DNA from: Metabacillus dongyingensis
GTDB taxonomy: Bacteria; Bacillota; Bacilli; Bacillales; Bacillaceae
Direction of reading: 5' to 3'
DNA: 64,000 bases
Assembly: GCF_019933155.2 (NCBI RefSeq)
Contig: NZ_CP082944.1
Coordinates: 3,846,001 to 3,910,000, forward strand
Shown here: positions 1 through 64,000 of the stretch, one piece after another
Layout of the letters: each line of letters opens with the position of its first letter
How positions within the stretch are numbered: the first letter of the stretch is position 1
Program-made: the position numbers and the translations under genes
Notes under the pieces: model-generated
Told to the model about the DNA's origin: nothing
What the model saw: the letters and a program-made list of their open reading frames with translations, nothing else
Database searches by the model: none

Positions 1-33
1 GTTAATCAATTAGAATTAGAGAAGAAAAATTAA

Positions 34-511
34 TGATAAACTGACGTGGCCTTCTTCAGCGAAAGGGCGTTTTCTACAGCAAGAACTGTGCTCTTTTTAT
101 GTTAGGTCCATATTCTTGAAAAATTAGAATGTGAATTGAAGCTCTAAGTTATTTAATTAACGGTGGAAGGTTAGTTAAACAAAAAGACGAAGACGAACAC
201 AAGTATATTATTGGATAAGTAAATACCACTAAAAAGGCTCAGGTAAAATTATCTGAGCTTTTTTTCAAGGCTAACGGAAAATCCGGTTTTTGAATAAGTG
301 AAGAAATAGGAAAATAAGGTAATATCCAAGAGACCTGAAAATCCTTTTTCTCCAAGTGGTGTCGTCTTCCCGCAAATCCTTTTACATTTTCAGTTACTTG
401 CTTCGACAGTCAACAAACAAAAAAGATACCATAAGTAGTGATTAAAAGAGACGTGTAGTGCCTGCTCCAAATTACATTCTTACTTCATAAAAAGGCGTAC
501 TTCATTAGGAG
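34..511. other. Gene-poor left edge
   Basis: No complete gene is supported here. Bases 1-33 read as an open frame ending in TAA at 31-33 and may be the last codons of a gene outside the window. Around 137-215 a short open stretch ending in TAA resembles a protein tail but has no start or ribosome site, so it may be a gene remnant. A terminator lies at 237-265. A weaker hairpin at about 492-520 overlaps the start of the next small frame. Confidence 0.5.
237..265 (+). terminator. Rho-independent terminator
   Basis: GCTCAG pairs with CTGAGC across a short AT-rich loop and is followed by seven T residues. It would end transcription from the remnant or from a gene left of the window. Confidence 0.75.
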
Positions 512-631
512 ATGCGCTTTTGGTTTGAATTGATTTCCATGAAGGATCCAGGAGTTGGCGGTATCCCAATTCATAAAGGACCAGGTACAGGTGGCGGAGC
601 AATCTATAAAGACCCGGGAACAGGAAGTTAA
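512..631 (+). CDS. Small Gly/Pro-rich peptide (39 aa, or 30 aa from the inner ATG)
   Basis: I do not recognise this gene. The frame has ATG codons at 512 and 539. From 539 the product is nearly all Gly, Pro, Lys, Thr and Ile and is built on a repeated core: KDPGVGG, then KGPGTGG, then KDPGTG, with the linkers IPIH and AIY between. The C-terminus GS is followed directly by a strong terminator at 641-668, so this is a monocistronic small transcript. The ribosome site is poor: GGAG at 508-511 touches the first ATG and nothing precedes the second. A mini XRE regulator lies 100 bp downstream. It could be a secreted or signalling peptide, a cell-surface fragment, or chance. The internal repeat argues against chance. 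Confidence 0.45.
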   Translation: MRFWFELISMKDPGVGGIPIHKGPGTGGGAIYKDPGTGS

Positions 632-640
632 ATAAAAAAA

Positions 641-668
641 GCCCCTCTCAATTAAGAGAAGGGCTTTT
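641..668 (+). terminator. Terminator after the small peptide
   Basis: GCCCCTCTC and GAGAAGGGC pair around an AATTAA loop, then TTTT. Three similar hairpins follow at 937, 1691 and 2093. Confidence 0.85.
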
Positions 669-733
669 CCTGTATATATCAGATTTTCTGCCGATGATTA
701 TAAAGATAACAGAAGCTCAAAGGACTGATTACT

Positions 734-922
734 ATGATTGCTGGTACGAAACTTCGGCAGCTTAGAGAAGAACGCAGTATCCCCCTAGGGCTATTAGCCA
801 AATATCTAAATATTTCAGTCAGAATACTTATTTCCATTGAGAGAAATAAAAAAAATTTAACTGCTGATCAAATTGCGAAAGTCTGCGAACTGTTTGAAAT
901 TAATAAAAGTGACTTGCTGTAG
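734..922 (+). CDS. Mini XRE/Cro-type transcriptional regulator (62 aa)
   Basis: The product is essentially one helix-turn-helix domain: helix 1 KLRQLREER, recognition region LAKYLNISVRILISIERN, and a closing helix ending NKSDLL. It therefore binds DNA as a minimal dimer and has no ligand or dimerisation domain of its own. AAAGGA lies about ten bases upstream of the ATG. The gene is flanked by terminators at 641 and 937 and so is transcribed alone. Its targets are unknown; the preceding Gly/Pro peptide and the collagen-like genes are the nearest candidates. Many short XRE proteins of this kind are antidote or phage-type repressors, but no toxin or phage gene is visible here. Confidence 0.8.
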   Translation: MIAGTKLRQLREERSIPLGLLAKYLNISVRILISIERNKKNLTADQIAKVCELFEINKSDLL

Positions 923-936
923 TAAAAAGTTAGTGA

Positions 937-964
937 AGCCCTCTCAGATGAGAAGGGCTTTTTA
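937..964 (+). terminator. Terminator after the XRE gene
   Basis: AGCCCTCTC and GAGAAGGGCT pair around a short loop and are followed by a T run. It overlaps the stop codon of the converging gene at 962. Confidence 0.8.
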
Positions 965-1531
965 TTGGAAAAAGAAATTTACAATATTAATTCCATTATT
1001 TTGCAGAGAACCAGAGGACAAATTATCACTAGCAGTAGTACGCATTAGTTCAATAACGCTGTCTATTGTTAGAAAAGATACGTCATCCACGACTACATCA
1101 GCTGAACCAGCCAGGGGTAGCTTGTTAATTAAAACTAGAGCTTGTGTAGTTCCAAGTGGGATTGGGGAAGTTGTTTGATTTAATTCTAACCATGTTTCCA
1201 TGGCAACGTTGGGTAATTGATTAGCTGGAATATTAATAATTAAGCCATATCCTAAAAACACAAAAGATGCATTATAGTAAGCTACCGATAATGATAGCGG
1301 CGGGCTTGGATTGGTTCCTACTTTTGCTAATGAAACCAGAAATTCAAATCTCTCGGGAGGATTTACTTCAACAAAATGAATGAGATAGCTATTTACACTT
1401 CCACCAGATAGCCGTGCTGTAAAAGAACCACTATGGCAAAATTCACTCGTAATAGTTGCATTTGTATAAATCCAAGGTGAGAATGTACTTATTTCAAATC
1501 CGCCATTTGATATTTTATTTTCAATTGTCAC
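962..1531 (-). CDS. NTTRR-F1 domain protein lacking the collagen-like tract (189 aa)
   Basis: This is a paralogue of the collagen-like proteins at 2836 and 40524. Residues 1 to about 158 align throughout with their N-terminal domain (TIENKISNGGFE, then [15 protein letters not shown], then ADVVVDDVSFLTIDSV). In those proteins the domain precedes Gly-X-Thr repeats and probably anchors them to the spore surface. Here the repeats are absent. After TIDSV the chain ends in about 31 unrelated residues rich in Asn and Ser. The start is GTG, preceded by GGAGA eight bases upstream. It may be a capping or anchoring subunit, or a gene that lost its repeats. Expression in late sporulation is inferred from the family only. 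Confidence 0.75.
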   Translation of the reverse strand: MTIENKISNGGFEISTFSPWIYTNATITSEFCHSGSFTARLSGGSVNSYLIHFVEVNPPERFEFLVSLAKVGTNPSPPLSLSVAYYNASFVFLGYGLIINIPANQLPNVAMETWLELNQTTSPIPLGTTQALVLINKLPLAGSADVVVDDVSFLTIDSVIELMRTTASDNLSSGSLQNNGINIVNFFFQ

Positions 1532-1690
1532 TAGGTTATCTCCAATCTTGTTTAATTAGCTTCATAACTTTTAAAGCTTATAATATCTTATGTACTTGCT
1601 ATATTTTGAGTACTGGTGCACTTTCATCAACTAGAAGCACACATATACTCTTTTAAAGCAGTTAACTCAGATTACTGACCAAGGCAAAAA

Positions 1691-1720
1691 AGCCCTCTCA
1701 ATTAAGAGAAGGACTTTTTA
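1691..1720 (-). terminator. Terminator downstream of the YjcZ gene
   Basis: AGCCCTCTC pairs with GAGAAGGACT, with A residues to the left that read as a T run on the minus strand. It closes the gene at 1834-1932. Confidence 0.7.
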
Positions 1721-1833
1721 GGCTACAGCGAATATTTGTGACAGTCACATATAGCTGCCGATTTTTCATCTGCAGCTTAATAAATGAGATATCTGGTGGT
1801 ATACCCCATTTGTGAGAGGAAAATAAACAGCTA

Positions 1834-1932
1834 TTAGTAGCTATTAAAGAATGAAGCGCCTACAATAATCAATAAAATAAACAACACAACGATTAACGCA
1901 AAATTGTTGTCTCTTCTGCCATAATCACTCAT
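1834..1932 (-). CDS. YjcZ-family sporulation mini-protein (32 aa)
   Basis: The short product starts MSDYGRRDNN and continues with a single hydrophobic helix, FALIVVLFILLIIVGAS, ending FFNSY. This is the pattern of the YjcZ-type sporulation membrane peptides found in many copies in Bacillus. It is expected to sit in a spore or forespore membrane, and its precise role is unknown. The ribosome site is very strong (GAGGGGAGG, eight bases before ATG). The gene stands alone with a terminator at 1691-1720. The identification rests on the characteristic hydrophobic core and the size. Confidence 0.85.
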   Translation of the reverse strand: MSDYGRRDNNFALIVVLFILLIIVGASFFNSY

Positions 1933-2313
1933 TTAAGATTCCTCCCCTCAATATAAGCTACTAATACTTTATGTGGAAAAGTTGCGTTTGTTTGGACAAA
2001 TGCTGAATTTCGAGAAAATGTATCATCTTCCATTTAAACTCCGAGTATAATTTCAAAATCATTAACAAAGATTGGTTTTGTAAAACATAAAATGCCCTCC
2101 TCAACAAAGAGAAGGGTTTTTTATGTAGTCTAATCTTATAAATCATTGTATGTTAGTTCACTTTTCATTTATAACATTGTAAACAATTGGAATTCATTCT
2201 TATTCCAACACCTACATACTTTAGAAGGCGTATGTAGTTTGCCACTTCTGACATACGTCTCCAAATGTTAGAGATTGACCGTAAAAAGTCAGTCTCCTTT
2301 TTTCTGCTTCAAT
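1933..2313. other. Intergenic stretch with hairpins only
   Basis: No gene is visible. It contains a terminator-like hairpin at 2093-2123 (GCCCTCCTC with GAGAAGGG), a perfect small inverted repeat CTACATAC/GTATGTAG near 2213-2239, and a further hairpin near 2269-2302 (GAGATTGAC with GTCAGTCTC then a T run). Confidence 0.5.
2093..2123 (+). terminator. Terminator-like hairpin of the same family
   Basis: GCCCTCCTC and GAGAAGGG pair and are followed by six T residues. No plus-strand gene precedes it, so it may be a leftover of a lost cassette. Confidence 0.55.
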
Positions 2314-2752
2314 TTATTTCTTTATCACTTCATAATGCCAGTCACGTTTATTTAACCAAGATTCGTATTCTGCTTTCATTGATGGACTAAGTTCACCGGA
2401 TAGATAGCATTCTAGGATTGCCTGGAGCTTCAAATTGTAATTGTCCCCACCATTTCTTAGCAATGAAGTATTCAGCAATTATTTTTACAGAATCAGCAGT
2501 TATTCCACCAGTATGAATTTGTACCGACCCTTGTTTCTGGTTTTGCAACAGGATTAGAACCTGGTTTTTGAACCTAAATATTAGATTGGATAATTCTAAT
2601 ATCGCAATCCCATTCATTTCATCTGCTGTAATTTGATTCTGTGAATTTGCTATTTCTTCTTTGACAAAAACCAAGACAGGCTTATTTAGAAAATAGGTGA
2701 ATAATCTACGTTTTTCCTTTAAGTTAAATAATTGATGAAAGTTCACTAGCAC
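2314..2752 (-). pseudogene. Unknown gene broken by a one-base frameshift in a G run
   Basis: I do not recognise the family. On the minus strand an open frame runs from GTG at 2752 and reads naturally through SVKIIAEYFIAKKWW. It then hits GGGG (plus-strand CCCC at 2445-2448) and ends at 2393 in a short unnatural tail. If one G is removed, the frame continues as DNYNLKLQAILECYLSG and then MKAEYESWLNKRDWHYEVIK to TAA at 2314-2316, a soluble, helical and far more protein-like ending. The intact product would be about 145 residues. The N-terminus is uncertain because no ribosome site is visible. This is a true frameshift, a phase-variable tract or a sequencing error. Confidence 0.55.
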
Positions 2753-2835
2753 TTATATATAGCTAGTTCATAAGCTAACATATGCTTCTAAGAAGATTGT
2801 CTGTGAAGCAAAAAAATATGATTGGAGGTAATATA

Positions 2836-3894
<1,059 letters not shown>

Positions 3895-3946
3895 TAAATC
3901 TCTATGATATTTCTGTTAAGGTATTTCCTAATAAGTTGATTTTTTA

Positions 3947-4001
3947 CACCTTCTTGCATGAATCATTACTAAGTAGCAATCCATGCAAGGAGGCTTTTCT
4001 A
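3947..4001 (+). terminator. Terminator after the collagen-like gene
   Basis: CCTTCTTGCATG pairs with CATGCAAGGAGG around a long loop and is followed by TTTT. Confidence 0.6.
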
Positions 4002-4342
4002 CATAAGATAGCAAATTGAACATAAGGTCCCCGTTAGTTCTAGCGAACATTTATAAGAAAAACTTATCTAACCGAGGGAGTTCATAAGAAAATGACCACT
4101 TAAACTTTAACAGATCCATTTATAAAGAAATTTTAGTACAAAAATGCCCTTTCATGAAACTGATTTATGACTACCGGAAACATTTATTCCCATGTTACAA
4201 AATCAATGGGAGCCAAATCAATAAATAAAATTCCCGGAGTATATGGCCGACTGAAACACATTTTAGCAAGGAATGTGGTCAGTCACCCTTTTTATACTCC
4301 GAGAACTAAGCAATTACCTAATAAGGAAAGTAGCATAAAACC
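4002..4342. other. Intergenic, no gene seen
   Basis: Short frames on both strands lack starts, ribosome sites and protein-like composition. A GGCCGACTGA...TGGTCAGTCACCC imperfect hairpin near 4241-4290 ends in a T run and may stop leftward or rightward transcripts. Confidence 0.4.
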
Positions 4343-4429
4343 CTAAGTGTTTTTCAAGCTAGCTTTAACTTCTTCAAAACCTGATTTCCCAAGTAAAGCA
4401 AACATCTTGTTAATGTTTTCTTTCTGCAT
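4343..4429 (-). CDS. 28-aa small ORF overlapping the ald stop codon
   Basis: I do not recognise it. Its ATG overlaps the TAA of ald in the form TAATG, the usual arrangement for translational coupling, so it could be read by ribosomes finishing ald. The peptide is amphipathic and charged: [20 protein letters not shown] followed by VKASLKNT. Its composition (Lys, Glu, Leu, Phe, no rare residues) is protein-like. There is no strong ribosome site of its own, only GGGCG. It may be a small regulator or partner of alanine dehydrogenase, or chance. Confidence 0.35.
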   Translation of the reverse strand: MQKENINKMFALLGKSGFEEVKASLKNT

Positions 4430-5547
4430 TATTCGCCCAGCAGTGCTTTTGCATCTGAATAGGCTAATCCATGAGATTCCGCAACAGCTTCATAAGTTAC
4501 AAACCCATTTAATGTATTGAGGCCTTTTAAAAGCGATTCATTCTCCAAGCAAGCTTTTTTATACCCTTTATTCGCAATTTGCACGGCATAAGGAACAGTT
4601 ACATTTGTAAGGGCAATCGTTGATGTTCTCGGTACCGCTCCAGGCATATTGGCCACAGCATAGTGAAGGACGCCATGCTTTACATACGTAGGATTGTCAT
4701 GAGTTGTAATTCTGTCTGTAGTAGCAAAAATACCGCCCTGATCGATGGCAATATCAACAATGACTGAACCTGCCGTCATACTTTGGACCATTTCTTCGGA
4801 TACAAGCTTTGGCGCTCTTGCCCCCGGAATCAGCACCGCTCCAATGACAAGATCTGATTGGCTCACAGCATAACTAATGTTAAAGGGATTTGACATAAGC
4901 GTGGTGATTTCTTTTCCAAAAATATCATCCAGCTGGCGCAGACGATCCGGATTCACATCGAGCATGGTAACATCGGCTCCAAGTCCGACGGCAATTTTGG
5001 CAGCGTTCGTTCCGGCTACACCGCCTCCAATAATGGCCACTTTCCCGCGCTTCACTCCTGGAACTCCTGACAATAAAATACCCATTCCGCCTTTTGGCTT
5101 TTCTAAAAATTGGGCTCCAATTTGCGAGGCCATTCTTCCTGCCACTTCACTCATCGGTGTTAATAGAGGCAGTGATCGGTTTGGAAGCTGAACGGTTTCA
5201 TATGCTATTCCAACTACCTTCCGGTCAATCAGTGCACGTGTAAGATCTGATTCAGCAGCAAGATGCAGATAGGTGAATAAAATTAAGCCCTCACGAAAAT
5301 GCTGGTATTCAGAGGGAAGGGGCTCCTTCACCTTCATAACCATGTCCATCGCCCATGCTTCTTCTGGTGAAGCTACAATTCTTGCACCTGCTTCAATATA
5401 CTGATGATCAGGAAAACCAGATCCTTCCCCTGCGTTTTGCTCAATATAAACCTCATGACCCGCCTGAATAAGGGGGATGACGCCAGCAGGGGTCATTGCC
5501 ACACGGTTCTCATTATTTTTAATTTCTTTAGGTATGCCGATTTTCAT
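4429..5547 (-). CDS. ald: Alanine dehydrogenase
   Basis: Ald interconverts L-alanine and pyruvate plus ammonia with NAD, and lets Bacillus use alanine and support sporulation. The 372 residues match the family length. Arg15, Lys74 and His95 fall where the pyruvate-binding and catalytic residues are expected (one residue earlier than the usual Lys75 and His96). The Rossmann loop GGGVAG is at 174-179. The enzyme is a cytosolic hexamer. The start ATG has AGGAGG eight bases upstream. It is preceded by its own leader (5548-5716) and followed by a 28-aa frame overlapping its stop. Confidence 0.97.
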
Positions 5548-5716
5548 CGTTTTTCCTCCTGTATCATTTCCAATTCATTCCGGTACTGTTTTAGTATTTC
5601 CTTAATTTATCATATGGAAACTTATATAAATTGGAAATGTATTCTAGGAAATGTGTGTTTTTCTTAAATAGATTTCTCAATCTTTTAAAAAAAGCCCAGC
5701 TAAGTAGAGGTAAACA

Positions 5717-6475
5717 TTATGGTCTTCGGTTCAATACATTTACAGCTCCGGTAGCCTCAATGACGGCTCCTGTTATCATATCTGAATTTTCACTGCATAA
5801 AAACGCAATCAGTCTTCCAATATCTTCTCCCGTACCGGATCTGCCAATCGGCGTCTCCGGATCTCGTATCTCTCTTGCCTGAGAAATAGTCGCTTCTTTC
5901 ATCTCTCCTGTGATATTTCCAGGACAGATCATATTTGCTGTAATGCCGTATTCTGCTTCTTCAATGGCAATGGTTTTTGTTAGAGAAGCAAGCCCGGTTT
6001 TTGCTGCGCTGAAGGCTGAACGATGGAGCCAGCCGGATGATGAATCAGCTCCTTGAAATCCGTAGGTGATAATGCGCCCGTATTGCTGTTTTCGCATAAT
6101 GGGAATCACTTTTTTCAGTAGATGAAAGACAGCAGTCAAATTGCCGTCTATCATTTCATGCCATTCCTCATCCAGATAATCAGCCAGTTTTTTTCTTTCA
6201 AATATGTAAGGGCCGGCATTATTTATTAAACAGTCGATGCGGCCAAACTTTTTGAATGCCTCATCAACTAAATAAAGCAGGTCTTCCTTTTTTGTTACGT
6301 CCCCTTTAATAAAGAGCATGCGGTCTTCAAGATGTGCATATTGTTTCTTTAGCTGCGCAGCGGCAGATTCATCACTGCGGTAATTAATTGTGACTGAGTA
6401 GCCTTTATTCAGGAACAGCTCCGTCACTTTTCTTCCTAAACCTTTTGAACCAGCTGTTATGATGGCATGTCTCAA
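5717..6475 (-). CDS. Short-chain dehydrogenase-like protein (YtkK-like) with Phe at the catalytic Tyr position
   Basis: The protein has the SDR fold: TAGSKGLG cofactor loop at the N-terminus, NNAG (INNAGPYIF) in the middle, and about 252 residues. The normal active site is Tyr-x-x-x-Lys. Here the sequence reads SAFSAAKTGL, so Phe155 replaces Tyr while Lys159 is kept, and ordinary oxidoreductase activity is doubtful. The chosen start is TTG at 6475 with GAGGAGG nine bases upstream; an ATG further out has no ribosome site. The position near argGH matches B. subtilis ytkK. It may bind NADP(H) or a partner rather than catalyse, or use another residue. Confidence 0.8.
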   Translation of the reverse strand: MRHAIITAGSKGLGRKVTELFLNKGYSVTINYRSDESAAAQLKKQYAHLEDRMLFIKGDVTKKEDLLYLVDEAFKKFGRIDCLINNAGPYIFERKKLADYLDEEWHEMIDGNLTAVFHLLKKVIPIMRKQQYGRIITYGFQGADSSSGWLHRSAFSAAKTGLASLTKTIAIEEAEYGITANMICPGNITGEMKEATISQAREIRDPETPIGRSGTGEDIGRLIAFLCSENSDMITGAVIEATGAVNVLNRRP

Positions 6476-6558
6476 CGTTAAAATCCTCCTCGGTGCACCG
6501 GGATATATTAAACTTTTTATCTTTTTCATTGTAGTGAAATGAAAAGGATCTTACAATA

Positions 6559-6706
6559 ACGAAAAGCGGAACCGCCCGTTTAGCTCCGGCAGACAGATAA
6601 GAATTCGCCCGAAAAGTCCGGGTTTGACTTTTTGGGGGAATTTGTTCTGGCCGAGGAGCTGGGCGGTGGAGCTGGACATTACGAAAAGCGGAACTGCCCG
6701 TTTATC
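6559..6706. repeat. Interspersed hairpin repeat (copy 1 plus a partial second copy)
   Basis: A unit beginning GAAAAGCGGAACCG and containing GTTTAGCTC, then an inverted repeat around AAAAGTCCGGG, occupies 6559-6650. The first part recurs at 6680-6705 (GAAAAGCGGAACTG). A related full unit lies at 21316-21400. The stem here is imperfect. Such short palindromic intergenic elements are seen scattered in some Bacillus genomes. Confidence 0.65.
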
Positions 6707-6795
6707 GTTTTCTGGCTCAATTCACGGAATTCCTGCACAATATGCGATAAGATCTTTTATGGAATAAAAGGAGCGCGCTTTTTCTCTTCACCGGT

Positions 6796-7600
6796 GTGAA
6801 TCATTACATCACTGTATTGTTCTGCCTTCAAACAATAGGAGGTACCATGATGATTGCTGCTTTCAGGCTGAACCTGATTCGCTCCCTTGCTATGCTGCTA
6901 GGTACAGGCATGACGGCAATTGCCGCTGCAGGCTTCGATGCTGTAAAGAAAATCACAAGATCTTTTCTGCCTTTTTTGCTTGCTGGATAAGGATTTATTC
7001 TCTACTTGTATTTTACTACAAGGTCTGCAGCGCCTTCAGCATTTGATATGCCCGCAGAAACAAATTTTGCATTTTTGACAATGGCTCTTTATGCAAGCCT
7101 TGTTTTTGTTCAGTATATTTAAGGTATCAGTGCTTCAGCTGATATGGGGAGATACGTAAAATCTCCTAAGCATGGCTTTTTTCGGCTTATACACCGGCAA
7201 TTTTTTGGGAATTTTCCTGTCAGCATGCTTTGGTGCTTATAGTGCCCTTTATTATAACCAGCTGAATCCATTCATATCAGCAAGCTCTTTAACCGATCCC
7301 ATCCCAATCGTGATGGTTATTTTACGTTGTTCACTTATATCCATGTTTTCCATTAAATTGAACAATGCTAATACAGGCGCCTTCAGCCTGCTGAATATAT
7401 TCCCATCACTTGGAAGGCTGAAAAGTGCAGCTTTGTTCGGGATTGGTGCCGTATGCTTGAGCACATTACCTGCATTTGTCACTGAAGCTTCTTATTTCAT
7501 TTCTTTGATGGGATCCATGATTATTCCATTATCTGCTGTTATCGTCGCAGAATTAGTTAAAAATTATTTAAAAACAGCACAGGTTTCCTCTTGCATGTTC
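6796..7600 (+). pseudogene. Decayed NCS1-family purine/cytosine permease
   Basis: Three consecutive reading segments together resemble the C-terminal two thirds of an NCS1 nucleobase permease: LGTGMTAIAAAGFDAVKK, then SASADMGRYVKSPKH, then FSLLNIFPSLGRLKSA and GSMIIPLSAVIVAEL. They are separated by two in-frame stops (TAA near 6988 and near 7120) and a frameshift near 7170-7180. The N-terminal third is missing, and the hairpin repeat sits where it should be. Hydrophobic transmembrane stretches are still visible. No function is expected. Confidence 0.8.
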
Positions 7601-7620
7601 TACTGGATCCTAATACAAAC

Positions 7621-7651
7621 AAAAAAAGTCATCATGATTGATGACTTTTTC
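7621..7651. terminator. Bidirectional terminator
   Basis: AAGTCATCA and TGATGACTT pair around TGAT, flanked by A and T runs. It separates the dead permease from the converging small gene at 7671. Confidence 0.85.
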
Positions 7652-7670
7652 TTGTTTTTATACAGTTTCA

Positions 7671-7841
7671 CTATTCTGTTTCTTCTTCTCTTGGCTGAAG
7701 ATTTTCCTGAAGGAAATTTTGCTCGTATTGCTGCTCAACTACCCCGCTTGAATAAGCGTCTGTAATCAGCTGTGACGTTTCATTTTCACCTTCATAATCA
7801 AAATAGGCAGATTGATTTTTCGGATCTTTTTCTTTTCCCAT
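7671..7841 (-). CDS. ytzD: YtzD-like small acidic protein (56 aa)
   Basis: This is a soluble, strongly acidic protein starting MGKEKDPKNQSAYFDYEGEN and ending in several Glu. It has no known domain. The start is chosen for GAGGAGC nine bases upstream; a longer frame from 7931 overlaps argH and has no ribosome site. It lies 86 bases after argH on the same strand, and a small gene at this place (ytzD) is present in B. subtilis. It is probably co-transcribed with argGH. Its role is unknown. Confidence 0.65.
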   Translation of the reverse strand: MGKEKDPKNQSAYFDYEGENETSQLITDAYSSGVVEQQYEQNFLQENLQPREEETE

Positions 7842-7927
7842 CGATATCAGCTCCTCGTATTCAGATAGTGTGTCTATACTATCGTTTGTGAAAATGGACC
7901 TGTTTACGATGGTAAAAACTTCAAATT

Positions 7928-9301
7928 TCACAGTAATGCATTTTCAGCTTTAGCTATCGCTTCATTAACCTTTGAAAAACCGGTACCGCCATCACTGATT
8001 CTTTTTGCAACAGCAGTATATGGATCGATTGTTTCGAATATATCTGAAGAAAATAAAGAAGATGCATCCTGATATTCTTCGAGTGAAAGATCTTTTAAAT
8101 AAATGCCTTTTTCAATGCAAGTATAAACAAGTTTCCCAACTACTTCGTGTGCTTCTCTGAAAGGCATGCCTTTTTTCGCAAGATAATCAGCAAGCTCCGT
8201 CGCATTTGAAAAGTCTTCTGTTGTAGCTTTCTTCATTTTCTCTTTTTTCACTTTCAGCGTTCCGATCATGCCAATAAATATTTGCAGACTTCCTTCTACT
8301 GTGCGGACTGTATCAAACATTCCCTCTTTATCCTCCTGCATATCCTTGTTATATGCGAGCGGCAATCCTTTCAAAGTCGTCAGCAAAGCAAACAAATGGC
8401 CATAAACCCGTCCCGTTTTACCTCGGATTAATTCAGCCATGTCCGGGTTTTTCTTCTGCGGCATCATTGAGCTTCCCGTTGCGTAAGTATCATCAAGCTC
8501 TACAAACTGAAATTCCTGGCTGCACCATAAAATCAGTTCTTCGCATAAGCGAGATAAGTGCATCATCATCAGGGAACTGTTGCTTAGAAATTCAATGATA
8601 AAATCGCGGTCGCTTACTCCGTCAAGGCTGTTTTCATAAATCCCTTCGAACTCAAGCAGTTCAGCAGTTAAGTAACGATCAATCGGAAACGTTGTCCCTG
8701 CAAGCGCCCCGCAGCCGAGAGGCGAAATATTTATTCGCTTTAAGGATTCATCAAAGCGCTGTTTATCCCGCTCAAGCATCCAGAAATAGGCTAAGAGGTG
8801 ATGAGCAAACGAGATCGGCTGTGCACGCTGAAGATGAGTATATCCCGGTAAAATCGTTTCTACATTTTCTTTTGCCTTTTCTAAAAGCGTTTGCTGAAAT
8901 TCATTAATCAGCTGAGTAATTTCCTTTACATGATTTTTCAAATAAAGGTGCATGTCGGTAGCAACTTGATCGTTTCGGCTTCTGCCGGTATGCAGTTTCC
9001 CTCCGACAGGGCCGATTTCATCAATGAGCAGCTTTTCAATATTTAAATGTATGTCTTCATAATCAACAGAAAACTGGAGTTCTCCGTTTTCTGCCTTTTC
9101 TTTTAAGAGTAGAAGTCCTGTCTTTATTTGCTCTGCTTCAGCAGGTTCGATGATCCCGCATTGTCCGAGCATATGAACGTGCGCAAGACTTCCCTGAAGA
9201 TCTTCTAGAACGAGTTCTTTATCGAATGAAATGGAAGCTCCAAATTCATCCACCCATTTTTCAGGTGTTTTTTGAAAGCGGCCACCCCACAGTTTTTTCA
9301 T
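7928..9301 (-). CDS. argH: Argininosuccinate lyase
   Basis: ArgH splits argininosuccinate into arginine and fumarate, the last step of arginine synthesis. The 457-residue product carries the superfamily signature [12 protein letters not shown], whose Ser-Ser segment holds the catalytic serine, and begins [12 protein letters not shown] as usual. It functions as a cytosolic homotetramer. Its ATG overlaps the argG stop (ATGA, 9298-9301), so translation is coupled to argG. Confidence 0.97.
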
Positions 9302-10509
9302 ACGTTCACCTTCTTTTTTCCCTGTACCATGCTGCTGACTTTGGTAGGAAGTCCATAAAGAGAGATGAAACCGACTGCTGCCTGATGGTCAAACGAATCA
9401 TCAGTTGTATATGTTGCAAGCTTTTCATCATAAAGAGAGTATGCAGATTTTCTTCCTTCAACAATGGCATGACCTTTAAAGAGTTTTACCCGAACCGTTC
9501 CTGTTACATATGTTTGTGTCTCTTTCAGGAAACCAAGCAGGGCATCCTTGAGCGGCGAAAACCATAAACCGTTATAAATGAGCTCTGTAAGCTTCATTTC
9601 AATAACAGGTTTAAAGTGTGCCACTTCTTTTACAAGAGTCAGATCTTCTAATTCTTTATGAGCTTTAAGCAGTGTAATTGCAGCCGGACATTCATATACT
9701 TCACGCGATTTAATCCCAACAAGGCGGTTTTCTACATGATCAATTCTTCCGACTCCATGCTTTCCTGCAAGTGCATTTAAATGAAGAATTAACTCTGACA
9801 GTGGATAAGAAGCACCATTTAATGAAACCGGCACACCCTGTTCAAATTCGATTTCCACCATGTCAGGTGTATCAGGTGTATTCTCAATCGAATTTGTCAG
9901 GTCATATGCTTCTTCGGGAGGAGCTGCCCATGGATCTTCAAGAACTCCGCACTCATTGCTTCTGCCCCATAAGTTCTGATCAATTGAAAACGGACTTCCT
10001 AGATTAATTGGAATCGGAATATTATTTTCCTGTGCATATTGAATTTCTTCCTCACGCGACCAGCTCCACTCGCGGACTGGAGCAAGCACTTCAAGGTCAG
10101 GGTTCAAAGCTTTAATAGATACTTCAAACCGAACCTGATCATTGCCTTTTCCTGTACAGCCGTGCGCAACTGCGATGGCATTCTCCTGCTCAGCAACCTC
10201 TACAAGCTTTTTAGCTATCAACGGACGTGACAGGGCAGATATAAGCGGGTATTTGCCTTCATATAAAGCATGTGATTGAAGAGCAACCAATGCAAATTCA
10301 TCAGCAAATTCTGTTTTAGCATCAATTACGTATGATTTAGAAGCTCCGACCTGCAGAGCTTTGCTTTGAATAAATGCAAGGTCTTTTCCTTCACCGACAT
10401 CCAAACAGCATGCAATCACTTCATACCCTTGATCCTGAAGCCACTTGATTGCTACTGATGTATCTAAACCGCCTGAATAAGCCAATACTACTTTTTTATT
10501 TATATTCAA
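9298..10509 (-). CDS. argG: Argininosuccinate synthase
   Basis: ArgG joins citrulline and aspartate using ATP. The N-terminus [17 protein letters not shown] has the PP-loop motif SGGLDTS that grips ATP. From the TTG at 10509 the protein is about 403 residues, the family length. That start has GAGAGGGG about seven bases before it; an upstream ATG adds 18 residues lacking family similarity. It is first in the argG-argH operon. AT-rich palindromic sequence at 10531-10565 upstream could hold an arginine repressor (AhrC/ArgR) box. Confidence 0.96.
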
Positions 10510-10530
10510 CTTAATTTCCCCTCTCGGATG

Positions 10531-10565
10531 TATAAATATTAATTTTGATTTATATATATTCATTT
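10531..10565 (-). promoter_or_regulatory. Possible ArgR/AhrC operator and promoter of argGH
   Basis: On the minus strand TGAATATATATAAATCA resembles the arginine box pattern TNTGNATWWWWATNCANA, with TTGTTA further upstream as a possible -35. Matches are partial. Regulation of argGH by the arginine repressor is established in Bacillus. Confidence 0.35.
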
Positions 10566-10694
10566 GATAAATACTACTTTAACAAGTTATTCATAGTTTT
10601 TCAATAGGTTTCTCAAAACTTTTTATGAAATAATCGTGAATTTTATGCACGTGTCATGTAGAATAAAGGAAAGCTTACGCACGGGGGAATGACA

Positions 10695-11006
10695 ATGAAA
10701 CATTTTCGTTTTAGCGAGCGGCTTGGAATCTATTATCCAAACCTCGAAATGGAGTGGGAAAAGATTCACCCCCTTGAACAGGAAGCAATCCTGATGCAAT
10801 GGGAAAAAATACGGGGAAGCATACCGGACCAAATCGCAAAAATAGAAGAACAGATTAACGCGAAACAGGATGAATTGAACAATGAAGAGGATTTTTCAAA
10901 ATCCTGCAGGCTTAACGCCGAAATATCCGAGCACGCATCTATTATCAATGATTTATGGCTGTGGTTCAGACTTCATCAGCATGTATCAGAACGTGTGCAT
11001 TATTAA
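10695..11006 (+). CDS. Hypothetical helical protein (103 aa)
   Basis: I do not recognise it. The protein starts MKHFRFSERLGIYYPN and is mostly charged helix, with a likely coiled coil in the middle (IAKIEEQINAKQDELNNEED), ending in an aromatic segment NDLWLWFRLHQH. There is no signal or membrane segment, so it is cytosolic. The inner ATG at 10695 is chosen because GGGGG lies seven bases before it; the ATG at 10689 is too close. It diverges from argG and converges on moaB across a shared terminator. Confidence 0.8.
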   Translation: MKHFRFSERLGIYYPNLEMEWEKIHPLEQEAILMQWEKIRGSIPDQIAKIEEQINAKQDELNNEEDFSKSCRLNAEISEHASIINDLWLWFRLHQHVSERVHY

Positions 11007-11031
11007 AGTATAGAAATAAGATAATATGCAT

Positions 11032-11066
11032 AAAAAAACATCACCTGAGACGGTGATGTTTTTTTA
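11032..11066. terminator. Bidirectional terminator
   Basis: AACATCACC and GGTGATGTT pair around TGAGAC with A/T runs on both sides. It serves the hypothetical gene and moaB. Confidence 0.9.
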
Positions 11067-11069
11067 TGA

Positions 11070-11585
11070 TTATTTCAGATCTTTATTAACTTCTCTTACA
11101 ACATGTCCCAATTCCGGTATGATCAGCTTTTCCATTGCCAGTTTAACAGCACCCGCAGAACCTGGCATAGAGAAGATAACTGTATCATCTGAAACGCCGC
11201 TTATAGCTCTGCTCAGGATGGCTGATGATCCAATGTCCTCCTGGTAGCTCAGCATTCTGAACAGCTCTCCAAAGCCTGGAATCTCTTTTTCAAGCAAGCT
11301 CTGAACTGCTTCAATTGTTACGTCTCTTTTTGCAATTCCAGTGCCTCCATTTAGGAGGATCACGTCAACCTCACTCGATTTGCACCCGCTGTTAACAGCG
11401 CTTTTAATTAACGTTTCTTCATCAGGAATGATTTCATATTGAACAACCTCATGACCTGCTTTTTTAATAAGCGCCGAGATTAGCTGACCGCTTTTATCCG
11501 TATCTGCCGTTCTAGTATCGCTGACCGTTATAATTTTGCAATATACCTTTGAAGGTGCCTGCAATTTATGTTCAATTGAACTCAT
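11070..11585 (-). CDS. moaB: Molybdenum cofactor biosynthesis protein B
   Basis: This is a MoaB/Mog-fold protein of the molybdopterin adenylylation branch of molybdenum cofactor synthesis. Family marks are KIITVSDTRT near the N-terminus, LLNGGTGIAKRDVT and the closing SMPGSAGAVKLAMEKL. Length is 171 residues from ATG 11585, which has AGGAGG upstream. The start lies inside the last codons of the EcsC-family gene (14-base overlap), so the two are co-translated. The location next to argG matches B. subtilis. Confidence 0.94.
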   Translation of the reverse strand: MSSIEHKLQAPSKVYCKIITVSDTRTADTDKSGQLISALIKKAGHEVVQYEIIPDEETLIKSAVNSGCKSSEVDVILLNGGTGIAKRDVTIEAVQSLLEKEIPGFGELFRMLSYQEDIGSSAILSRAISGVSDDTVIFSMPGSAGAVKLAMEKLIIPELGHVVREVNKDLK

Positions 11586-12426
11586 AATCGGCCTCCTTTT
11601 TTTCAAGCAGCAGCCTGTAGCGGTAATATTGATGGGCAAAATCTGTAATTTGCCTTGTCAGCTGGTAATTTATTCCAGCCCCAATAGCCATACCTATCAA
11701 TGGAATACCGCCAATCATCTTTTTTCGCAGCATGGATATAGCTGATACTTTTAAAAGCTGTTTAAGTAAATGATCAATGCTCGCCTGATTGGCAAGCTTG
11801 TCTTCTCCCTCATAAAAAAACGGATTTTCCTCTTTGTTATTCAGGTCATCTGTCAGATCAACCCATTGCTTATAGCGCAGATGCTTGGGAAGAAGTGCAG
11901 CATGATAAACTTTTAAAGATGTCATCATTTCAAAAGGAGAATTCACTTCATAGCCGTAGCTTAGAGCTGTCATTTGTACTGCACGCAGGTTTAACAGCAT
12001 TTGAGCTGGAAGATCAATTCCCATTAATAGGAATCCCCCTGTCCCTGCTAAACCGCCTTGAACGAATGAATATAGACGATGCTTGGACAATTGTAAATCT
12101 GATATGTAATGCAGCTGATCTACACTGAGTTTTTTTAAATCATAAATGTGATGAATGTCTTCATCAAATGTTTTTGCTGTCATGAGCAGCTGCTGTCTTG
12201 CATCATGCTGCACATGTGAGTTTTGAATGAAAGAATGCAAATGAAAGAGGATATCGTCAAGCTTATCGAAGAATTTCCGTTTGATCGGCTCTGGAATGCC
12301 GTTAAGCTTTCGGTTTAGCCACTTGTCATACGTGCGGCCAAAATCTGAGCGAAGATCCTCCCTCAAGCGCTGTTCCCACACTTGTATTTCTGCAAGCAAC
12401 TGACTTTCCCGATTTGATAGCGTCAT
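11572..12426 (-). CDS. EcsC-family protein (284 aa)
   Basis: It belongs to the EcsC family, named after a protein of the B. subtilis ecs operon whose biochemical role is unclear. It shows the family pattern: charged helical N-terminus, a Gly-rich membrane-associating core (GGLAGTGGFLLMGIDLPAQ), LNLRAVQMTALSYGYE, and a second hydrophobic Gly segment IPLIGMAIGAGINYQL near the C-terminus. It is probably peripheral or integral to the membrane. It overlaps moaB by 14 bases, which suggests one transcript, though the functional link to molybdopterin is not evident. Confidence 0.85.
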   Translation of the reverse strand: MTLSNRESQLLAEIQVWEQRLREDLRSDFGRTYDKWLNRKLNGIPEPIKRKFFDKLDDILFHLHSFIQNSHVQHDARQQLLMTAKTFDEDIHHIYDLKKLSVDQLHYISDLQLSKHRLYSFVQGGLAGTGGFLLMGIDLPAQMLLNLRAVQMTALSYGYEVNSPFEMMTSLKVYHAALLPKHLRYKQWVDLTDDLNNKEENPFFYEGEDKLANQASIDHLLKQLLKVSAISMLRKKMIGGIPLIGMAIGAGINYQLTRQITDFAHQYYRYRLLLEKKEADYEFN

Positions 12427-12527
12427 TTTCCTTCCTCCCGTTTCCAGACATCTCCATTATTTATTTAATTATATCATATTGGATCATTTAGTTTCATTGA
12501 TGATCACATGCTGCTTTTCAGCTCGAA

Positions 12528-13943
12528 TCAATTTAATAAAAGACCTGCGGCAACATATAATATGGCTGCAGCTGCACAGCCGACTGCGGTAAAAGTCAAT
12601 TTATAGCGGGCATACTCTACAACAGGCATCTCGAGGATTGATGCTGTAGTAATGGTAGTATCTCCGAGCGGTGAGGTCATGGCGCCAAATGCCCCGCTTG
12701 CAAATACCGCGCCCACTGTAAGCGGTATGGAAGCACCTGAAGCGACCGCAAGTGTCATCCCAAGCGGCATAAATAATCCCCACGTCCCCCAGGAAGATCC
12801 GATAAAATAACCGACAGCAGAGCCAAGCAAAAAGATAATGGCCGGCACTAAGGAAGCAGGCAGAACGTTCCCAAGCGTCAAACTGATGAAATCAGAAAAG
12901 CCAATATCCTCGGCTGAAAGGGAAAGGGCCCATACTAAAATAAGAAGGATAATTGCTTGCATCATCTGATTGCCGCCGTCATAAAAATGATAGAGTGTTT
13001 CTTTCAGCGGGACTCGGCGTATGCTGTAAAACAAAAAGGTAATCACCAATGTCAAGAAGACAGCAAGCAGCATAACGAAGGTTGCATCCGCTTTTGCAAA
13101 AGATTGAAAAACTGTATTTCCGCCCTTTTCAGTGCCATCCTGCCAAAGCAGAAACATTGATAGTCCAAGAAGAAAAAATAAAGGGACTATTAAATGCCAG
13201 GGTTGAGCTTTTACTTCTTCCAGCTCTTGCTTAAGCCCTATTCCATGATAGGGGTGCTCTTCTGCCGCTGCCTTTTGTTTTTTTGCCCTGCTCTGTTTTT
13301 TAGATTTTCTGAACGTGCTGATCAGTCCAAGAAAAAGCATGACAATTGCAAAGAAATTAAAAGGTATGCTTGAGAGGTAAATTTGATAGGGATAGAGGTC
13401 CAGGTGATTTCTTTCAATTCCGCTCTCTACCAATGAAAGCATAAAACCAGTAAATGCAGTGCCTGCGGGCAATAAAACAATTGTAGAAGCAGTTGAAACA
13501 TCCATTGTAAAACCAACTTTTTGTTTTGACAGTTCGGTTTTTTCCATAAGTGACTTAATGACTGGCCCGATCATCATAATCCGAAACATCGGCATCATGA
13601 AGGTAAAGGGCAAAGACAGCCAAATAATGCTTAACAGCCCCCGTTCTGACTTTACTTTCTTTCCGACCCACTCTGAGAACCCTTTAATTCCTCCGGAAAT
13701 TTTCATCATTCCGACTAACCCGCCAAATAAATACAAAAAAACAATAATTTTCATATTTGTATCATCCGCCAGCGTTTCGAGAACATAATTCAGTACTTGC
13801 TGCAGACCTCCTAAAAGTTCTGCCTTTACAATAAAAGAACCTGCAAGCAGACCAAGTACGAGTCCGGGCAAAATTTCTTTCAGCCATATAGATAGTGCAA
13901 TAACAATTAAAAACGGAACAAGTGAGAGCCAGGCGTATTCCAA
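12528..13943 (-). CDS. NhaC-family Na+/H+ antiporter
   Basis: This is an integral membrane protein of 471 residues with about 11-12 hydrophobic segments (for example WLSLVPFLIVIALSIWL at the N-terminus and AVFASGAFGAMTSPLGDT near the C-terminus). The conserved stretches LPAGTAFTGF, GSSWGTWGLFMPLG and TSPLGDTTITT fit the NhaC / Na_H_antiporter superfamily, which exchanges sodium (or an organic anion pair) for protons. The start is TTG with AAGGAG eight bases before it. Similar transporters move malate/lactate or amino acids, so the substrate is not certain. It stands alone between ackA and the EcsC gene. Confidence 0.85.
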   Translation of the reverse strand: MEYAWLSLVPFLIVIALSIWLKEILPGLVLGLLAGSFIVKAELLGGLQQVLNYVLETLADDTNMKIIVFLYLFGGLVGMMKISGGIKGFSEWVGKKVKSERGLLSIIWLSLPFTFMMPMFRIMMIGPVIKSLMEKTELSKQKVGFTMDVSTASTIVLLPAGTAFTGFMLSLVESGIERNHLDLYPYQIYLSSIPFNFFAIVMLFLGLISTFRKSKKQSRAKKQKAAAEEHPYHGIGLKQELEEVKAQPWHLIVPLFFLLGLSMFLLWQDGTEKGGNTVFQSFAKADATFVMLLAVFLTLVITFLFYSIRRVPLKETLYHFYDGGNQMMQAIILLILVWALSLSAEDIGFSDFISLTLGNVLPASLVPAIIFLLGSAVGYFIGSSWGTWGLFMPLGMTLAVASGASIPLTVGAVFASGAFGAMTSPLGDTTITTASILEMPVVEYARYKLTFTAVGCAAAAILYVAAGLLLN

Positions 13944-14038
13944 ACAGATTGCTCCTTCCTTTCATGCATTTTTTTATTAGTGTGCCAAAAACATGGCATT
14001 TCCACTAATGCATTTAGTTTGCATATAAGGAAGAATTC

Positions 14039-14070
14039 AAAAAAGACAGCCATCAATGATGACTGCCTTT
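14039..14070 (-). terminator. Terminator of ackA
   Basis: GGCAGTCATCA and TGATGGCTGTC pair on the minus strand, followed by a T run. Confidence 0.85.
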
Positions 14071-14083
14071 CTATCATTCCATT

Positions 14084-15271
14084 TTATTTAGCAATGCGTT
14101 CAACATCACGCGCAATCATAACTTCCTCATTTGTTGGAATAATGATGACTTTTACTGGTGAATGAGGATAGCTTACGAACGCCTCTTCGCCGCGAACCTG
14201 ATTAAGTGCAGGATCCCAGTATACACCCATGAATTCTAATCCGCGAAGTACACGTTCGCGAATATCGATGCTGTTTTCCCCGATTCCAGCAGTGAAGATG
14301 ATAGCATCTACACCTGACATGCGCGCTGCATAGGAACCGATATATTTGTGGATTCTGCTTGCAAATACTTCTAATGAAGTTCTTGCACGATCATTTCCCC
14401 CTTCTGCAGCTTTTGTAATGTCGCGCAGGTCGGATGATAATCCTGAAATTCCAAGCAGACCGCTTTTTTTGTTTAAAATGTCCAATACTTCAATAGCAGA
14501 ATGACCTGTTTTCTCCATAATGAATGGAATTAAAGCAGGATCGATATTCCCTGAACGAGTTCCCATCGCTACACCAGCAAGCGGGGTAAAGCCCATTGAT
14601 GTATCAATGGATTTTCCGCCTTCAATCGCAGCAATACTTGCACCGTTCCCTAAATGACAGGAAATAAGACGAAGCTGTTCAATCGGACGGCCTAATAATT
14701 CAGCTGCTCTTTCTGAAACGTACTTATGAGATGTTCCGTGGAAACCGTATTTACGAATGCCGAATTTCTCATAATACTCGTATGGAAGGCTGTATAAGAA
14801 AGATTGTTCCGGCATTGTCTGATGAAAAGCTGTATCAAAAACAGCTACAGCAGGCACGTTTGGAAGAACCTCTTTAAATGCTTTGATACCGACAACGTTA
14901 GCCGGATTATGAAGAGGAGCAAGTTCTGATAGCTCTTCAATTTCTTTCAATGTTTCAGGAGTAATAAGTACGGAATCATCGAATTTTTCTCCGCCGTGAA
15001 CAACACGGTGGCCAATTCCTTCAATTTCATCCAACGAACCGATTATTCCAAGCTCTGTTAATTTAGAAAGCAGGATTTTAACAGCAACAGCATGATCTGG
15101 AATATCTGTTGTCTCTGTTATTTTTTCCCCGTTTACTGAAATCGTAAATACGGCTTGATCTAAACCGATTCGTTCTACAAGACCAGCCGTTAAAACGTCC
15201 TCAGCCGGCATTTCGAATAATTGGAACTTCAAAGAAGAGCTCCCTGCATTAATTGCAATTACTTTTGCCAT
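14084..15271 (-). CDS. ackA: Acetate kinase
   Basis: AckA converts acetyl phosphate and ADP into acetate and ATP in overflow metabolism. The 395 residues begin with the ASKHA phosphate-binding signature [11 protein letters not shown]. They also contain [10 protein letters not shown], the second ATP motif [14 protein letters not shown], and [14 protein letters not shown]. The start ATG follows AAGGAGCGG. An upstream cre-like site at 15419-15432 sits near -56 relative to the predicted start of transcription, consistent with CcpA activation known for B. subtilis ackA. Confidence 0.97.
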
Positions 15272-15566
15272 TATGTTTACCGCTCCTTTTTATATAAAGC
15301 ACTTTGCATATTTAATAAGAAATTGTTCTCTTCCTTATTCTTTACAAATGAACCAGAATATTATCTGACTTTCTCATTTAAACATTGCATGTCAGACATT
15401 TCAAGTACATTTCCAGCTTGCAATCGTTTGCAGGATATATTCATTTTATTCAGATATTTCAAAGGAAAATGAACCTTTCAGGTCATTTAAAATTAATACA
15501 AAGGCAGAGTTTTAAAATGTGTCCAATCATTCTTTTTTTACATCTGAGACAAGTGCTCATCTAAGC
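15272..15566. other. ackA leader and promoter region
   Basis: No gene is seen. It holds the ackA promoter (minus-strand TTGAAA at 15399-15404, 17 bases, TTAAAT at 15376-15381) and the cre-like site. The predicted leader is about 100 bases. Confidence 0.5.
15419..15432 (-). promoter_or_regulatory. cre-like CcpA site upstream of ackA
   Basis: Minus-strand TGCAAACGATTGCA matches the palindromic cre pattern TGWAANCGNTNWCA except at the two W positions. It is centred about 56 bases before the predicted transcription start, a position typical of CcpA activation rather than repression. ccpA itself is at 62135-63139. Confidence 0.6.
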
Positions 15567-15604
15567 AAAAAAACGGGGAGACATCTGCTGTCTTCCCGTT
15601 TTTT
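15567..15604 (-). terminator. Terminator of ytxK
   Basis: AACGGGAAGACA and TGTCTCCCCGTT pair on the minus strand, followed by a T run. The hairpin is nearly symmetrical and could work both ways. Confidence 0.85.
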
Positions 15605-15647
15605 CCCAAGCTGATTGAAGCAGTAAATTTAATTTTTCATCCTAAAC

Positions 15648-16640
15648 TCACTTTTTATTTTCTGCAAACCAGCTGTCCAGCTGTTTCATAATGGACTGCA
15701 TGCCTGCTTTATCTGAAAACTTCGGAAGTTCGGCAAGCATTGCGTGTTTAGGAGCAGTGACGCCTTCTCCCTTTTTCTGAAGGATAAAAATGCTTTTAGC
15801 ATGCTGTTTATCTTTGAACAAAGACTCTGGCAACTGAAGAAGGCCTTGTACTATGACATGCTCTTTTAAGTATTCCTTTAGCTTTGGTGCTTCTTTTGAT
15901 TCAAATAAATGATTTGGCACGATAAAGAAAAGATATCCTCCTGCTTTTGTGTACTTAATGCTTTGCTCAATAAAGAGATGGTGGGAATAAGAGTGGCCGC
16001 TGTCAGCCTTGAGTTCAAATTTATCTGCACCAACATCATTCGGATAATAGCCGATCGGCAAATCACAAATGACATAATCAACAGGATCAACATAGAGTGG
16101 TTCCAGAGAATCCTGATTGTAAAACTGAACGGAGTGCTCTCCAAGATTTGCATTTAAAAAAGCAAGCTTTATAAGAAGGTCATCTACTTCTACGCCAAAA
16201 TTTTCTGTTTGCTCTTGTTTCAAGTGATTTAGAACAGTTGTTAATAAATTCCCAGTCCCCACAGCTGGATCGAGGAGGGAGATTTCCTTTTGATCTGAAG
16301 CAAATTTATTAACTAGATATCCGGTGAACAAGCCAACCGTATCAGGAGTCATTTGGTGATTGGCATGAGCGCCTTCTTTCAGCCCTTTTAAGATAACGAG
16401 CTGGAACGCTTTGCGGATTTCTTCTTTTTCATATGAACGGATATTTAATTGCTCATATTTCTTTGCAAGGTTCTTTTTGGCGATTTCGCTCATTTCCTCC
16501 TGAAGTACTTCATTTTGAAATAAATTCTCTCCAGTTTCGGCAACTGCCTCTATATATGTACAATTTAATTCTTTTGAAATTAATTCAGCTGATTCATTCA
16601 TCAAACTAAACAGCTTCTCTACTTTCGAAACGGCTTGCAT
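15648..16640 (-). CDS. ytxK: YtxK, class I SAM-dependent methyltransferase-like protein
   Basis: The N-terminal third is helical. A Rossmann methyltransferase domain follows with the AdoMet motif LLDPAVGTGNLL and, in place of the catalytic NPPY of adenine-N6 methylases, CDLPIGYYP. The overall layout resembles type I restriction HsdM enzymes, but there is no target-recognition or restriction partner, so it is probably a housekeeping methyltransferase of unknown substrate. Start ATG 16640 follows AAGGAGG. It forms the conserved ackA-ytxK-tpx neighbourhood of B. subtilis. Confidence 0.9.
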   Translation of the reverse strand: MQAVSKVEKLFSLMNESAELISKELNCTYIEAVAETGENLFQNEVLQEEMSEIAKKNLAKKYEQLNIRSYEKEEIRKAFQLVILKGLKEGAHANHQMTPDTVGLFTGYLVNKFASDQKEISLLDPAVGTGNLLTTVLNHLKQEQTENFGVEVDDLLIKLAFLNANLGEHSVQFYNQDSLEPLYVDPVDYVICDLPIGYYPNDVGADKFELKADSGHSYSHHLFIEQSIKYTKAGGYLFFIVPNHLFESKEAPKLKEYLKEHVIVQGLLQLPESLFKDKQHAKSIFILQKKGEGVTAPKHAMLAELPKFSDKAGMQSIMKQLDSWFAENKK

Positions 16641-16735
16641 GGTCGTTTCCTCCTTCAATGTTCGTATCCCCCATTCTACTGATCGGTATTATATATTTCA
16701 AGCAGCAAACACCATGTCCTGCTTTTTTTGCAAAC

Positions 16736-16776
16736 AAAAAGAACCTCAGTGCCCCGGGGCCATGAGGTTCTTTTTG
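16736..16776 (-). terminator. Terminator of tpx
   Basis: AAGAACCTCATGG and CAGTGAGGTTCTT-like arms pair around a GC-rich loop CCCCGGGG, with A/T runs at both ends. Confidence 0.8.
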
Positions 16777-16783
16777 GCAATTA

Positions 16784-17284
16784 TCAGTTTGCAGCTTTAG
16801 CAGCCTCAATTGCAGCATCGTAATCAGGATGATCTGTTGCTTCACTTACGTATTCAACGTATGTCACTTTATCATTGCTGTCAACTACAAATACAGCACG
16901 TGCCAGCAGTCTTAATTCCTGGATATGTACACCGTATGCTTCGCCAAAAGACAGATCGCGGTGATCAGAAACCGTTTGGACATTTTCAATGCCATTAGCT
17001 GCACACCAGCGCTTTTGAGCAAAAGGAAGATCTACACTGACAGTTAATACTTTTAAATTATCCAATTTAGCTGCTTCTTCATTAAAACGGCGTGTTTGTG
17101 CATCACATACACCCGTATCAATAGAAGGTACAACAGATAGAATTCGGACTTGACCTTTAGAATCAGATAATGAAACTTCAGACATATCATTTGCAAGCAC
17201 AGTGAAATTAGGAGCCGTGTCCCCAACCTTTACCTCATTGCCAATAAGCGTTACCGGATTTTGTTTAAATGTAATAGATGCCAT
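16784..17284 (-). CDS. tpx: Thiol peroxidase (atypical 2-Cys peroxiredoxin)
   Basis: Tpx reduces hydrogen and alkyl hydroperoxides with electrons from thioredoxin. The 166 residues contain the peroxidatic cysteine in [14 protein letters not shown] and the resolving cysteine in [11 protein letters not shown], spaced as in the Tpx subfamily. Start ATG 17284 has GGGGAGGAG upstream. It is cytosolic, monocistronic or with ytxK. In B. subtilis tpx belongs to the Spx regulon, but no Spx site can be read directly here. Confidence 0.96.
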
Positions 17285-17435
17285 AAAAAAACTCCTCCCC
17301 AATAAGTATGTACAGTGTTAATATAGCTTGAATAAAGCGCGTTTGCAATGTTTACGCCTGTCTATTTACAAAATATTTAAATTATTATACGGGAAATAAA
17401 CCTTTAATCATCAAACATATGACGCGGATTTCATT

Positions 17436-17466
17436 AAAAAGTGCCAGTCAATTAAATGACAGGCAC
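17436..17466 (-). terminator. Terminator of ytfJ
   Basis: GTGCCTGTCA and TGACTGGCAC pair on the minus strand with a T run after. Confidence 0.85.
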
Positions 17467-17472
17467 CTGTTA

Positions 17473-17946
17473 TTAAATATTAAAATCTTCTTTTTGCTGC
17501 TGCTGAGCACTTGATTGATTTTGATCACTGCGATTTTTTTTGAAAATCCCCTGAATTTTCTCTACCGCCTGAGGAGCAGTATCCAGAATTTTTTCGTATA
17601 AATGCGTGCTTTCATCTAAATGCAGCATCTTTACGCCATTTGTGCCAACAATTAAAAATGCAATCGGAGTAATGGAAACACCGCCGCCGCTGCCTCCGCC
17701 AAAAGGTAATTTATGACCGCCTGCTGACCCGCCTGTTCCTGTTCCAGAATGATTTTTTTCCTCGCTGCCTGAGGCGTTAAATTCACTTCCGCCAGCAGCA
17801 AAACCAAAGCCAACCTTTGAAACGGTTAAAATGACGCTGCCATCAGGTGTTTCTACAGGATCACCAATGATAGTGTTTACATCAATCATTTGTTTCAGGT
17901 TTTCCATAGCTGTTTTCATAAGTCCTTGAATCGGATGATCACTCAT
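17473..17946 (-). CDS. ytfJ: Sporulation protein YtfJ (GerW family)
   Basis: The 157 residues begin HPIQGLMKTAMENLKQMIDVNT and have the central glycine-rich loop (FGGGSGGGVSITPIAFLI) of the GerW/YtfJ family, which is associated with spore formation and germination in Bacillus. The C-terminal tail is Gln/Lys-rich and disordered. It is small and cytosolic or membrane-associated. ytfJ lies 15 bases after ytfI with its own ribosome site, and the ytfI-ytfJ pair is conserved in Bacillus. Confidence 0.93.
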   Translation of the reverse strand: MSDHPIQGLMKTAMENLKQMIDVNTIIGDPVETPDGSVILTVSKVGFGFAAGGSEFNASGSEEKNHSGTGTGGSAGGHKLPFGGGSGGGVSITPIAFLIVGTNGVKMLHLDESTHLYEKILDTAPQAVEKIQGIFKKNRSDQNQSSAQQQQKEDFNI

Positions 17947-17961
17947 GATAAGTAGCCTCCT

Positions 17962-18660
17962 CTAAGCTGGTTTATTTTTCTTTTCTTTAGAAAGAAAAGA
18001 AAGTTGCTGATTAATAAAGGTTGGACGTCCGCCTCTCCAATATTTGAGCAAGCGTAATCCCGCTACCATAGCATGCCCGGTTCGAAAGTGAAGCATACAT
18101 GAAAGGATTGTTTTTGAACTCTTTTGATAAAAATTTGGCTCAATTGATATAATTGGCTGGCTTTTCAGTTTCATATATCCACTGATAACCGCTACCGCTG
18201 CTCCTTTTATTGTCCAGCCCGGGCCAATAAGCATACCTGTAGTCGCAGCATCTCCGGTCCCTAACTGAGAGCGCCATTCAAATTTAACAATTTTCACATG
18301 CTGTAAAAATTTTCGGATAATAACATGTAAATGAACAATATGCTCAGTCAGTTCTTTAACATCTTTTATACTCGTCAAAAAATCATCAGGAGAGATTTTT
18401 TCATCTTTTTCTTTCGGCTTGTCCGCCTTACCCATTTTTTTCTCTTCCTTTAAAATGAGATTTGGTCCATTGGGGTCTACTTTTATTAGAGGGATTTTAA
18501 TAGTATATTTCAGCAGCCCGAATAAAGCTTTCAGCTTGACCTTTATTTCATCATCGTCACCTACATGTTTTAAATCGAAAATAACCGTTATTTTCATAGT
18601 AAGGAAAAGAAAGAACAAAAAAAGTGCACATGCAATAATCCAGATCCATAACACCTTCAT
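17962..18660 (-). CDS. ytfI: YtfI, DUF2953 membrane protein
   Basis: One N-terminal membrane helix (WIWIIACALFLFFLFLTM) anchors a DUF2953 domain with the characteristic FGLLKYTIKIPLI and GTGDAATTGMLIGPGWTIKG segments. A lysine-rich linker (about residues 72-91) and a basic C-terminal tail ending KKNKPA flank it. The function is unknown. Its constant pairing with the sporulation gene ytfJ suggests a role in spore formation or germination. Confidence 0.9.
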   Translation of the reverse strand: MKVLWIWIIACALFLFFLFLTMKITVIFDLKHVGDDDEIKVKLKALFGLLKYTIKIPLIKVDPNGPNLILKEEKKMGKADKPKEKDEKISPDDFLTSIKDVKELTEHIVHLHVIIRKFLQHVKIVKFEWRSQLGTGDAATTGMLIGPGWTIKGAAVAVISGYMKLKSQPIISIEPNFYQKSSKTILSCMLHFRTGHAMVAGLRLLKYWRGGRPTFINQQLSFLSKEKKNKPA

Positions 18661-18694
18661 TCACAACCTTTCAATCTTTCATTATCACCCTCCT

Positions 18695-18736
18695 AAAAAA
18701 AAAATAAACCTGCAGCCGTTAATCGGCAGCAGGTTC
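18695..18736 (-). terminator. Terminator of yteJ
   Basis: AACCTGCTGCCG and CGGCTGCAGGTT pair on the minus strand, followed by a long T run. The stop codon of yteJ sits inside the stem. Confidence 0.85.
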
Positions 18737-19240
18737 ATGTTTTTTCATATATTCCGTTATAACAGCTGTATCTGCAAAGAGATCATGTACTCCCTGCTTT
18801 TTAGGCGTAAAGGCAGTGACAGCATATCCGATCCATGTGAATTTCGAAATGAAACGACCGATCAGCTCTCTGAAAAATATGGTACTCCACGACAGCTTTT
18901 CTTGCTTAAGAGATATAACCTTAAGCCCAAAAACCATTTTCCCCAATGTCTGCCCCAAATACTTTGTCATCAAGACAAAGTACAAGTAGAAAGAGACAGC
19001 CGTACAAATTTGGATGGGGGAGAAAATGAAATTGTCTGATGTGGGCACCTCAAGCCAAGTAAACAACGGATGAAAGACGATGCGATTTACGCTTCCAATG
19101 ACAATTAAATCAATTAAATATGCCCAAAACCGGAGCCAAAAGCCTGCGTAATGAATATTCATTACTGGATGGCTTTCTTCTATTCTCTGAAGAGGCTGCT
19201 CATGGTTATGTCCTTCTTCATACGTAGCATCCATTTGCAA
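18719..19240 (-). CDS. yteJ: YteJ, RDD-family membrane protein
   Basis: An RDD-domain protein of 173 residues: the family's Arg and Asp residues occur in AGFWLRFWAYLIDLIVIG, followed by two further membrane segments (AVSFYLYFVLMTKYLGQTLG) and the closing WIGYAVTAFTPKKQGVHD. RDD proteins are polytopic; some act as small transporters. It starts nine bases after the sppA stop, so it forms an operon with the protease, as in B. subtilis. Confidence 0.92.
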   Translation of the reverse strand: MQMDATYEEGHNHEQPLQRIEESHPVMNIHYAGFWLRFWAYLIDLIVIGSVNRIVFHPLFTWLEVPTSDNFIFSPIQICTAVSFYLYFVLMTKYLGQTLGKMVFGLKVISLKQEKLSWSTIFFRELIGRFISKFTWIGYAVTAFTPKKQGVHDLFADTAVITEYMKKHEPAAD

Positions 19241-19249
19241 ATCCTCCTC

Positions 19250-20254
19250 TTATTCTGAATAAAGGTACATCATCCGCGGTGAATTAGATTGTGAGAAAAA
19301 GCGGTATAATCCCATCAGCTCAAATTCCTCGCTGAACACTTTATTGGCGCCAAGCGCAAGCAATGAATCGAGGCCTGCACTAGTTTCATATTCAATAACG
19401 TGAGCACCCTCTAACTTGAGATCTTTTTTCATACCTTTAAGTGCATCATCGGAAAAACCCAGTTCATCAATTAAGTTTAATTCCTTAGCCTGACGTCCAT
19501 CATAAATTCGGCCATCAGCAAGTTTGCGCACTTCCCCGTCAGACAAGCCGCGCCCGTCGGCGATCACATCAACAAAGCCCCGATATGCATTATCAACCAT
19601 CGCCTGCAGAATTTCTCTGTCTTCAGGCGTCATTTCACGTGCAGGAGACATAATGTCTTTAAACTCTCCGCTTTTCACCGTTTCAAATTTTACGCCGTAC
19701 TTCTCTGCCAGACCGCTGTAGTTAATGCCCTGCATAATAACTCCTAATGAGCCCGTCAATGTATCAGGCGCCGCATAGATTTTATCAGCTGGAGCTGAGA
19801 TATAATATCCTCCAGAAGCAGCAGTGGTACCCATAGAAACATAGATACTTTTCTTATGTTTTTCTTTTGCCTCGATTAAATGCTTATGTATTTCTGCACT
19901 TTCAACGACTCCTCCACCCGGAGAATTCACTTTCAGCATAATGCCGCGAACACTTTTATCTTTCGCAGCAGCATCAATCATATCTAAAAATTGCTGATGC
20001 TGATAACCTGCAGTTTCAAAAAATGAAGTGACATTTTCGCCTGTATCCTGAATCACTCCGTTCACTTCAAGGACAACAATTTTTTTAGATTCATTTCCAG
20101 GTTCCAAAACCGTTTCTGTAAACTCTTCATTTGCAGTTAGGGCATTTGTAAAAGCATTGCTGTTTGCCAAAGCCATATTGGTTAAGCTGACTACTATTGA
20201 AATACCAAACAGGACAGCAGCAATGACAAGGGCCCCCCATCGTTTTCCATTCAT
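19250..20254 (-). CDS. sppA: Signal peptide peptidase SppA
   Basis: SppA is a membrane-bound Ser/Lys protease that cleaves leftover signal peptides. An N-terminal helix (WGALVIAAVLFGISIVVSL) precedes the S49 peptidase domain, with the nucleophile region SMGTTAASGGYYIS and the conserved VNSPGGGVVESAEI and DTLTGSLGVIMQ segments. The 334-residue length is that of the short Gram-positive form. ATG 20254 is preferred because AGGGAGGAA precedes it. It is first in the sppA-yteJ operon and diverges from the NAD kinase gene. Confidence 0.95.
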   Translation of the reverse strand: MNGKRWGALVIAAVLFGISIVVSLTNMALANSNAFTNALTANEEFTETVLEPGNESKKIVVLEVNGVIQDTGENVTSFFETAGYQHQQFLDMIDAAAKDKSVRGIMLKVNSPGGGVVESAEIHKHLIEAKEKHKKSIYVSMGTTAASGGYYISAPADKIYAAPDTLTGSLGVIMQGINYSGLAEKYGVKFETVKSGEFKDIMSPAREMTPEDREILQAMVDNAYRGFVDVIADGRGLSDGEVRKLADGRIYDGRQAKELNLIDELGFSDDALKGMKKDLKLEGAHVIEYETSAGLDSLLALGANKVFSEEFELMGLYRFFSQSNSPRMMYLYSE

Positions 20255-20508
20255 GATGATTCCTCCCTGATTTTCGCAAGACATAACTGTTTTCGCATTT
20301 TATTGTTGTTTTTTTCACATAAAATTTTGTTCCCTTTTGCGGACTTATCTTAAGCTCTTGAAAACAACCTTTTTTTACGAAAAGCGATCATAAAAAAACG
20401 TGCAATTCTTTCAATATTTATGTTAAAAATGGTAAACTAAACACCATAAAGTATTGTAACACCATTTGCTAAGATTGTGTAACTTTTCCAACATTAAGGA
20501 GGACTAAC

Positions 20509-21312
20509 ATGACAGATAATCGCCGCAACGTTTATTTTTATTACAAAAAAGAGGACGAACTAGTACAAAAAGTGAAAGGGCTTACCTCTCTTGCTGAAGA
20601 ACAGGGATTTAACGTTGTACCTGATTCAAAGCAGGCAAATATTATCGTAAGCATAGGCGGTGACGGCACGTTCCTTCAGGCTGTAAGAAAAACGAATTTC
20701 AGAGATGACTGTCTGTATGTAGGTATTTCTGTTAAAGGAACGGTAAGCCTATACTGTGACTTTAAAGTTGAAGAAACAGATAAAATCATTGAAGCAATGA
20801 AAGAAGCGCAAATCGAAGTAAGACGCTATCCGATTCTCGATGTTACAATTGACGGCCACACGACCTTTCAGTGTCTGAATGAATGCTCCATCCGCTCTGG
20901 CATTATCAAAACATTTGTCATAGATGTTTTCATTGACGACCTTCATTTTGAAACATTCAGAGGAGACGGCATGATTATTTCCACGCCTACAGGTAGCACC
21001 GCCTACAATAAATCTGTACAGGGTGCTGTAGTCGATCCGCTCCTTCCATGTCTTCAAGTAAGTGAGCTTGCGTCACTTAATAACAATAAATATCGAACAC
21101 TCGGATCTCCATTCATCTTAAGCGCAGACAGAAAATTGACTCTGAAAATTGTCCAGGATGGTAATGACCATCCCGTAATCGGCATGGATAATGACGCACT
21201 AAGCATCCGCCACGTCGAAAAAATTGATCTGTCACTAAGTCACTCCATTATTAAAACGGTAAAACTAAAAGATAATTCATTCTGGGAAAAAGTGAAGCGG
21301 ACGTTTTTATAA
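20509..21312 (+). CDS. ppnKB: NAD kinase 2
   Basis: It phosphorylates NAD to NADP with ATP. The family motif SIGGDGTFLQA lies near residue 50, STPTGSTAYNKSVQG in the middle, and the chain is 267 residues, matching the second (YtdI-type) Bacillus NAD kinase. AAGGAGG precedes the ATG by seven bases. It is monocistronic, diverging from sppA, and is followed by a long hairpin repeat at 21316-21400 that probably stops transcription. Confidence 0.94.
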   Translation: MTDNRRNVYFYYKKEDELVQKVKGLTSLAEEQGFNVVPDSKQANIIVSIGGDGTFLQAVRKTNFRDDCLYVGISVKGTVSLYCDFKVEETDKIIEAMKEAQIEVRRYPILDVTIDGHTTFQCLNECSIRSGIIKTFVIDVFIDDLHFETFRGDGMIISTPTGSTAYNKSVQGAVVDPLLPCLQVSELASLNNNKYRTLGSPFILSADRKLTLKIVQDGNDHPVIGMDNDALSIRHVEKIDLSLSHSIIKTVKLKDNSFWEKVKRTFL

Positions 21313-21315
21313 TTA

Positions 21316-21400
21316 GAAAAACGGAACCGACTGTTTAGCTCAGGCATGGAAGCTAAGGATTCCCCGAAAAAGTCCGGGTTTTACTTTTTCGGGGAATCTG
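21316..21400. repeat. Interspersed hairpin repeat (copy 2)
   Basis: It begins AAAAACGGAACCG and contains GTTTAGCTC as in the copy at 6559. It then has a perfect 16-base inverted repeat, GATTCCCCGAAAAAGT (21358-21373) with its complement at 21383-21398, around CCGGGTTTT. It lies three bases after the NAD kinase stop and could double as a terminator. Confidence 0.75.
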
Positions 21401-21627
21401 CTTATTTAGCGGAAATCCCAGTTTTATTAACGGTAATTTGATTTAATTTAGCCGATTTATTGAATTTATTAGCCGACGTTTTTTTATCTATTCGCCTTTA
21501 TTATTCAGGATCTTGCTAAATCCTAATTTCCCAGCAGAAATGGCCTTTATTTAGCCAAGGTTCAGCTTTCTTTTGATTCGAAAATTGGCCGAACTGAGTA
21601 TCACTGAAAGCTGTTCCAGCAGTCAAG
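21401..21627. other. Intergenic, no gene seen
   Basis: The sequence is AT-rich and repeats short words such as TTAGCCGA and TTTAGC, but has no start with a ribosome site on either strand. Confidence 0.4.
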
Positions 21628-21671
21628 AATAGAGAAAGACATGCAGCTTAATTTGCATGTCTTTCTCTATT
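21628..21671 (-). terminator. Long hairpin over the ytcJ stop
   Basis: A perfect 17-base inverted repeat (AATAGAGAAAGACATGC and complement) surrounds a ten-base loop. The ytcJ stop codon at 21648-21650 lies in the loop. Confidence 0.75.
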
Positions 21672-23234
21672 ATATACAATGGTATTGTCTACAACCGTCA
21701 TAACCACTTCTGTTTCGAGCAGTGCGTCCTCTTTAAAAATATCCCGGTTCAGCACAGTGAAGTCAGCTGAATATCCCTTTGCAATACACCCGCGGTCATT
21801 TTCGTGATGGATGGCATAAGCACTGCCTTTTGTGTAAAGCTCTACTGCTTCATACACAGAAAGCTTCTCTTCAGGCATATATACTTGATGATCGTAAATA
21901 CTCTCTCTCTTAACTGCTGAATAAATTCCGAGAAGAGGATCAATGGGCTCAATAGGGGCATCTGAACCTCCTGCACATTTTAATCCTTCTGATATCATCG
22001 TTTTCCAAGCGTAGCAATCCTTCATTCTATCCTCACCAATTCTGTCAATCACCCATGGAAAATCACTTGAGACGAACCTGGGCTGAATATCCAAAATGAT
22101 CGGCAGTTTTTTAGCTCTTTCAATTAAGTCTCTTCTTAAGATTTGGGCATGTATGAGCCGGTCATGCTGATTCTTTTTCACAGGAGGATATGCTTCAATG
22201 GCATCAAGAGCCTTTTCGAAAGCTAAATCGCCAATTGTATGAATAGCTGCTTCCATTTCGTAGGTTCTTGCTGTTTGAATCAGGCGTTTCAGGTTTTCAT
22301 CAGAGTGAATGCTTACTCCGTTTGTATCAGGATCATCCTCGTAAGGACTGCTTAATAGAGCTGTTCTGCCTCCAAGCGCACCGTCTGCAAAGAGCTTCAT
22401 TGCCCCAAATTCAATAAATGGCCCTAGATTTCTTTCCTTTTGCATAAATTCATCTGCCACTAAATGATGGACAAGCAAATGAGCTCTGAATTTCTTTTTT
22501 TCATGATTCATGACTTCATCATAAGCATGCAAAGTATTTTCAAGACTGCCATAATAGGCCAAATCTTCAGTATGTCCGCCTACAAGACCTTTTTTGTGGC
22601 AATCCTCTATCGATTTCATCAATGCTTCTTTTAAGTATGCAACAGACACTTGAGGCTGCGCCTGAAAAACAAGTTCCTGTGCCTGATCAAGCAAGTAGCC
22701 TGTAGGATTTCCGTCAGGATCCTTTACGATAACTCCGCCTTCAGGGTCCGGGGTTGCAGGTGTTATTCCGGCAAGTTCCATTGCTTTTGTATTAACGATT
22801 ACTGCATGATGGCAAATTCGTTTAAGCATCAAAGGGTGAGTGCAAGTTACTTCATCAAGCTCTCTGCGATGAATAATTTTTTTATCTTCAAACTGATTTT
22901 CATTCCACCCTTCACCAACAATCCACGTTCCCGGCTCAAGTCCTTCTGCCTTCTCGCGAAGACTCTGAATGACCTGATCAGATGAAGTCATGCCAGTAAA
23001 ATCCAAACGGATCAGTTTTTCACCATGACCCATTAAATGCATATGGCTGTCTGTAAATCCTGGAATCATGATGCTGCCTTTAAGATTTATTTCATCCGTG
23101 CACGGGTAATCAGCCCGGATCTTTTCCTCATCCCCGGCAGCAACTACAAGGCCATTTTCAACATAGACCGCTTCAACCGTATCGTTTTCTTCTATTAAAG
23201 TATAAATTGTTCCGCCAAACCAAAGCGTGCCCAC
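21648..23234 (-). CDS. ytcJ: YtcJ-like amidohydrolase family 3 protein
   Basis: This is a metal-dependent amidohydrolase of 528 residues. The N-terminal beta domain ends in SIMIPGFTDSHMHLMGHG, where the HxH pair binds metal; later DLAFEKALDAIEAYPP, VHHLV and GGSDAPIEPIDPL (metal-site Asp) complete the barrel. The family includes N-substituted formamide deformylases, and the natural substrate is unknown. GTG 23234 is preferred because GGAGG lies nine bases before it. It is 92 bases downstream of ytcI on the same strand. Confidence 0.88.
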   Translation of the reverse strand: MGTLWFGGTIYTLIEENDTVEAVYVENGLVVAAGDEEKIRADYPCTDEINLKGSIMIPGFTDSHMHLMGHGEKLIRLDFTGMTSSDQVIQSLREKAEGLEPGTWIVGEGWNENQFEDKKIIHRRELDEVTCTHPLMLKRICHHAVIVNTKAMELAGITPATPDPEGGVIVKDPDGNPTGYLLDQAQELVFQAQPQVSVAYLKEALMKSIEDCHKKGLVGGHTEDLAYYGSLENTLHAYDEVMNHEKKKFRAHLLVHHLVADEFMQKERNLGPFIEFGAMKLFADGALGGRTALLSSPYEDDPDTNGVSIHSDENLKRLIQTARTYEMEAAIHTIGDLAFEKALDAIEAYPPVKKNQHDRLIHAQILRRDLIERAKKLPIILDIQPRFVSSDFPWVIDRIGEDRMKDCYAWKTMISEGLKCAGGSDAPIEPIDPLLGIYSAVKRESIYDHQVYMPEEKLSVYEAVELYTKGSAYAIHHENDRGCIAKGYSADFTVLNRDIFKEDALLETEVVMTVVDNTIVYNRERHAN

Positions 23235-23326
23235 GGTGACATTCCTCCAGCTTTCTTTTTCAATATATGTTATCACTCGGCACATGGAAAAACCAGACAG
23301 AGTCATCCATCTGGTTTATTTACCTA

Positions 23327-24904
23327 TTATGCTTCTGCAAGCTCTTTCTGCCTTAATTCAATTCTTCTGATTTTGCCGGAGGTCGTTTTAGGCAATTCAG
23401 ATACAAATTCAATTTTACGCGGGTATTTATAAGGGGCTGTCAGCTCTTTTACATGATCCTGTAATACAGGTATCAGTTCCGGCGAGCTCTCATCCACATC
23501 ATCCTGCAGGACAACATACGCTTTTACGATGCTCCCGCGAAGCTCATCCGGACTTGCGACAACAGCGCACTCTTTTACAAAAGGATGCTTGACGAGTGCG
23601 TCTTCAACCTCAAACGGTCCAATTGTATATCCTGAACTGATGATGATATCATCCCGTCTTCCCTCAAACCAGAAATAGCCGTCTTCATCTGTTCTTGCTC
23701 TATCCCCGGTAATATAATAGCTGCCTCTAAATTGCATAGCCGTTCGCTCGGCGTCTTTATAATACTCTTTAAATAAAGCTGGTGTATCAACATGGACCGC
23801 AATATCACCTACATCTCCAACTTTGCAGATGTTTCCTTCATCATCAATGATTTCGACCTTATTTCCAGGAGTAGGCTTGCCCATTGAGCCTGGCTTTACT
23901 TCCATGCCCTTCATCACACCTACAAGCAGGGTATTTTCCGTCTGTCCGTATCCATCACGCACTTCGATGTTAAAGTAATTTCTAAATGTATCAATAACTT
24001 CCCTGTTTAAAGGCTCACCAGCTGAAACAGCACTGTGCAGAGAAGGAAGAGAGTATTCTTTTAAATTGTCTACCTTAGCCATCAGACGATATTCAGTCGG
24101 TGTGCAGCATAATACGTTAACTTTATAATCCTGCAGCAGCTGAAGATATTTCTTAGGTTCAAACCGCCCATTATAGACAAGTCCTGTTGCACCTGATCCA
24201 AGCACCGATAAGAAAGGACTCCAGATCCATTTTTGCCAGCCCGGTCCTGCCGTTGCCCATACCACATCATTTTCTTCAATGCTCAGCCAATTCGCAGCTG
24301 CTGTTTTTAAATGAGCAAAAGCCCAGCCGTGTGTATGTACGACCCCTTTGGGATTGCCCGTGGTGCCTGACGTGTAGGATAAAAAGGCATGACTGTCCCT
24401 TTTGGTCTCCGCAAGCTTTAGCTCCCCTGATTCCTTAGCTGCTTCATCTTCAAGAGAGTACCAGCCTTCAGCTTTTCCTCCAATTGAAAATTTATGAAGG
24501 GAATCAAATTCATTTATTCCTTTGCATTCCTCTGTGAAATCCGTATAAGAGATGATGGCTTTCACATCTCCGTGGGTCACACGATATTGAAGATCTTTTG
24601 TGCGCAGCATTTCCGAGCTTGGGATGACAACAAAGCCAGCCTTTAATGCTCCTAAGTATGCTGCATATGCTTCAGGAAAACGGGGAATGATGACAAGAAT
24701 TTTGTCTCCCTGTATTAGACCTTTATTTAATAAAGCGCTTCCAATTCTATTTGCTTTATCAAGAAGCTGTCCGTATGTAAGCTCTTCTTTATCGCCTTTT
24801 TCATTCTCCCACTTCAATGCGATCCGGTCTGCATCTTTTGCATGCTTTTCTACTTCTTCTACTAGGTTATAGTTTTCTGGCGCAATTAGCTCATCTCTCA
24901 ACAT
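23327..24904 (-). CDS. ytcI: YtcI, acyl-CoA synthetase (AMP-forming)
   Basis: It activates a carboxylic acid through an acyl-AMP to the CoA ester. The 525 residues show the ATP motif SYTSGTTGNPKGVVH, GYGQTEN, YWITGDRA-type YYITGDRARTDEDGYF, and the C-terminal catalytic lysine in PKTTSGKIRRIELR. The layout is that of acetyl/propionyl/medium-chain AMP ligases, and it is a paralogue of the AcsA at 57571. The same lysine could be a target for AcuA-type acetylation. AGGGAGGGG precedes the ATG. Confidence 0.9.
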   Translation of the reverse strand: MLRDELIAPENYNLVEEVEKHAKDADRIALKWENEKGDKEELTYGQLLDKANRIGSALLNKGLIQGDKILVIIPRFPEAYAAYLGALKAGFVVIPSSEMLRTKDLQYRVTHGDVKAIISYTDFTEECKGINEFDSLHKFSIGGKAEGWYSLEDEAAKESGELKLAETKRDSHAFLSYTSGTTGNPKGVVHTHGWAFAHLKTAAANWLSIEENDVVWATAGPGWQKWIWSPFLSVLGSGATGLVYNGRFEPKKYLQLLQDYKVNVLCCTPTEYRLMAKVDNLKEYSLPSLHSAVSAGEPLNREVIDTFRNYFNIEVRDGYGQTENTLLVGVMKGMEVKPGSMGKPTPGNKVEIIDDEGNICKVGDVGDIAVHVDTPALFKEYYKDAERTAMQFRGSYYITGDRARTDEDGYFWFEGRRDDIIISSGYTIGPFEVEDALVKHPFVKECAVVASPDELRGSIVKAYVVLQDDVDESSPELIPVLQDHVKELTAPYKYPRKIEFVSELPKTTSGKIRRIELRQKELAEA

Positions 24905-25017
24905 TTTGACCCCTCCCTTGTTATCTCACAGTAAATTATACATAATATTTTAACATTTTTGAATATTATTGCAACATATCTTATATTTTATTGAAATCCT
25001 AGTTAAACAGCTCCATT

Positions 25018-25044
25018 AAAAAAACGCGGAAACATCATCCGCGC
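25018..25044 (-). terminator. Terminator of the 45-aa gene
   Basis: CGCGGA and TCCGCG pair, followed on the minus strand by seven T residues. Confidence 0.8.
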
Positions 25045-25053
25045 TTTCTAGCT

Positions 25054-25191
25054 TTAGCTTTGCTCATTCGATTCAACTGCGTTTTTAGGTTCATTTCTTC
25101 TTTTCCGGCCTTGCTTTTTAGACTTCTGAAGCTTTTGGTCCTGCTCCTGTCCGCCTTCAAATTCGGTATTTGGACGATTATTCTTTGTCAT
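25054..25191 (-). CDS. Small basic hydrophilic protein (45 aa), unrecognised
   Basis: It starts MTKNNRPNTEFEGGQEQDQK and continues with a lysine/arginine block KSKKQGRKRRN, ending in NEQS. The composition is highly charged and without hydrophobic core, so it is probably disordered and possibly nucleic-acid binding. GAGGAGG eight to nine bases before ATG gives it a strong ribosome site, and a clear terminator follows. It lies directly after sspA on the same strand, so a spore-associated protein is possible. I do not recognise a family. Confidence 0.75.
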   Translation of the reverse strand: MTKNNRPNTEFEGGQEQDQKLQKSKKQGRKRRNEPKNAVESNEQS

Positions 25192-25296
25192 GATAAAAAA
25201 CCTCCTCTATTTAAAATGCTCCGCAAGCATAAAAAAGCGAATAGAAAAGAGTGGGGTATGATCCCCACCCTTCGTAGCCATATCTATTTAGTTCAA

Positions 25297-25500
25297 TTAT
25301 TTTGAAAAACCACTCATGTTTTGTTGAGCGAAAGATACTAAACGTTTAGTAATCTCTCCACCTACAGAACCGTTAGCACGAGAAGTTGTTTCAGCTCCTA
25401 AGTTCACTCCGAACTCAGTTGCGATTTCGTATTTCATTTGGTCGATCGCTTGTTGTGCACCTGGTACTACTAATTGGTTTGAGCTATTGTTGTTTGCCAT
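25297..25500 (-). CDS. sspA: Small acid-soluble spore protein, alpha/beta type
   Basis: A 67-residue DNA-binding protein that coats and protects spore DNA and is degraded at germination. Family marks are [20 protein letters not shown], with the germination protease site in the KYEIA region, and [21 protein letters not shown] precedes the ATG. The upstream minus-strand sequence fits a forespore sigma-G promoter (25524-25554). It is adjacent to thiI as in B. subtilis. Confidence 0.95.
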
Positions 25501-25523
25501 GTGTTTTCACCTCCTTGTGAGTA

Positions 25524-25554
25524 TAGATTGTGTAAAAACACATGGCTTCATTCA
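25524..25554 (-). promoter_or_regulatory. Sigma-G-like promoter of sspA
   Basis: TGAATGA (25548-25554) and CAATCTA (25524-25530) on the minus strand are 17 bases apart and resemble the -35 and -10 of sigma-G promoters. The match is by eye. Confidence 0.5.
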
Positions 25555-25589
25555 AACTAATTTTGGTAATTGTTCACAATTTTTCTGGT

Positions 25590-26789
25590 CTAAAATAACT
25601 TATTAAATTCTTTATCTTCAGCAGACGAAATGACGATTACATCCGTATCTTCAACAGCTTTATCAATCAGCGATTCAAAATCCAGAAAACTTTCGAACCT
25701 TTGTGCTTTTTCAAGTTTTGGTTTTGTCGTTGGCGACGCTGGTGTAAAGATAGTACAGCAGTCTTCGTAAGGCAAAATGGAGGTATCATGTGTTCCAATT
25801 TGCTTGGCGATAGTTATAATATCCGTTTTATCATAAGTAATCAGCGGACGGATAATCGGCGTGCTCGTCACCTCATTTATAGCAAACATGCTTTCTAACG
25901 TTTGGCTTGCAACTTGTCCAAGGCTTTCTCCGGTGATTATAGCTAACCCGCCCTGTTTTTCGCGGATTCTGTCAGCTATTTTAAGCATCATCCGCCGTGT
26001 AGATGTCATGTTATAGCTTTCAGGCACTTGCTTTTGAATCGTTTCCTGTATTTCTGTAAACGGCACAATATAAAGCTTGATTTTCCCGCTAAAAGAAGTA
26101 AGCTTTCTTGCCAGGTCAATCACCTTTTGCTTGGCACGTTCACTCGTGTATGGAGGACTGAAGAAGTGAACCGCTTCAACATCAATACCGCGTTTCATTG
26201 CAAAGAAACCTGCAACTGGACTGTCAATCCCTCCTGAGAGCATTAATACCGCTTTTCCGCTTGCCCCTGCAGGAAGACCGCCCGCTCCCTGATAATCTTT
26301 ACAAGTCAAATAGGCAGCTTCCTCACGGACTTCAACTCTTAAATCGATATCAGGCTCATGCACATCCACTGTTAAGCCTTCAAAATTTTGCAGAATGTGG
26401 CTGCCGATTGCGTGATTAATTTCATTTGTAAGCAGCGGAAATGATTTATCCGCTCTTTTTGCAGATATTTTAAAGGTATCTCCAGGTTTATATTGCTCAG
26501 ACATCAGCTCAAGTGCTCCATTTTTAATTGCCTCAAGCTCATTCTTTACTTTTAAAGCTAAACTAAAAGAATGTATGCCGAAAACATTTTTCAGTTTTTC
26601 AAGAATCGGTTCGTGATTTTCACCGTGAAGCCTGATATACATACGGTCCCTGTTGCTGCTGTAGCCTAAGGCAGGGAACTCATGCAGCACCAGTTTTATA
26701 TTTTCTTTTAATTGATCGACAAATCGTTTTCGGTTTTTTCCTTTTGTAGAAATTTCTCCATATCGAATTAAAATATGATCATAATTCAT
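25590..26789 (-). CDS. thiI: tRNA 4-thiouridine synthetase ThiI
   Basis: It transfers sulfur to uridine 8 of tRNA. The N-terminal ferredoxin-like and THUMP domains (to about residue 165) precede the PP-loop ATP pyrophosphatase motif SGGIDSPVAGF. The 399-residue form lacks the C-terminal rhodanese domain of the E. coli enzyme, as usual in Bacillus. It starts four bases after the NifS-type cysteine desulfurase, which supplies the sulfur, so the two act as a unit. Confidence 0.95.
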   Translation of the reverse strand: MNYDHILIRYGEISTKGKNRKRFVDQLKENIKLVLHEFPALGYSSNRDRMYIRLHGENHEPILEKLKNVFGIHSFSLALKVKNELEAIKNGALELMSEQYKPGDTFKISAKRADKSFPLLTNEINHAIGSHILQNFEGLTVDVHEPDIDLRVEVREEAAYLTCKDYQGAGGLPAGASGKAVLMLSGGIDSPVAGFFAMKRGIDVEAVHFFSPPYTSERAKQKVIDLARKLTSFSGKIKLYIVPFTEIQETIQKQVPESYNMTSTRRMMLKIADRIREKQGGLAIITGESLGQVASQTLESMFAINEVTSTPIIRPLITYDKTDIITIAKQIGTHDTSILPYEDCCTIFTPASPTTKPKLEKAQRFESFLDFESLIDKAVEDTDVIVISSAEDKEFNKLF

Positions 26790-26793
26790 CTTA

Positions 26794-27933
26794 CTACCTC
26801 GTTAATTTCGTTAATTTTTCAAGAGATTTCTTAAGTGCAGCCATAAATTCTTCCAGCTCTTCATTTGTATTTTCATAAGAAAGACTGATTCGGATCGAAC
26901 TTGATGCGACAGCTTCTCCTTTTCCCATAGCGAGCAGTACTGTACTGCTTTTTTTCCTTTTTGACGAACATGCAGAAGTTGTCGAGACAAAGATTCCAGA
27001 TTGTTCAAGCATATGTAAAAGCACTTCTGCCTGAATACCCGGTGCGGAAAAATTAATAATATGGGGTGCAGACTTATAAGCAGATGTGTTTACGACAATA
27101 CCTTCTATTTTATTTAACTTTCGGATCAGATTTGATTTCATCTTTTGCAAATTATCTATACAAGCTTCATATTTATCCATGGACATTCTTAATGCTTTTG
27201 CCATTGATACCGCAAGAGCGATGCTCTCCGTACCTGAACGGGCCTGCTTCTCCTGGGCCCCTCCCGACAAAAGAGGCTCGAATTTCATTCCTTTTCGGGC
27301 ATACAAAACTCCGCAGCCATTAAGTGCATGGAATTTGTGGCCCGATATCGTACATAAATCAATCCCTTTAAGTAAGAGAGGAACTTTAGCCGCGCCCTGT
27401 ACATGATCAACGTGAAAATAAATGTCCGGAAAATCAAGCAGCAGCATGCTGATTTCTTCTATTGGCTGAATCGATCCTGTTTCATTATTTACATGCATGA
27501 TTGATACTAAAATAGTTTCTTTTCTTATGTTTTTCTTAATATCTTCAACGGCGACTATTCCTTCTTCATTTACAGGCAGATACGTTACGTCAAAGTCAAA
27601 CAACTTTTGCAGCTGTCTGCAGCTTTCAATGACAGAAGGATGTTCAATTTGTGTAGTGATAATATGGTTCCCTTTCTTTTTTAAAGAAAGAGCCATGCCT
27701 TTTATGGCTAAATTATTTCCTTCAGTGCCCCCGGATGTGAAAATAATTTCTTGTTCATCTGCTCCTAATAGGCCAGCCATTTGTTTTCTTGCCTGTGCCA
27801 ATAGATTTTCTGCTTCTGCACCGAGACCGTGCAGCGAGGAAGGATTCGCAAAATAACGGGTTGCAACATGTGCAAAAGCATGCAATACTTCATCATATGG
27901 TTTTGTGGTTGCACTATTATCAAGATAAATCAA
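26794..27933 (-). CDS. nifZ: NifS-type cysteine desulfurase (partner of ThiI)
   Basis: This PLP enzyme takes sulfur from cysteine as a persulfide. It has IYLDNSATTKPY at the N-terminus, the PLP lysine in SGHKFHALNGCG and the catalytic cysteine loop STTSACSSKRKKSS. The chain is 379 residues. The start is taken at TTG 27933 because GGAGG lies nine bases upstream and the reading then begins as in the family; the codon at 27942 is one base from the ribosome site. It is the upstream gene of the thiI pair, equivalent to B. subtilis nifZ (yrvO-like). Confidence 0.9.
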   Translation of the reverse strand: MIYLDNSATTKPYDEVLHAFAHVATRYFANPSSLHGLGAEAENLLAQARKQMAGLLGADEQEIIFTSGGTEGNNLAIKGMALSLKKKGNHIITTQIEHPSVIESCRQLQKLFDFDVTYLPVNEEGIVAVEDIKKNIRKETILVSIMHVNNETGSIQPIEEISMLLLDFPDIYFHVDHVQGAAKVPLLLKGIDLCTISGHKFHALNGCGVLYARKGMKFEPLLSGGAQEKQARSGTESIALAVSMAKALRMSMDKYEACIDNLQKMKSNLIRKLNKIEGIVVNTSAYKSAPHIINFSAPGIQAEVLLHMLEQSGIFVSTTSACSSKRKKSSTVLLAMGKGEAVASSSIRISLSYENTNEELEEFMAALKKSLEKLTKLTR

Positions 27934-28066
27934 ACTATTCAATCCTCCAATACATTAAAAAACAAGGAGTTCTGAGACTATATATTTAAATAAAAGAGTA
28001 ATGGTGTACGAAACAAACAATCATAATAACATAAAACCAGAAAATAAGAAAGAAATGTTTGACTAT

Positions 28067-28094
28067 TTGACATATTAAATTTTTTGAATATAAT
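28067..28094 (+). promoter_or_regulatory. braB promoter with overlapping CodY-like box
   Basis: TTGACA (28067-28072) and TATAAT (28089-28094) are both perfect, 16 bases apart. The sequence AATTTTTTGAATATA at 28078-28092, across the spacer and -10, matches the CodY motif AATTTTCWGAAAATT at 12 of 15 positions. CodY control of braB is known in B. subtilis. Confidence 0.7.
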
Positions 28095-28194
28095 AAAAAT
28101 TGATTATATCTTATTTTTCGACAAATTTTTTAGATAATGTGTTAGGATGAAAACGGATACATTCCCTAACACTCATTCTTCAGGAGGATTTTTC

Positions 28195-29553
28195 ATGTCA
28201 AAATCATTGCCACCAAAAGAAACTTTAACTATAGGACTTATGCTCTTTGCCCTATTTTTCGGAGCAGGTAATTTAATCTTTCCACCCGGTTTGGGCCAGC
28301 AGGCTGGTGTAAACATGTGGGAAGCGATCATCGGTTTTCTGATTACCGGTGTTGGGCTCCCGCTTCTTGGGGTTGTCGCGATTAGCGTATCAGGCAGTGA
28401 TGTTCAATCTCTGGCAGGCAGGGTTCATCCCGTTTTTGGTTTAGTATTTACGTTTGTTTTATATCTAGCCATTGGTCCTGTCTTTGCCATTCCAAGAACG
28501 GGAACAGTCACATATGAAGTAGGTATATTACCTTTCTTGCCCGCTGCAGCTGCAGACAGCAGTTTGCCTTTGATGATATTCACTATTATCTTTTTTGGAA
28601 TTACGCTTTGGCTGTCGCTCAATCCAGCGAAGATTGTAGATACAGTCGGGAAACTGTTAACCCCAATCTTACTGATTGTACTTGCACTAATCTCAGTTAA
28701 GATGCTCATAACACCTATGGGAGAAATGCAGGCTCCTAAAGGAGAATATGCAGATGGTGCCTTTTTCAAGGGATTTTTAGAAGGATATTTGACAATGGAT
28801 ACTCTTGCAGCATTAGTTTTCAGTATTGTTGTCATAAATGCTGTTAAAGAACGAGGGATAACAGACCGTGCGGCCATTGCAAAAATTTGTATCAGATGCG
28901 GATTAATTGCAGCTGCGGGTCTTGCTGCTGTTTATATTTCCCTCGCGTATTTGGGGGCTACGAGCGTGAGCCAAATTGGTTATTTTGATAACGGCGGTGC
29001 TGTTTTGTCTGAATCAGTCAATATCCTATTTGGTTCACTGGGAAATGTGATCTTAAGCACCGCTATTACATTCGCTTGTCTGACAACAAGTATTGGCTTG
29101 GTTTCAGCGTGCGGCAAGTACTTTTCAATGGTCTTTCCAAGTGTTTCATATAAACTGATCATTACAGTTATTTGTTTATTCAGTACAATTGTTGCAAACG
29201 CGGGATTAACGAAGCTGATTGCTTTTTCTGTTCCAATTTTGATTGCTTTATATCCGCTTGCAATTGTTCTGATCATTCTTTCTTTTCTTCATAGTTATTT
29301 TAAAGGAGCACCTGAAGTTTACATCGGCAGTTTAATGCTGACAACAGTCATAAGCATTGCTGATGGATTAAAAGCTGGAGGTCTGCTCCCAGGCGCAATT
29401 GACGAGTGGCTGGTATCCACTATTCCGTTATTCGACTACGGCATTGGATTTTTAGTCCCTGCTATCATTGGCGGAGTAATTGGGCTAATCATATCCTCCA
29501 CCCGGACTAATCAGAAAAGCGGTGCAGCCTTTGCAAGCTCGCGAAGAAAATAG
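28195..29553 (+). CDS. braB: Branched-chain amino acid transporter BraB (BrnQ family)
   Basis: This is a sodium- or proton-coupled importer of leucine, isoleucine and valine with about 12 membrane helices. The BrnQ family opening GLMLFALFFGAGNLIFPP is intact. Length from ATG 28195 is 452 residues, and CAGGAGG precedes that ATG. A strong promoter with a CodY-like box lies upstream, fitting repression when branched-chain amino acids are plentiful. It diverges from nifZ and converges on ezrA. Confidence 0.95.
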   Translation: MSKSLPPKETLTIGLMLFALFFGAGNLIFPPGLGQQAGVNMWEAIIGFLITGVGLPLLGVVAISVSGSDVQSLAGRVHPVFGLVFTFVLYLAIGPVFAIPRTGTVTYEVGILPFLPAAAADSSLPLMIFTIIFFGITLWLSLNPAKIVDTVGKLLTPILLIVLALISVKMLITPMGEMQAPKGEYADGAFFKGFLEGYLTMDTLAALVFSIVVINAVKERGITDRAAIAKICIRCGLIAAAGLAAVYISLAYLGATSVSQIGYFDNGGAVLSESVNILFGSLGNVILSTAITFACLTTSIGLVSACGKYFSMVFPSVSYKLIITVICLFSTIVANAGLTKLIAFSVPILIALYPLAIVLIILSFLHSYFKGAPEVYIGSLMLTTVISIADGLKAGGLLPGAIDEWLVSTIPLFDYGIGFLVPAIIGGVIGLIISSTRTNQKSGAAFASSRRK

Positions 29554-29561
29554 AAATGGAT

Positions 29562-29599
29562 AAAAAAACTCCCGTACCAATTGGTACGGGAGTTTTTTT
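29562..29599. terminator. Bidirectional terminator between braB and ezrA
   Basis: A perfect palindrome ACTCCCGTACCAATTGGTAC continuing GGGAGT, flanked by A and T runs. Confidence 0.92.
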
Positions 29600-31301
29600 A
29601 TGAGGATGGTTTTGTGTCTTCATCAAGAATGATCTGAAGCTTTGAAAGTGAACCTGGCTCAACTTGTTCGAGAGCTGCGGCTGCTTTTTCAAGCGACTTG
29701 CTGTATTCATATTTCCGGAAATGAAGTTCGGCCTCTTTTAATTGATCAGCAACTGTTCCATTTCTTCTTCTGTATTTATTGCCATATTGAATGACTTTTT
29801 CAGCTAAATATACTTGTTCAATCATTTCCTCAGCCTGTTTGGAGAAAGTATCAATGTTCTTTGCAGCCTCATCAAGCATTGAATTAACCACAATCATATC
29901 CAATGGAATCTCTTCAAGCTTGCGTGAAACATGAGAAATCGATTGCTTTGCTTCCTGAAGCAGCTGCGCAAGACTCTCAGGCAGTCCAGGCACATTGCTT
30001 TTCTGGATTTTTCTGCTGGAGTCGTGAAGCTGCTTTCTTGCATCAGCCAATGCTTGTCTTGCTTCGCGTTCTTCCTTGCGGAGGGCCTGAAGCAGATCAC
30101 TGAAATCCTGATGCTCAGTTTTGACAGAAGCAATATGCTTCTCAAGTTCTTCTAGCTCTTCTTTTAAAATAGAATGGGCAAGCGGTTCTGTCTGCAGGTT
30201 ATTTTGAATATGCGAGAACTGCTTATTGAGAGAATTAATCTGTTTTTCCAGTTTTCTCTGTTTATCCAAATCAGCTTCAGAAATCTGATAGCTCTGTCTA
30301 ACAAGTTCTGCTTCTTCCTGCGTTTCTGTACGCTTAGTGAGAAGCTCTGAAATCTGCTGATCAATCTTGCTTGTTGCCGCTTGCACATAATGATGGGCAA
30401 GAACTTCTTTTTCCAGCAGATCATAGAATGTGTCAATTGCTTCCTGAATTTCTTCTAAGCTTTCTTTTACTTCAGCTGTATTAGTTTCAGCTAGGAGCTC
30501 CATATGCTCTTCAAGCTGCTTCGTCATTTTGAGAAGCTCTGTTTCAAACTGAATATGCTTTAAATGGAAGCCATTATCCAGCATTTCCTGATAGCCCTCA
30601 GCAAGCTCTGCAAGCTGATTCGGAATAACGGTGTGACACTCTGCCAAAAGTTTTGGTATGTCATCAATCTTAGAGAGCAGGATCAGAATCTCTTCTTTCT
30701 GAATGAGCAGAATCTCTCTTGCAGTCAAATAGTTGCCTGCCTCAGTTTCTGCTTCAAATTGTTTTAAAGATTCAACAATCTCACCTAGCATTTCATCAAG
30801 CTTTGCATGAGCTTTGCCAAACGTATGGCTGTGTGCAAGAAGCTTCTTTTTTGCTTTTTTCACATTTGCCCTTACGTCCTCTATCTCTGTGCTGTTCTTT
30901 TCTTCGCTTGTAATCAGCTCATTGATCTCAGATATGATGATTTCAATTGATTCATCAACAAGCTTCAGTGTTTTTTCGATGTGTTCCAAAACCTTTTTGG
31001 ATTTAGTAAAACGGTATTTATCAGCATAATCCTCTGCATCAAACAGAAGCTCCTCCACTTCAGGAAGCTGGGCAGTAATAATCTCATCCCATTCCTTCCT
31101 CCACCGTTCAAATAATTCTTCTGCTTGTCCTGTCATTTTCAAATCTTTGACTTTTGAAAGTTCATCTACAATCGACCGGTTCATAATCTCAATCTTCAAG
31201 GCTTCTAAACGATCTACTTCTTTGTATATGTTTCTTCTGATAACGTAGCCGACACTAAATAAAACCAGCAAAATGACAATAAGTCCAATAACGACTTCCA
31301 T
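29598..31301 (-). CDS. ezrA: Septation ring formation regulator EzrA
   Basis: EzrA restrains and positions FtsZ rings. The first residues form one membrane helix (VVIGLIVILLVLFSVGYVI), and the remaining roughly 540 residues are long charged coiled coils (for example SVQKRTETQEEAELVRQ-like heptads and LEELEKHIASVKTEH) on the cytoplasmic side, the EzrA plan. Length is 567, typical. ATG 31301 follows GAGGGGG; upstream residues of the frame are non-coding in character. It is alone between two terminators or promoters. Confidence 0.95.
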   Translation of the reverse strand: MEVVIGLIVILLVLFSVGYVIRRNIYKEVDRLEALKIEIMNRSIVDELSKVKDLKMTGQAEELFERWRKEWDEIITAQLPEVEELLFDAEDYADKYRFTKSKKVLEHIEKTLKLVDESIEIIISEINELITSEEKNSTEIEDVRANVKKAKKKLLAHSHTFGKAHAKLDEMLGEIVESLKQFEAETEAGNYLTAREILLIQKEEILILLSKIDDIPKLLAECHTVIPNQLAELAEGYQEMLDNGFHLKHIQFETELLKMTKQLEEHMELLAETNTAEVKESLEEIQEAIDTFYDLLEKEVLAHHYVQAATSKIDQQISELLTKRTETQEEAELVRQSYQISEADLDKQRKLEKQINSLNKQFSHIQNNLQTEPLAHSILKEELEELEKHIASVKTEHQDFSDLLQALRKEEREARQALADARKQLHDSSRKIQKSNVPGLPESLAQLLQEAKQSISHVSRKLEEIPLDMIVVNSMLDEAAKNIDTFSKQAEEMIEQVYLAEKVIQYGNKYRRRNGTVADQLKEAELHFRKYEYSKSLEKAAAALEQVEPGSLSKLQIILDEDTKPSS

Positions 31302-31529
31302 AATGAGCCCCCTCGTTGTGTTCCAGCAAATCGTCATAACAAGGTATAATATTTTTATATGAATGTAAGTAACGATTGTCGAATTCTTATGTAAAGTGTA
31401 TTTATTTGTGAATGATGTTATTTCATTGTATTTATGATACCATGTAAACGACAATTTTTGACCGATAATTTAAATTTTTTTACATAATTTATCGCCATAT
31501 TTCGAGGCTTTCGAGAGGTGTGACTAAGC

Positions 31530-32333
31530 ATGATAAAAAAAGACGGACATGTCCATACGCCATTTTGCCCACATGGTACAGCAGACAGTTTTGAAATGTA
31601 TATCGAAAAAGCTCTTAATATTGGATTGGAAGAAATAACATTTACTGAGCATGCTCCCCTGCCTGATGGTTTTTCCGACCCCGTTCCGGATTCAGACAGT
31701 GCAATGAGCAGGAGACTTTTAAATGACTATTTCTCACAACTGTTAACAGTAAAAGAAAAATACTCAAAAGATATTAAGGTTAACATTGGATTTGAAATTG
31801 ATTATATTGAGGGATTTGAACAAGAGACACAGGCATTTCTGGATGAATACAGCAAGTATGTTGATGATGCTGTGCTTTCGGTTCACTTTTTAAAAATAGG
31901 AGACCATTATTATTGCGTGGATTTTCATGAGAGTGCGTTTCCTCAGATGATTGAAGCTGCAGGAAGCTTGAAATCACTTCATAAAAAATATTATGAAACC
32001 CTGCTTGCCGCAGTAAAATCGAAGCTTGGTCCACATAAACCGAAAAGGCTTGGGCATCTCACTCTCATCAATAAATTTCAAAAGCGGTTTCCTTCAGATT
32101 TTGATTTAAAGAACATGCAATATGATTTGCTGCTTGCTATTAAAGAACAGAACATGGAGCTTGATTTTAATGTAGCAGGATTAAGGAAAGATTTATGCGG
32201 TGCCATTTATCTTGATCAGTGGATGATTAACGAGGCAAAAAAACAAAACATCCCTCTCATATACGGGTCTGACGCCCATAGTGCAAAGGATGTTGGTGCA
32301 CACTATTCCCTTTTTAAGGAGGCTCTTTTCTAA
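31530..32333 (+). CDS. hisJ: Histidinol-phosphatase HisJ (PHP family)
   Basis: It dephosphorylates histidinol phosphate in histidine synthesis. It has the PHP metal motif DGHVHTPFCPHG at the N-terminus, FTEHAPLP, the middle SVHFLKIGDHYYCVDF and the C-terminal YGSDAHSAKDVG. The 267 residues match the HisJ length. A second, distinct PHP protein lies at 42891. It diverges from ezrA as in B. subtilis (ytvP). Confidence 0.93.
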   Translation: MIKKDGHVHTPFCPHGTADSFEMYIEKALNIGLEEITFTEHAPLPDGFSDPVPDSDSAMSRRLLNDYFSQLLTVKEKYSKDIKVNIGFEIDYIEGFEQETQAFLDEYSKYVDDAVLSVHFLKIGDHYYCVDFHESAFPQMIEAAGSLKSLHKKYYETLLAAVKSKLGPHKPKRLGHLTLINKFQKRFPSDFDLKNMQYDLLLAIKEQNMELDFNVAGLRKDLCGAIYLDQWMINEAKKQNIPLIYGSDAHSAKDVGAHYSLFKEALF

Positions 32334-32369
32334 GATTCCTATGCAGAATGATTGGGGAGCCTGTATTTT

Positions 32370-33014
32370 TTAAACAATAGCTTCTTTCTGTGCAGGTTCG
32401 CACAGCAAATGATCGATCCATATTTCAATTTCGTGGAAGTATTGTTTTACGAAATAGGTTTCATGTGTTTGTATATAAAGCACTTCAGTCATATATTGAG
32501 TCTGAAGGTAGGGCATGTTCAGCAGGCTCTTTAGCTGCACTAAAATGTGCACCATTGGCGCTTTGCGGAAATAGCCGGTTTTAATGCCTTCTTCAAGAAT
32601 GGCTTTTAAAAAATACTTTTCCTTCGTCAGATACGTGGTCATGACTTCTCTTATTAAAGTTGAGTCCAGGGTAACTTCTCTAAGCACAAACCTCGCAAGT
32701 TGACGATTATAATGCTGGTAGTTTAAAATGTCCTGAATTAAGAGAAGAAGACAATTTTTCGGTGTTTCATGGCTCAGTCGAATATAGCCTTCTTCAATGA
32801 CAGAAAGGTATCCTTCATAATACTTGGAGACGAGGTACTCCAAGAGGCCGCCCTTTCCATTAAAATAGTAGGAGATGTGAGCAACATTAACATTTGCTTT
32901 TTTGGCGATTTCCCTGACAGAAGTCCCATTAAAGCCCTGTGTGTTGAATAATGCAATAGCTGCTTCAATGATCTTTTCTTTCGTTTGATTGGGGACGGTC
33001 GGCTGCATTGGCAT
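32370..33014 (-). CDS. yttP: TetR/AcrR-family regulator YttP
   Basis: The N-terminal HTH (IIEAAIALFNTQGFNGTS then IAKKANVNVAHISYYFNGKG) is a classic TetR domain. The C-terminal helices form the dimer and ligand part. Length is 214 from ATG 33014, preceded by AAAGGGG. Genes it controls are not apparent; the divergent ytsP is the nearest neighbour. The location between hisJ and ytsP equals that of B. subtilis yttP. Confidence 0.92.
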   Translation of the reverse strand: MPMQPTVPNQTKEKIIEAAIALFNTQGFNGTSVREIAKKANVNVAHISYYFNGKGGLLEYLVSKYYEGYLSVIEEGYIRLSHETPKNCLLLLIQDILNYQHYNRQLARFVLREVTLDSTLIREVMTTYLTKEKYFLKAILEEGIKTGYFRKAPMVHILVQLKSLLNMPYLQTQYMTEVLYIQTHETYFVKQYFHEIEIWIDHLLCEPAQKEAIV

Positions 33015-33144
33015 AAATCTCACCCCTTTCATCATTACTATGTTATTTCAAGGAAACAGGAGGTTTATCCTCTAATGTTTTCTCGACAAAGTTTGTCCGG
33101 CTCTTTATAAATTGCTGAAAAATACACAAAGGTGGGGAAGAACC

Positions 33145-33624
33145 ATGTTTCATGTCGAAAAGTACGGCGGCAAACAAGAAGAAAATTATCAGCTGCTTAT
33201 TAAACAGCTGAAGGCTCTTTTAGAAGGAGAAAGCGATCAAATCGCCAATTTATCAAACGCTTCTGCATTATTGAATCAATTTTTGCACGAAGTGAACTGG
33301 GTCGGATTCTATTTATATAAAGACAGCGAGCTTGTATTAGGGCCATTCCAGGGTCTTCCTGCATGTGTCAGAATCCCTATGGGCAGAGGAGTTTGCGGAA
33401 CAGCCGCAGCAAATCAAAAAACTGAGCGCATCGCAGACGTTCACTCTTTCCCGGGCCATATTGCATGTGATGCAGCATCACAGTCTGAAATCGTTATACC
33501 AATTGTAAAAGATGGGCAGCTGTTCGGTGTGCTTGATATCGACAGCCCTGTAAAAAACCGTTTCAGTGAACTGGATCAAGAATATTTAGAGAAATTTACA
33601 GCGGCACTGACTGATATTTTATAA
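33145..33624 (+). CDS. ytsP: Free methionine-R-sulfoxide reductase (GAF domain, YtsP)
   Basis: This is a single GAF domain of 159 residues that reduces free methionine-R-sulfoxide. Three cysteines characteristic of this family are present: one in LPACVRIPMG, one in RGVCGTAAANQ and one in HIACDAASQSE, with the WVGFYLY and VLDIDSP signatures. GTGGGGAAG precedes ATG 33145. It ends at a bidirectional terminator and faces the methionine lyase-type gene, giving a loose methionine theme. Confidence 0.9.
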   Translation: MFHVEKYGGKQEENYQLLIKQLKALLEGESDQIANLSNASALLNQFLHEVNWVGFYLYKDSELVLGPFQGLPACVRIPMGRGVCGTAAANQKTERIADVHSFPGHIACDAASQSEIVIPIVKDGQLFGVLDIDSPVKNRFSELDQEYLEKFTAALTDIL

Positions 33625-33631
33625 GAATCAC

Positions 33632-33663
33632 AAAACCGGAACCTTCAGGGTTCCGGTTTTTTA
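33632..33663. terminator. Bidirectional terminator
   Basis: AAAACCGGAACC and GGTTCCGGTTTT pair around a short loop. Confidence 0.9.
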
Positions 33664-34845
33664 TTTTCTCTCTAGTGCCTGTTCTAGATCTTCCCAAATG
33701 TCCTCGATGTTTTCAAGACCTACCGACAGCCGGACTAGATTATCTTCAATCCCCATTTGTTTTCTTTCATACTCTGGTATCACCGAATGTGTCATAGTTG
33801 CCGGGTGCTGAATCAAGGACTCTGCATCCCCAAGGCTAACGGCAATCTTTATCAGCTCCAGCGAGTTGATGAAAGCTTGAGTTCCTGCTTTATCATGGTT
33901 TTTAAGTGTAAAGGTAATGAGTCCGCCGCCTTTTTTCATTTGTTTCTCAGCAAGAGCAACCTGCTTCGGATCTCCCAAAAATGGATAGGCAACATGTTCA
34001 ACTGATGGATGAGCAAGGAGCCTTTCTGCAATTTTTCCCGCATTTTCACAGTGGCGATCCATTCGGACAGGCAGTGTCTTCAAACCTCTAAGCAAAAGCC
34101 AGGCATCAAATGGAGACATAATGGCGCCGATATCTTTTCTTTCTGTCATTGCAAGCTGGTGAATGTATTCTTTCTTTCCTGCAGCAAAACCTCCGATTAC
34201 ATCACCATGGCCGCTAATATATTTTGTTGCACTGTGCAGCACAATGTCGCAGCCGTGCAAAAGAGGCTGCTGAAGATATGGTGAACAAAACGTATTATCA
34301 ACTATTACTTTTAATTCGTGTGACTTTGCAGCAGCGGTAACTGTTTCCAGATCAATCAGCTGCATAGTAGGATTAATTGGCGTTTCAATATAAATGCATG
34401 AAGTCTCCGGTTTAATCGCAGCTTCTATTTCTTCTATACTGGTCAATTCTGAAAATGAATGCGTGACCCCGAATTTTTCTTCAAGCATTTTCAGCAATCC
34501 AAATGTGCATCCATAGATTCCTTTAGAGCAAAGAATATGGGAACCTGTTTTGACCATAGACATGAGAACAGCTGAAACAGCTCCCATACCGGATCCAAAA
34601 GCAAGTGCTGCTTCAGCCTCTTCAAGTGCTGCTATTTTCTGTTCGGCTAATTGTACGGTCGGATTTCCTAATCGAGAATAAATATGACCTTCTTCTTCTC
34701 CTGCGAAACGCTTTTCTCCAGTTTCAGCACGGTCAAATACGAATGTCGCTGTTTGATAAAGCGGAGGCGTTAAACTGTTATATGGGTCATTCATTTGTTT
34801 TTGTCCGTGAATAACCTTTGTTTCAAAGCTGAGTTCCTTCTTCAG
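33661..34845 (-). CDS. Methionine gamma-lyase / cystathionine gamma-synthase family PLP enzyme, CTG start
   Basis: A Cys/Met metabolism PLP enzyme of 394 residues, with the internal-aldimine lysine in HSATKYISGHGDVIGG and the binding stretch GSGMGAVSAVL. The sequence fits methionine gamma-lyase (methionine to methanethiol, 2-oxobutyrate and ammonia) best, but gamma-synthase or beta-lyase cannot be excluded. The family's conserved N-terminus FETKVIHGQ lies upstream of the first ATG (34794) and reads from CTG at 34845, which has GGGGGAGAGG just before it. No ATG, GTG or TTG occurs between this CTG and the upstream stop. It is monocistronic. Confidence 0.85.
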   Translation of the reverse strand: MKKELSFETKVIHGQKQMNDPYNSLTPPLYQTATFVFDRAETGEKRFAGEEEGHIYSRLGNPTVQLAEQKIAALEEAEAALAFGSGMGAVSAVLMSMVKTGSHILCSKGIYGCTFGLLKMLEEKFGVTHSFSELTSIEEIEAAIKPETSCIYIETPINPTMQLIDLETVTAAAKSHELKVIVDNTFCSPYLQQPLLHGCDIVLHSATKYISGHGDVIGGFAAGKKEYIHQLAMTERKDIGAIMSPFDAWLLLRGLKTLPVRMDRHCENAGKIAERLLAHPSVEHVAYPFLGDPKQVALAEKQMKKGGGLITFTLKNHDKAGTQAFINSLELIKIAVSLGDAESLIQHPATMTHSVIPEYERKQMGIEDNLVRLSVGLENIEDIWEDLEQALERK

Positions 34846-34923
34846 TGTCCTCTCCCCCTTCTCTTCCTACATTCAATATCATATGATAGTTCAATTAATT
34901 TTGAAAGCGCTTTCTTAACAAAA

Positions 34924-34955
34924 GAAAAAAAGATGGCATCCTAAATGACATCTTT
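34924..34955 (-). terminator. Terminator of dgcP
   Basis: AAGATGTCATTTAG and a complementary arm GGATGCCATCTT pair on the minus strand, then a T run. Confidence 0.75.
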
Positions 34956-34956
34956 C

Positions 34957-36747
34957 TTATTCAACCTCTATATCCTCTTGAAAAATGACACAGTTTTTGC
35001 CGCTTTCCTTCGCATTGTATAAACCTTTGTCTGCACGCATGATGATTCTTTTCAGGGTATCATGACGGCCTTCCCTCCAATGTGCGACTCCGCATGAAAC
35101 AGTAACTGTCGGAACTGTTTCTTTCCGCACTGAAGCTGCAAGGCTGTTCGCAAAAGTGATTCCTGCTGCAAGATCCCCCTGCGGCAAATAGACTGCAAGT
35201 TCTTCACCGCCCCATCTTGCACCAATATCGTATTCACCGATGCTGTTCTTCATAATCTTTGCGACTTGAATGAGAACTTCATCTCCAACTTGATGTCCAT
35301 AAGTATCATTAATTTGCTTAAAATTATCTATATCCATTAAGATAAACGTTCCCTGCCGGTCTTTTTCCAGGGAACTCTGCACTGACTCGTCCAAAAAGTT
35401 GCGGGAGTGTAACTTTGTTAAATGATCAGTTTTAACAAGCTGCTCAAGTTCCTCCCGAAGCATGGAATTCATCAGGGCCAGCGTAGAATGATGAATAAGC
35501 GATTGCAGCAGCTTAAACATCTCAAATGTAAAGAAATAAGAGTCAGAATGAAGAACAATGGCAAATCCTTTCAGCTGTTCGCTTTGAATCATCGGGATGG
35601 CAATGAGCGAGGAAAATTCTGAGCTTTCATTTACCCTTACTTCTCCCATAAACATACCTTCTAATTGCTGGCTAACTTTGCTATGAACTAAGTTAATATA
35701 AGGTTCTGATTCCCTTTTGTGAAAAAAAGGCGTACTGCCCGGCAAAATGCGCGGCTGTCTTTCCTCATTCATATAATAAAAGCCAACCTCTTCAGCAGAA
35801 AATGAACGCATAATCCGTTCTGACATGAAAGTCATCGTTTCAATTAACCGCAAGTTTTTATTCAGACGCTGAGAGGTTTCATTTATAAGCTGCAGGTCAG
35901 AAACAAGCTTTTTTGATTGTTCATAAAGCTTTGCGTTTTCAAGTGCATTGCCGGCAGCCTTTGCGAGAGATGTAATAATAAGCATGACATCACTGTTCAA
36001 ATCAGATTGATTTTGCTGTGTGACTTCTAAAACTCCATATACCCCCTGATTTCCTTTAAGCGGAGCATAAACTACAAGCTGATTTGAATGTTTGGAAAGC
36101 TCCCACTGTACATCCCCTGTCAAATAAGCCTCCATTGCTTTTTCATTTCCGTAATTCCCCTCATAATCCAAGCTTTTAATCAACAAATTTTGTTTATTTT
36201 CATTATCCTGTGATAGGAACAAATAAAAAAGATAAGCAGGAAACATCGTTTGAAGAGAAAAGATTAATTGATTCAAAACTTCGTCCTTGCTCATAGTGGA
36301 ATGAAGTTTTTCTGTCAGCTGATACAGTGATTTATGTTTTGCGTCGCTCTCCTTTTTATTAAACAGTCTGATAAAATAGGAAAGGAACTGATCACATTCT
36401 CTTTGAAGTTTCTCGTAGAACTCCTTACTGAATGCATTCTTTTCTTCTTTTACTACGATAAGAAATTCTCCTGGAATTAATAGTTCAACCTCATGATTAT
36501 GCATTTCCACTCGATTTTGCTGTTTAACAATTCGATTGAATTGATAAAAGCCGGCAGTTGCAGCCAGCAGAACAAACTTATGATTCTCATATTTAAAAAG
36601 CGCAGCATCCTTTGAATTCATTGCATTCTGCAGGGTGCTGACAAAATATTCTTCATGTGTTTTGCTGTTTTGCAGGCTTTCGCTGCTGATATAATCAAAG
36701 AAAAGACTCTTAATAGACATTAACGTATACTCAGTTAGGTGTGTCAC
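34957..36747 (-). CDS. dgcP: Diguanylate cyclase DgcP (GAF and GGDEF domains)
   Basis: It makes cyclic di-GMP. The N-terminal roughly 430 residues hold GAF-like sensor regions with a helical linker near residues 270-320. The C-terminal GGDEF domain reads DHLTKLHSRNF, FILMDIDNFKQINDTYGH and the active site ARWGGEELAVYL. The inhibitory I-site RxxD expected five residues before GGEEL is GEYD, so product inhibition is probably lost. GTG 36747 follows GGGGG six bases upstream. Its place next to rpsD matches B. subtilis dgcP (ytrP). Confidence 0.9.
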   Translation of the reverse strand: MTHLTEYTLMSIKSLFFDYISSESLQNSKTHEEYFVSTLQNAMNSKDAALFKYENHKFVLLAATAGFYQFNRIVKQQNRVEMHNHEVELLIPGEFLIVVKEEKNAFSKEFYEKLQRECDQFLSYFIRLFNKKESDAKHKSLYQLTEKLHSTMSKDEVLNQLIFSLQTMFPAYLFYLFLSQDNENKQNLLIKSLDYEGNYGNEKAMEAYLTGDVQWELSKHSNQLVVYAPLKGNQGVYGVLEVTQQNQSDLNSDVMLIITSLAKAAGNALENAKLYEQSKKLVSDLQLINETSQRLNKNLRLIETMTFMSERIMRSFSAEEVGFYYMNEERQPRILPGSTPFFHKRESEPYINLVHSKVSQQLEGMFMGEVRVNESSEFSSLIAIPMIQSEQLKGFAIVLHSDSYFFTFEMFKLLQSLIHHSTLALMNSMLREELEQLVKTDHLTKLHSRNFLDESVQSSLEKDRQGTFILMDIDNFKQINDTYGHQVGDEVLIQVAKIMKNSIGEYDIGARWGGEELAVYLPQGDLAAGITFANSLAASVRKETVPTVTVSCGVAHWREGRHDTLKRIIMRADKGLYNAKESGKNCVIFQEDIEVE

Positions 36748-36870
36748 AAAAATCCCCCGTATTGTCGAATCCTGCACTATTTATTTCAGTATAGCATAGA
36801 ATATTTTCCAATTTATCTATTTAATGTTTTTTTCAAAAGATTCATTCCTGGACCTTTTTCAAATGTTTCC

Positions 36871-36899
36871 TTGACTTTATATTATTAAAATCATATAAT
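36871..36899 (+). promoter_or_regulatory. rpsD promoter
   Basis: TTGACT (36871-36876), 17 bases, TATAAT (36894-36899): a strong sigma-A promoter. Confidence 0.85.
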
Positions 36900-36905
36900 G
36901 TTCGT

Positions 36906-37095
36906 TGTGTAAAATAAATATTCGCAGCCTATTGATACCACTGCTGTGATTTCATTTTGTTCCTCCATTGTGAGGTGTATCGTGTAACTCTCTGCTGCTG
37001 GAGCGAGGATATATGAAAACAAAATGTGCATGTCAGTTTAGGGTCAGTCTGTTTTTATTTTATGCCAAATAAAAACATGTAAGGAGGAGACATAT
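36906..37095 (+). ncRNA. rpsD leader, probable S4 autoregulatory RNA
   Basis: About 190 bases of structured leader separate the promoter from rpsD. It is G/U-rich and has several self-complementary parts (for example GTTCCTCCATTGTGAGG and the CTGCTGCTGGAGC segment). S4 represses its own gene through such a leader in B. subtilis. Homology here is inferred from position and not tested by covariance. Confidence 0.55.
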
Positions 37096-37698
37096 ATGTC
37101 TCGTTATACAGGTCCAAGTTGGAAACTTTCCCGTCGTTTGGGAATTTCATTAAGCGGAACAGGTAAAGAATTAGAAAAGCGTCCATTCGCGCCAGGTCAG
37201 CACGGCCCGACTCAACGCAAAAAATTATCTGAGTACGGCTTACAATTACAGGAAAAACAAAAGCTTCGCCACATGTTCGGTGTGAACGAGCGTCAATTCC
37301 GCAACACATTTGACAAAGCTGCTAAAATGACTGGTAAACACGGTGAAAACTTCATGATTCTTCTTGAATCTCGTTTAGACAACGTTGTATATCGTCTTGG
37401 TTTAGCTCGCACTCGCCGTCAGGCACGTCAAATCGTTAACCATGGTCACATCATGGTTGATGGAAGCCGTGTAGACATTCCATCATTCCAAGTGAAACCA
37501 GGTCAAACAATCACTTTACGTGAAAAATCACGTAACCTTGACATCGTTAAAGAATCAATCGAAGTAAGTAACTTCGTTCCTGAATTCTTAACTTTCGATG
37601 CTGACAAATTAGAAGGTACTTTCACTCGCTTACCTGAGCGTTCTGAATTGCCGGCTGAAATTAACGAAGCTCTTATCGTTGAGTTCTACTCACGTTAA
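37096..37698 (+). CDS. rpsD: 30S ribosomal protein S4
   Basis: This primary 16S rRNA-binding protein nucleates assembly of the 30S body. It runs 200 residues, begins [15 protein letters not shown] and carries the S4 RNA-binding domain [18 protein letters not shown]. It has no N-terminal zinc-binding cysteines, so it is the zinc-independent form. AAGGAGGAG precedes the ATG. Strongly biased codons fit high expression. It marks the left border of the accessory block. Confidence 0.99.
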
Positions 37699-37726
37699 GT
37701 AAAGCGGATCGTAAACAGCATTTATC

Positions 37727-37770
37727 AAAACCCTAGAAACGTTAATATAACGTACTTTCTAGGGTTTTTT
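37727..37770 (+). terminator. Terminator of rpsD
   Basis: AAACCCTAGAAA pairs with TTTCTAGGGTTT around an inner CGTTA/AACG hairpin, then a T run. Confidence 0.9.
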
Positions 37771-37889
37771 GTGTTTTTATTTGTCTATTAGGAATGAAAA
37801 AAGGACCTTCGATTAGAAGAACCCTTTTGCTTATTCAGCTAAAAATTTTTATTTCCCTGATGAACCCATTTATGAAATGGCTATATTTG

Positions 37890-38981
37890 TTATGTGGTTG
37901 TAACTTTAGCATAAACGATAAAGAATAGGGTTAATTCTCCTATTATTACAATATACGGAACTGTCAGGAACAAATTAATCGTAAAAAAGACTGCTAAAAT
38001 CCCTAAAAACAATCCTAAATGATAAATTTTTAAACGGTGCTGTTCAAACCTGTATTGATGAAAAACAATTGTAGTTGCAATGAAATAGAGCAATACAGAA
38101 CCGAATACAAAATATAAGATAAATGTATATTGGACCTCATGTAAAAACATCAGTTTGATAGATGCTGCAATCATGCTCAAAGACATTAGAATAAATAAAT
38201 GTCCGTAAACAATTGTTTGTCCTGCTCTCTGAATAGATTTGTTCACCTTTTTTTCTACATTTTCAAAATACTGCCACCACATTGAAATAATAAGGACGAA
38301 TGTCATAATTGAAAATAAGATTGAATCCCATTCCCCTTTTTGAGGTTGTACTACAGCAAGGATGCTGATGACAGATTCTCCAAACAGGATTAATGTCAAT
38401 AAAGCAAACCGTTCTAACAAATGAGCGGTATTAGACGGTACTTTTACCAAATACTTATGTCCTATAATAGGTAAAATCATATCAACAATAATTCCTGCAT
38501 ATAACACTGCGTATCGAACCCAAGAATCAAAAAAGATAGAGAGAAATGAGATAAAAACCCCAATTCCAAAACGTATTCCTAAAAAACGTGCTACCTTTTT
38601 TCTATCCCCTTTTTCAAAGTTCTGAACAACAAGATATTGGATTGATGTCAATGCTCTCAGTCCAATATAACCAATCAGAAAAGAGAAATAATATTGATCA
38701 AAATCTACCGATAAGCTTGATATCATAATAAGTACAAAAAACATTTGAAAAATCATAAAGATACGCTGATGTAAAAAATCCTGTCCAAACCGATTAATAA
38801 ACATAGTTTGACCAGTCCAAGCCCACCATATTGGAATAAATATTAATGCAAACTTAAATAAATACTCTGGATGAATAAATCCCTTTTCAACATGAAGTAA
38901 GACATGAGTAGCAGTAGCAACCGCTGCCACAAATAGCAAGTCATAAAAAAGCTCTAACCACGTAACTTTCTTTTCTTCCAT
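37890..38981 (-). CDS. Low temperature requirement protein A (LtrA) family
   Basis: This polytopic membrane protein of about 363 residues has some nine to ten helices. The family marks KVTWLELFYDLLFVAAV at the N-terminus and LERFALLTLILFGESVI in the centre are intact. LtrA was first linked to growth of Listeria in the cold; its activity is unknown. ATG 38981 is preferred (AAGGAG eight bases upstream) over the ATG at 38987. It diverges from the FMN reductase gene and is the first gene of the inserted block. Confidence 0.88.
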   Translation of the reverse strand: MEEKKVTWLELFYDLLFVAAVATATHVLLHVEKGFIHPEYLFKFALIFIPIWWAWTGQTMFINRFGQDFLHQRIFMIFQMFFVLIMISSLSVDFDQYYFSFLIGYIGLRALTSIQYLVVQNFEKGDRKKVARFLGIRFGIGVFISFLSIFFDSWVRYAVLYAGIIVDMILPIIGHKYLVKVPSNTAHLLERFALLTLILFGESVISILAVVQPQKGEWDSILFSIMTFVLIISMWWQYFENVEKKVNKSIQRAGQTIVYGHLFILMSLSMIAASIKLMFLHEVQYTFILYFVFGSVLLYFIATTIVFHQYRFEQHRLKIYHLGLFLGILAVFFTINLFLTVPYIVIIGELTLFFIVYAKVTTT

Positions 38982-39054
38982 CCACATTACTCCTTCCTAT
39001 ATTTAACAAGTTTATAGTAAGATAAAAGATGATTACATACAAGGAGGAAATTAC

Positions 39055-39615
39055 ATGACTAAAACCATTGGCCTTATTTGCGGCAGTTTAAGAAAAAATT
39101 CTTTTAATCGAATTATTGCTCAATCATTGACAGACATGTATGATTCCGTTCAATTTCGCTGGATAGAGATCAAAGATCTTCCTTTATTTAATGAGGATTT
39201 AGAAGTCGGCGGTGATCCAGAACCAGTAACCTCATTTAAGTCGGCTATTCAAGAAGTCGACGGTATTATAATCGTAAGTCCAGAATACAATTCAGGAATT
39301 TCGGGCGCGCTAAAAAATGCATTGGACTGGGCATCAAGACCTCCGAAGTCCTCTGTTCTGAGTAAAAAACCAGTTGGCTTAATCGGAGCAACTCCTGGGG
39401 GATTAGGCACTGCTTTTTCTCAGATGCAAACTAGACAAATATTAGAAGCCATGCAAGTTCATATTCTTCCATTTCAAAAAGTATTAATTTCGCAAGTACA
39501 CGAAAAGGTTGACTCTGAGCAGAAAGTGCTTACTGACGAAAAAACTAAACGTTATCTTCAGCGTTATTTACAACAATTTATTTATTGGATTGATCACACT
39601 CCTATTCTTGATTAA
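39055..39615 (+). CDS. NADPH-dependent FMN reductase family protein
   Basis: A flavodoxin-fold reductase of 186 residues. The phosphate-binding opening LICGSLRKNSFNR and the conserved SPEYNSGISGALKNALDW match the NADPH-dependent FMN/quinone/chromate reductase family. It is cytosolic and may protect against quinones or oxidants. AAGGAGG precedes the ATG. The truncated isochorismatase start downstream suggests that the two once formed an operon. Confidence 0.9.
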   Translation: MTKTIGLICGSLRKNSFNRIIAQSLTDMYDSVQFRWIEIKDLPLFNEDLEVGGDPEPVTSFKSAIQEVDGIIIVSPEYNSGISGALKNALDWASRPPKSSVLSKKPVGLIGATPGGLGTAFSQMQTRQILEAMQVHILPFQKVLISQVHEKVDSEQKVLTDEKTKRYLQRYLQQFIYWIDHTPILD

Positions 39616-39683
39616 GGAGTTTAAGGTGAATCTTCCGATTTATAAACTTTCTTCGATTTCATTTATTAAAAGAGGTCTATTAA

Positions 39684-39758
39684 ATGTCTGATCTTTATTC
39701 CCGTCTTTCCAAAGATGATGCTGCAGTTCTTAGATCTCCATTATTAATAGAGACTTAG
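39684..39758 (+). pseudogene. Remnant of an isochorismatase-family hydrolase (5' end only)
   Basis: ATG at 39684 with AGAGG upstream begins MSDLYSRLSKDDAAVL, which resembles the start of YcaC-type isochorismatase hydrolases. The expected catalytic Asp segment is missing; the frame switches to RSPLLIET and stops at 39756-39758. A terminator follows at 39782. The rest of the gene has been deleted. Confidence 0.5.
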
Positions 39759-39781
39759 ATAGAAAGGTATGAATAATAATA

Positions 39782-39810
39782 CCGCCTGAAATAATTCAGG
39801 CGGCTTTTTT
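39782..39810 (+). terminator. Terminator
   Basis: CCGCCTGAA and TTCAGGCGG pair around a short loop, then six T residues. Confidence 0.9.
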
Positions 39811-39923
39811 GTTTGTGTAATATTTTTATGAAATTTCAAAAAATGTAAAAATGTGTCTTTTATTCAGTTAATGATCCTATTCAATTCTTTTATTTCTGAA
39901 TAAGATATTTGCAGAAAGGAGGA

Positions 39924-40409
39924 TTGATTACAATTAATAATGATACTAACAAGTTTGTTGATGCTTTATTTGATAAATACAAGTCTTTTGTAAAATTCGA
40001 TACTATTCAAAATGCTGATAAAGATCATTTAATTAGTAGAGTTAATCAATTTAGTAAACAGGTAATTAATACAGAGAACGTAGCAGCTATATACACAACT
40101 GCTCAAAAAAAATATCTAGATTCTAATGATTTTAATCCAATCACTTTCCAAATTCAAAATCAAATTGCTCTTAATGCAGCAATGGAGGAAACAATAAAAT
40201 CACTTGCTTTATTATCATTTACAGATCCAATACAAACCGAAAACTTCTTAATTGATATCAAAGAAATTAAATATCAAAACGAAACAGCAAAAAGTAACAG
40301 GCTGAAATTTAATTATATTAGAAGTCAAAATAATTTTAACGATTTGGATAATCAGACAAAAATTCTGTATGAAATATTGATTACATTTATTAATAGACTT
40401 AATAACTAA
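39924..40409 (+). CDS. Unknown helical protein upstream of the long collagen-like gene (about 161 aa)
   Basis: I do not recognise the family. The protein is Asn/Gln/Lys-rich, all-helical by appearance and without signal or membrane segments. It opens NNDTNKFVDALFDKYKSFVK, and ends LYEILITFINRLNN. The start is unclear: AAAGGAGG at 39915-39922 is followed by TTG (39924, one base away) and ATT codons (39927 and 39933) at better spacing, with no in-frame ATG nearby. It precedes the collagen-like gene by about 115 bases on the same strand and may be a spore-surface partner. Confidence 0.7.
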   Translation: MITINNDTNKFVDALFDKYKSFVKFDTIQNADKDHLISRVNQFSKQVINTENVAAIYTTAQKKYLDSNDFNPITFQIQNQIALNAAMEETIKSLALLSFTDPIQTENFLIDIKEIKYQNETAKSNRLKFNYIRSQNNFNDLDNQTKILYEILITFINRLNN

Positions 40410-40523
40410 TTTTGAATTTAATAGTTAAAATGCACTGTCAATAACAAAAAATATGCGTACTATATAAAAGCTTTACTTATATTACTATTGGTAAAGCTAT
40501 TAAAAGTTGAAAGGAGGTTCCAA

Positions 40524-42158
<1,635 letters not shown>

Positions 42159-42181
42159 CGCTTAATTCACAACCATTTAGA

Positions 42182-42215
42182 GATGATTTCGGGTTAATCC
42201 CGAGTCATCTTTTTA
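42182..42215 (+). terminator. Terminator of the collagen-like gene
   Basis: GATGATTTCGGG and CCCGAGTCATC pair around TTAAT, then a T run. Confidence 0.85.
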
Positions 42216-42419
42216 CATAATTAATAGCTTGTATGTTTTCATTCGTTAATACATTTAAACCTTCCTTTTATCTTCTGCTCTCCAATGTATTGGAACGGCA
42301 AGGTTTTCCTGCTGCTTGTGATCTGCTCATGGTAATTATAAAATCCCTGGAAACGTTGATAAAACGATTTCCAGGGATAAAACAACTGCAAATTCTATTC
42401 TTAAACCTAAAACTGTTTT

Positions 42420-42638
42420 CTAGGCAAATTTCGCTTTCCTCTTTGGCATAGCAGCTGATAAAATATTTCCTGTTTTTAAGAGCCTAATTTGTTGCTTTCT
42501 GAAACAGTAAACCTTCATATAATTTTCATTTACTTCATTAACAATGATAGTTCTTTGCGTAATTAATCCTTTTTCAGAAAGGTAGATAATTTCAATCGGC
42601 ATCTGCTGATTTTTTGATTTCTCCAATAAGACCTTCAT
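42420..42638 (-). CDS. Small WYL-like protein (72 aa)
   Basis: The sequence (MPIEIIYLSEKGLITQRTI, then YMKVYCFRKQQIRLLKTGNI) resembles the SH3-like WYL fold in miniature, with the paired aromatic and arginine positions of that domain. Such stand-alone small versions occur in Bacillus near DNA-repair genes, and a nucleic-acid-linked role is only a guess. AAGGAG lies eight bases before ATG. Its ATG overlaps the stop of the upstream 69-aa frame (ATGA), so the two are coupled. Confidence 0.7.
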   Translation of the reverse strand: MKVLLEKSKNQQMPIEIIYLSEKGLITQRTIIVNEVNENYMKVYCFRKQQIRLLKTGNILSAAMPKRKAKFA

Positions 42639-42844
42639 AATATCAGCTCCTTTATTCTCCTTTCATCATATGCGAACAAATGTTCCGTTATAACAGTTAT
42701 AACAAATTTATTTTCGTGTAATTTTTGGAAAAGGTAAGATATTATATATTTCAGCATTTTTCCTGCTGTCCTGGTAAATTTTTCTCCAAAACGGTTTGTT
42801 ACACTCCGTAAACTGTCTTCCGGCACTAATTCCTCAATTTTCAA
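42635..42844 (-). CDS. Unknown small protein upstream of the WYL-like gene (69 aa)
   Basis: I do not recognise it. It begins MKIEELVPEDSLRSVTNRFG and has a helical, aromatic middle (MLKYIISYLFQKLHENKF). The four-base overlap with the WYL-like gene supports translation, but no clear ribosome site precedes its start, and it could be the decayed end of a longer gene. Confidence 0.35.
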   Translation of the reverse strand: MKIEELVPEDSLRSVTNRFGEKFTRTAGKMLKYIISYLFQKLHENKFVITVITEHLFAYDERRIKELIL

Positions 42845-42890
42845 CCAAGTCTCAAGTTTTCTAGTGATTCGCGTGATTCACTGGAATTTT

Positions 42891-43697
42891 TTATAGAGAA
42901 GTCATAAACCGTTTTCTTTGCCTAAAACTAGCCCATTCTTTGAATCCCATTTCTTTTAGCTTATTCTGCACCTCTTCAAATTCATCTCCGACACGAGCAG
43001 GGGTGTGGGCATCTGAACCGAATGTGACCTTCACTCCATGATAAAGTGCTCTTTCCAGTATTTCGTCAGAAGGATACCATCCTCCGCAAAATTTATTTTT
43101 GCCGGATGTATTGATTTCGATCGCTACATCACACTCTGAAATGATGGATAACGTCCGGTCCACCGCCTCAGTTTGAATCGCTGAAAATTCGGGATAATAA
43201 CCTTTCATGGCGTCTATGTGTCCGAGAATTTGGAACACGCCACTGTGGGCAGATTTCTGAATCAAGGTGTAATAGTTGTCCTTCGTCTTCTGTTTCTCCT
43301 TTTCAGTGAGCCCTTCCCAGCGATCTTTTTTAAAAATATTCAGCCCTTCAACATGATGCACCGATCCAATCACATAATCGAATGGATACTTTGCGTAATA
43401 CTGCTTGTACATATGGATATGCTCCGGAAAAAAATCAGACTCTACACCAAGAAGAACTTCTATTTTGCCTTCATACTCTTTTTTCAGGCTCAGCACTTCC
43501 TTCACGTATTCCGGAAAATGACTTTTTGCCATCGCAATATTCGGGAACAAATGATCTTCTTCGCTGTATAAATATGGAGAATGGTCCGAAATCCCAATGA
43601 TATCCAGCTGCTTTTCCAATGCCGCTTCCACGTAATCGCGAATGGAGCGCTCTGCATGTCCGCATCTTTCATGATGAGTATGGTAATCAAATTTCAT
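42891..43697 (-). CDS. PHP-domain phosphatase, HisJ-like paralogue (268 aa)
   Basis: It has the PHP phosphoesterase motifs FDYHTHHERCGHAE (metal HxH), GISDHSPYL, VIGSVHHVEGLNIF and TFGSDAHTPARVG, so it is a metal-dependent phosphatase of the histidinol-phosphatase family. It is clearly divergent from the HisJ at 31530 and has an aromatic-rich C-terminus. ATG 43697 follows GAGGTG. It lies 80 bases past the serine hydrolase that ends the yhf-type cluster, across a terminator, so it may or may not belong to that pathway. Confidence 0.85.
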   Translation of the reverse strand: MKFDYHTHHERCGHAERSIRDYVEAALEKQLDIIGISDHSPYLYSEEDHLFPNIAMAKSHFPEYVKEVLSLKKEYEGKIEVLLGVESDFFPEHIHMYKQYYAKYPFDYVIGSVHHVEGLNIFKKDRWEGLTEKEKQKTKDNYYTLIQKSAHSGVFQILGHIDAMKGYYPEFSAIQTEAVDRTLSIISECDVAIEINTSGKNKFCGGWYPSDEILERALYHGVKVTFGSDAHTPARVGDEFEEVQNKLKEMGFKEWASFRQRKRFMTSL

Positions 43698-43750
43698 TTT
43701 CTGCACCTCGCTTTTCTTCTATTAGTAGTGTATCAATTTTCCATCATGCT

Positions 43751-43783
43751 AAAAAGACACCTTTTTGTGAGGTGTCTTATCGA
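43751..43783 (-). terminator. Terminator ending the yhf-type cluster
   Basis: AAGACACCT and AGGTGTCTT pair around CACAAA on the minus strand, then TTTTT. Confidence 0.85.
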
Positions 43784-45057
43784 TTAATCGAAGAATAAAC
43801 GATGTTGGCGATTTTCTTAGACAGCGGTCCTGTGCTCGCGTAGCTTCCGCTCGGGAGCTGTCCATTGTTTTGTTTGTTGGTGAGCAGGATGATCTGCAGG
43901 TCGTATTCCGGATCTATGATCACTTGAGTTCCTGTAAATCCTGTATGACCAAAGGCTTTTTCTGAATACTGGTCACCCATGTACCAGTTTTTCGCTTTCT
44001 CAAATCCATACCCTTGACCGAACGCTTGGTCAGAAGTAAAGGTGTTGACCGTTTCCTGATTGTAAATTTCCACTTTGCCATAGGAACCGCCATTCAGCAT
44101 GACCTGTCCTAATACGGCTAAATCCTTAGCCGTTGAAAACAAACCGGCATGACCGGCAACTCCGCCGTTTCCGTAAAAGCTGTTGCCATCATTCACTTCT
44201 CCAACGAGTGTATAGTTCCTCCAATAAGGAAACATGTCTGGATCTTCCTCTACATCGTATCCAAAGTCAGGATCATCAATCATTTTATACTCATACGGAT
44301 TGCCCCATGAAGTAGCGGCGATTTTCTTCTTCTGCTTCGGATCTGGCGTGAACATCGTATTCTTCATTTTGAGAGGCTTGTAGATTTCGTTTTCCAAGTA
44401 TCGATCAAGGGGCTGGTTAGTGATTTTTTCAATCACAAATCCAAGTGTCATAAAACTGAAATCACTGTATTTCCGCTGCGTGCCTGTTTCGTATTCAAGC
44501 GGCAGCTTATTAATATAATTCAGTACTTCTTTTGAATTGCGGGCGTAAAGATAGGTAGGATACCAAGGGGTTAATCCCGACGTATGCGTTAATAAATCTG
44601 CTATGGTCACATGCTCTTTTCCATTCTGGCCAAATTCAGGAATGTATTTAGCTGCAGGATCGGATAGGGATAATTTATTCTCATACTCGAGCTTCATAAT
44701 CCCCTGTGTTGTGCCCATCACTTTTGTAACAGAGGCTAAATCAAAAATATAATCCTTTTTCATTTTTCTAGGATGATCGAGAAGATTCCCCATATCGTAT
44801 TTTTGAGCATCACCGTATGCTTGTTCCTTGAGTATTTTTCCGTTTCTTGCAATTAGCACGACAGCTCCCGGTGTAATTCCATCTTCTATTGCACGGTAAA
44901 CAGCACCATCGATTTCTGATAGAATCTTTGGATCCATACCTTCTGTTTTAGAATTCCCATAGCTCAGTTTGCCAGGCTTTTCTTTGGCTGATACGCCGGC
45001 TGAAACTGGAGCTATAAATAGGAAGATGATTATCAGATATACACCTATCTTTTTCAT
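43777..45057 (-). CDS. Secreted beta-lactamase-family serine hydrolase
   Basis: An N-terminal signal peptide (MKKIGVYLIIIFLFIAPVSA) directs a class C beta-lactamase/DD-peptidase-fold domain outside the cell. The nucleophile motif SVTK is in DLASVTKVMGTTQG, the Tyr motif is YSDFSF and the third box is HTGFTGT. Length is 426. Relatives include penicillin-binding-like esterases and the YbbE-type muropeptide hydrolases of Bacillus. It starts 15 bases after yhfW with AAAGGAGGG, so it is the last gene of the nine-gene transcript. It could release the substrate that the cluster imports, which is inference from operon position. Confidence 0.88.
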   Translation of the reverse strand: MKKIGVYLIIIFLFIAPVSAGVSAKEKPGKLSYGNSKTEGMDPKILSEIDGAVYRAIEDGITPGAVVLIARNGKILKEQAYGDAQKYDMGNLLDHPRKMKKDYIFDLASVTKVMGTTQGIMKLEYENKLSLSDPAAKYIPEFGQNGKEHVTIADLLTHTSGLTPWYPTYLYARNSKEVLNYINKLPLEYETGTQRKYSDFSFMTLGFVIEKITNQPLDRYLENEIYKPLKMKNTMFTPDPKQKKKIAATSWGNPYEYKMIDDPDFGYDVEEDPDMFPYWRNYTLVGEVNDGNSFYGNGGVAGHAGLFSTAKDLAVLGQVMLNGGSYGKVEIYNQETVNTFTSDQAFGQGYGFEKAKNWYMGDQYSEKAFGHTGFTGTQVIIDPEYDLQIILLTNKQNNGQLPSGSYASTGPLSKKIANIVYSSINR

Positions 45058-45072
45058 TCTTTGCCCTCCTTT

Positions 45073-46269
45073 TTACTTCGCATTCAAGATTTCTCTCAAA
45101 AAACTTCTTCCATATTCAGGAGCGGGGAGATTGGCATATTCGGCCATGGTTGCCGCAATATCTGCCATCGTTTCCCGTTCTCCGATTGACACTGGCTTGA
45201 CTTTGTTTCCAATCACAAGAATTGGTGTTTGCTCTCTTGTATGGTTGGAGTGGCCGATTGTCGGATCGTTTCCGTGATCCGCTGTGACGATCAGCAAATC
45301 ATCATCTTCGAGTTTTTCCCGGAATTCTGCAAGAAAGGAATCGGATTGCTCAAGCACCGAGCGATACCACTCGCAATCCTGTTTGTGTCCCGCTAGATCG
45401 GTTTCCTGGACATTTATAAGAAAAATCGCATCCTTTTCTGCTTTCCGGTAGTGGTGCTCAAAAGACGAAAGCACTTTGACGGTTTCAACAGCGGGGTCAC
45501 TGAATCCCTTTGCCTGAACGACATCGGCGGTTTTCCCAATCCGGTAGACTGGCAGACCCTCCCTCTCTGCCAGATGGGCAAACTGTCTGCTGTAATCCAC
45601 TCCAAATCCAAGATGCAGCACATGGTAGCCTTCGCCGTATACATGGGCATTCGGACTGTCGACCCCCCACTGACCGTTCGGCTTATTCATTACGGCTGAT
45701 AATATTTTTACAATAGTCGTTTTTTCATTTCCGAATACGATAACCCTGCTCGTGTCCACGCAGTTTCTTACAATTCTTGCAATCTCACATGCTTCTTCAA
45801 ATGCAATTTGATTTAAATCGCATATTAAATTAATAATGTTTCCTGGTGAGGACTCCAGATTGTCGCCAATTACAATACAGCCATTCACCAGTAAAAGCGG
45901 AGCTTCAGGAACCGGATACTCTGCATGGCAGCCGTTTTTAATGAGCTTCGACTTGATGCGACTGCTGACTTCTTTCATCAGCCGTTTATTAGGAACCCCA
46001 GGTTTGCTGCCCATCAGCTCCTGGTGCCCCATAAACGTATCCGCTCCATCATGTGCAAGGTTGCTTTTTCCATACGCAGCCGCTGGTAATCCGGTTCCAT
46101 CAGCCAGCTGATTTAAACCGGAGTTATATAGAAAAGGAATGTTCAGTCCAGATGCTTCCTTCAAGTGCTGATATGTGTTCGCATTCATGTCCTCAGGTTT
46201 GGCAATTGCACAGTCCTGCATCGCTCCTATGCCGAAACCGTCCAGAATAAATAACGATACCTTTCCCAT
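45073..46269 (-). CDS. yhfW: YhfW-like metalloenzyme (phosphopentomutase-like)
   Basis: A member of the alkaline-phosphatase-like metalloenzyme superfamily, resembling phosphopentomutase (DeoB): FILDGFGIGAMQDC carries the metal Asp, AHDGADTFMGHQELMG and SPNAHVYGEGYH lie mid-chain, and VTADHGNDPTIGHSNHTRE holds C-terminal metal ligands. It is 398 residues from ATG 46269 (GAGAGGGG upstream). It probably moves or removes a phosphate on a small molecule; the E. coli counterpart is not assigned to my knowledge. It follows yhfX by four bases. Confidence 0.88.
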   Translation of the reverse strand: MGKVSLFILDGFGIGAMQDCAIAKPEDMNANTYQHLKEASGLNIPFLYNSGLNQLADGTGLPAAAYGKSNLAHDGADTFMGHQELMGSKPGVPNKRLMKEVSSRIKSKLIKNGCHAEYPVPEAPLLLVNGCIVIGDNLESSPGNIINLICDLNQIAFEEACEIARIVRNCVDTSRVIVFGNEKTTIVKILSAVMNKPNGQWGVDSPNAHVYGEGYHVLHLGFGVDYSRQFAHLAEREGLPVYRIGKTADVVQAKGFSDPAVETVKVLSSFEHHYRKAEKDAIFLINVQETDLAGHKQDCEWYRSVLEQSDSFLAEFREKLEDDDLLIVTADHGNDPTIGHSNHTREQTPILVIGNKVKPVSIGERETMADIAATMAEYANLPAPEYGRSFLREILNAK

Positions 46270-46273
46270 TTTC

Positions 46274-47425
46274 CTACACCCCTCTCCTCTGAAAATGAAC
46301 CACCTCAGGAGTTTTTGAATCTGCATTTTTAAGAAAAGCCACGTGGGATCTCGTAACAAAAATCTGCGTTCGGAAAGCGTAAAGAACCGTATCACCAACA
46401 TTCATCCTTGGATCCCGCTTCAAGCTTCCGTAGTAATCGATGTTTTCTGAAGAAGCCTGATGAACCTCTGTTTCCTGATCCAAGCGATCTCCAAAGAGTG
46501 CCTTTTTCATATTGGAGCGGGCATAAAACCCGCCTGCAATGGTGTATGCCTGATCTTCATCCATATGAGAAATTTCCGATAAATAAGCCATGCACGGTTT
46601 CTCTGTCAGATTTTCAGAATACGCATGCAAAGGAGTCGTTCCCGTCAAGGCGTGCCCCGGCTCACCGTGCGTAATCCCATATTCGCGGATAAGGGGAATC
46701 GTATGGCAGCTAGTGGAACTCGGCGCATTAAGATGAATTACTTCTATTCCCTGGTTAGCAAGAATGTCTCTGGATTTGAGCAGGGTTTGCAAATTACTGG
46801 TGAATTCAAAATCGGTTTTGGCCTCGTTCAGCTGCAAGACCGGAAAACACGTTGCTCCAATGACGTTTATTCCCGGCATCAGCTGCAGCTCACGTATACT
46901 CGACTCTAAGTTGTTAATTAAAAATCCGCCGTATTGACCCGGGTAAATGAAATCTTGCTTGCTGATCACCCTTAATATTACGTTCTGTTTCAGTCCCAGT
47001 CTGACGGCTGCATCTGACAGCTGTCTTGCTCTTTCTAGAGAGAAAAGCGTGACCACTTCAGGCCGGAGCTGTTTTAAGACCGTTTCCCATTGATTTTTTC
47101 CAGGCTGTACAAGATGACCAAGGTTCCCTATTTTGCAGCCTGCCTTTGAAAGATTGAATGCTTCATCAATATCAACTGCGACCGCTTTCTCGATGCCGTT
47201 TCGCTGGATGGTCTTCCCGACAAAACCGCTTCGTCCTATTTGTTTTGTCATATAAAACAGCTTAACGCTGTTTGCCTCGGCTGATTTTGCAAGAGCTCGT
47301 ACATTTGCCTCGAATGAGTCCAAGTCGATGACGTACGTATTCGGAGGGATAGAACCGCTTTGATGCAAGGCAGCCGCTGCCTTAATTAATGCAGGGTTTC
47401 GTTTCTGTATCATGTCTAAGAACAA
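46274..47425 (-). CDS. yhfX: YhfX-like PLP protein (alanine racemase fold)
   Basis: This fold-type III PLP enzyme has the lysine in FYMTKQIGRSG and the substrate-side stretches GHLVQPGKN, NAPSSTSCHTIP and YGITHGEPGHALTGTTP. E. coli YhfX shares these blocks. It may racemise or decompose an amino acid. The start is placed at TTG 47425: an AGGGGA lies ten bases upstream, and the product then begins FLDMIQKRNPALI, aligning with the E. coli start. A longer frame would overlap yhfS. The length is 383 residues. Confidence 0.85.
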   Translation of the reverse strand: MFLDMIQKRNPALIKAAAALHQSGSIPPNTYVIDLDSFEANVRALAKSAEANSVKLFYMTKQIGRSGFVGKTIQRNGIEKAVAVDIDEAFNLSKAGCKIGNLGHLVQPGKNQWETVLKQLRPEVVTLFSLERARQLSDAAVRLGLKQNVILRVISKQDFIYPGQYGGFLINNLESSIRELQLMPGINVIGATCFPVLQLNEAKTDFEFTSNLQTLLKSRDILANQGIEVIHLNAPSSTSCHTIPLIREYGITHGEPGHALTGTTPLHAYSENLTEKPCMAYLSEISHMDEDQAYTIAGGFYARSNMKKALFGDRLDQETEVHQASSENIDYYGSLKRDPRMNVGDTVLYAFRTQIFVTRSHVAFLKNADSKTPEVVHFQRRGV

Positions 47426-47432
47426 GGCTGTC

Positions 47433-48548
47433 TCATCCCCTAACGATCTCATTAACTGAAAGCTCAAGTATCCGTAAAATGGTTTCCGCGGATGCTTTCA
47501 TTGGATTGATTCTCAAACCGTATTCTCTTAAATGAGGCTGGCTTTCTAAAAAGCTCCCGGATACACGATAAATCATTGGCAGGATATCGTACTTTGATTC
47601 TGCTCCGACTGGATAGGTTGCCGCTCCGAATGAAGAGGCTTTTTCAATCACTTTTGGTGCGATCGGTGCTGAGAGTTCAACAATCACATTCTTTGATTGA
47701 GAGTTTGTGATATACGCTTCTTTAACAAATGAAAAACCGCCGTGATTAAGGATTTCGCATAGCTGCTCCACCTGTTCATTCTGAATCGCCAGCATAACTG
47801 GAGCCACTGTCATGGCCCGCAGCAATTCATGTGCTTCGTGCCCTTGAACCTGACCGCCTCCGGAATAATTGGTTTGATGTATTTTTTCAATGATTTCACC
47901 TGAACCGAGGATAAGGCCGATGCCTTCAGGTCCAAGTACTTTAAATCCGGAAAAAGTAGAAAGGTGCGCTCCATACTCAACGCCAATGCCCTTCATTTTC
48001 ATTGCACAGTAGTTATCATCAACCAAAATGATGACATCCGGCCTTGACTTTTTAACAAGAGCGATTATTTCTTCTAAATCATAAGTATCAGTCGGCTGCT
48101 GTCTTGCATGCTGAATGTAAAATACCTTTATATGCAGCTTTGTTTCTAATGCATTTTTCACCTTGTCCATGTGATTGAAATTTACAGCCTCTTGCTTGAA
48201 TCCCATCATCCGAAACGTTTCTTTTGTGGTCATGTACATCGGTGCTTCATGGACAAAAATAGAATCTCCCGGCTCCGCTATCATACTAAGTGCAATCCTG
48301 ATCGCACCGGAACCGCTTCCTCTTACAAGGGCGCAGTCCTCGGAATCGAACACGTTCGATAACACCCTCTCGGCGGCTGCTGTTGTTTTCGGGCGGTGGT
48401 ACTCCGGGTGAAGACCCACATCCCCTGTTTCAAAAAAGGCATTGTTTCGAAACACCTTCGTCATTTCATCAATCAGTTTGAATTGAAGTTCTTTTGCCTC
48501 TTCCATCGTCCGATTGATAAGTACGGAATTTGCATATTTCAACGCCAC
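47433..48548 (-). CDS. yhfS: YhfS-like PLP-dependent enzyme (aminotransferase fold)
   Basis: This fold-type I PLP enzyme of 371 residues has the PLP lysine probably in STFSGFKVLGPEGIG, the cofactor glycine-serine patch VRGSGSGAIRIAL and the Asp of LVDDNYCAMK. It belongs to the small YhfS group, whose reaction is unknown. The start is GTG with AGGAAGG upstream. It sits 15 bases after php in the cluster and just before yhfX, so two PLP enzymes of different folds act next to each other. Confidence 0.88.
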   Translation of the reverse strand: MALKYANSVLINRTMEEAKELQFKLIDEMTKVFRNNAFFETGDVGLHPEYHRPKTTAAAERVLSNVFDSEDCALVRGSGSGAIRIALSMIAEPGDSIFVHEAPMYMTTKETFRMMGFKQEAVNFNHMDKVKNALETKLHIKVFYIQHARQQPTDTYDLEEIIALVKKSRPDVIILVDDNYCAMKMKGIGVEYGAHLSTFSGFKVLGPEGIGLILGSGEIIEKIHQTNYSGGGQVQGHEAHELLRAMTVAPVMLAIQNEQVEQLCEILNHGGFSFVKEAYITNSQSKNVIVELSAPIAPKVIEKASSFGAATYPVGAESKYDILPMIYRVSGSFLESQPHLREYGLRINPMKASAETILRILELSVNEIVRG

Positions 48549-48563
48549 TTTCCATCATCCTTC

Positions 48564-49475
48564 CTAACCGATGCTGAATGCCTTTTGAGGATTGGCTACG
48601 AGCAGTTTATTTATAATAGAGCCGCTGACTCCATGGTTTTTCAGTGCCGGTATAAACGACCTGAGAACAATATCATATCCCTGCCCTCCGAGTGACTTCA
48701 GATGGGATTTCCTTGTCAGGTCACTAGAGAGCAAGAGCTGATCTTCAAAGCCTTTTTCAATAAATGTCAGCAAAGACCTGATCCGGTCTTCATCCGCCCG
48801 GTAATTTTCTTTGCCGATCGTATCCATCGCAGCAAATGCTCCGCTGTTCAATACTTCCAGCACAATTTCATCATTCGTATTCAGATCCTGATGGCCGATA
48901 ATCACCTTTTCAAGAAACAGACCTTCTTTTTGAAAAAGATTGATCTGCTCTAGAGCACAAGTGCCGAGCGTTGTATGGGTAGAGAGCGGAAGCTTCGTGG
49001 TTTTGGCCGCTTCGATGGCTCCATGGAATAGCTCGGTTTCGATCGGTTTAAATTCATTCAGACTGCTCCCGATCTCACCGATTACCCCCGGTTTAATTCC
49101 TGTCTCCCCTATTCCATCTTTGATTTCCGTGATCATCCACTCTGCAAATTGATCCCGATTCCATTTCTTTTTGTCATCCGGAATGAATGGATCCTTATAG
49201 CAGCCCGTACTCGCGATAATCTGCAGACCGGTTTTCCGGCTAATTTCCGCAAGCTGCTCTGCGTCTCTTCCCATCCCCTCATTTGTGACTTCTACAATTG
49301 CTTTACCTCCAAGAGCCGCAAAGCTCTCTAAGTCTTCCGTGACGAGTTCAATATCCTGCAAGCAAGTATCTTCGTTCTTTTTCACTCTGCTTAAGTCCAC
49401 ATATAGATGTTCATGACAGGCACACACACCTAACTCCTGCGGCTCCAGTTTACCCAGAACGGTTTGAATATACAT
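48564..49475 (-). CDS. php: Phosphotriesterase homology protein Php (YhfV)
   Basis: This amidohydrolase-fold metalloenzyme has the first metal pair in VCACHEHLYVDLS, and histidines in STHTTLGTCA and IIGHQDLN, with the last metal Asp in LLSSDLTRKS. The position of the carboxylated lysine of true phosphotriesterases is taken by Glu in GVIGEIGSS, as in E. coli PHP. Related proteins are often lactonases or phospho-ester hydrolases. It is 303 residues, with AAGGAGG before the ATG, and follows yhfT by 11 bases. Confidence 0.92.
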   Translation of the reverse strand: MYIQTVLGKLEPQELGVCACHEHLYVDLSRVKKNEDTCLQDIELVTEDLESFAALGGKAIVEVTNEGMGRDAEQLAEISRKTGLQIIASTGCYKDPFIPDDKKKWNRDQFAEWMITEIKDGIGETGIKPGVIGEIGSSLNEFKPIETELFHGAIEAAKTTKLPLSTHTTLGTCALEQINLFQKEGLFLEKVIIGHQDLNTNDEIVLEVLNSGAFAAMDTIGKENYRADEDRIRSLLTFIEKGFEDQLLLSSDLTRKSHLKSLGGQGYDIVLRSFIPALKNHGVSGSIINKLLVANPQKAFSIG

Positions 49476-49486
49476 TAAAAGCCTCC

Positions 49487-50785
49487 TTATCCTGCTGGCG
49501 GTACATAGAGCCCAAGAAGTACCAGGATGTTTCCGATAATTCCTACTGCAATTGCTCCAACAGGCCCAACTGCCATACGGACGATTGGACGTCCGGCTGC
49601 TTCATTCAGTAAATAGATCCCGGCAATAGCGAAGAAGCCCAGACTTGGAACAATGGCGTTCGCAGCATTTGCGCCTCCAATAAGAAGCGCTACTTCCAAT
49701 ACACGCGTCATCGCTGTCCTGATGTTTTCACCAGATGCCCGAATACCGGGATAACGGTCGAGGACTTTTGCTAATTGAGTCAAAATCATCACTTCCACTA
49801 AGATGATTACGGCTCCTAAAATAGCCGCGATGAATGGATTTGGGGAGAAAATTCCAGCCCCGAAAACGAAAGTAAACCCTACTGGACCATATACACCTGT
49901 AGCAATCGCTGTACTTGCGATCAGTGGAACGAATCCGATTGCTTTTGCAAGAGAGGCAATACCGCCTTCGGCAATCTTCCCTTCCGATAGCAGGTTAAGA
50001 GAGATCGGGTCGCCTGCAATTAAAAGCTGACTCGTTGCTGCAGCTACAAGTCCGCCGCTTATCATAAGTACCCATACATATTTTTTAATCTTCGAGACGC
50101 GCTCTGTGAACAATGCCGCTAAAGCGGACAGGTTCTTCTCATCAGACTTTTCCCGTACAGCAAATGCAATTAAGAAAATCATTCCAATAATAAGAGCAAT
50201 CCCTTCCGGACTTAAAACAACCTGCGTCCCATTGATGCTGATCAGCTTATCCGTGTTTGCAAAAACGATGAGCTGTCTTGCAATAGCCGCCACAATAAAC
50301 GTCAAAATCCCTTTTTTAATTCCAAATTGAAGAGCAACAGCAATGGCCGGGAACACCATGAAGGAAACGACAACCGGTTCGCCGATTTTATTAAATCCTT
50401 CAGCAAAATTCAGCGGCAGCATCGCAAATGCATCAACGACAACTTGCAGACCATAGTAAATGCCAGCGCCATATAAAGCTCCTGCTGCCCCTGCGAGCAC
50501 GGAATTAATTTTTCCTCTGTTGAATGCAAGACCAATGATATCTGTTCCAAGCAAAATACTATGAATAAGAATAATGCTTCCCGCAATTGAAATCGGAATC
50601 CCAAATCCGATGACAAGACCGAAACTCATGGCAAAGGCGGTTACACCAAGCTCTTTTCGGCTCATCCGCCCTTCAAGATTTTCCGGAACAATCGGTCTGA
50701 GCCCATCGTTAAAGACCGCAATCCCCAAATTTGCCATGACGGCTGCAAGCGCCCCAATACAAGCCATTAAAATTACTTCTACCAT
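49487..50785 (-). CDS. yhfT: YhfT-like membrane transporter
   Basis: This very hydrophobic protein of 432 residues has about 11-12 helices and many glycine/alanine-rich segments (for example AGAAGALYGAGIYYGLQ and IAVGIIGNILVLLGLY). It matches the YhfT family found only in yhf-type clusters, and is presumed to import the substrate. It is accompanied by yhfU, 26 bases upstream, which may be a soluble partner. GGGGA precedes the ATG. No ATP-binding subunit is present, so transport would be ion-coupled. Confidence 0.85.
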   Translation of the reverse strand: MVEVILMACIGALAAVMANLGIAVFNDGLRPIVPENLEGRMSRKELGVTAFAMSFGLVIGFGIPISIAGSIILIHSILLGTDIIGLAFNRGKINSVLAGAAGALYGAGIYYGLQVVVDAFAMLPLNFAEGFNKIGEPVVVSFMVFPAIAVALQFGIKKGILTFIVAAIARQLIVFANTDKLISINGTQVVLSPEGIALIIGMIFLIAFAVREKSDEKNLSALAALFTERVSKIKKYVWVLMISGGLVAAATSQLLIAGDPISLNLLSEGKIAEGGIASLAKAIGFVPLIASTAIATGVYGPVGFTFVFGAGIFSPNPFIAAILGAVIILVEVMILTQLAKVLDRYPGIRASGENIRTAMTRVLEVALLIGGANAANAIVPSLGFFAIAGIYLLNEAAGRPIVRMAVGPVGAIAVGIIGNILVLLGLYVPPAG

Positions 50786-50811
50786 CTTTCATCCCCCATC
50801 CCCATATCAAT

Positions 50812-51174
50812 CTATTTGTTTTTTAATAAAGCCTCCATCAAATACTCAATAGCTTTCTCCTTGTGATCCCCCGTAAATCCAAAAGCTGTTGCCCCCTGGT
50901 CGACTGCAGACTGCACGTTTTCTTTTATCGGAGTCTTGCCGGGCATAGAGATGGTTGCGCACTTTGGTTTTCCAAGCAGCGCTATTGCCATAGCTAAAGC
51001 TCCCCCTCCGCCGGTATGGCAGGCGCCGACGTAATAATCCGCTCCCCCTGATTTCAGCAGCATCGCTGCTTCTAAATCAGCTTTCACGGTCACTTCTACC
51101 TGCTCTCCTCCGTATTTCTTAACTAAACTCTCAATCTCTTTTTTCTCCACCTGACCGCCTACTACAATTTTCAT
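50812..51174 (-). CDS. yhfU: YhfU-like protein (DUF2620)
   Basis: A small cytosolic protein of 120 residues opening KIVVGGQVEKKEIESLVKKY, with the glycine patch GACHTGGGGALAMAIALLG and SMPGKTPIKENV. This is the DUF2620/YhfU family; the glycine-rich loop suggests nucleotide or phosphate binding. It always accompanies yhfT and may gate or energise the transporter. GGGAGGA precedes the ATG. It follows yhfY by 15 bases. Confidence 0.85.
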   Translation of the reverse strand: MKIVVGGQVEKKEIESLVKKYGGEQVEVTVKADLEAAMLLKSGGADYYVGACHTGGGGALAMAIALLGKPKCATISMPGKTPIKENVQSAVDQGATAFGFTGDHKEKAIEYLMEALLKNK

Positions 51175-51189
51175 TTTTTATTCCTCCCT

Positions 51190-51534
51190 TTATGCTGTTA
51201 ATGCTGCTACAAAGTGCATATATAGAAATTCTTTTTCTTCTCTGGGTATGGTGATGCGGCATTCAATTTCAATCCATTTAACCCGTCTTTGCGCTTCTTC
51301 AAGATTTGGAGAATTATATATTTCCTTCATAATCGATGGCGGAGGAGCATTCAGCGGTTCGTTTCTCTCCATCCTTGTCACTGCCATGGCCAAATGAGTA
51401 ATTAACATTTGATAGTTAGCCGCTTCCGTTTGAGACACATATGCATCAATCGTTTTATGGCAGATGATTTGAGCATTTTCTGTAATGGCATCCGTTGATT
51501 TAAGTATTTCGAGTCTTTCAAACAGTTCTTTCAT
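51190..51534 (-). CDS. yhfY: YhfY-like PRD-domain protein
   Basis: A 114-residue helical protein with the PRD (phosphotransferase regulation domain) layout: a histidine in ICHKTIDAY, LITHLAMAVTR with its conserved His, and the closing HFVAALTA. In other proteins PRD histidines are phosphorylated by the PTS; here the domain stands alone, as in E. coli YhfY. GGGAGGG precedes the ATG. An operator-like palindrome lies 17 bases before the start (51551-51567), so this gene opens the main transcript. Confidence 0.8.
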   Translation of the reverse strand: MKELFERLEILKSTDAITENAQIICHKTIDAYVSQTEAANYQMLITHLAMAVTRMERNEPLNAPPPSIMKEIYNSPNLEEAQRRVKWIEIECRITIPREEKEFLYMHFVAALTA

Positions 51535-51550
51535 GAGTGCGCCCTCCCAA

Positions 51551-51567
51551 TGTACAATAAATTGTAT
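51551..51567 (-). promoter_or_regulatory. Predicted YhfZ operator upstream of yhfY
   Basis: TGTACAATAAATTGTAT contains the perfect inverted repeat TACAAT-AA-ATTGTA (51553-51566). It is 15/17 identical to the site before yhfZ and occurs just before the start of the metabolic genes. Confidence 0.65.
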
Positions 51568-51588
51568 TTTGAATATAAAAAGGGATTC

Positions 51589-52515
51589 TTAGTATTTCGG
51601 AATGTAATCCCCTTTTTCCACCAGTGTTTGTATTCTTTTAATCTCATGTAAATCCAAATGCTGCAGAATATACTCCGCCTTTTTGTTTTCTTTTCTAATG
51701 ACGCAGACAGCTTCACCTATATTCAACTCTTCTTTTTTTGCTATTTCAGAGGAAAGCGGTATCGTATTGTATAACCCGCTGTCAATTTCATCAATGTTCC
51801 AAATGGTCGCATCAATCGTTTTCGCTCTTAAATGCTGCAGCAGATGCATGTAATTGAGCTCAACAAACTCTACCTTTTTTTCATTTGTTTCCGCTTTAAC
51901 AAGAATCTTTTGATCGGTTGAATTATGGTCAATTCCTACCTTCATGCCATTTTTGATTTCAAGATTTCCTTTTTCTGAAAAGAAGACCGCATGCTTTGAA
52001 ACATACGTATGGCTCCCGAAAGCAAGAGCAATAGAAAGATCCGGGTCCTGTTTCAATGCTTCTGCAGCTGAGAATTTGGAAACAAGGGCAAAGTCGTATC
52101 TCCCTTTGCTCACTTCATCAATTCTCAGTTTAGCCCCTCTCATAAAAGCAATGCTTAAATTCAATTGGTTTTCCTCAAATTGAGACGTAAGGCCGGATGC
52201 CAGCCCTTCATATTTTTTGGAATACGGCAAAGGCATCACTCCGGTCATTCTTTCAGCACCGCAATACTTGAACAAAGAGGGAATATTTTTCTTCCTTAAA
52301 AAGGTGCCCATATGTCCTTTAGGTTCAAGACTAATGCTTCCGGTTTGCTCTAAATATTTCAGAGCTGTCTGTACTGTTCCCCTGCCAACATTAAATCTTT
52401 CTGAAAAATCTCCTACTTTTGGTATCCGCTCATTTAGTTCAATAAATAATAGATCCTCTGCGATCTTCTGCAAAATTAACCCCTTTTTAGAAAGGAGCGA
52501 CTCAAAAATCTCCAT
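51589..52515 (-). CDS. yhfZ: YhfZ-like GntR-type transcriptional regulator with ligand-binding domain
   Basis: The N-terminal winged helix reads VGDFSERFNVGRGTVQTALK and then YLEQTGSISLEPKG, as in GntR-type regulators. The C-terminal two thirds resemble a periplasmic-binding fold (KGRYDFALVSKFSAAEAL, MKVGIDHNSTDQK), presumably sensing the pathway substrate. About 308 residues from ATG 52515; a TTG at 52533 lies within the operator and is less likely. The ribosome site is weak. Palindromes before yhfZ and before yhfY indicate that it regulates itself and the cluster. Confidence 0.85.
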   Translation of the reverse strand: MEIFESLLSKKGLILQKIAEDLLFIELNERIPKVGDFSERFNVGRGTVQTALKYLEQTGSISLEPKGHMGTFLRKKNIPSLFKYCGAERMTGVMPLPYSKKYEGLASGLTSQFEENQLNLSIAFMRGAKLRIDEVSKGRYDFALVSKFSAAEALKQDPDLSIALAFGSHTYVSKHAVFFSEKGNLEIKNGMKVGIDHNSTDQKILVKAETNEKKVEFVELNYMHLLQHLRAKTIDATIWNIDEIDSGLYNTIPLSSEIAKKEELNIGEAVCVIRKENKKAEYILQHLDLHEIKRIQTLVEKGDYIPKY

Positions 52516-52526
52516 AGCACCACTCT

Positions 52527-52543
52527 TGTACAATTATTTGTAT
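52527..52543 (-). promoter_or_regulatory. Predicted YhfZ operator upstream of yhfZ
   Basis: TGTACAATTATTTGTAT, an inverted repeat TACAAT-TA-TTTGTA with one mismatch, lies 12 bases upstream of the ATG at 52515. It matches the second site at 51551-51567. Confidence 0.65.
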
Positions 52544-52828
52544 ATTCATTCATTGATGCAAATTTACCATATATTTAAGCTGTTTACAAGATTGATTTTT
52601 CTGAATAATTTGTTAAAATGATTACCTGCTCCTTTCTATCTTTTTTTACCGAAGATTAAACATAAGGTGTAATGTGTATCGTATAAATCAAGTTAATCTA
52701 TAAAAAATCCTTAATAATAAAAAAACAGCACACCAATTAGACTGCTAATTGATGTGCTATTTCTTAGGTTTATAGAAGTGTGGTATGCACCTTTCAAGCT
52801 AGCCCGTTCCAGCAAGTGAGGCTTTTCA
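52544..52828. other. Intergenic between yhfZ and tyrS
   Basis: Apart from a hairpin at 52720-52758 nothing gene-like is seen. The stretch is AT-rich and would hold the yhfZ promoter. Confidence 0.5.
52720..52758 (-). terminator. Terminator of tyrS
   Basis: AGCACATCAATTAG and CTAATTGGTGTGCT pair around CAGT on the minus strand, then seven T residues. Confidence 0.85.
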
Positions 52829-54097
52829 TCAGTTCTTGTATTGAATTAACGTGTACTTCTTCTTCCCTCTGCGGATAACAGTGAATTTGCCGTCAATGCG
52901 GTCGTCTTCTCCAAGGACTTTGTCTGTCTCCTGAATTCGCTCGCCATTGATGTATACTGCTCCATTTGAAACATCTTCTCTTGCCTGGCGTTTTGAAGGA
53001 GAAATTTTTGCATTGACAAGCAGGTCGATTAAGCCGATTTCTGCTTCTTCTGATGTAAATGCCGGTACATCTTTAAAGCCCTGCTCAATTTCATCTCCAG
53101 TAAGCTCTTTAATGTTTCCGCTGAAAAAAGCCTGAGAGATTTTGATTGCTTGCTCCAAAGATTCTTCTCCGTGTACGAGCTTTGTCATATTCTCGGCAAG
53201 CGCTTTTTGTGCAGCGCGTTTTTCTGGTGCATTTGTCAGTTCCTCTTCAAGCTCCGCAATCTCTTCATGAGAAAGGAAGGTAAAGAACTTGATGTATTTA
53301 ATGACATCGCGGTCATCTGTATTGATCCAGAACTGGTAGAACTCATAAGGAGTCGTTTTTTCTTTATCGAGCCAGATAGCTCCGCCTTCTGTTTTGCCGA
53401 ATTTTGTTCCATCTGATTTTGTAACCAATGGAACTGTTAATCCGAATGCTTTGGAATTTTCCTCGGATTTGCGGATCAATTCAAGGCCTGCTGTAATGTT
53501 GCCCCACTGATCGCTTCCTCCAATTTGAAGCTTGCAGCCTTGGGATCTGTATAAATTTAAAAAGTCATATGACTGCAGAATCATGTAGCTGAACTCTGTG
53601 TAGGAAATTCCTGATTCAATTCTTGAAGACACCGTATCCTTTGCAAGCATGTAATTAATACCGAAATTTTTTCCTACATCCCTAAGGAATGTGATCAAAT
53701 CCATAGATCCAATCCAGTCAAAGTTGTTGGCAAGAGTAGCAGGATTTTCACTTGAGGTATCAAAATCAAGGAAACGGGAAAGCTGACCTTTAATTTTGTT
53801 TGACCACTCCTGAACAATATCGGAAGTATTAAGCGTTCTTTCCGCTTTCTTTCCGCTTGGGTCGCCAATTAAGCCAGTTGCTCCGCCGACTAAGGCAATT
53901 GGGCGGTGTCCTGCCTGCTGAAAGCGGCGAAGAGTTAAAATCGGAAGTAAATGCCCGATGTGCAGGCTGTCTGCCGTCGGATCGAAACCAGAATATAATT
54001 TTACTGATTCCTCTTCTAATAACTTTCTCAGACCTTCTTCGTCTGTCATTTGATTGATTAACCCTCTGAACTGCAAATCATTCAATAATTCACTCAT
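52829..54097 (-). CDS. tyrS: Tyrosyl-tRNA synthetase
   Basis: It charges tRNA-Tyr. This class I synthetase of 422 residues has the HIGH motif as HIGHLLPILT, KMSKS as KFGKT in DGTKFGKTEGG, and a C-terminal S4-like RNA-binding domain (SPSKRQAREDVSNGAVYING). ATG 54097 has AAGGAG upstream. A T-box leader controls it (54132-54420). It marks the right border of the accessory block and is followed in B. subtilis by acsA. Confidence 0.97.
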   Translation of the reverse strand: MSELLNDLQFRGLINQMTDEEGLRKLLEEESVKLYSGFDPTADSLHIGHLLPILTLRRFQQAGHRPIALVGGATGLIGDPSGKKAERTLNTSDIVQEWSNKIKGQLSRFLDFDTSSENPATLANNFDWIGSMDLITFLRDVGKNFGINYMLAKDTVSSRIESGISYTEFSYMILQSYDFLNLYRSQGCKLQIGGSDQWGNITAGLELIRKSEENSKAFGLTVPLVTKSDGTKFGKTEGGAIWLDKEKTTPYEFYQFWINTDDRDVIKYIKFFTFLSHEEIAELEEELTNAPEKRAAQKALAENMTKLVHGEESLEQAIKISQAFFSGNIKELTGDEIEQGFKDVPAFTSEEAEIGLIDLLVNAKISPSKRQAREDVSNGAVYINGERIQETDKVLGEDDRIDGKFTVIRRGKKKYTLIQYKN

Positions 54098-54131
54098 TCT
54101 GATTAGCTCCTTTTTTTCATAAAATACAAAA

Positions 54132-54420
54132 AACACCCCTTCAAAAATGAAGGGGCGTGATTACGCGGTACCACCCTACTTAGGAAAAAGATAAACTGAT
54201 TCCTATCTCGGCATATATAACGGCATTCTAACCGTCTTTCGCTATTGGGCATTAGCTGCCTTTCACAAAAGAAGCTCCTGGAGGTAATTCATGATTCATC
54301 TGTGTGCTGATTTTCATCGGCCATCAGCTTTCTAAAACAGGGAGATGTTCACTACTAATTCCATTCAAAGCATTTTCAATTCTAATAAATCTTTTTTACC
54401 ATATAGAATGTCTCTTGTCA
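54132..54420 (-). promoter_or_regulatory. T-box riboswitch leader of tyrS
   Basis: The T-box sequence AGGGTGGTACCGCG is present on the minus strand (54164-54177), followed by a terminator hairpin (CGCCCCTTCA with TGAAGGGGTG, 54132-54158) and T run. A likely specifier triplet TAC (tyrosine) lies at 54284-54286 in GAATTACCTCC. A promoter with TTGACA at 54416-54421 (minus strand) starts the leader. Uncharged tRNA-Tyr would favour the antiterminator. Confidence 0.92.
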
Positions 54421-54513
54421 AACGGTTCAACAGCATCTGACAAGATCATACAAAAGTACTGTTTTTATATGATATAATTGAGTGGGTGGATTGTATAGGG
54501 GGATGATACATTT

Positions 54514-57432
54514 ATGGATAAATTTAAATCTTGGTACAGCAAATTTATGCCGTACAAACATAGAACAGTAAAAGGGTTTAATATTACATACGGGGTCGTC
54601 TGGAACCTAATGCTGATCTTTTTTGTCATCGGTTTAATTGCCGCATCGTTTGGCGGCGGACTCGGCGCAGGGTACTTTGCGTCATTGGTTAAGGATGAAC
54701 CTCTCCGCACTTATAGTTCCATGAAAAAAGATATTTATAATTACGAAGAAACCTCGCAGATTTATTTTTCTGATTCGGTGTATTTAGGAAAGCTCCGTGC
54801 AGATATTGAAAGACAGGAAGTAAAGATTGATGATATTTCAAAGCATGTAAAGAATGCCGTAATTGCTACAGAGGATGAATTTTTTTATGAGCATGACGGG
54901 GTCGTCCCTAAAGCGATTATGCGCGCTCTTTTTCAGGAAGTGACAAATTCCTCTAATCGCTCTGGGGGGAGTACACTTACACAGCAGCTGATCAAAAATC
55001 AAATTCTCACAGACGAAGTTTCTTTTGACCGCAAAGCAAAAGAAATTCTGCTTGCTCTCCGACTTGAGCGCTTCTTTGAAAAAGAGGAAATCTTGGAGGC
55101 TTATTTGAATGTTGCTGATTTGGGCAGAAATGCTTCAGGCCGAAATATTGCGGGAGTTCAGGCCGCTGCACAAGGTATTTTCGGTGTGGATGCGAAGAAT
55201 TTAACTCTTCCTCAATCTGCTTTTATTGCAGGTCTGCCACAGAGCCCATTCGGCTATACCCCTTTTACAAACAGGGGAGAAATAAAGGAAAATCTAGATG
55301 CAGGAACGTCCAGGATGAAAACTGTTCTTAAACGCATGTATGCAAAAGGCTTCATCTCGCAAAAAGAATACGAAGAAGCAGCCACATTTGATTTAAGGAA
55401 AAGTCTCGCCAAGGCCAAGCCTTCCTCTTTTGAACAATATCCATGGCTCACCTACGAAATTGAAGAACGCGCCACTGATATTATCTTAACGCAGCTGGCT
55501 GAAAAAGACGGCCACAAATTGGACGAACTGAAAAAAAATAAAGAATTGTATGCAGAATACAAAGCCCTTGCTGACCGGAACTTACGTCAAAATGGCTATA
55601 AAATTCATACAACCATTCAAAAAGATATTTATGACAAAATGAAAACCATTGCTGAATCGTATGAATACTACGGCAGCGATAAGACGGAAGTGAAGGTAGA
55701 CAAAGATACCGGGAAGAAAATACAGGTTCAGGAGCCCGTTGAGGTTGGAGCTGTTTTAATTGAGAATAAGACAGGGAAAATCATCAGCTTCGTCGGGGGA
55801 AGAAATCATAAAAGAGAACAAGTTAATCATGCAACAGATACTCCCCGATCAAACGGATCGACGATGAAGCCGCTGCTTGCTTATGCTCCTGCAATGGAAA
55901 CCGGTGCCATTCAGCCAGGTTCAGTACTTGCAGATGTACCGCTGCAAATCGGCGAATGGAACCCTAAAAATTTCGATGGCCGCTTCCACGGATTTACAAG
56001 CGCCCGATATGCACTTGAAAAGTCTTATAATATACCTGCCATTAAGTCTTACTTAAAAGTGATAGATCAAAATCCTCTTAATTATTTAAAGAAAATGGGA
56101 GTCACAACTATCTCTGAAAATGATGGGGGTCCAGCTACTTCAATTGGCGGACTTACTAATGGCATAACCGTCGAAGAAAACGTAAATGCATTTGCAACAT
56201 TTGCAAATGAAGGAAAGTTTATCGATGCTTATCTCATTGAAAAAATTGAAACAAAATCAGGCGAAGTCATTTATCAGCACAAATCAAAAGCCGTTGATGT
56301 TTTTACACCTCAGACTTCCTACTTAACAATCGATATGATGCGCGATGTTATTAAACAAGGAACAGGTACAGCCGCTAAGAACTATCTGTCATTCAGTGCA
56401 GACTGGGCAGGAAAAACAGGAACAAGTCAAGAGTATAAGGATATATGGTTTGTCGGAACGAATCCAAATGTCTCGTTTGGAACGTGGATGGGATACGACA
56501 CCCCTAAATCTGTTGAAAAAGATTATAAAGGCATGTCCTACAGCCGCAGAAACATTCTTTTATGGTCGAAGCTGATGAATGCAGCCCATGAAGTTAATCC
56601 GGGTCTCATTGCACCGAAAGAAACGTTTAAAATGCCCGGCGGAATTGTTCAGAAATCATATTGCGCACTGTCCGGGGATCTGCCTTCTGCCATGTGCCAG
56701 CAGGCAGGACTTGTTGCAACAGATCTCTTTAATGCGAAGTTTGTTCCGACAAAAACAGATGACAGCTTAACATCAGGAAAGTATGTTTATGTAAAAGACA
56801 GGGCGTACCAGGTGCCCCCTTCTGCTCCTTCTGAATTTGTTCAGCAAGGTGTGATGTTAAAAAAAGAAATTCTGCAAAAGCATAATTTAAGCAGCTTCAG
56901 CGATTTAAAAGAACTGCTGCCAAACAAAACAAACTGGGGCAATATCGTTGTAACGGATGGAAATCAGATCCGAGACAACGGATCAGCTCCATCGCAGGTA
57001 TCCGGAGTAAGAATCAGCGGCGGGCAACTGAGCTGGAACATGAGCGGTGATTCAGATGTAATAGGATACCGCGTTTATGCTGCCGGTAACTTTTCAAAGA
57101 ATTTCAGAAAAGTAGCAAGCATCCCAGCTTCGAAAAGCCTGTCAGCATCTATTGGCGGTTCACCTGCTGCCTACTATATAGCAGCAGTTGACGTAGCAGG
57201 CAAAGAATCACCAGCATCTGCAACTGTAACAAGCGGATCCTATCAAGCTCAGAAGCCGGCAACAAAGCCTGCTGATACTCAGCCAAAAGATCCGAAACCA
57301 GCTGATCCAAAACCCGTGGACCCAAAGCCTAAAGACCCGAAACCAGCTGATCCAAAACCGGATCCAAAGCCTCCGGAAAAACCTGCAGATAACGGAGAGC
57401 AGACTCCTCCGGCAGAAAAACCGAACGGCTGA
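54514..57432 (+). CDS. Class A penicillin-binding protein (glycosyltransferase and transpeptidase)
   Basis: This bifunctional cell-wall synthase of 972 residues has an N-terminal cytoplasmic tail and a membrane helix (about 28-52). The GT51 domain has Glu120 in IATEDEFFYEHDG and GGSTLTQQLIKNQ. The transpeptidase carries Ser449-x-x-Lys452 (STMK), SYN at 504-506 and KTGTS at 634-638. A fibronectin-III-like domain follows, then a disordered tail of repeated Lys-Pro-Asp-Pro words that may span or bind the wall. AGGGGG lies 11 bases before the ATG. It diverges from tyrS and has a terminator at 57525. Confidence 0.94.
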   Translation: MDKFKSWYSKFMPYKHRTVKGFNITYGVVWNLMLIFFVIGLIAASFGGGLGAGYFASLVKDEPLRTYSSMKKDIYNYEETSQIYFSDSVYLGKLRADIERQEVKIDDISKHVKNAVIATEDEFFYEHDGVVPKAIMRALFQEVTNSSNRSGGSTLTQQLIKNQILTDEVSFDRKAKEILLALRLERFFEKEEILEAYLNVADLGRNASGRNIAGVQAAAQGIFGVDAKNLTLPQSAFIAGLPQSPFGYTPFTNRGEIKENLDAGTSRMKTVLKRMYAKGFISQKEYEEAATFDLRKSLAKAKPSSFEQYPWLTYEIEERATDIILTQLAEKDGHKLDELKKNKELYAEYKALADRNLRQNGYKIHTTIQKDIYDKMKTIAESYEYYGSDKTEVKVDKDTGKKIQVQEPVEVGAVLIENKTGKIISFVGGRNHKREQVNHATDTPRSNGSTMKPLLAYAPAMETGAIQPGSVLADVPLQIGEWNPKNFDGRFHGFTSARYALEKSYNIPAIKSYLKVIDQNPLNYLKKMGVTTISENDGGPATSIGGLTNGITVEENVNAFATFANEGKFIDAYLIEKIETKSGEVIYQHKSKAVDVFTPQTSYLTIDMMRDVIKQGTGTAAKNYLSFSADWAGKTGTSQEYKDIWFVGTNPNVSFGTWMGYDTPKSVEKDYKGMSYSRRNILLWSKLMNAAHEVNPGLIAPKETFKMPGGIVQKSYCALSGDLPSAMCQQAGLVATDLFNAKFVPTKTDDSLTSGKYVYVKDRAYQVPPSAPSEFVQQGVMLKKEILQKHNLSSFSDLKELLPNKTNWGNIVVTDGNQIRDNGSAPSQVSGVRISGGQLSWNMSGDSDVIGYRVYAAGNFSKNFRKVASIPASKSLSASIGGSPAAYYIAAVDVAGKESPASATVTSGSYQAQKPATKPADTQPKDPKPADPKPVDPKPKDPKPADPKPDPKPPEKPADNGEQTPPAEKPNG

Positions 57433-57524
57433 CCTTGTTCGCAGATTTCTTGCTGGACGTTTCTTCAGCTGTACTGCGCAGAAACATATTAAAATACAAA
57501 AGTCATATGTTTAAAAATAGAATC

Positions 57525-57560
57525 AAAAAAAAGCTTGCAGATTGTCTGCAAGCTTTTTTA
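57525..57560. terminator. Bidirectional terminator between the PBP gene and acsA
   Basis: AAGCTTGCAG and CTGCAAGCTT pair around ATTGT, with A and T runs. Confidence 0.92.
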
Positions 57561-57570
57561 ATAGATTCTA

Positions 57571-59289
57571 TTAATCTTCCATTGTCGATAAATCGCCAGT
57601 CGGCAAGTCGAGCTCCCACGCTTTTAAGACGCGGCGCATAATTTTTCCGCTTCGAGTTTTTGGCAGTTTATCGCGGAATTCAATTTCACGCGGAGCCGCA
57701 TGAGCAGCAAGTCCCTTTTTAACAAAATTGCGAATTTCCTCTTTTAGTTCATCTGTTGCTTCGTACCCATCCCGAAGCGCAACAAATGCTTTAATAATTT
57801 CCCCGCGGACTGGATCCGGTTTGCCGATTACACCAGCTTCGGCAATGGCAGGATGTTCAACAAGCTTGCTTTCGACCTCAAACGGGCCGACGCGCTCGCC
57901 TGATGTCATGATTACATCATCAATTCTTCCCTGGAACCAGAAGTAGCCGTCTTCATCCTTGTACGCTGAGTCACCCGAAACATACCAGTCCCCAGGCATA
58001 AAATAAGACTCGTACTTCTCTTTGTTGTTCCAGATTGAATGCATCATGGAAGGCCAGCCTTTTTTTATGGCCAGATTCCCCATGCGGTATGGCGGAACTT
58101 CATTGCCCTGGTCATCAACAATCGCAGCCTGTACGCCTGGAATTGGTTTTCCCATAGATCCCGGCTTGATTTCCATAGATGGATAGTTGCAGATTACCTG
58201 TGCACCCGTTTCTGTCATCCACCATGTATCATGAATACGATTGTGAAAGACTTTCATGCCCCATCTGACAACTTCAGGGTTTAATGGTTCACCAACGCTC
58301 AAGATGTGTCTCAATGAACTAAGGTCAAACTGTTTCACCAGCTCATCCCCGGCACCCATAAGCATGCGGAATGCCGTTGGTGCACTGTACCATACTGTTA
58401 CTCCGTAATTCTGGATCGTTTCATACCATTGTTCAGGCTTAAATCTGCCCCCTACGATGACGTTTGATGCTCCGTGCAGCCAAGGCCCAAAGATGCCGTA
58501 AACGGTCCCTGTGACCCATCCTGGATCAGCTGTACACCAATAAACATCATCCTCTTTTAAATCAAGAACCCAGCTGCCTGTCTGATATTGCTGAATTATA
58601 GCCTGATGAACATGCAGAACACCTTTCGGCTTGCCTGTGGAACCGGATGTATAATGCAGCAGCAGGCCATCTGTTTTTTCTACCCATTCTATTTCAAGCT
58701 TATTGCTTGCTGTCTTCATTCTTGTTAAGAAATCTATGTATGGACCATCTTCATGAACATTGTCCCCAACCAGCACAACATGCTTTAGAGCAGGCAGATC
58801 ATTAAATGGAACTCTTTCAAGAAGCTCTGGAGTTGTGACAATGACTTTCGCCTCGCTGTCCTTCAGGCGGTCGCTCACTGCCCCCTCCATAAACGCCTCA
58901 AATAAAGGACCGACAATGGCACCCAGCTTAATTGCTCCAAGCACTGTAAAATACAATTCCGGAGTTCTTGGCATAAAGACGAAAACACGGTCGCCTTTTT
59001 CTACGTCTGCACATTGACGAAGAATGTTTCCTGCTTTATTTGAGTGATCTTTCATCTCTTTAAACGTATACTTTTCTTCTCTTTCAGGGTCACGGTAATA
59101 TAAGGCTACCTTGTTTTTCCGGAATGATTCCGCATGTTTGTCAATTGCTTCATATGCAGCATTAATTCTTCCTGTTTCAGACCACGATAAATGCTTTTCT
59201 GCATCTGCCCAATCAAAATTTTCGTAGGCTTTAGCATAGTCTTCTAGATTGTGGTTCCCCTTTGCTGCTGGCAGCGCTTCCAACTTCAT
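57571..59289 (-). CDS. acsA: Acetyl-CoA synthetase
   Basis: It converts acetate, ATP and CoA to acetyl-CoA for growth on acetate. The 572 residues show the ATP motif LLHYTSGSTGKPKGVLH, TWWMTETGAQ, and the C-terminal PKTRSGKIMRR whose lysine is the regulatory acetylation site. Start ATG 59289 follows AGGGGGAG. It diverges from acuABC, whose products acetylate (AcuA) and deacetylate (AcuC) it. It is a paralogue of YtcI at 23327. Confidence 0.97.
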   Translation of the reverse strand: MKLEALPAAKGNHNLEDYAKAYENFDWADAEKHLSWSETGRINAAYEAIDKHAESFRKNKVALYYRDPEREEKYTFKEMKDHSNKAGNILRQCADVEKGDRVFVFMPRTPELYFTVLGAIKLGAIVGPLFEAFMEGAVSDRLKDSEAKVIVTTPELLERVPFNDLPALKHVVLVGDNVHEDGPYIDFLTRMKTASNKLEIEWVEKTDGLLLHYTSGSTGKPKGVLHVHQAIIQQYQTGSWVLDLKEDDVYWCTADPGWVTGTVYGIFGPWLHGASNVIVGGRFKPEQWYETIQNYGVTVWYSAPTAFRMLMGAGDELVKQFDLSSLRHILSVGEPLNPEVVRWGMKVFHNRIHDTWWMTETGAQVICNYPSMEIKPGSMGKPIPGVQAAIVDDQGNEVPPYRMGNLAIKKGWPSMMHSIWNNKEKYESYFMPGDWYVSGDSAYKDEDGYFWFQGRIDDVIMTSGERVGPFEVESKLVEHPAIAEAGVIGKPDPVRGEIIKAFVALRDGYEATDELKEEIRNFVKKGLAAHAAPREIEFRDKLPKTRSGKIMRRVLKAWELDLPTGDLSTMED

Positions 59290-59379
59290 CCTTAACTCCC
59301 CCTTATTCAGTATATACATTTTCTATTATAGAACAGATTCTATCTTTTCTCAATTTTTAAAAAGTTCACAGTTTTTTAA

Positions 59380-59415
59380 TGTAACCGCTTCATTTATTGT
59401 ATTTTCTAGTATAAT
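59380..59415 (+). promoter_or_regulatory. acuA promoter with a cre-like half-site
   Basis: TATAAT at 59410-59415 is a good -10. TGTAACCGCTTCAT (59380-59393) over the -35 region matches the left half and CG core of the cre pattern but has three mismatches on the right. In B. subtilis CcpA represses acsA and acuABC from this intergenic region. Confidence 0.45.
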
Positions 59416-59452
59416 AGATTTATGTCCAGCATCAATAGAAGGCGGTGAATGA

Positions 59453-60085
59453 ATGGAACATCCTAAAACCTATAACGCAAAAGAGATTAAAACTCCTTAT
59501 GGACCGCTTATTATAGAAGGTCCAATAAAAGCCGAGAAACTGGCAGGTCTTGAATTTCATCATGACCTGGTAGCTTTCAGACAGCCTGAGCAGCAGCACA
59601 AAGCTTTAATTGAGATAGCTGCTCTGCCAGAAGGAAGAATTATTATAGCCAGAAATCGCCATACCATAGTCGGGTATGTTACATATTTATATCCAGATCC
59701 ACTGGAAAGATGGTCAGAAGGCAAGATGAAAAACCTGATTGAACTTGGCGCAATCGAGGTGATTCCTGAATACCGGGGCTATTCTGTCGGAAAAAATCTC
59801 CTGAGGGTTTCCATGATGGATGATGCAATGGAAGATTATATTACCATTACGACAGAGTATTATTGGCACTGGGATTTAAAAGGTACAGGACTTAATGTGT
59901 GGGAATACCGAAAAGTGATGGAGAAAATGATGAATGCCGGCGGCTTGGAGTGGTACGCAACAGATGAGCCCGAAATCAGCTCCCACCCAGCAAATTGCCT
60001 GATGGCTAAAATCGGAAAAAGAGTGGATCAGGATTCAATTCAGCAGTTCGATCAGCTCAGATTTAAAAACCGCTTTATGTACTGA
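59453..60085 (+). CDS. acuA: Acetoin utilisation protein AcuA (protein N-acetyltransferase)
   Basis: A GNAT acetyltransferase of 210 residues that shuts off AcsA by acetylating its catalytic lysine. The acetyl-CoA loop lies in VIPEYRGYSVGKNLLRVSMM. It begins EHPKTYNAKEIKTPYGPL, typical of AcuA. It is first in the acuABC operon, diverging from its target gene. Ribosome site AAGGCGGTG. Confidence 0.95.
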   Translation: MEHPKTYNAKEIKTPYGPLIIEGPIKAEKLAGLEFHHDLVAFRQPEQQHKALIEIAALPEGRIIIARNRHTIVGYVTYLYPDPLERWSEGKMKNLIELGAIEVIPEYRGYSVGKNLLRVSMMDDAMEDYITITTEYYWHWDLKGTGLNVWEYRKVMEKMMNAGGLEWYATDEPEISSHPANCLMAKIGKRVDQDSIQQFDQLRFKNRFMY

Positions 60086-60125
60086 TCTTCTTTCGTTCAC
60101 GCTTTAAAACAAAGGGGTTATAAGT

Positions 60126-60770
60126 ATGATAGTTGAACAAATTATGAAGAAAGATATTGTGACACTCACACCTGATGCAACAATTGCAGAAGCCATTAAA
60201 AAAATGGCTGAATACCGGATTCGCCATATCCCGATTGTAGCTGAAAATGACCTCCTGGCCGGGATTGTCTCCGACCGGGACATTAAAGATGCAAGTCCTT
60301 CCATCTTTCATCTGAGTGAAAATAAAGAAGCCTTGAATAAACCTTTAAAATCAATCATGAAAACAGATGCCATTACAGGCCATCCCCTAGATTTTGTCGA
60401 GGAGATTTCATCTATTTTTTATGAGCACAAAATTGGATGCCTGCCTATTATTAAGCATGGCAAATTAGTAGGGATTGTAACGGAAACGGATTTGCTGCAT
60501 ACATTTGTTCAGCTGACAGGTGCCAATCAGCCCGGCTCCCAAATCGAGGTAAAGGTTCCAAACGTGACGGGCATGCTTTCTGAGGTGTCTGATGTTTTCA
60601 GAAAAAGCAAAGTGAACATTGCCAGTGTTCTTGTTTATCCTGACAAAGACGAACGGTTCAAAGTTCTTGTTTTCAGAGTGCAGACCATGAATCCCATGGC
60701 ATTGATTGAGGAGCTTGATAAAGAAGGATATACCGTATTATGGCCTAACATCCCGGGGATTTCATCATGA
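60126..60770 (+). CDS. acuB: AcuB, CBS- and ACT-domain protein
   Basis: Two CBS domains (residues 1 to about 135, opening [19 protein letters not shown]) bind adenine nucleotides. An ACT-like region ([20 protein letters not shown]) fills the C-terminus. Length is 214. AcuB presumably senses energy state for the AcuA/AcuC acetylation switch; its exact task is unknown. Its stop overlaps the acuC start (ATGA at 60767-60770). Confidence 0.94.
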
Positions 60771-61942
60771 AAGAAAATATTTTCATCTATTCTCCTCTTT
60801 TTCAGCAATATAAATTCAGCCAGGATCACCCTTTCAATCAGCTGCGGGTGGAATTAACATATGACCTTCTGAAAAAGATGAACGCATTGTCAGATGATGA
60901 GCTTGCATCTCCAAGAATAGCGACGGATGAAGAACTTACTCTTGTTCACGATCAAAAGTACATCGATGCTGTAAAAAAAGCAGGTTCGGGAGAATTAGAT
61001 CCAAACGAAGCGCTTAATTACGGAATCGGGACTGAGGATACACCTATCTTCAAGAACATGCACGAAGCAAGCGCACTGCTCGTTGGAGGTACTTTGACCG
61101 CAGTTGAACACGTAATGGAAGGCAAAGCTAAACGGGCTCTGAACCTCGGAGGCGGCCTTCATCACGGCTTCCGCGGAAAAGCTTCAGGCTTCTGCATTTA
61201 CAATGACAGTTCCGTGGCAATCAAATATATACAGGAAAAATACCACGCAAAAGTTTTATACATTGATACAGATGCTCATCATGGCGATGGGGTGCAATGG
61301 ACGTTTTATGATGATCCAAGTGTCTGCACATTATCCATTCATGAAACGGGCCGCTATTTATTTCCTGGGACAGGCAATGTTACCGAACGGGGTGCAGGAC
61401 AGGGCTATGGCTACTCTTTTAACATTCCGCTTGATGCATTTACAGAAGATGAATCATGGATCGATGCCTACAGACAATCTATAAGAGAAATTGCCGCTTT
61501 CTTCAAGCCTGATGTCATTCTTACACAGAATGGAGCAGATGCGCATTTCTACGATCCTTTAACCCATTTTGCAACAACAACTGCCATTTTCAAGGAAATA
61601 CCAAAAATAGCTCAGGAAATTGCGGATCAATACTGCGGCGGGAAATGGATTGCGGTTGGAGGCGGAGGCTATGATATCTGGAGAGTCGTACCCCGGGCTT
61701 GGGCCATGATCTGGCTGCAGATGAAACAGCTGACTGTAAACGGCCCTCTCCCTGAGGAATGGATCAAACGCTGGCAGCCAGAAGCACCCGTAACCCTTCC
61801 CTCTATATGGGAAGACGGCAAGGATCAATATAAAGCCATTCCAAGAAAACTTGAAATAGAAGAAAAAAACGCACAAACTGTGGAGAAAGCTCTCTTTCCA
61901 CTCCGGCAAAATCATGGAAAAGACAGAAAGACACTTTCATGA
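60767..61942 (+). CDS. acuC: AcuC, zinc-dependent protein deacetylase
   Basis: A class I/II histone-deacetylase fold enzyme of 391 residues that reactivates acetylated AcsA. The metal-binding and catalytic segments [24 protein letters not shown] and [14 protein letters not shown] are intact. It is coupled by a four-base overlap to acuB. The B. subtilis neighbours motP and motS are missing between acuC and ccpA. Confidence 0.96.
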
Positions 61943-62012
61943 ACAAAGGCTCAATATATTTATTTAACCATTCACTGCCTATTAATTTTTCTCATTTCCT
62001 AAAACGAAGCTG

Positions 62013-62050
62013 AAAGCATGGAACAAGCAGATCCATGCTTTTGCTTTTTG
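62013..62050 (+). terminator. Terminator of acuABC
   Basis: AAGCATGGA and TCCATGCTT pair around a loop, then a T-rich run. Confidence 0.8.
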
Positions 62051-62098
62051 GCAAGGCTAACATCTAATTTCATCCTTTTTTATTCTTAAAGAAAACAA

Positions 62099-62140
62099 AA
62101 GAGCATCAGCTATAACAGCCGATACTCTTCTATTTTAAGC
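62099..62140 (-). terminator. Terminator of ccpA
   Basis: AAGAGTATCGGCTG and a complementary arm AGCTGATGCTCTT pair on the minus strand, then T residues. Confidence 0.75.
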
Positions 62141-63139
62141 TCTGGTTGATTGTCTGATTTCAATTCGATGCGGAAGCTCAACAATATGATTTTCAACTTC
62201 TTCTTTGTTCATCAGTTTAGTCAGAAGGCGCATCGCTACAGCACCGATATCATATGTCGGCTGAACAACTGTTGTTAATTGAGGTCGAACCATAGTTGCT
62301 AATTTCGTATTATCAAACCCGATGATTTCAATATCATTCGGAATAACATAGCCATTATCCTGAGCTGCATGAACGACTCCTAATGCCATTTCATCCGTGC
62401 CTGCAAAAATAGCTGTAGGCTTATCCGATAATTCGTTAATTTTTTCGAATGCTTCTAGACCTGAATCATAGGTGTAGTCACCTTCAGTAATTAAGTCTTC
62501 ATCAACGGTAATTCCTGCTTCAGTCAGTGCACGGCGGTATCCGTTCATTTTCATCTCTTTATTGATTGGCTCTTCCATTGGACCAGTCACATAGCCAATG
62601 CGTTTATGCCCTTTTTCAATCAGCATGGAAACAGCATCAAATGTTGCCTGCTCATAATTAATGTTAACAGATGGTGTAACCTCATTCACATCAATTGAAG
62701 CAGCAAGCACAATCGGTACAGGAGAACGTTTAAATTCTTCTACATGCTCATCCGTAATATTCCCGCCCATGAAAACAATACCATCTACTTGTTTGCCAAG
62801 CATTGTATTAAGCAAGTGTAATTCTTTATCACGGTTTTGATCAGAGTTGCTCAAAATAATGTTGTATTTGTACATTGTAGCAATATCTTCTATACCGCGT
62901 GCAAGCTCAGCATAGAATGTGCTTGAAATATCAGGAATAATAACGCCTACTGTTGTCGTCTTTTTGCTTGCAAGTCCACGTGCAACAGCATTCGGGCGAT
63001 AGCCTAGACGATCAATTGCTTCCGATACTTTCTTGCGTGTGGTTGGTTTTACATTCGGATTGCCGTTTACAACCCGTGAAACAGTAGCCATTGAAACATT
63101 TGCTTCGCGGGCTACATCGTAAATTGTAATATTATTCAT
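62135..63139 (-). CDS. ccpA: Catabolite control protein A
   Basis: The global carbon-catabolite regulator of Firmicutes. The LacI-type [22 protein letters not shown] is followed by the hinge [13 protein letters not shown] and a periplasmic-binding-type sensor domain that, with phosphorylated HPr, triggers cre binding. Length is 334. Candidate cre sites occur in this window before ackA and between acsA and acuA. It is located beside aroA as in B. subtilis. Confidence 0.98.
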
Positions 63140-63445
63140 TTTCTTACACTCCTTCTGGTTCCATATCTATGTATAGTTAGCATTTACAATTTTTAAAGTA
63201 AAATGTCACCATAATGACGATTTATGTACATAATGATACGATACTATGAAAACGTAAGCAATCTATTTACAGTGTTTTTATCTAAGAAGATCTATTTTGT
63301 TCAAGATTGAGCAAACTTATGATAAATTTCACTGTTTTTAATCTTAAAGAAAATACAGGAAAAGTGCAAGTCAATATAAAAAAGGGTGACCCTGGAGATA
63401 GAATGTTTCACACATTCTACTCTGAGTCACCTGATTTTTGTTTTA
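63140..63445. other. Intergenic between ccpA and aroA
   Basis: It contains the ccpA promoter region and the terminator of aroA at 63378-63432; no gene is seen. Confidence 0.5.
63378..63432 (-). terminator. Terminator of aroA
   Basis: GGTGACTCAGAGTAGAATGT pairs on the minus strand with an imperfect complementary arm ending GGGTCACC, around GTGAAA, then a T run. Confidence 0.75.
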
Positions 63446-64000
63446 TTATGCTTTTACTTTTGTTAACGGTCTAATTTCATTCATGAACTCTGCGAACTGA
63501 TCGAAATCCATTTGCTGAGCTGAATCAGACAGTGCGACTGCAGGGTCCGGATGAACCTCAGCCATTACCCCGTCTGCACCAATCGCAAGCGCTGCTTTAG
63601 CACAAGGAATAAGCAAATCGCGGCGGCCAGTTGAATGCGTAACATCAACCATTACCGGCAAATGTGTTTCTTGTTTTAGAATCGGCACAGCTGAAATATC
63701 AAGTGTATTTCGAGTAGCTGTTTCGTATGTGCGGATACCGCGTTCACAAAGAATGATTTGATCGTTTCCTTGTGAAATAATGTACTCAGCTGCATTTACA
63801 AACTCATCAAGTGTAGCAGCAAGACCGCGTTTTAATAAAACAGGCTTTTTAACTGCACCGGCAGCTTTCAATAATTCGAAGTTTTGCATGTTGCGCGCTC
63901 CGATTTGGATAACATCAATGTATTGAATAGCAGTTTCAATGTCAGCAGGATTGACAATTTCACTGATAACAGCCATATCATATTCATCTGCAACACGTTT
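63446..64000 (-). CDS. aroA: DAHP synthase (AroA(G) type), 5' end outside the window
   Basis: It condenses phosphoenolpyruvate and erythrose 4-phosphate to open the shikimate pathway. Visible are the barrel segments [62 protein letters not shown] and [19 protein letters not shown], all typical of the type I beta subfamily. The frame stays open to base 64000, so the protein is truncated by the window edge, and the N-terminal chorismate mutase domain of the Bacillus fusion would lie beyond it. Confidence 0.95.

Follow-up and report, generated by a model that had tools for sequence, protein, structure and literature searches.

The yhf gene module of Metabacillus dongyingensis and its possible connection to the phosphotransferase system

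The eight yhf genes of Escherichia coli K-12 (yhfZYXW-php-yhfUTS) lie on one strand next to trpS, a class-I aminoacyl-tRNA synthetase gene, and 5028 of 5426 complete E. coli genomes carry the yhfU-yhfT pair. PDB entries carry the names YhfS (4j8l), YhfX (4kbx), phosphotriesterase homology protein (1bf6/4lef) and YhfZ (2ozz). A literature search by titles and abstract openings found no paper on the function of the yhf genes or related families, and the genes merely appear in a table of riboswitch candidates (PMC4448311). A second related system is the EF_0829-EF_0833 cassette, which, like the yhf module, encodes a PRD protein, a YhfU homologue (EF_0830, PF14272), membrane proteins, an amidohydrolase, a PLP enzyme of the D-glucosaminate-6-phosphate ammonia-lyase group and a HAD phosphatase.

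Organization of the module in Metabacillus

In the window (the whole 64,000-nucleotide stretch of Metabacillus dongyingensis DNA that was analysed), the eight families of the E. coli set are encoded by co-directional genes on the - strand (52533-45073), followed by an exported serine hydrolase gene, which is extra relative to E. coli, and a terminator. The features are as follows.

52534..52720, - strand: leader/promoter region between the tyrS terminator and yhfZ
51589..52533, - strand: yhfZ, GntR-type regulator with YhfZ_C ligand-binding domain (PF14503, 262 bits; YhfZ_full, NF041241, 371 bits, cut-off 260)
51190..51534, - strand: yhfY, stand-alone PRD domain (PF00874, 45.8 bits, cut-off 23)
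50812..51174, - strand: yhfU, DUF2620 protein (164 bits) with predicted RpiB-like fold and invariant Cys52
49487..50785, - strand: yhfT, polytopic membrane protein, proposed permease (PF10797, 601 bits)
48564..49475, - strand: php, phosphotriesterase-family hydrolase (PTE, PF02126, 251 bits)
47433..48548, - strand: yhfS, fold-type-I PLP enzyme (YhfS-like_C, PF22475, 147 bits; PDB 4j8l)
46274..47425, - strand: yhfX, alanine-racemase-like (fold-type-III) PLP enzyme (YhfX-like_C, PF21279, 109 bits; PF01168, 65 bits; PDB 4kbx)
45073..46269, - strand: yhfW, phosphopentomutase-like phosphomutase (Metalloenzyme, 115 bits; PRK12383, NF009049, 490 bits, cut-off 254)
43777..45057, - strand: exported class-C beta-lactamase-fold serine hydrolase, PBP4B/AmiE-like (PF00144, 229 bits)
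43754..43778, - strand: intrinsic terminator closing the operon, a 9-bp stem followed by Us

Each of the eight proteins is over the Pfam cut-off for its family, and seven of the eight also match their E. coli K-12 counterparts at 32-43% identity (pairwise BLASTP, E 1e-25 to 4e-96; for YhfS, the E. coli side of the comparison comprised 340 residues, cut by the end of the sequence stretch used). The pairwise comparison of YhfY with E. coli YhfY fell short of E 1e-3, and YhfY is identified by its PRD domain, gene position and conserved histidine. YhfZ is a relative of PDB 2ozz and may start at TTG 52533 or ATG 52515. The one-by-one correspondence with the E. coli genes made in the first-pass annotation is thus borne out by the profile and E. 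coli K-12 comparisons that it proposed, and the failure of most proteins to match, which it named as refuting, was not seen. The gene order that it gave (yhfZ-Y-U-T-php-S-X-W and then the serine hydrolase, as opposed to yhfZ-Y-X-W-php-U-T-S in E. coli) and the placement of the two sets beside tyrS and trpS, respectively, are both seen, so that each set adjoins a class-I aminoacyl-tRNA synthetase gene.

A gap of 54 nt separates yhfZ from yhfY. From yhfY on, the gaps are 15, 26, 11, 15, 7, 4 and 15 nt, the last being that between yhfW and the serine hydrolase gene, which agrees with the tight packing of 4-26 nt reported earlier; the 7-nt gap before yhfX assumes the start that we propose for this gene, TTG 47425. 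The single terminator noted at the operon end is a real hairpin (43778-43754, -11.6 kcal/mol, z -2.5, equalled by 5 of 200 shuffles), which a consensus scan missed. One transcript for the module is consistent with both the gene spacing and the presence of one terminator, and the spacing predicts that the serine hydrolase is on it. The cluster had been placed between rpsD and tyrS. Upstream there is indeed tyrS, which has a T-box leader and a terminator of its own (52764-52721), but rpsD (37096-37698, + strand) is not the next gene on the other side, as several genes intervene, among them a HisJ-like one and a long one with collagen-like repeats.

Distribution and linked genes

The module is patchy yet widespread. 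Among 397 genomes of the order, 33 have a YhfT over cut-off, so that the Bacillus copy is not unique, and YhfT or YhfU was matched in all seven genome samples searched, four of which were class samples built around a genome in which the module was known beforehand. The complete cluster in a Bacillus that was pointed out earlier is therefore one copy among many and not the surprise, and what is new here is the pattern across 63 related loci. These are the distinct loci among 67 with yhfT, four (L057, L058, L060 and L070) having been dropped for an identical YhfT core and near-duplicates being retained.

Several genes recur beside the module. Glucosamine-6-phosphate deaminase (NagB), scoring above the TIGR00502 cut-off, is encoded within the module or next to it at 10 of the 63 loci, a count that omits the copy at L171 (141 against a cut-off of 236.9). 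In a tree of 21 NagB sequences, the linked copies require 5 label changes, at least 2 of them forced by well-supported branches, and they form one group in 0% of 200 bootstrap trees. Another NagB is encoded elsewhere in all seven of the genomes with linked NagB that were checked. An amidase-signature gene is found at 19 of the 63 loci, and all 19 proteins keep the lysine of the family. HPr (over the TIGR01003 cut-off) follows yhfW at three of the 63 loci (L087, L130 and L131), and at L130 Enzyme I sits between HPr and NagB. Across 72 loci covering 1.47 Mb, HPr was found only at these three and at L176, and Enzyme I only at L130 and L176. Enzyme I is over cut-off in all 54 yhf-bearing genomes tested, out of 57 with yhfT or yhfU (G276, G315 and G327 were left out). 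The serine hydrolase is contiguous with the module at 13 of the 63 loci, excluding L072, where it comes next but more than 120 nt away, and L078 and L088, where it lies upstream.

L176 belongs to the EF_0829-EF_0833 family of cassettes and is the one of five such loci with HPr and Enzyme I adjoining. In four of the five, a PRD protein and EF_0830 accompany membrane proteins, the DgaE and DgaF families and a HAD protein. Profile comparison relates EF_0830 to YhfU over 108 columns (E 1.8e-4, probability 48%). This cassette differs from yhf in having two separate membrane proteins (DUF4310 and DUF4311), neither with a significant profile match to YhfT, and an aldolase route in place of NagB. A fusion origin of YhfT from EF_0833-like and EF_0832-like parts, suggested by motifs seen by eye, was rejected on profile comparison (E 0.4-0.6), as was an internal repeat in YhfT (E 0.0025 but probability 11-12%).

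The first-pass annotation had inferred a stand-alone pathway of import and processing. Import and enzymatic processing are supported, but the pathway is probably not stand-alone because in other genomes the module has acquired HPr, Enzyme I and NagB.

YhfY, YhfU and YhfT as a candidate permease

The three genes yhfY-yhfU-yhfT are consecutive at 59 of 63 loci, and yhfU and yhfT adjoin at 62. The first PRD histidine of YhfY, His47, is kept at 62 of 62 loci and the second histidine at 49 of 62. Cys52 of YhfU is invariant (63/63). The fold predicted for YhfU is that of the RpiB sugar-phosphate isomerase, and its Cys52-x-Thr/Ser54-Gly motif aligns to the catalytic cysteine motif of RpiB. On this prediction, YhfU is a protein of RpiB fold whose cysteine is invariant, and not a generic transporter subunit. 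It differs from the RpiB/LacAB isomerases in adjoining a membrane protein gene and in lacking a match to PF02502 (RpiB/LacAB), the Pfam search giving DUF2620 alone at E 0.01. Additionally, the Asp-His pair near the N-terminus of RpiB has no YhfU counterpart in the profile alignment, where a gap and GGQV occupy the position. The AF2 model of YhfT has a pLDDT of 88; PDB fold searches with it gave no convincing or usable match and no EIIC in the result lists.

Together, YhfY, YhfU and YhfT may form a PTS-linked permease for a pathway of phosphorylated amino-sugar derivatives ending at GlcN-6-P, a reading that we favor tentatively. What we show is the gene content, its conservation, the genetic linkage and the predicted fold of YhfU; the phosphotransfer, the order of the enzyme steps and the substrate are inferred. 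In the strong form of this proposal, phosphate would pass from PEP through Enzyme I, HPr, His47 of YhfY and Cys52 of YhfU to a substrate carried by YhfT, so that the EIIA, EIIB and EIIC roles would be filled in operon order. We propose YhfY as the EIIA-like phosphohistidine carrier on the basis of conservation rather than of phosphorylation, and YhfU as the EIIB-like partner of YhfT. A PTS Enzyme II would share with these proteins the proposed A-B-C division, the invariant histidine and cysteine and, in some genomes, the linkage to HPr and Enzyme I. In contrast, YhfU is predicted to be RpiB-like and not of a recognised EIIB fold, YhfY is a PRD protein and not a recognised EIIA, and YhfT lacks a convincing structural match. 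It is possible, though doubtful, that YhfY-U-T and, in parallel, EF_0829-EF_0830-EF_0832/0833 represent a PTS permease family that has so far escaped notice, with a PRD EIIA, an RpiB-fold phosphocysteine EIIB and an EIIC of unmatched fold.

PRD domains are usually regulatory. HPr may instead phosphorylate YhfY to tune expression or activity, with YhfT an ion-driven or facilitated carrier and YhfU a soluble RpiB-like isomerase or binding protein, and the cysteine motif of YhfU and the lack of an EIIC match for YhfT are in keeping with this. We regard PTS regulation without PTS transport as rather improbable. It offers no origin for the 6-phosphate, since of the 20 additional genes that are contiguous with the module at the 63 loci, only one, at L093, is kinase-like; PTS-linked uptake, on the other hand, would explain a module without its own sugar kinase. 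The adjoining of yhfU and yhfT is also more suggestive of a complex than of a loose enzyme, and the missing Asp-His pair argues against an isomerase.

The enzymes and the substrate

A kinase would also be unneeded if the substrate entered already phosphorylated, as a phosphate ester or phosphonate carried by YhfT, the PTS genes being regulatory passengers. YhfW would then move or remove the phosphate and Php would open a phospho-lactone. YhfW, which is of the phosphomutase type, keeps the metal ligands and the Thr/Ser nucleophile (in an alignment to 3m8w that is poor in its middle part). K222 and R255 of Php align with K242 and R275 of the phospho-furanose lactonase 3pnz; K222 is kept at 61 of 61 loci, and position 255 is R in 55 and K in 6. 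Of the four positions in the reported phosphate site of the phospho-lactonase Lmo2620 (K242, K244, R275 and Y278), two are occupied by K and R in the Php of the window, one by N and one by H. These residues alone suggest that Php may work like a phospho-lactonase, and its score against the phospho-furanose lactonase model NF045706 is 98.6 bits (cut-off 630). YhfZ has weak similarity to PhnF (E 0.008) and HAD phosphatases lie nearby at 7 of the 63 loci, both of which would suit a phosphorylated substrate. Such entry, with the roles it gives to YhfW and Php, is nevertheless unlikely, as it gives no reason for the presence of HPr and Enzyme I next to both the yhf module and the EF_0829-EF_0833 cassette.

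NCBIfam names YhfW a phosphopentomutase, and in 6 of 63 blocks the gene after the serine hydrolase encodes a nucleoside hydrolase, as might be expected if the pathway salvaged pentoses or nucleosides and handled ribose phosphates. All six cases fall under one genus label, g23. Moreover, yhfW is missing from five loci that retain the other module genes, with a 53-residue remnant in one, and NagB, the amidase and two PLP enzymes fit such a pathway badly, so that YhfW as a true phosphopentomutase in salvage appears very improbable. Muropeptide recycling was also set aside: the serine hydrolase is PBP4B/AmiE-like but below the curated PBP4B cut-off (PRK03642, 305 bits against 385), and none of the module genes was recognised as an etherase. 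Teichoic-acid or bacillithiol breakdown was likewise set aside, as no gene in its support was seen.

With a PTS-linked permease, YhfZ would regulate a single catabolic operon through which a small amino-sugar derivative is taken up and directed to glycolysis. The exported serine hydrolase may free a transportable unit outside the cell. The phosphorylated compound would be processed by Php, the two PLP enzymes and the phosphomutase YhfW, joined in other genomes by the amidase-signature protein, and the product would reach the glucosamine-6-phosphate deaminase step, served by a dedicated NagB in some genomes and by the housekeeping copy elsewhere. The invariant lysine and the basic residue of Php at the phosphate site reported for the phospho-lactonase also speak for this pathway. 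Its substrate would probably be an amino sugar that is linked to an amino acid or derived with one.

The comparison across loci turns an unassigned substrate into specific ideas, namely PTS dependence, phosphorylation of two named residues and growth on amino-sugar conjugates. If the strong form of the proposal is true, a new architecture would be added to the PTS. If the pathway is as proposed, eight E. coli genes would gain a role, in taking up an amino-sugar/amino-acid conjugate by the PTS and breaking it down through GlcN-6-P.

The yhf operon of the window

The first-pass annotation had reported a yhf-type gene cluster in the window (C1:3846001-3910000; genome 5.4 Mb), and this observation is correct. 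All eight yhf proteins exceed their Pfam cut-offs, as does the serine hydrolase that follows them, and seven of the eight are 32-43% identical to their E. coli K-12 counterparts by BLASTP; YhfY did not reach E 1e-3 in the same comparison. Among the nearest named proteins are YhfU of Bacillus sp. V2I10 (98% match) and YhfT of Metabacillus indicus (94% match), which makes a host close to Metabacillus likely. The operon consists of the following genes:

52533-51589, minus strand, yhfZ
51534-51190, minus strand, yhfY
51174-50812, minus strand, yhfU
50785-49487, minus strand, yhfT
49475-48564, minus strand, php
48548-47433, minus strand, yhfS
47425-46274, minus strand, yhfX (start assigned in the present analysis)
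46269-45073, minus strand, yhfW (start assigned in the present analysis)
45057-43777, minus strand, exported serine hydrolase

Upstream of yhfZ lies tyrS with a T-box and its own terminator, and therefore yhfZ opens a new unit. The operon ends at a 9-bp stem followed by a U tract (43778-43754), and rpsD is on the opposite strand 6 kb past the serine hydrolase, which, read by eye, has a putative N-terminal signal peptide and an SxxK motif. The palindrome TTGTACAA (52526-52533), immediately before the yhfZ ATG, is a possible operator. A HisJ-like PHP phosphoesterase gene (42891-43706) is found immediately past the operon terminator; of the 63 loci, 14, the window included, have a relative within the sequence fetched for them, and in L055 it adjoins the serine hydrolase on its 3' side. 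Further downstream, on the opposite strand, 40488-42158 encodes a 556-residue collagen-like protein made up mostly of GAT repeats.

Make-up and distribution of the module

The locus survey covered 67 loci (10 named loci, E. coli K-12, two plasmids, survey genomes and the window), or 63 without duplicates, and left out the positive genomes G276, G315 and G327. By our own HMMs, yhfT, yhfU and yhfX are present in all 63 loci, yhfZ, yhfY and yhfS in 62 each, php in 61 and yhfW in 57; the 63rd yhfY, that of L130, was recovered by tblastn. Tblastn gave no match to yhfW in L003, L055, L063 and L072 (modules otherwise complete), to php in L172 and L173, to yhfS in the Vibrio locus or to yhfZ in L129. 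In L062, likewise otherwise complete, the serine-hydrolase frame opens with a 53-residue remnant of the yhfW start detected by tblastn; yhfW was unseen in L172, where the contig stops within yhfX. The genes for YhfY, YhfU and YhfT are consecutive in 59/63 loci and those for YhfU and YhfT in 62/63, with the remaining gene order shuffled. YhfY is a single PRD in which His47 is present in 62/62 proteins and a second His in 49/62. Two copies of yhfW stand in tandem within the L092 module. The YhfT match of L082 and L083 (genomes G301 and G039) is split in two within a 498-residue open frame by an insertion of ~50 residues near position 172.

Several other genes accompany the module. The serine hydrolase is contiguous with it in 13/63 loci, and its 3' neighbour in L062-L067, six genomes that belong to one genus, is a gene for a nucleoside hydrolase of the pyrimidine type. 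A Cof-type HAD phosphatase occurs in 7/63 loci and an amidase-signature protein in 19/63, 18 of these within the contiguous block. In the one locus checked, L088, this protein scores 41 bits against PF01425 (cut-off 27); the L095 record labels it "amidase family protein", and those of L095 and L131 have no NCBIfam match at 1e-8. The Lys-Ser-Ser triad of the amidase family is complete in all 19. A further 20 contiguous genes were all inspected: five lack a family match, three are glycoside-degradation genes in L087, one is the L087 HPr gene, and one, upstream of yhfZ in L093, encodes an APH-type kinase-like protein; this last one speaks against the argument that the module has no kinase.

YhfT was detected at E <= 0.001 in 35/397 genomes of the host's order (33 above cut-off), in 13/398 of the phylum (12 above cut-off), and in 5/26, 3/13, 4/59 and 2/29 genomes of four class samples, each selected for containing a positive genome; DUF2620 (YhfU) was detected in 9/249 genomes of a further class sample. 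Among the genomes listed for the order, YhfT was absent from the other four of the host's genus and from the eleven remaining ones of its family, and thus presence is patchy. The yhfU-yhfT DNA is found in 5028/5426 complete E. coli genomes. By tblastn, yhfT is present in 5/72,556 plasmid records, which are three chromosome-sized E. coli records, one Vibrio plasmid and one Cetobacterium plasmid, the last with the entire module aboard. There is nothing unusual about the Bacillus copy: it belongs to a widespread module without known function.

Linkage to HPr, Enzyme I and NagB

PRD domains receive phosphate from HPr or from EIIB proteins. An HPr gene lies 3' of yhfW in L087, L130 and L131, the order being yhfW-HPr-EI-nagB-HAD in L130, where Enzyme I (EI) follows HPr, and yhfW-HPr-nagB-HAD in L131. 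Among all ORFs of at least 50 residues in 72 loci (1.47 Mb, including four duplicates), there are four HPr and two EI genes, all of which adjoin a yhf module or a related sister cassette. A second EI above cut-off is encoded elsewhere in the L130 genome. The L130 HPr frame next to Enzyme I (8631-8882) appears disturbed in its C-terminal third relative to L131, through either sequencing error or decay. With gene numbers assumed, two independent HPr placements would arise by chance with p 0.004.

A permease that depends on the PTS would be expected only in genomes with Enzyme I, and a search for yhf-bearing genomes lacking it returned none: all 54 tested have it above cut-off. The test was passed but is weak because Enzyme I is common; it is also above cut-off in 22/25 control genomes and in the sister-cassette genome G554. 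Family f144 accounts for the three controls that lack it, all of them yhf-negative; both yhf-positive members of this family in the sample have Enzyme I.

NagB is within or beside the module in 10/63 loci (L010, L011, L073, L074, L081, L082, L083, L088, L130 and L131), five times inside the contiguous block and always above the TIGR00502 cut-off; L010 was judged through a counterpart locus with identical YhfT. Each of seven genomes checked has at least one additional NagB. Another nagB, with an in-frame TAG, is found on the host's second contig (G000:C2:120360-121088). On the NagB tree, module-linked copies require five label changes (4-6 over 200 bootstrap trees), two of them forced by starred branches, and 36/500 label shuffles needed as few. 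Again with gene numbers assumed, the chance of five independent placements is p 0.0009 and of only two p 0.17. The linkage evidence from HPr and NagB is good, not overwhelming.

The sister cassette and the candidate pathway

NCBIfam gives weak links between YhfU and EF_0830 (E 5e-4) and between YhfY and EF_0829 (E 7e-4); the YhfU-EF_0830 alignment spans 108 columns with 27% identity (E 1.8e-4, probability 48%). EF_0830 was found in 6/299 genomes, five above cut-off. Four of five cassettes run from a PRD regulator through an amidohydrolase, a PRD protein, EF_0830, EF_0831, EF_0832 and EF_0833 to a DgaE-family ammonia lyase, a DgaF-family aldolase and a HAD protein; amidohydrolase, DgaE, DgaF and HAD are absent from the stretch read of the fifth. 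Gene names were verified by NCBIfam for L175 alone, in which EF_0830, EF_0832, EF_0833, TIGR01437 (DgaE family), TIGR03581 and Cof exceed cut-off, with matches below cut-off to the models for EF_0829, EF_0831 and EF_0837 and to the equivalogs for DgaE and DgaF. HPr and EI genes lie past the HAD gene in L176. The yhf module and the sister cassette thus have HPr and EI adjoining each at least once and share related soluble proteins, but their membrane-protein sets differ.

The DgaE substrate is a 6-phosphorylated amino-sugar acid, delivered in Salmonella by a conventional PTS. Php retains its metal ligands, with an invariant Lys (61/61) and Arg/Lys (55/6) at the equivalents of K242 and R275 of the phospho-furanose lactonase Lmo2620 (3pnz), which reportedly belong to the phosphate site of that enzyme. 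YhfW retains the phosphopentomutase metal ligands and the Thr/Ser nucleophile (39/17, one gap). With these Php and YhfW residues, NagB and HAD taken together, the most economical guess is that the pathway handles phosphorylated amino sugars. Both module and cassette look like pathways of amino-sugar phosphate breakdown. No PTS connection of the yhf module was found in a literature search; the comparative findings suggest one and make the function of the module testable.
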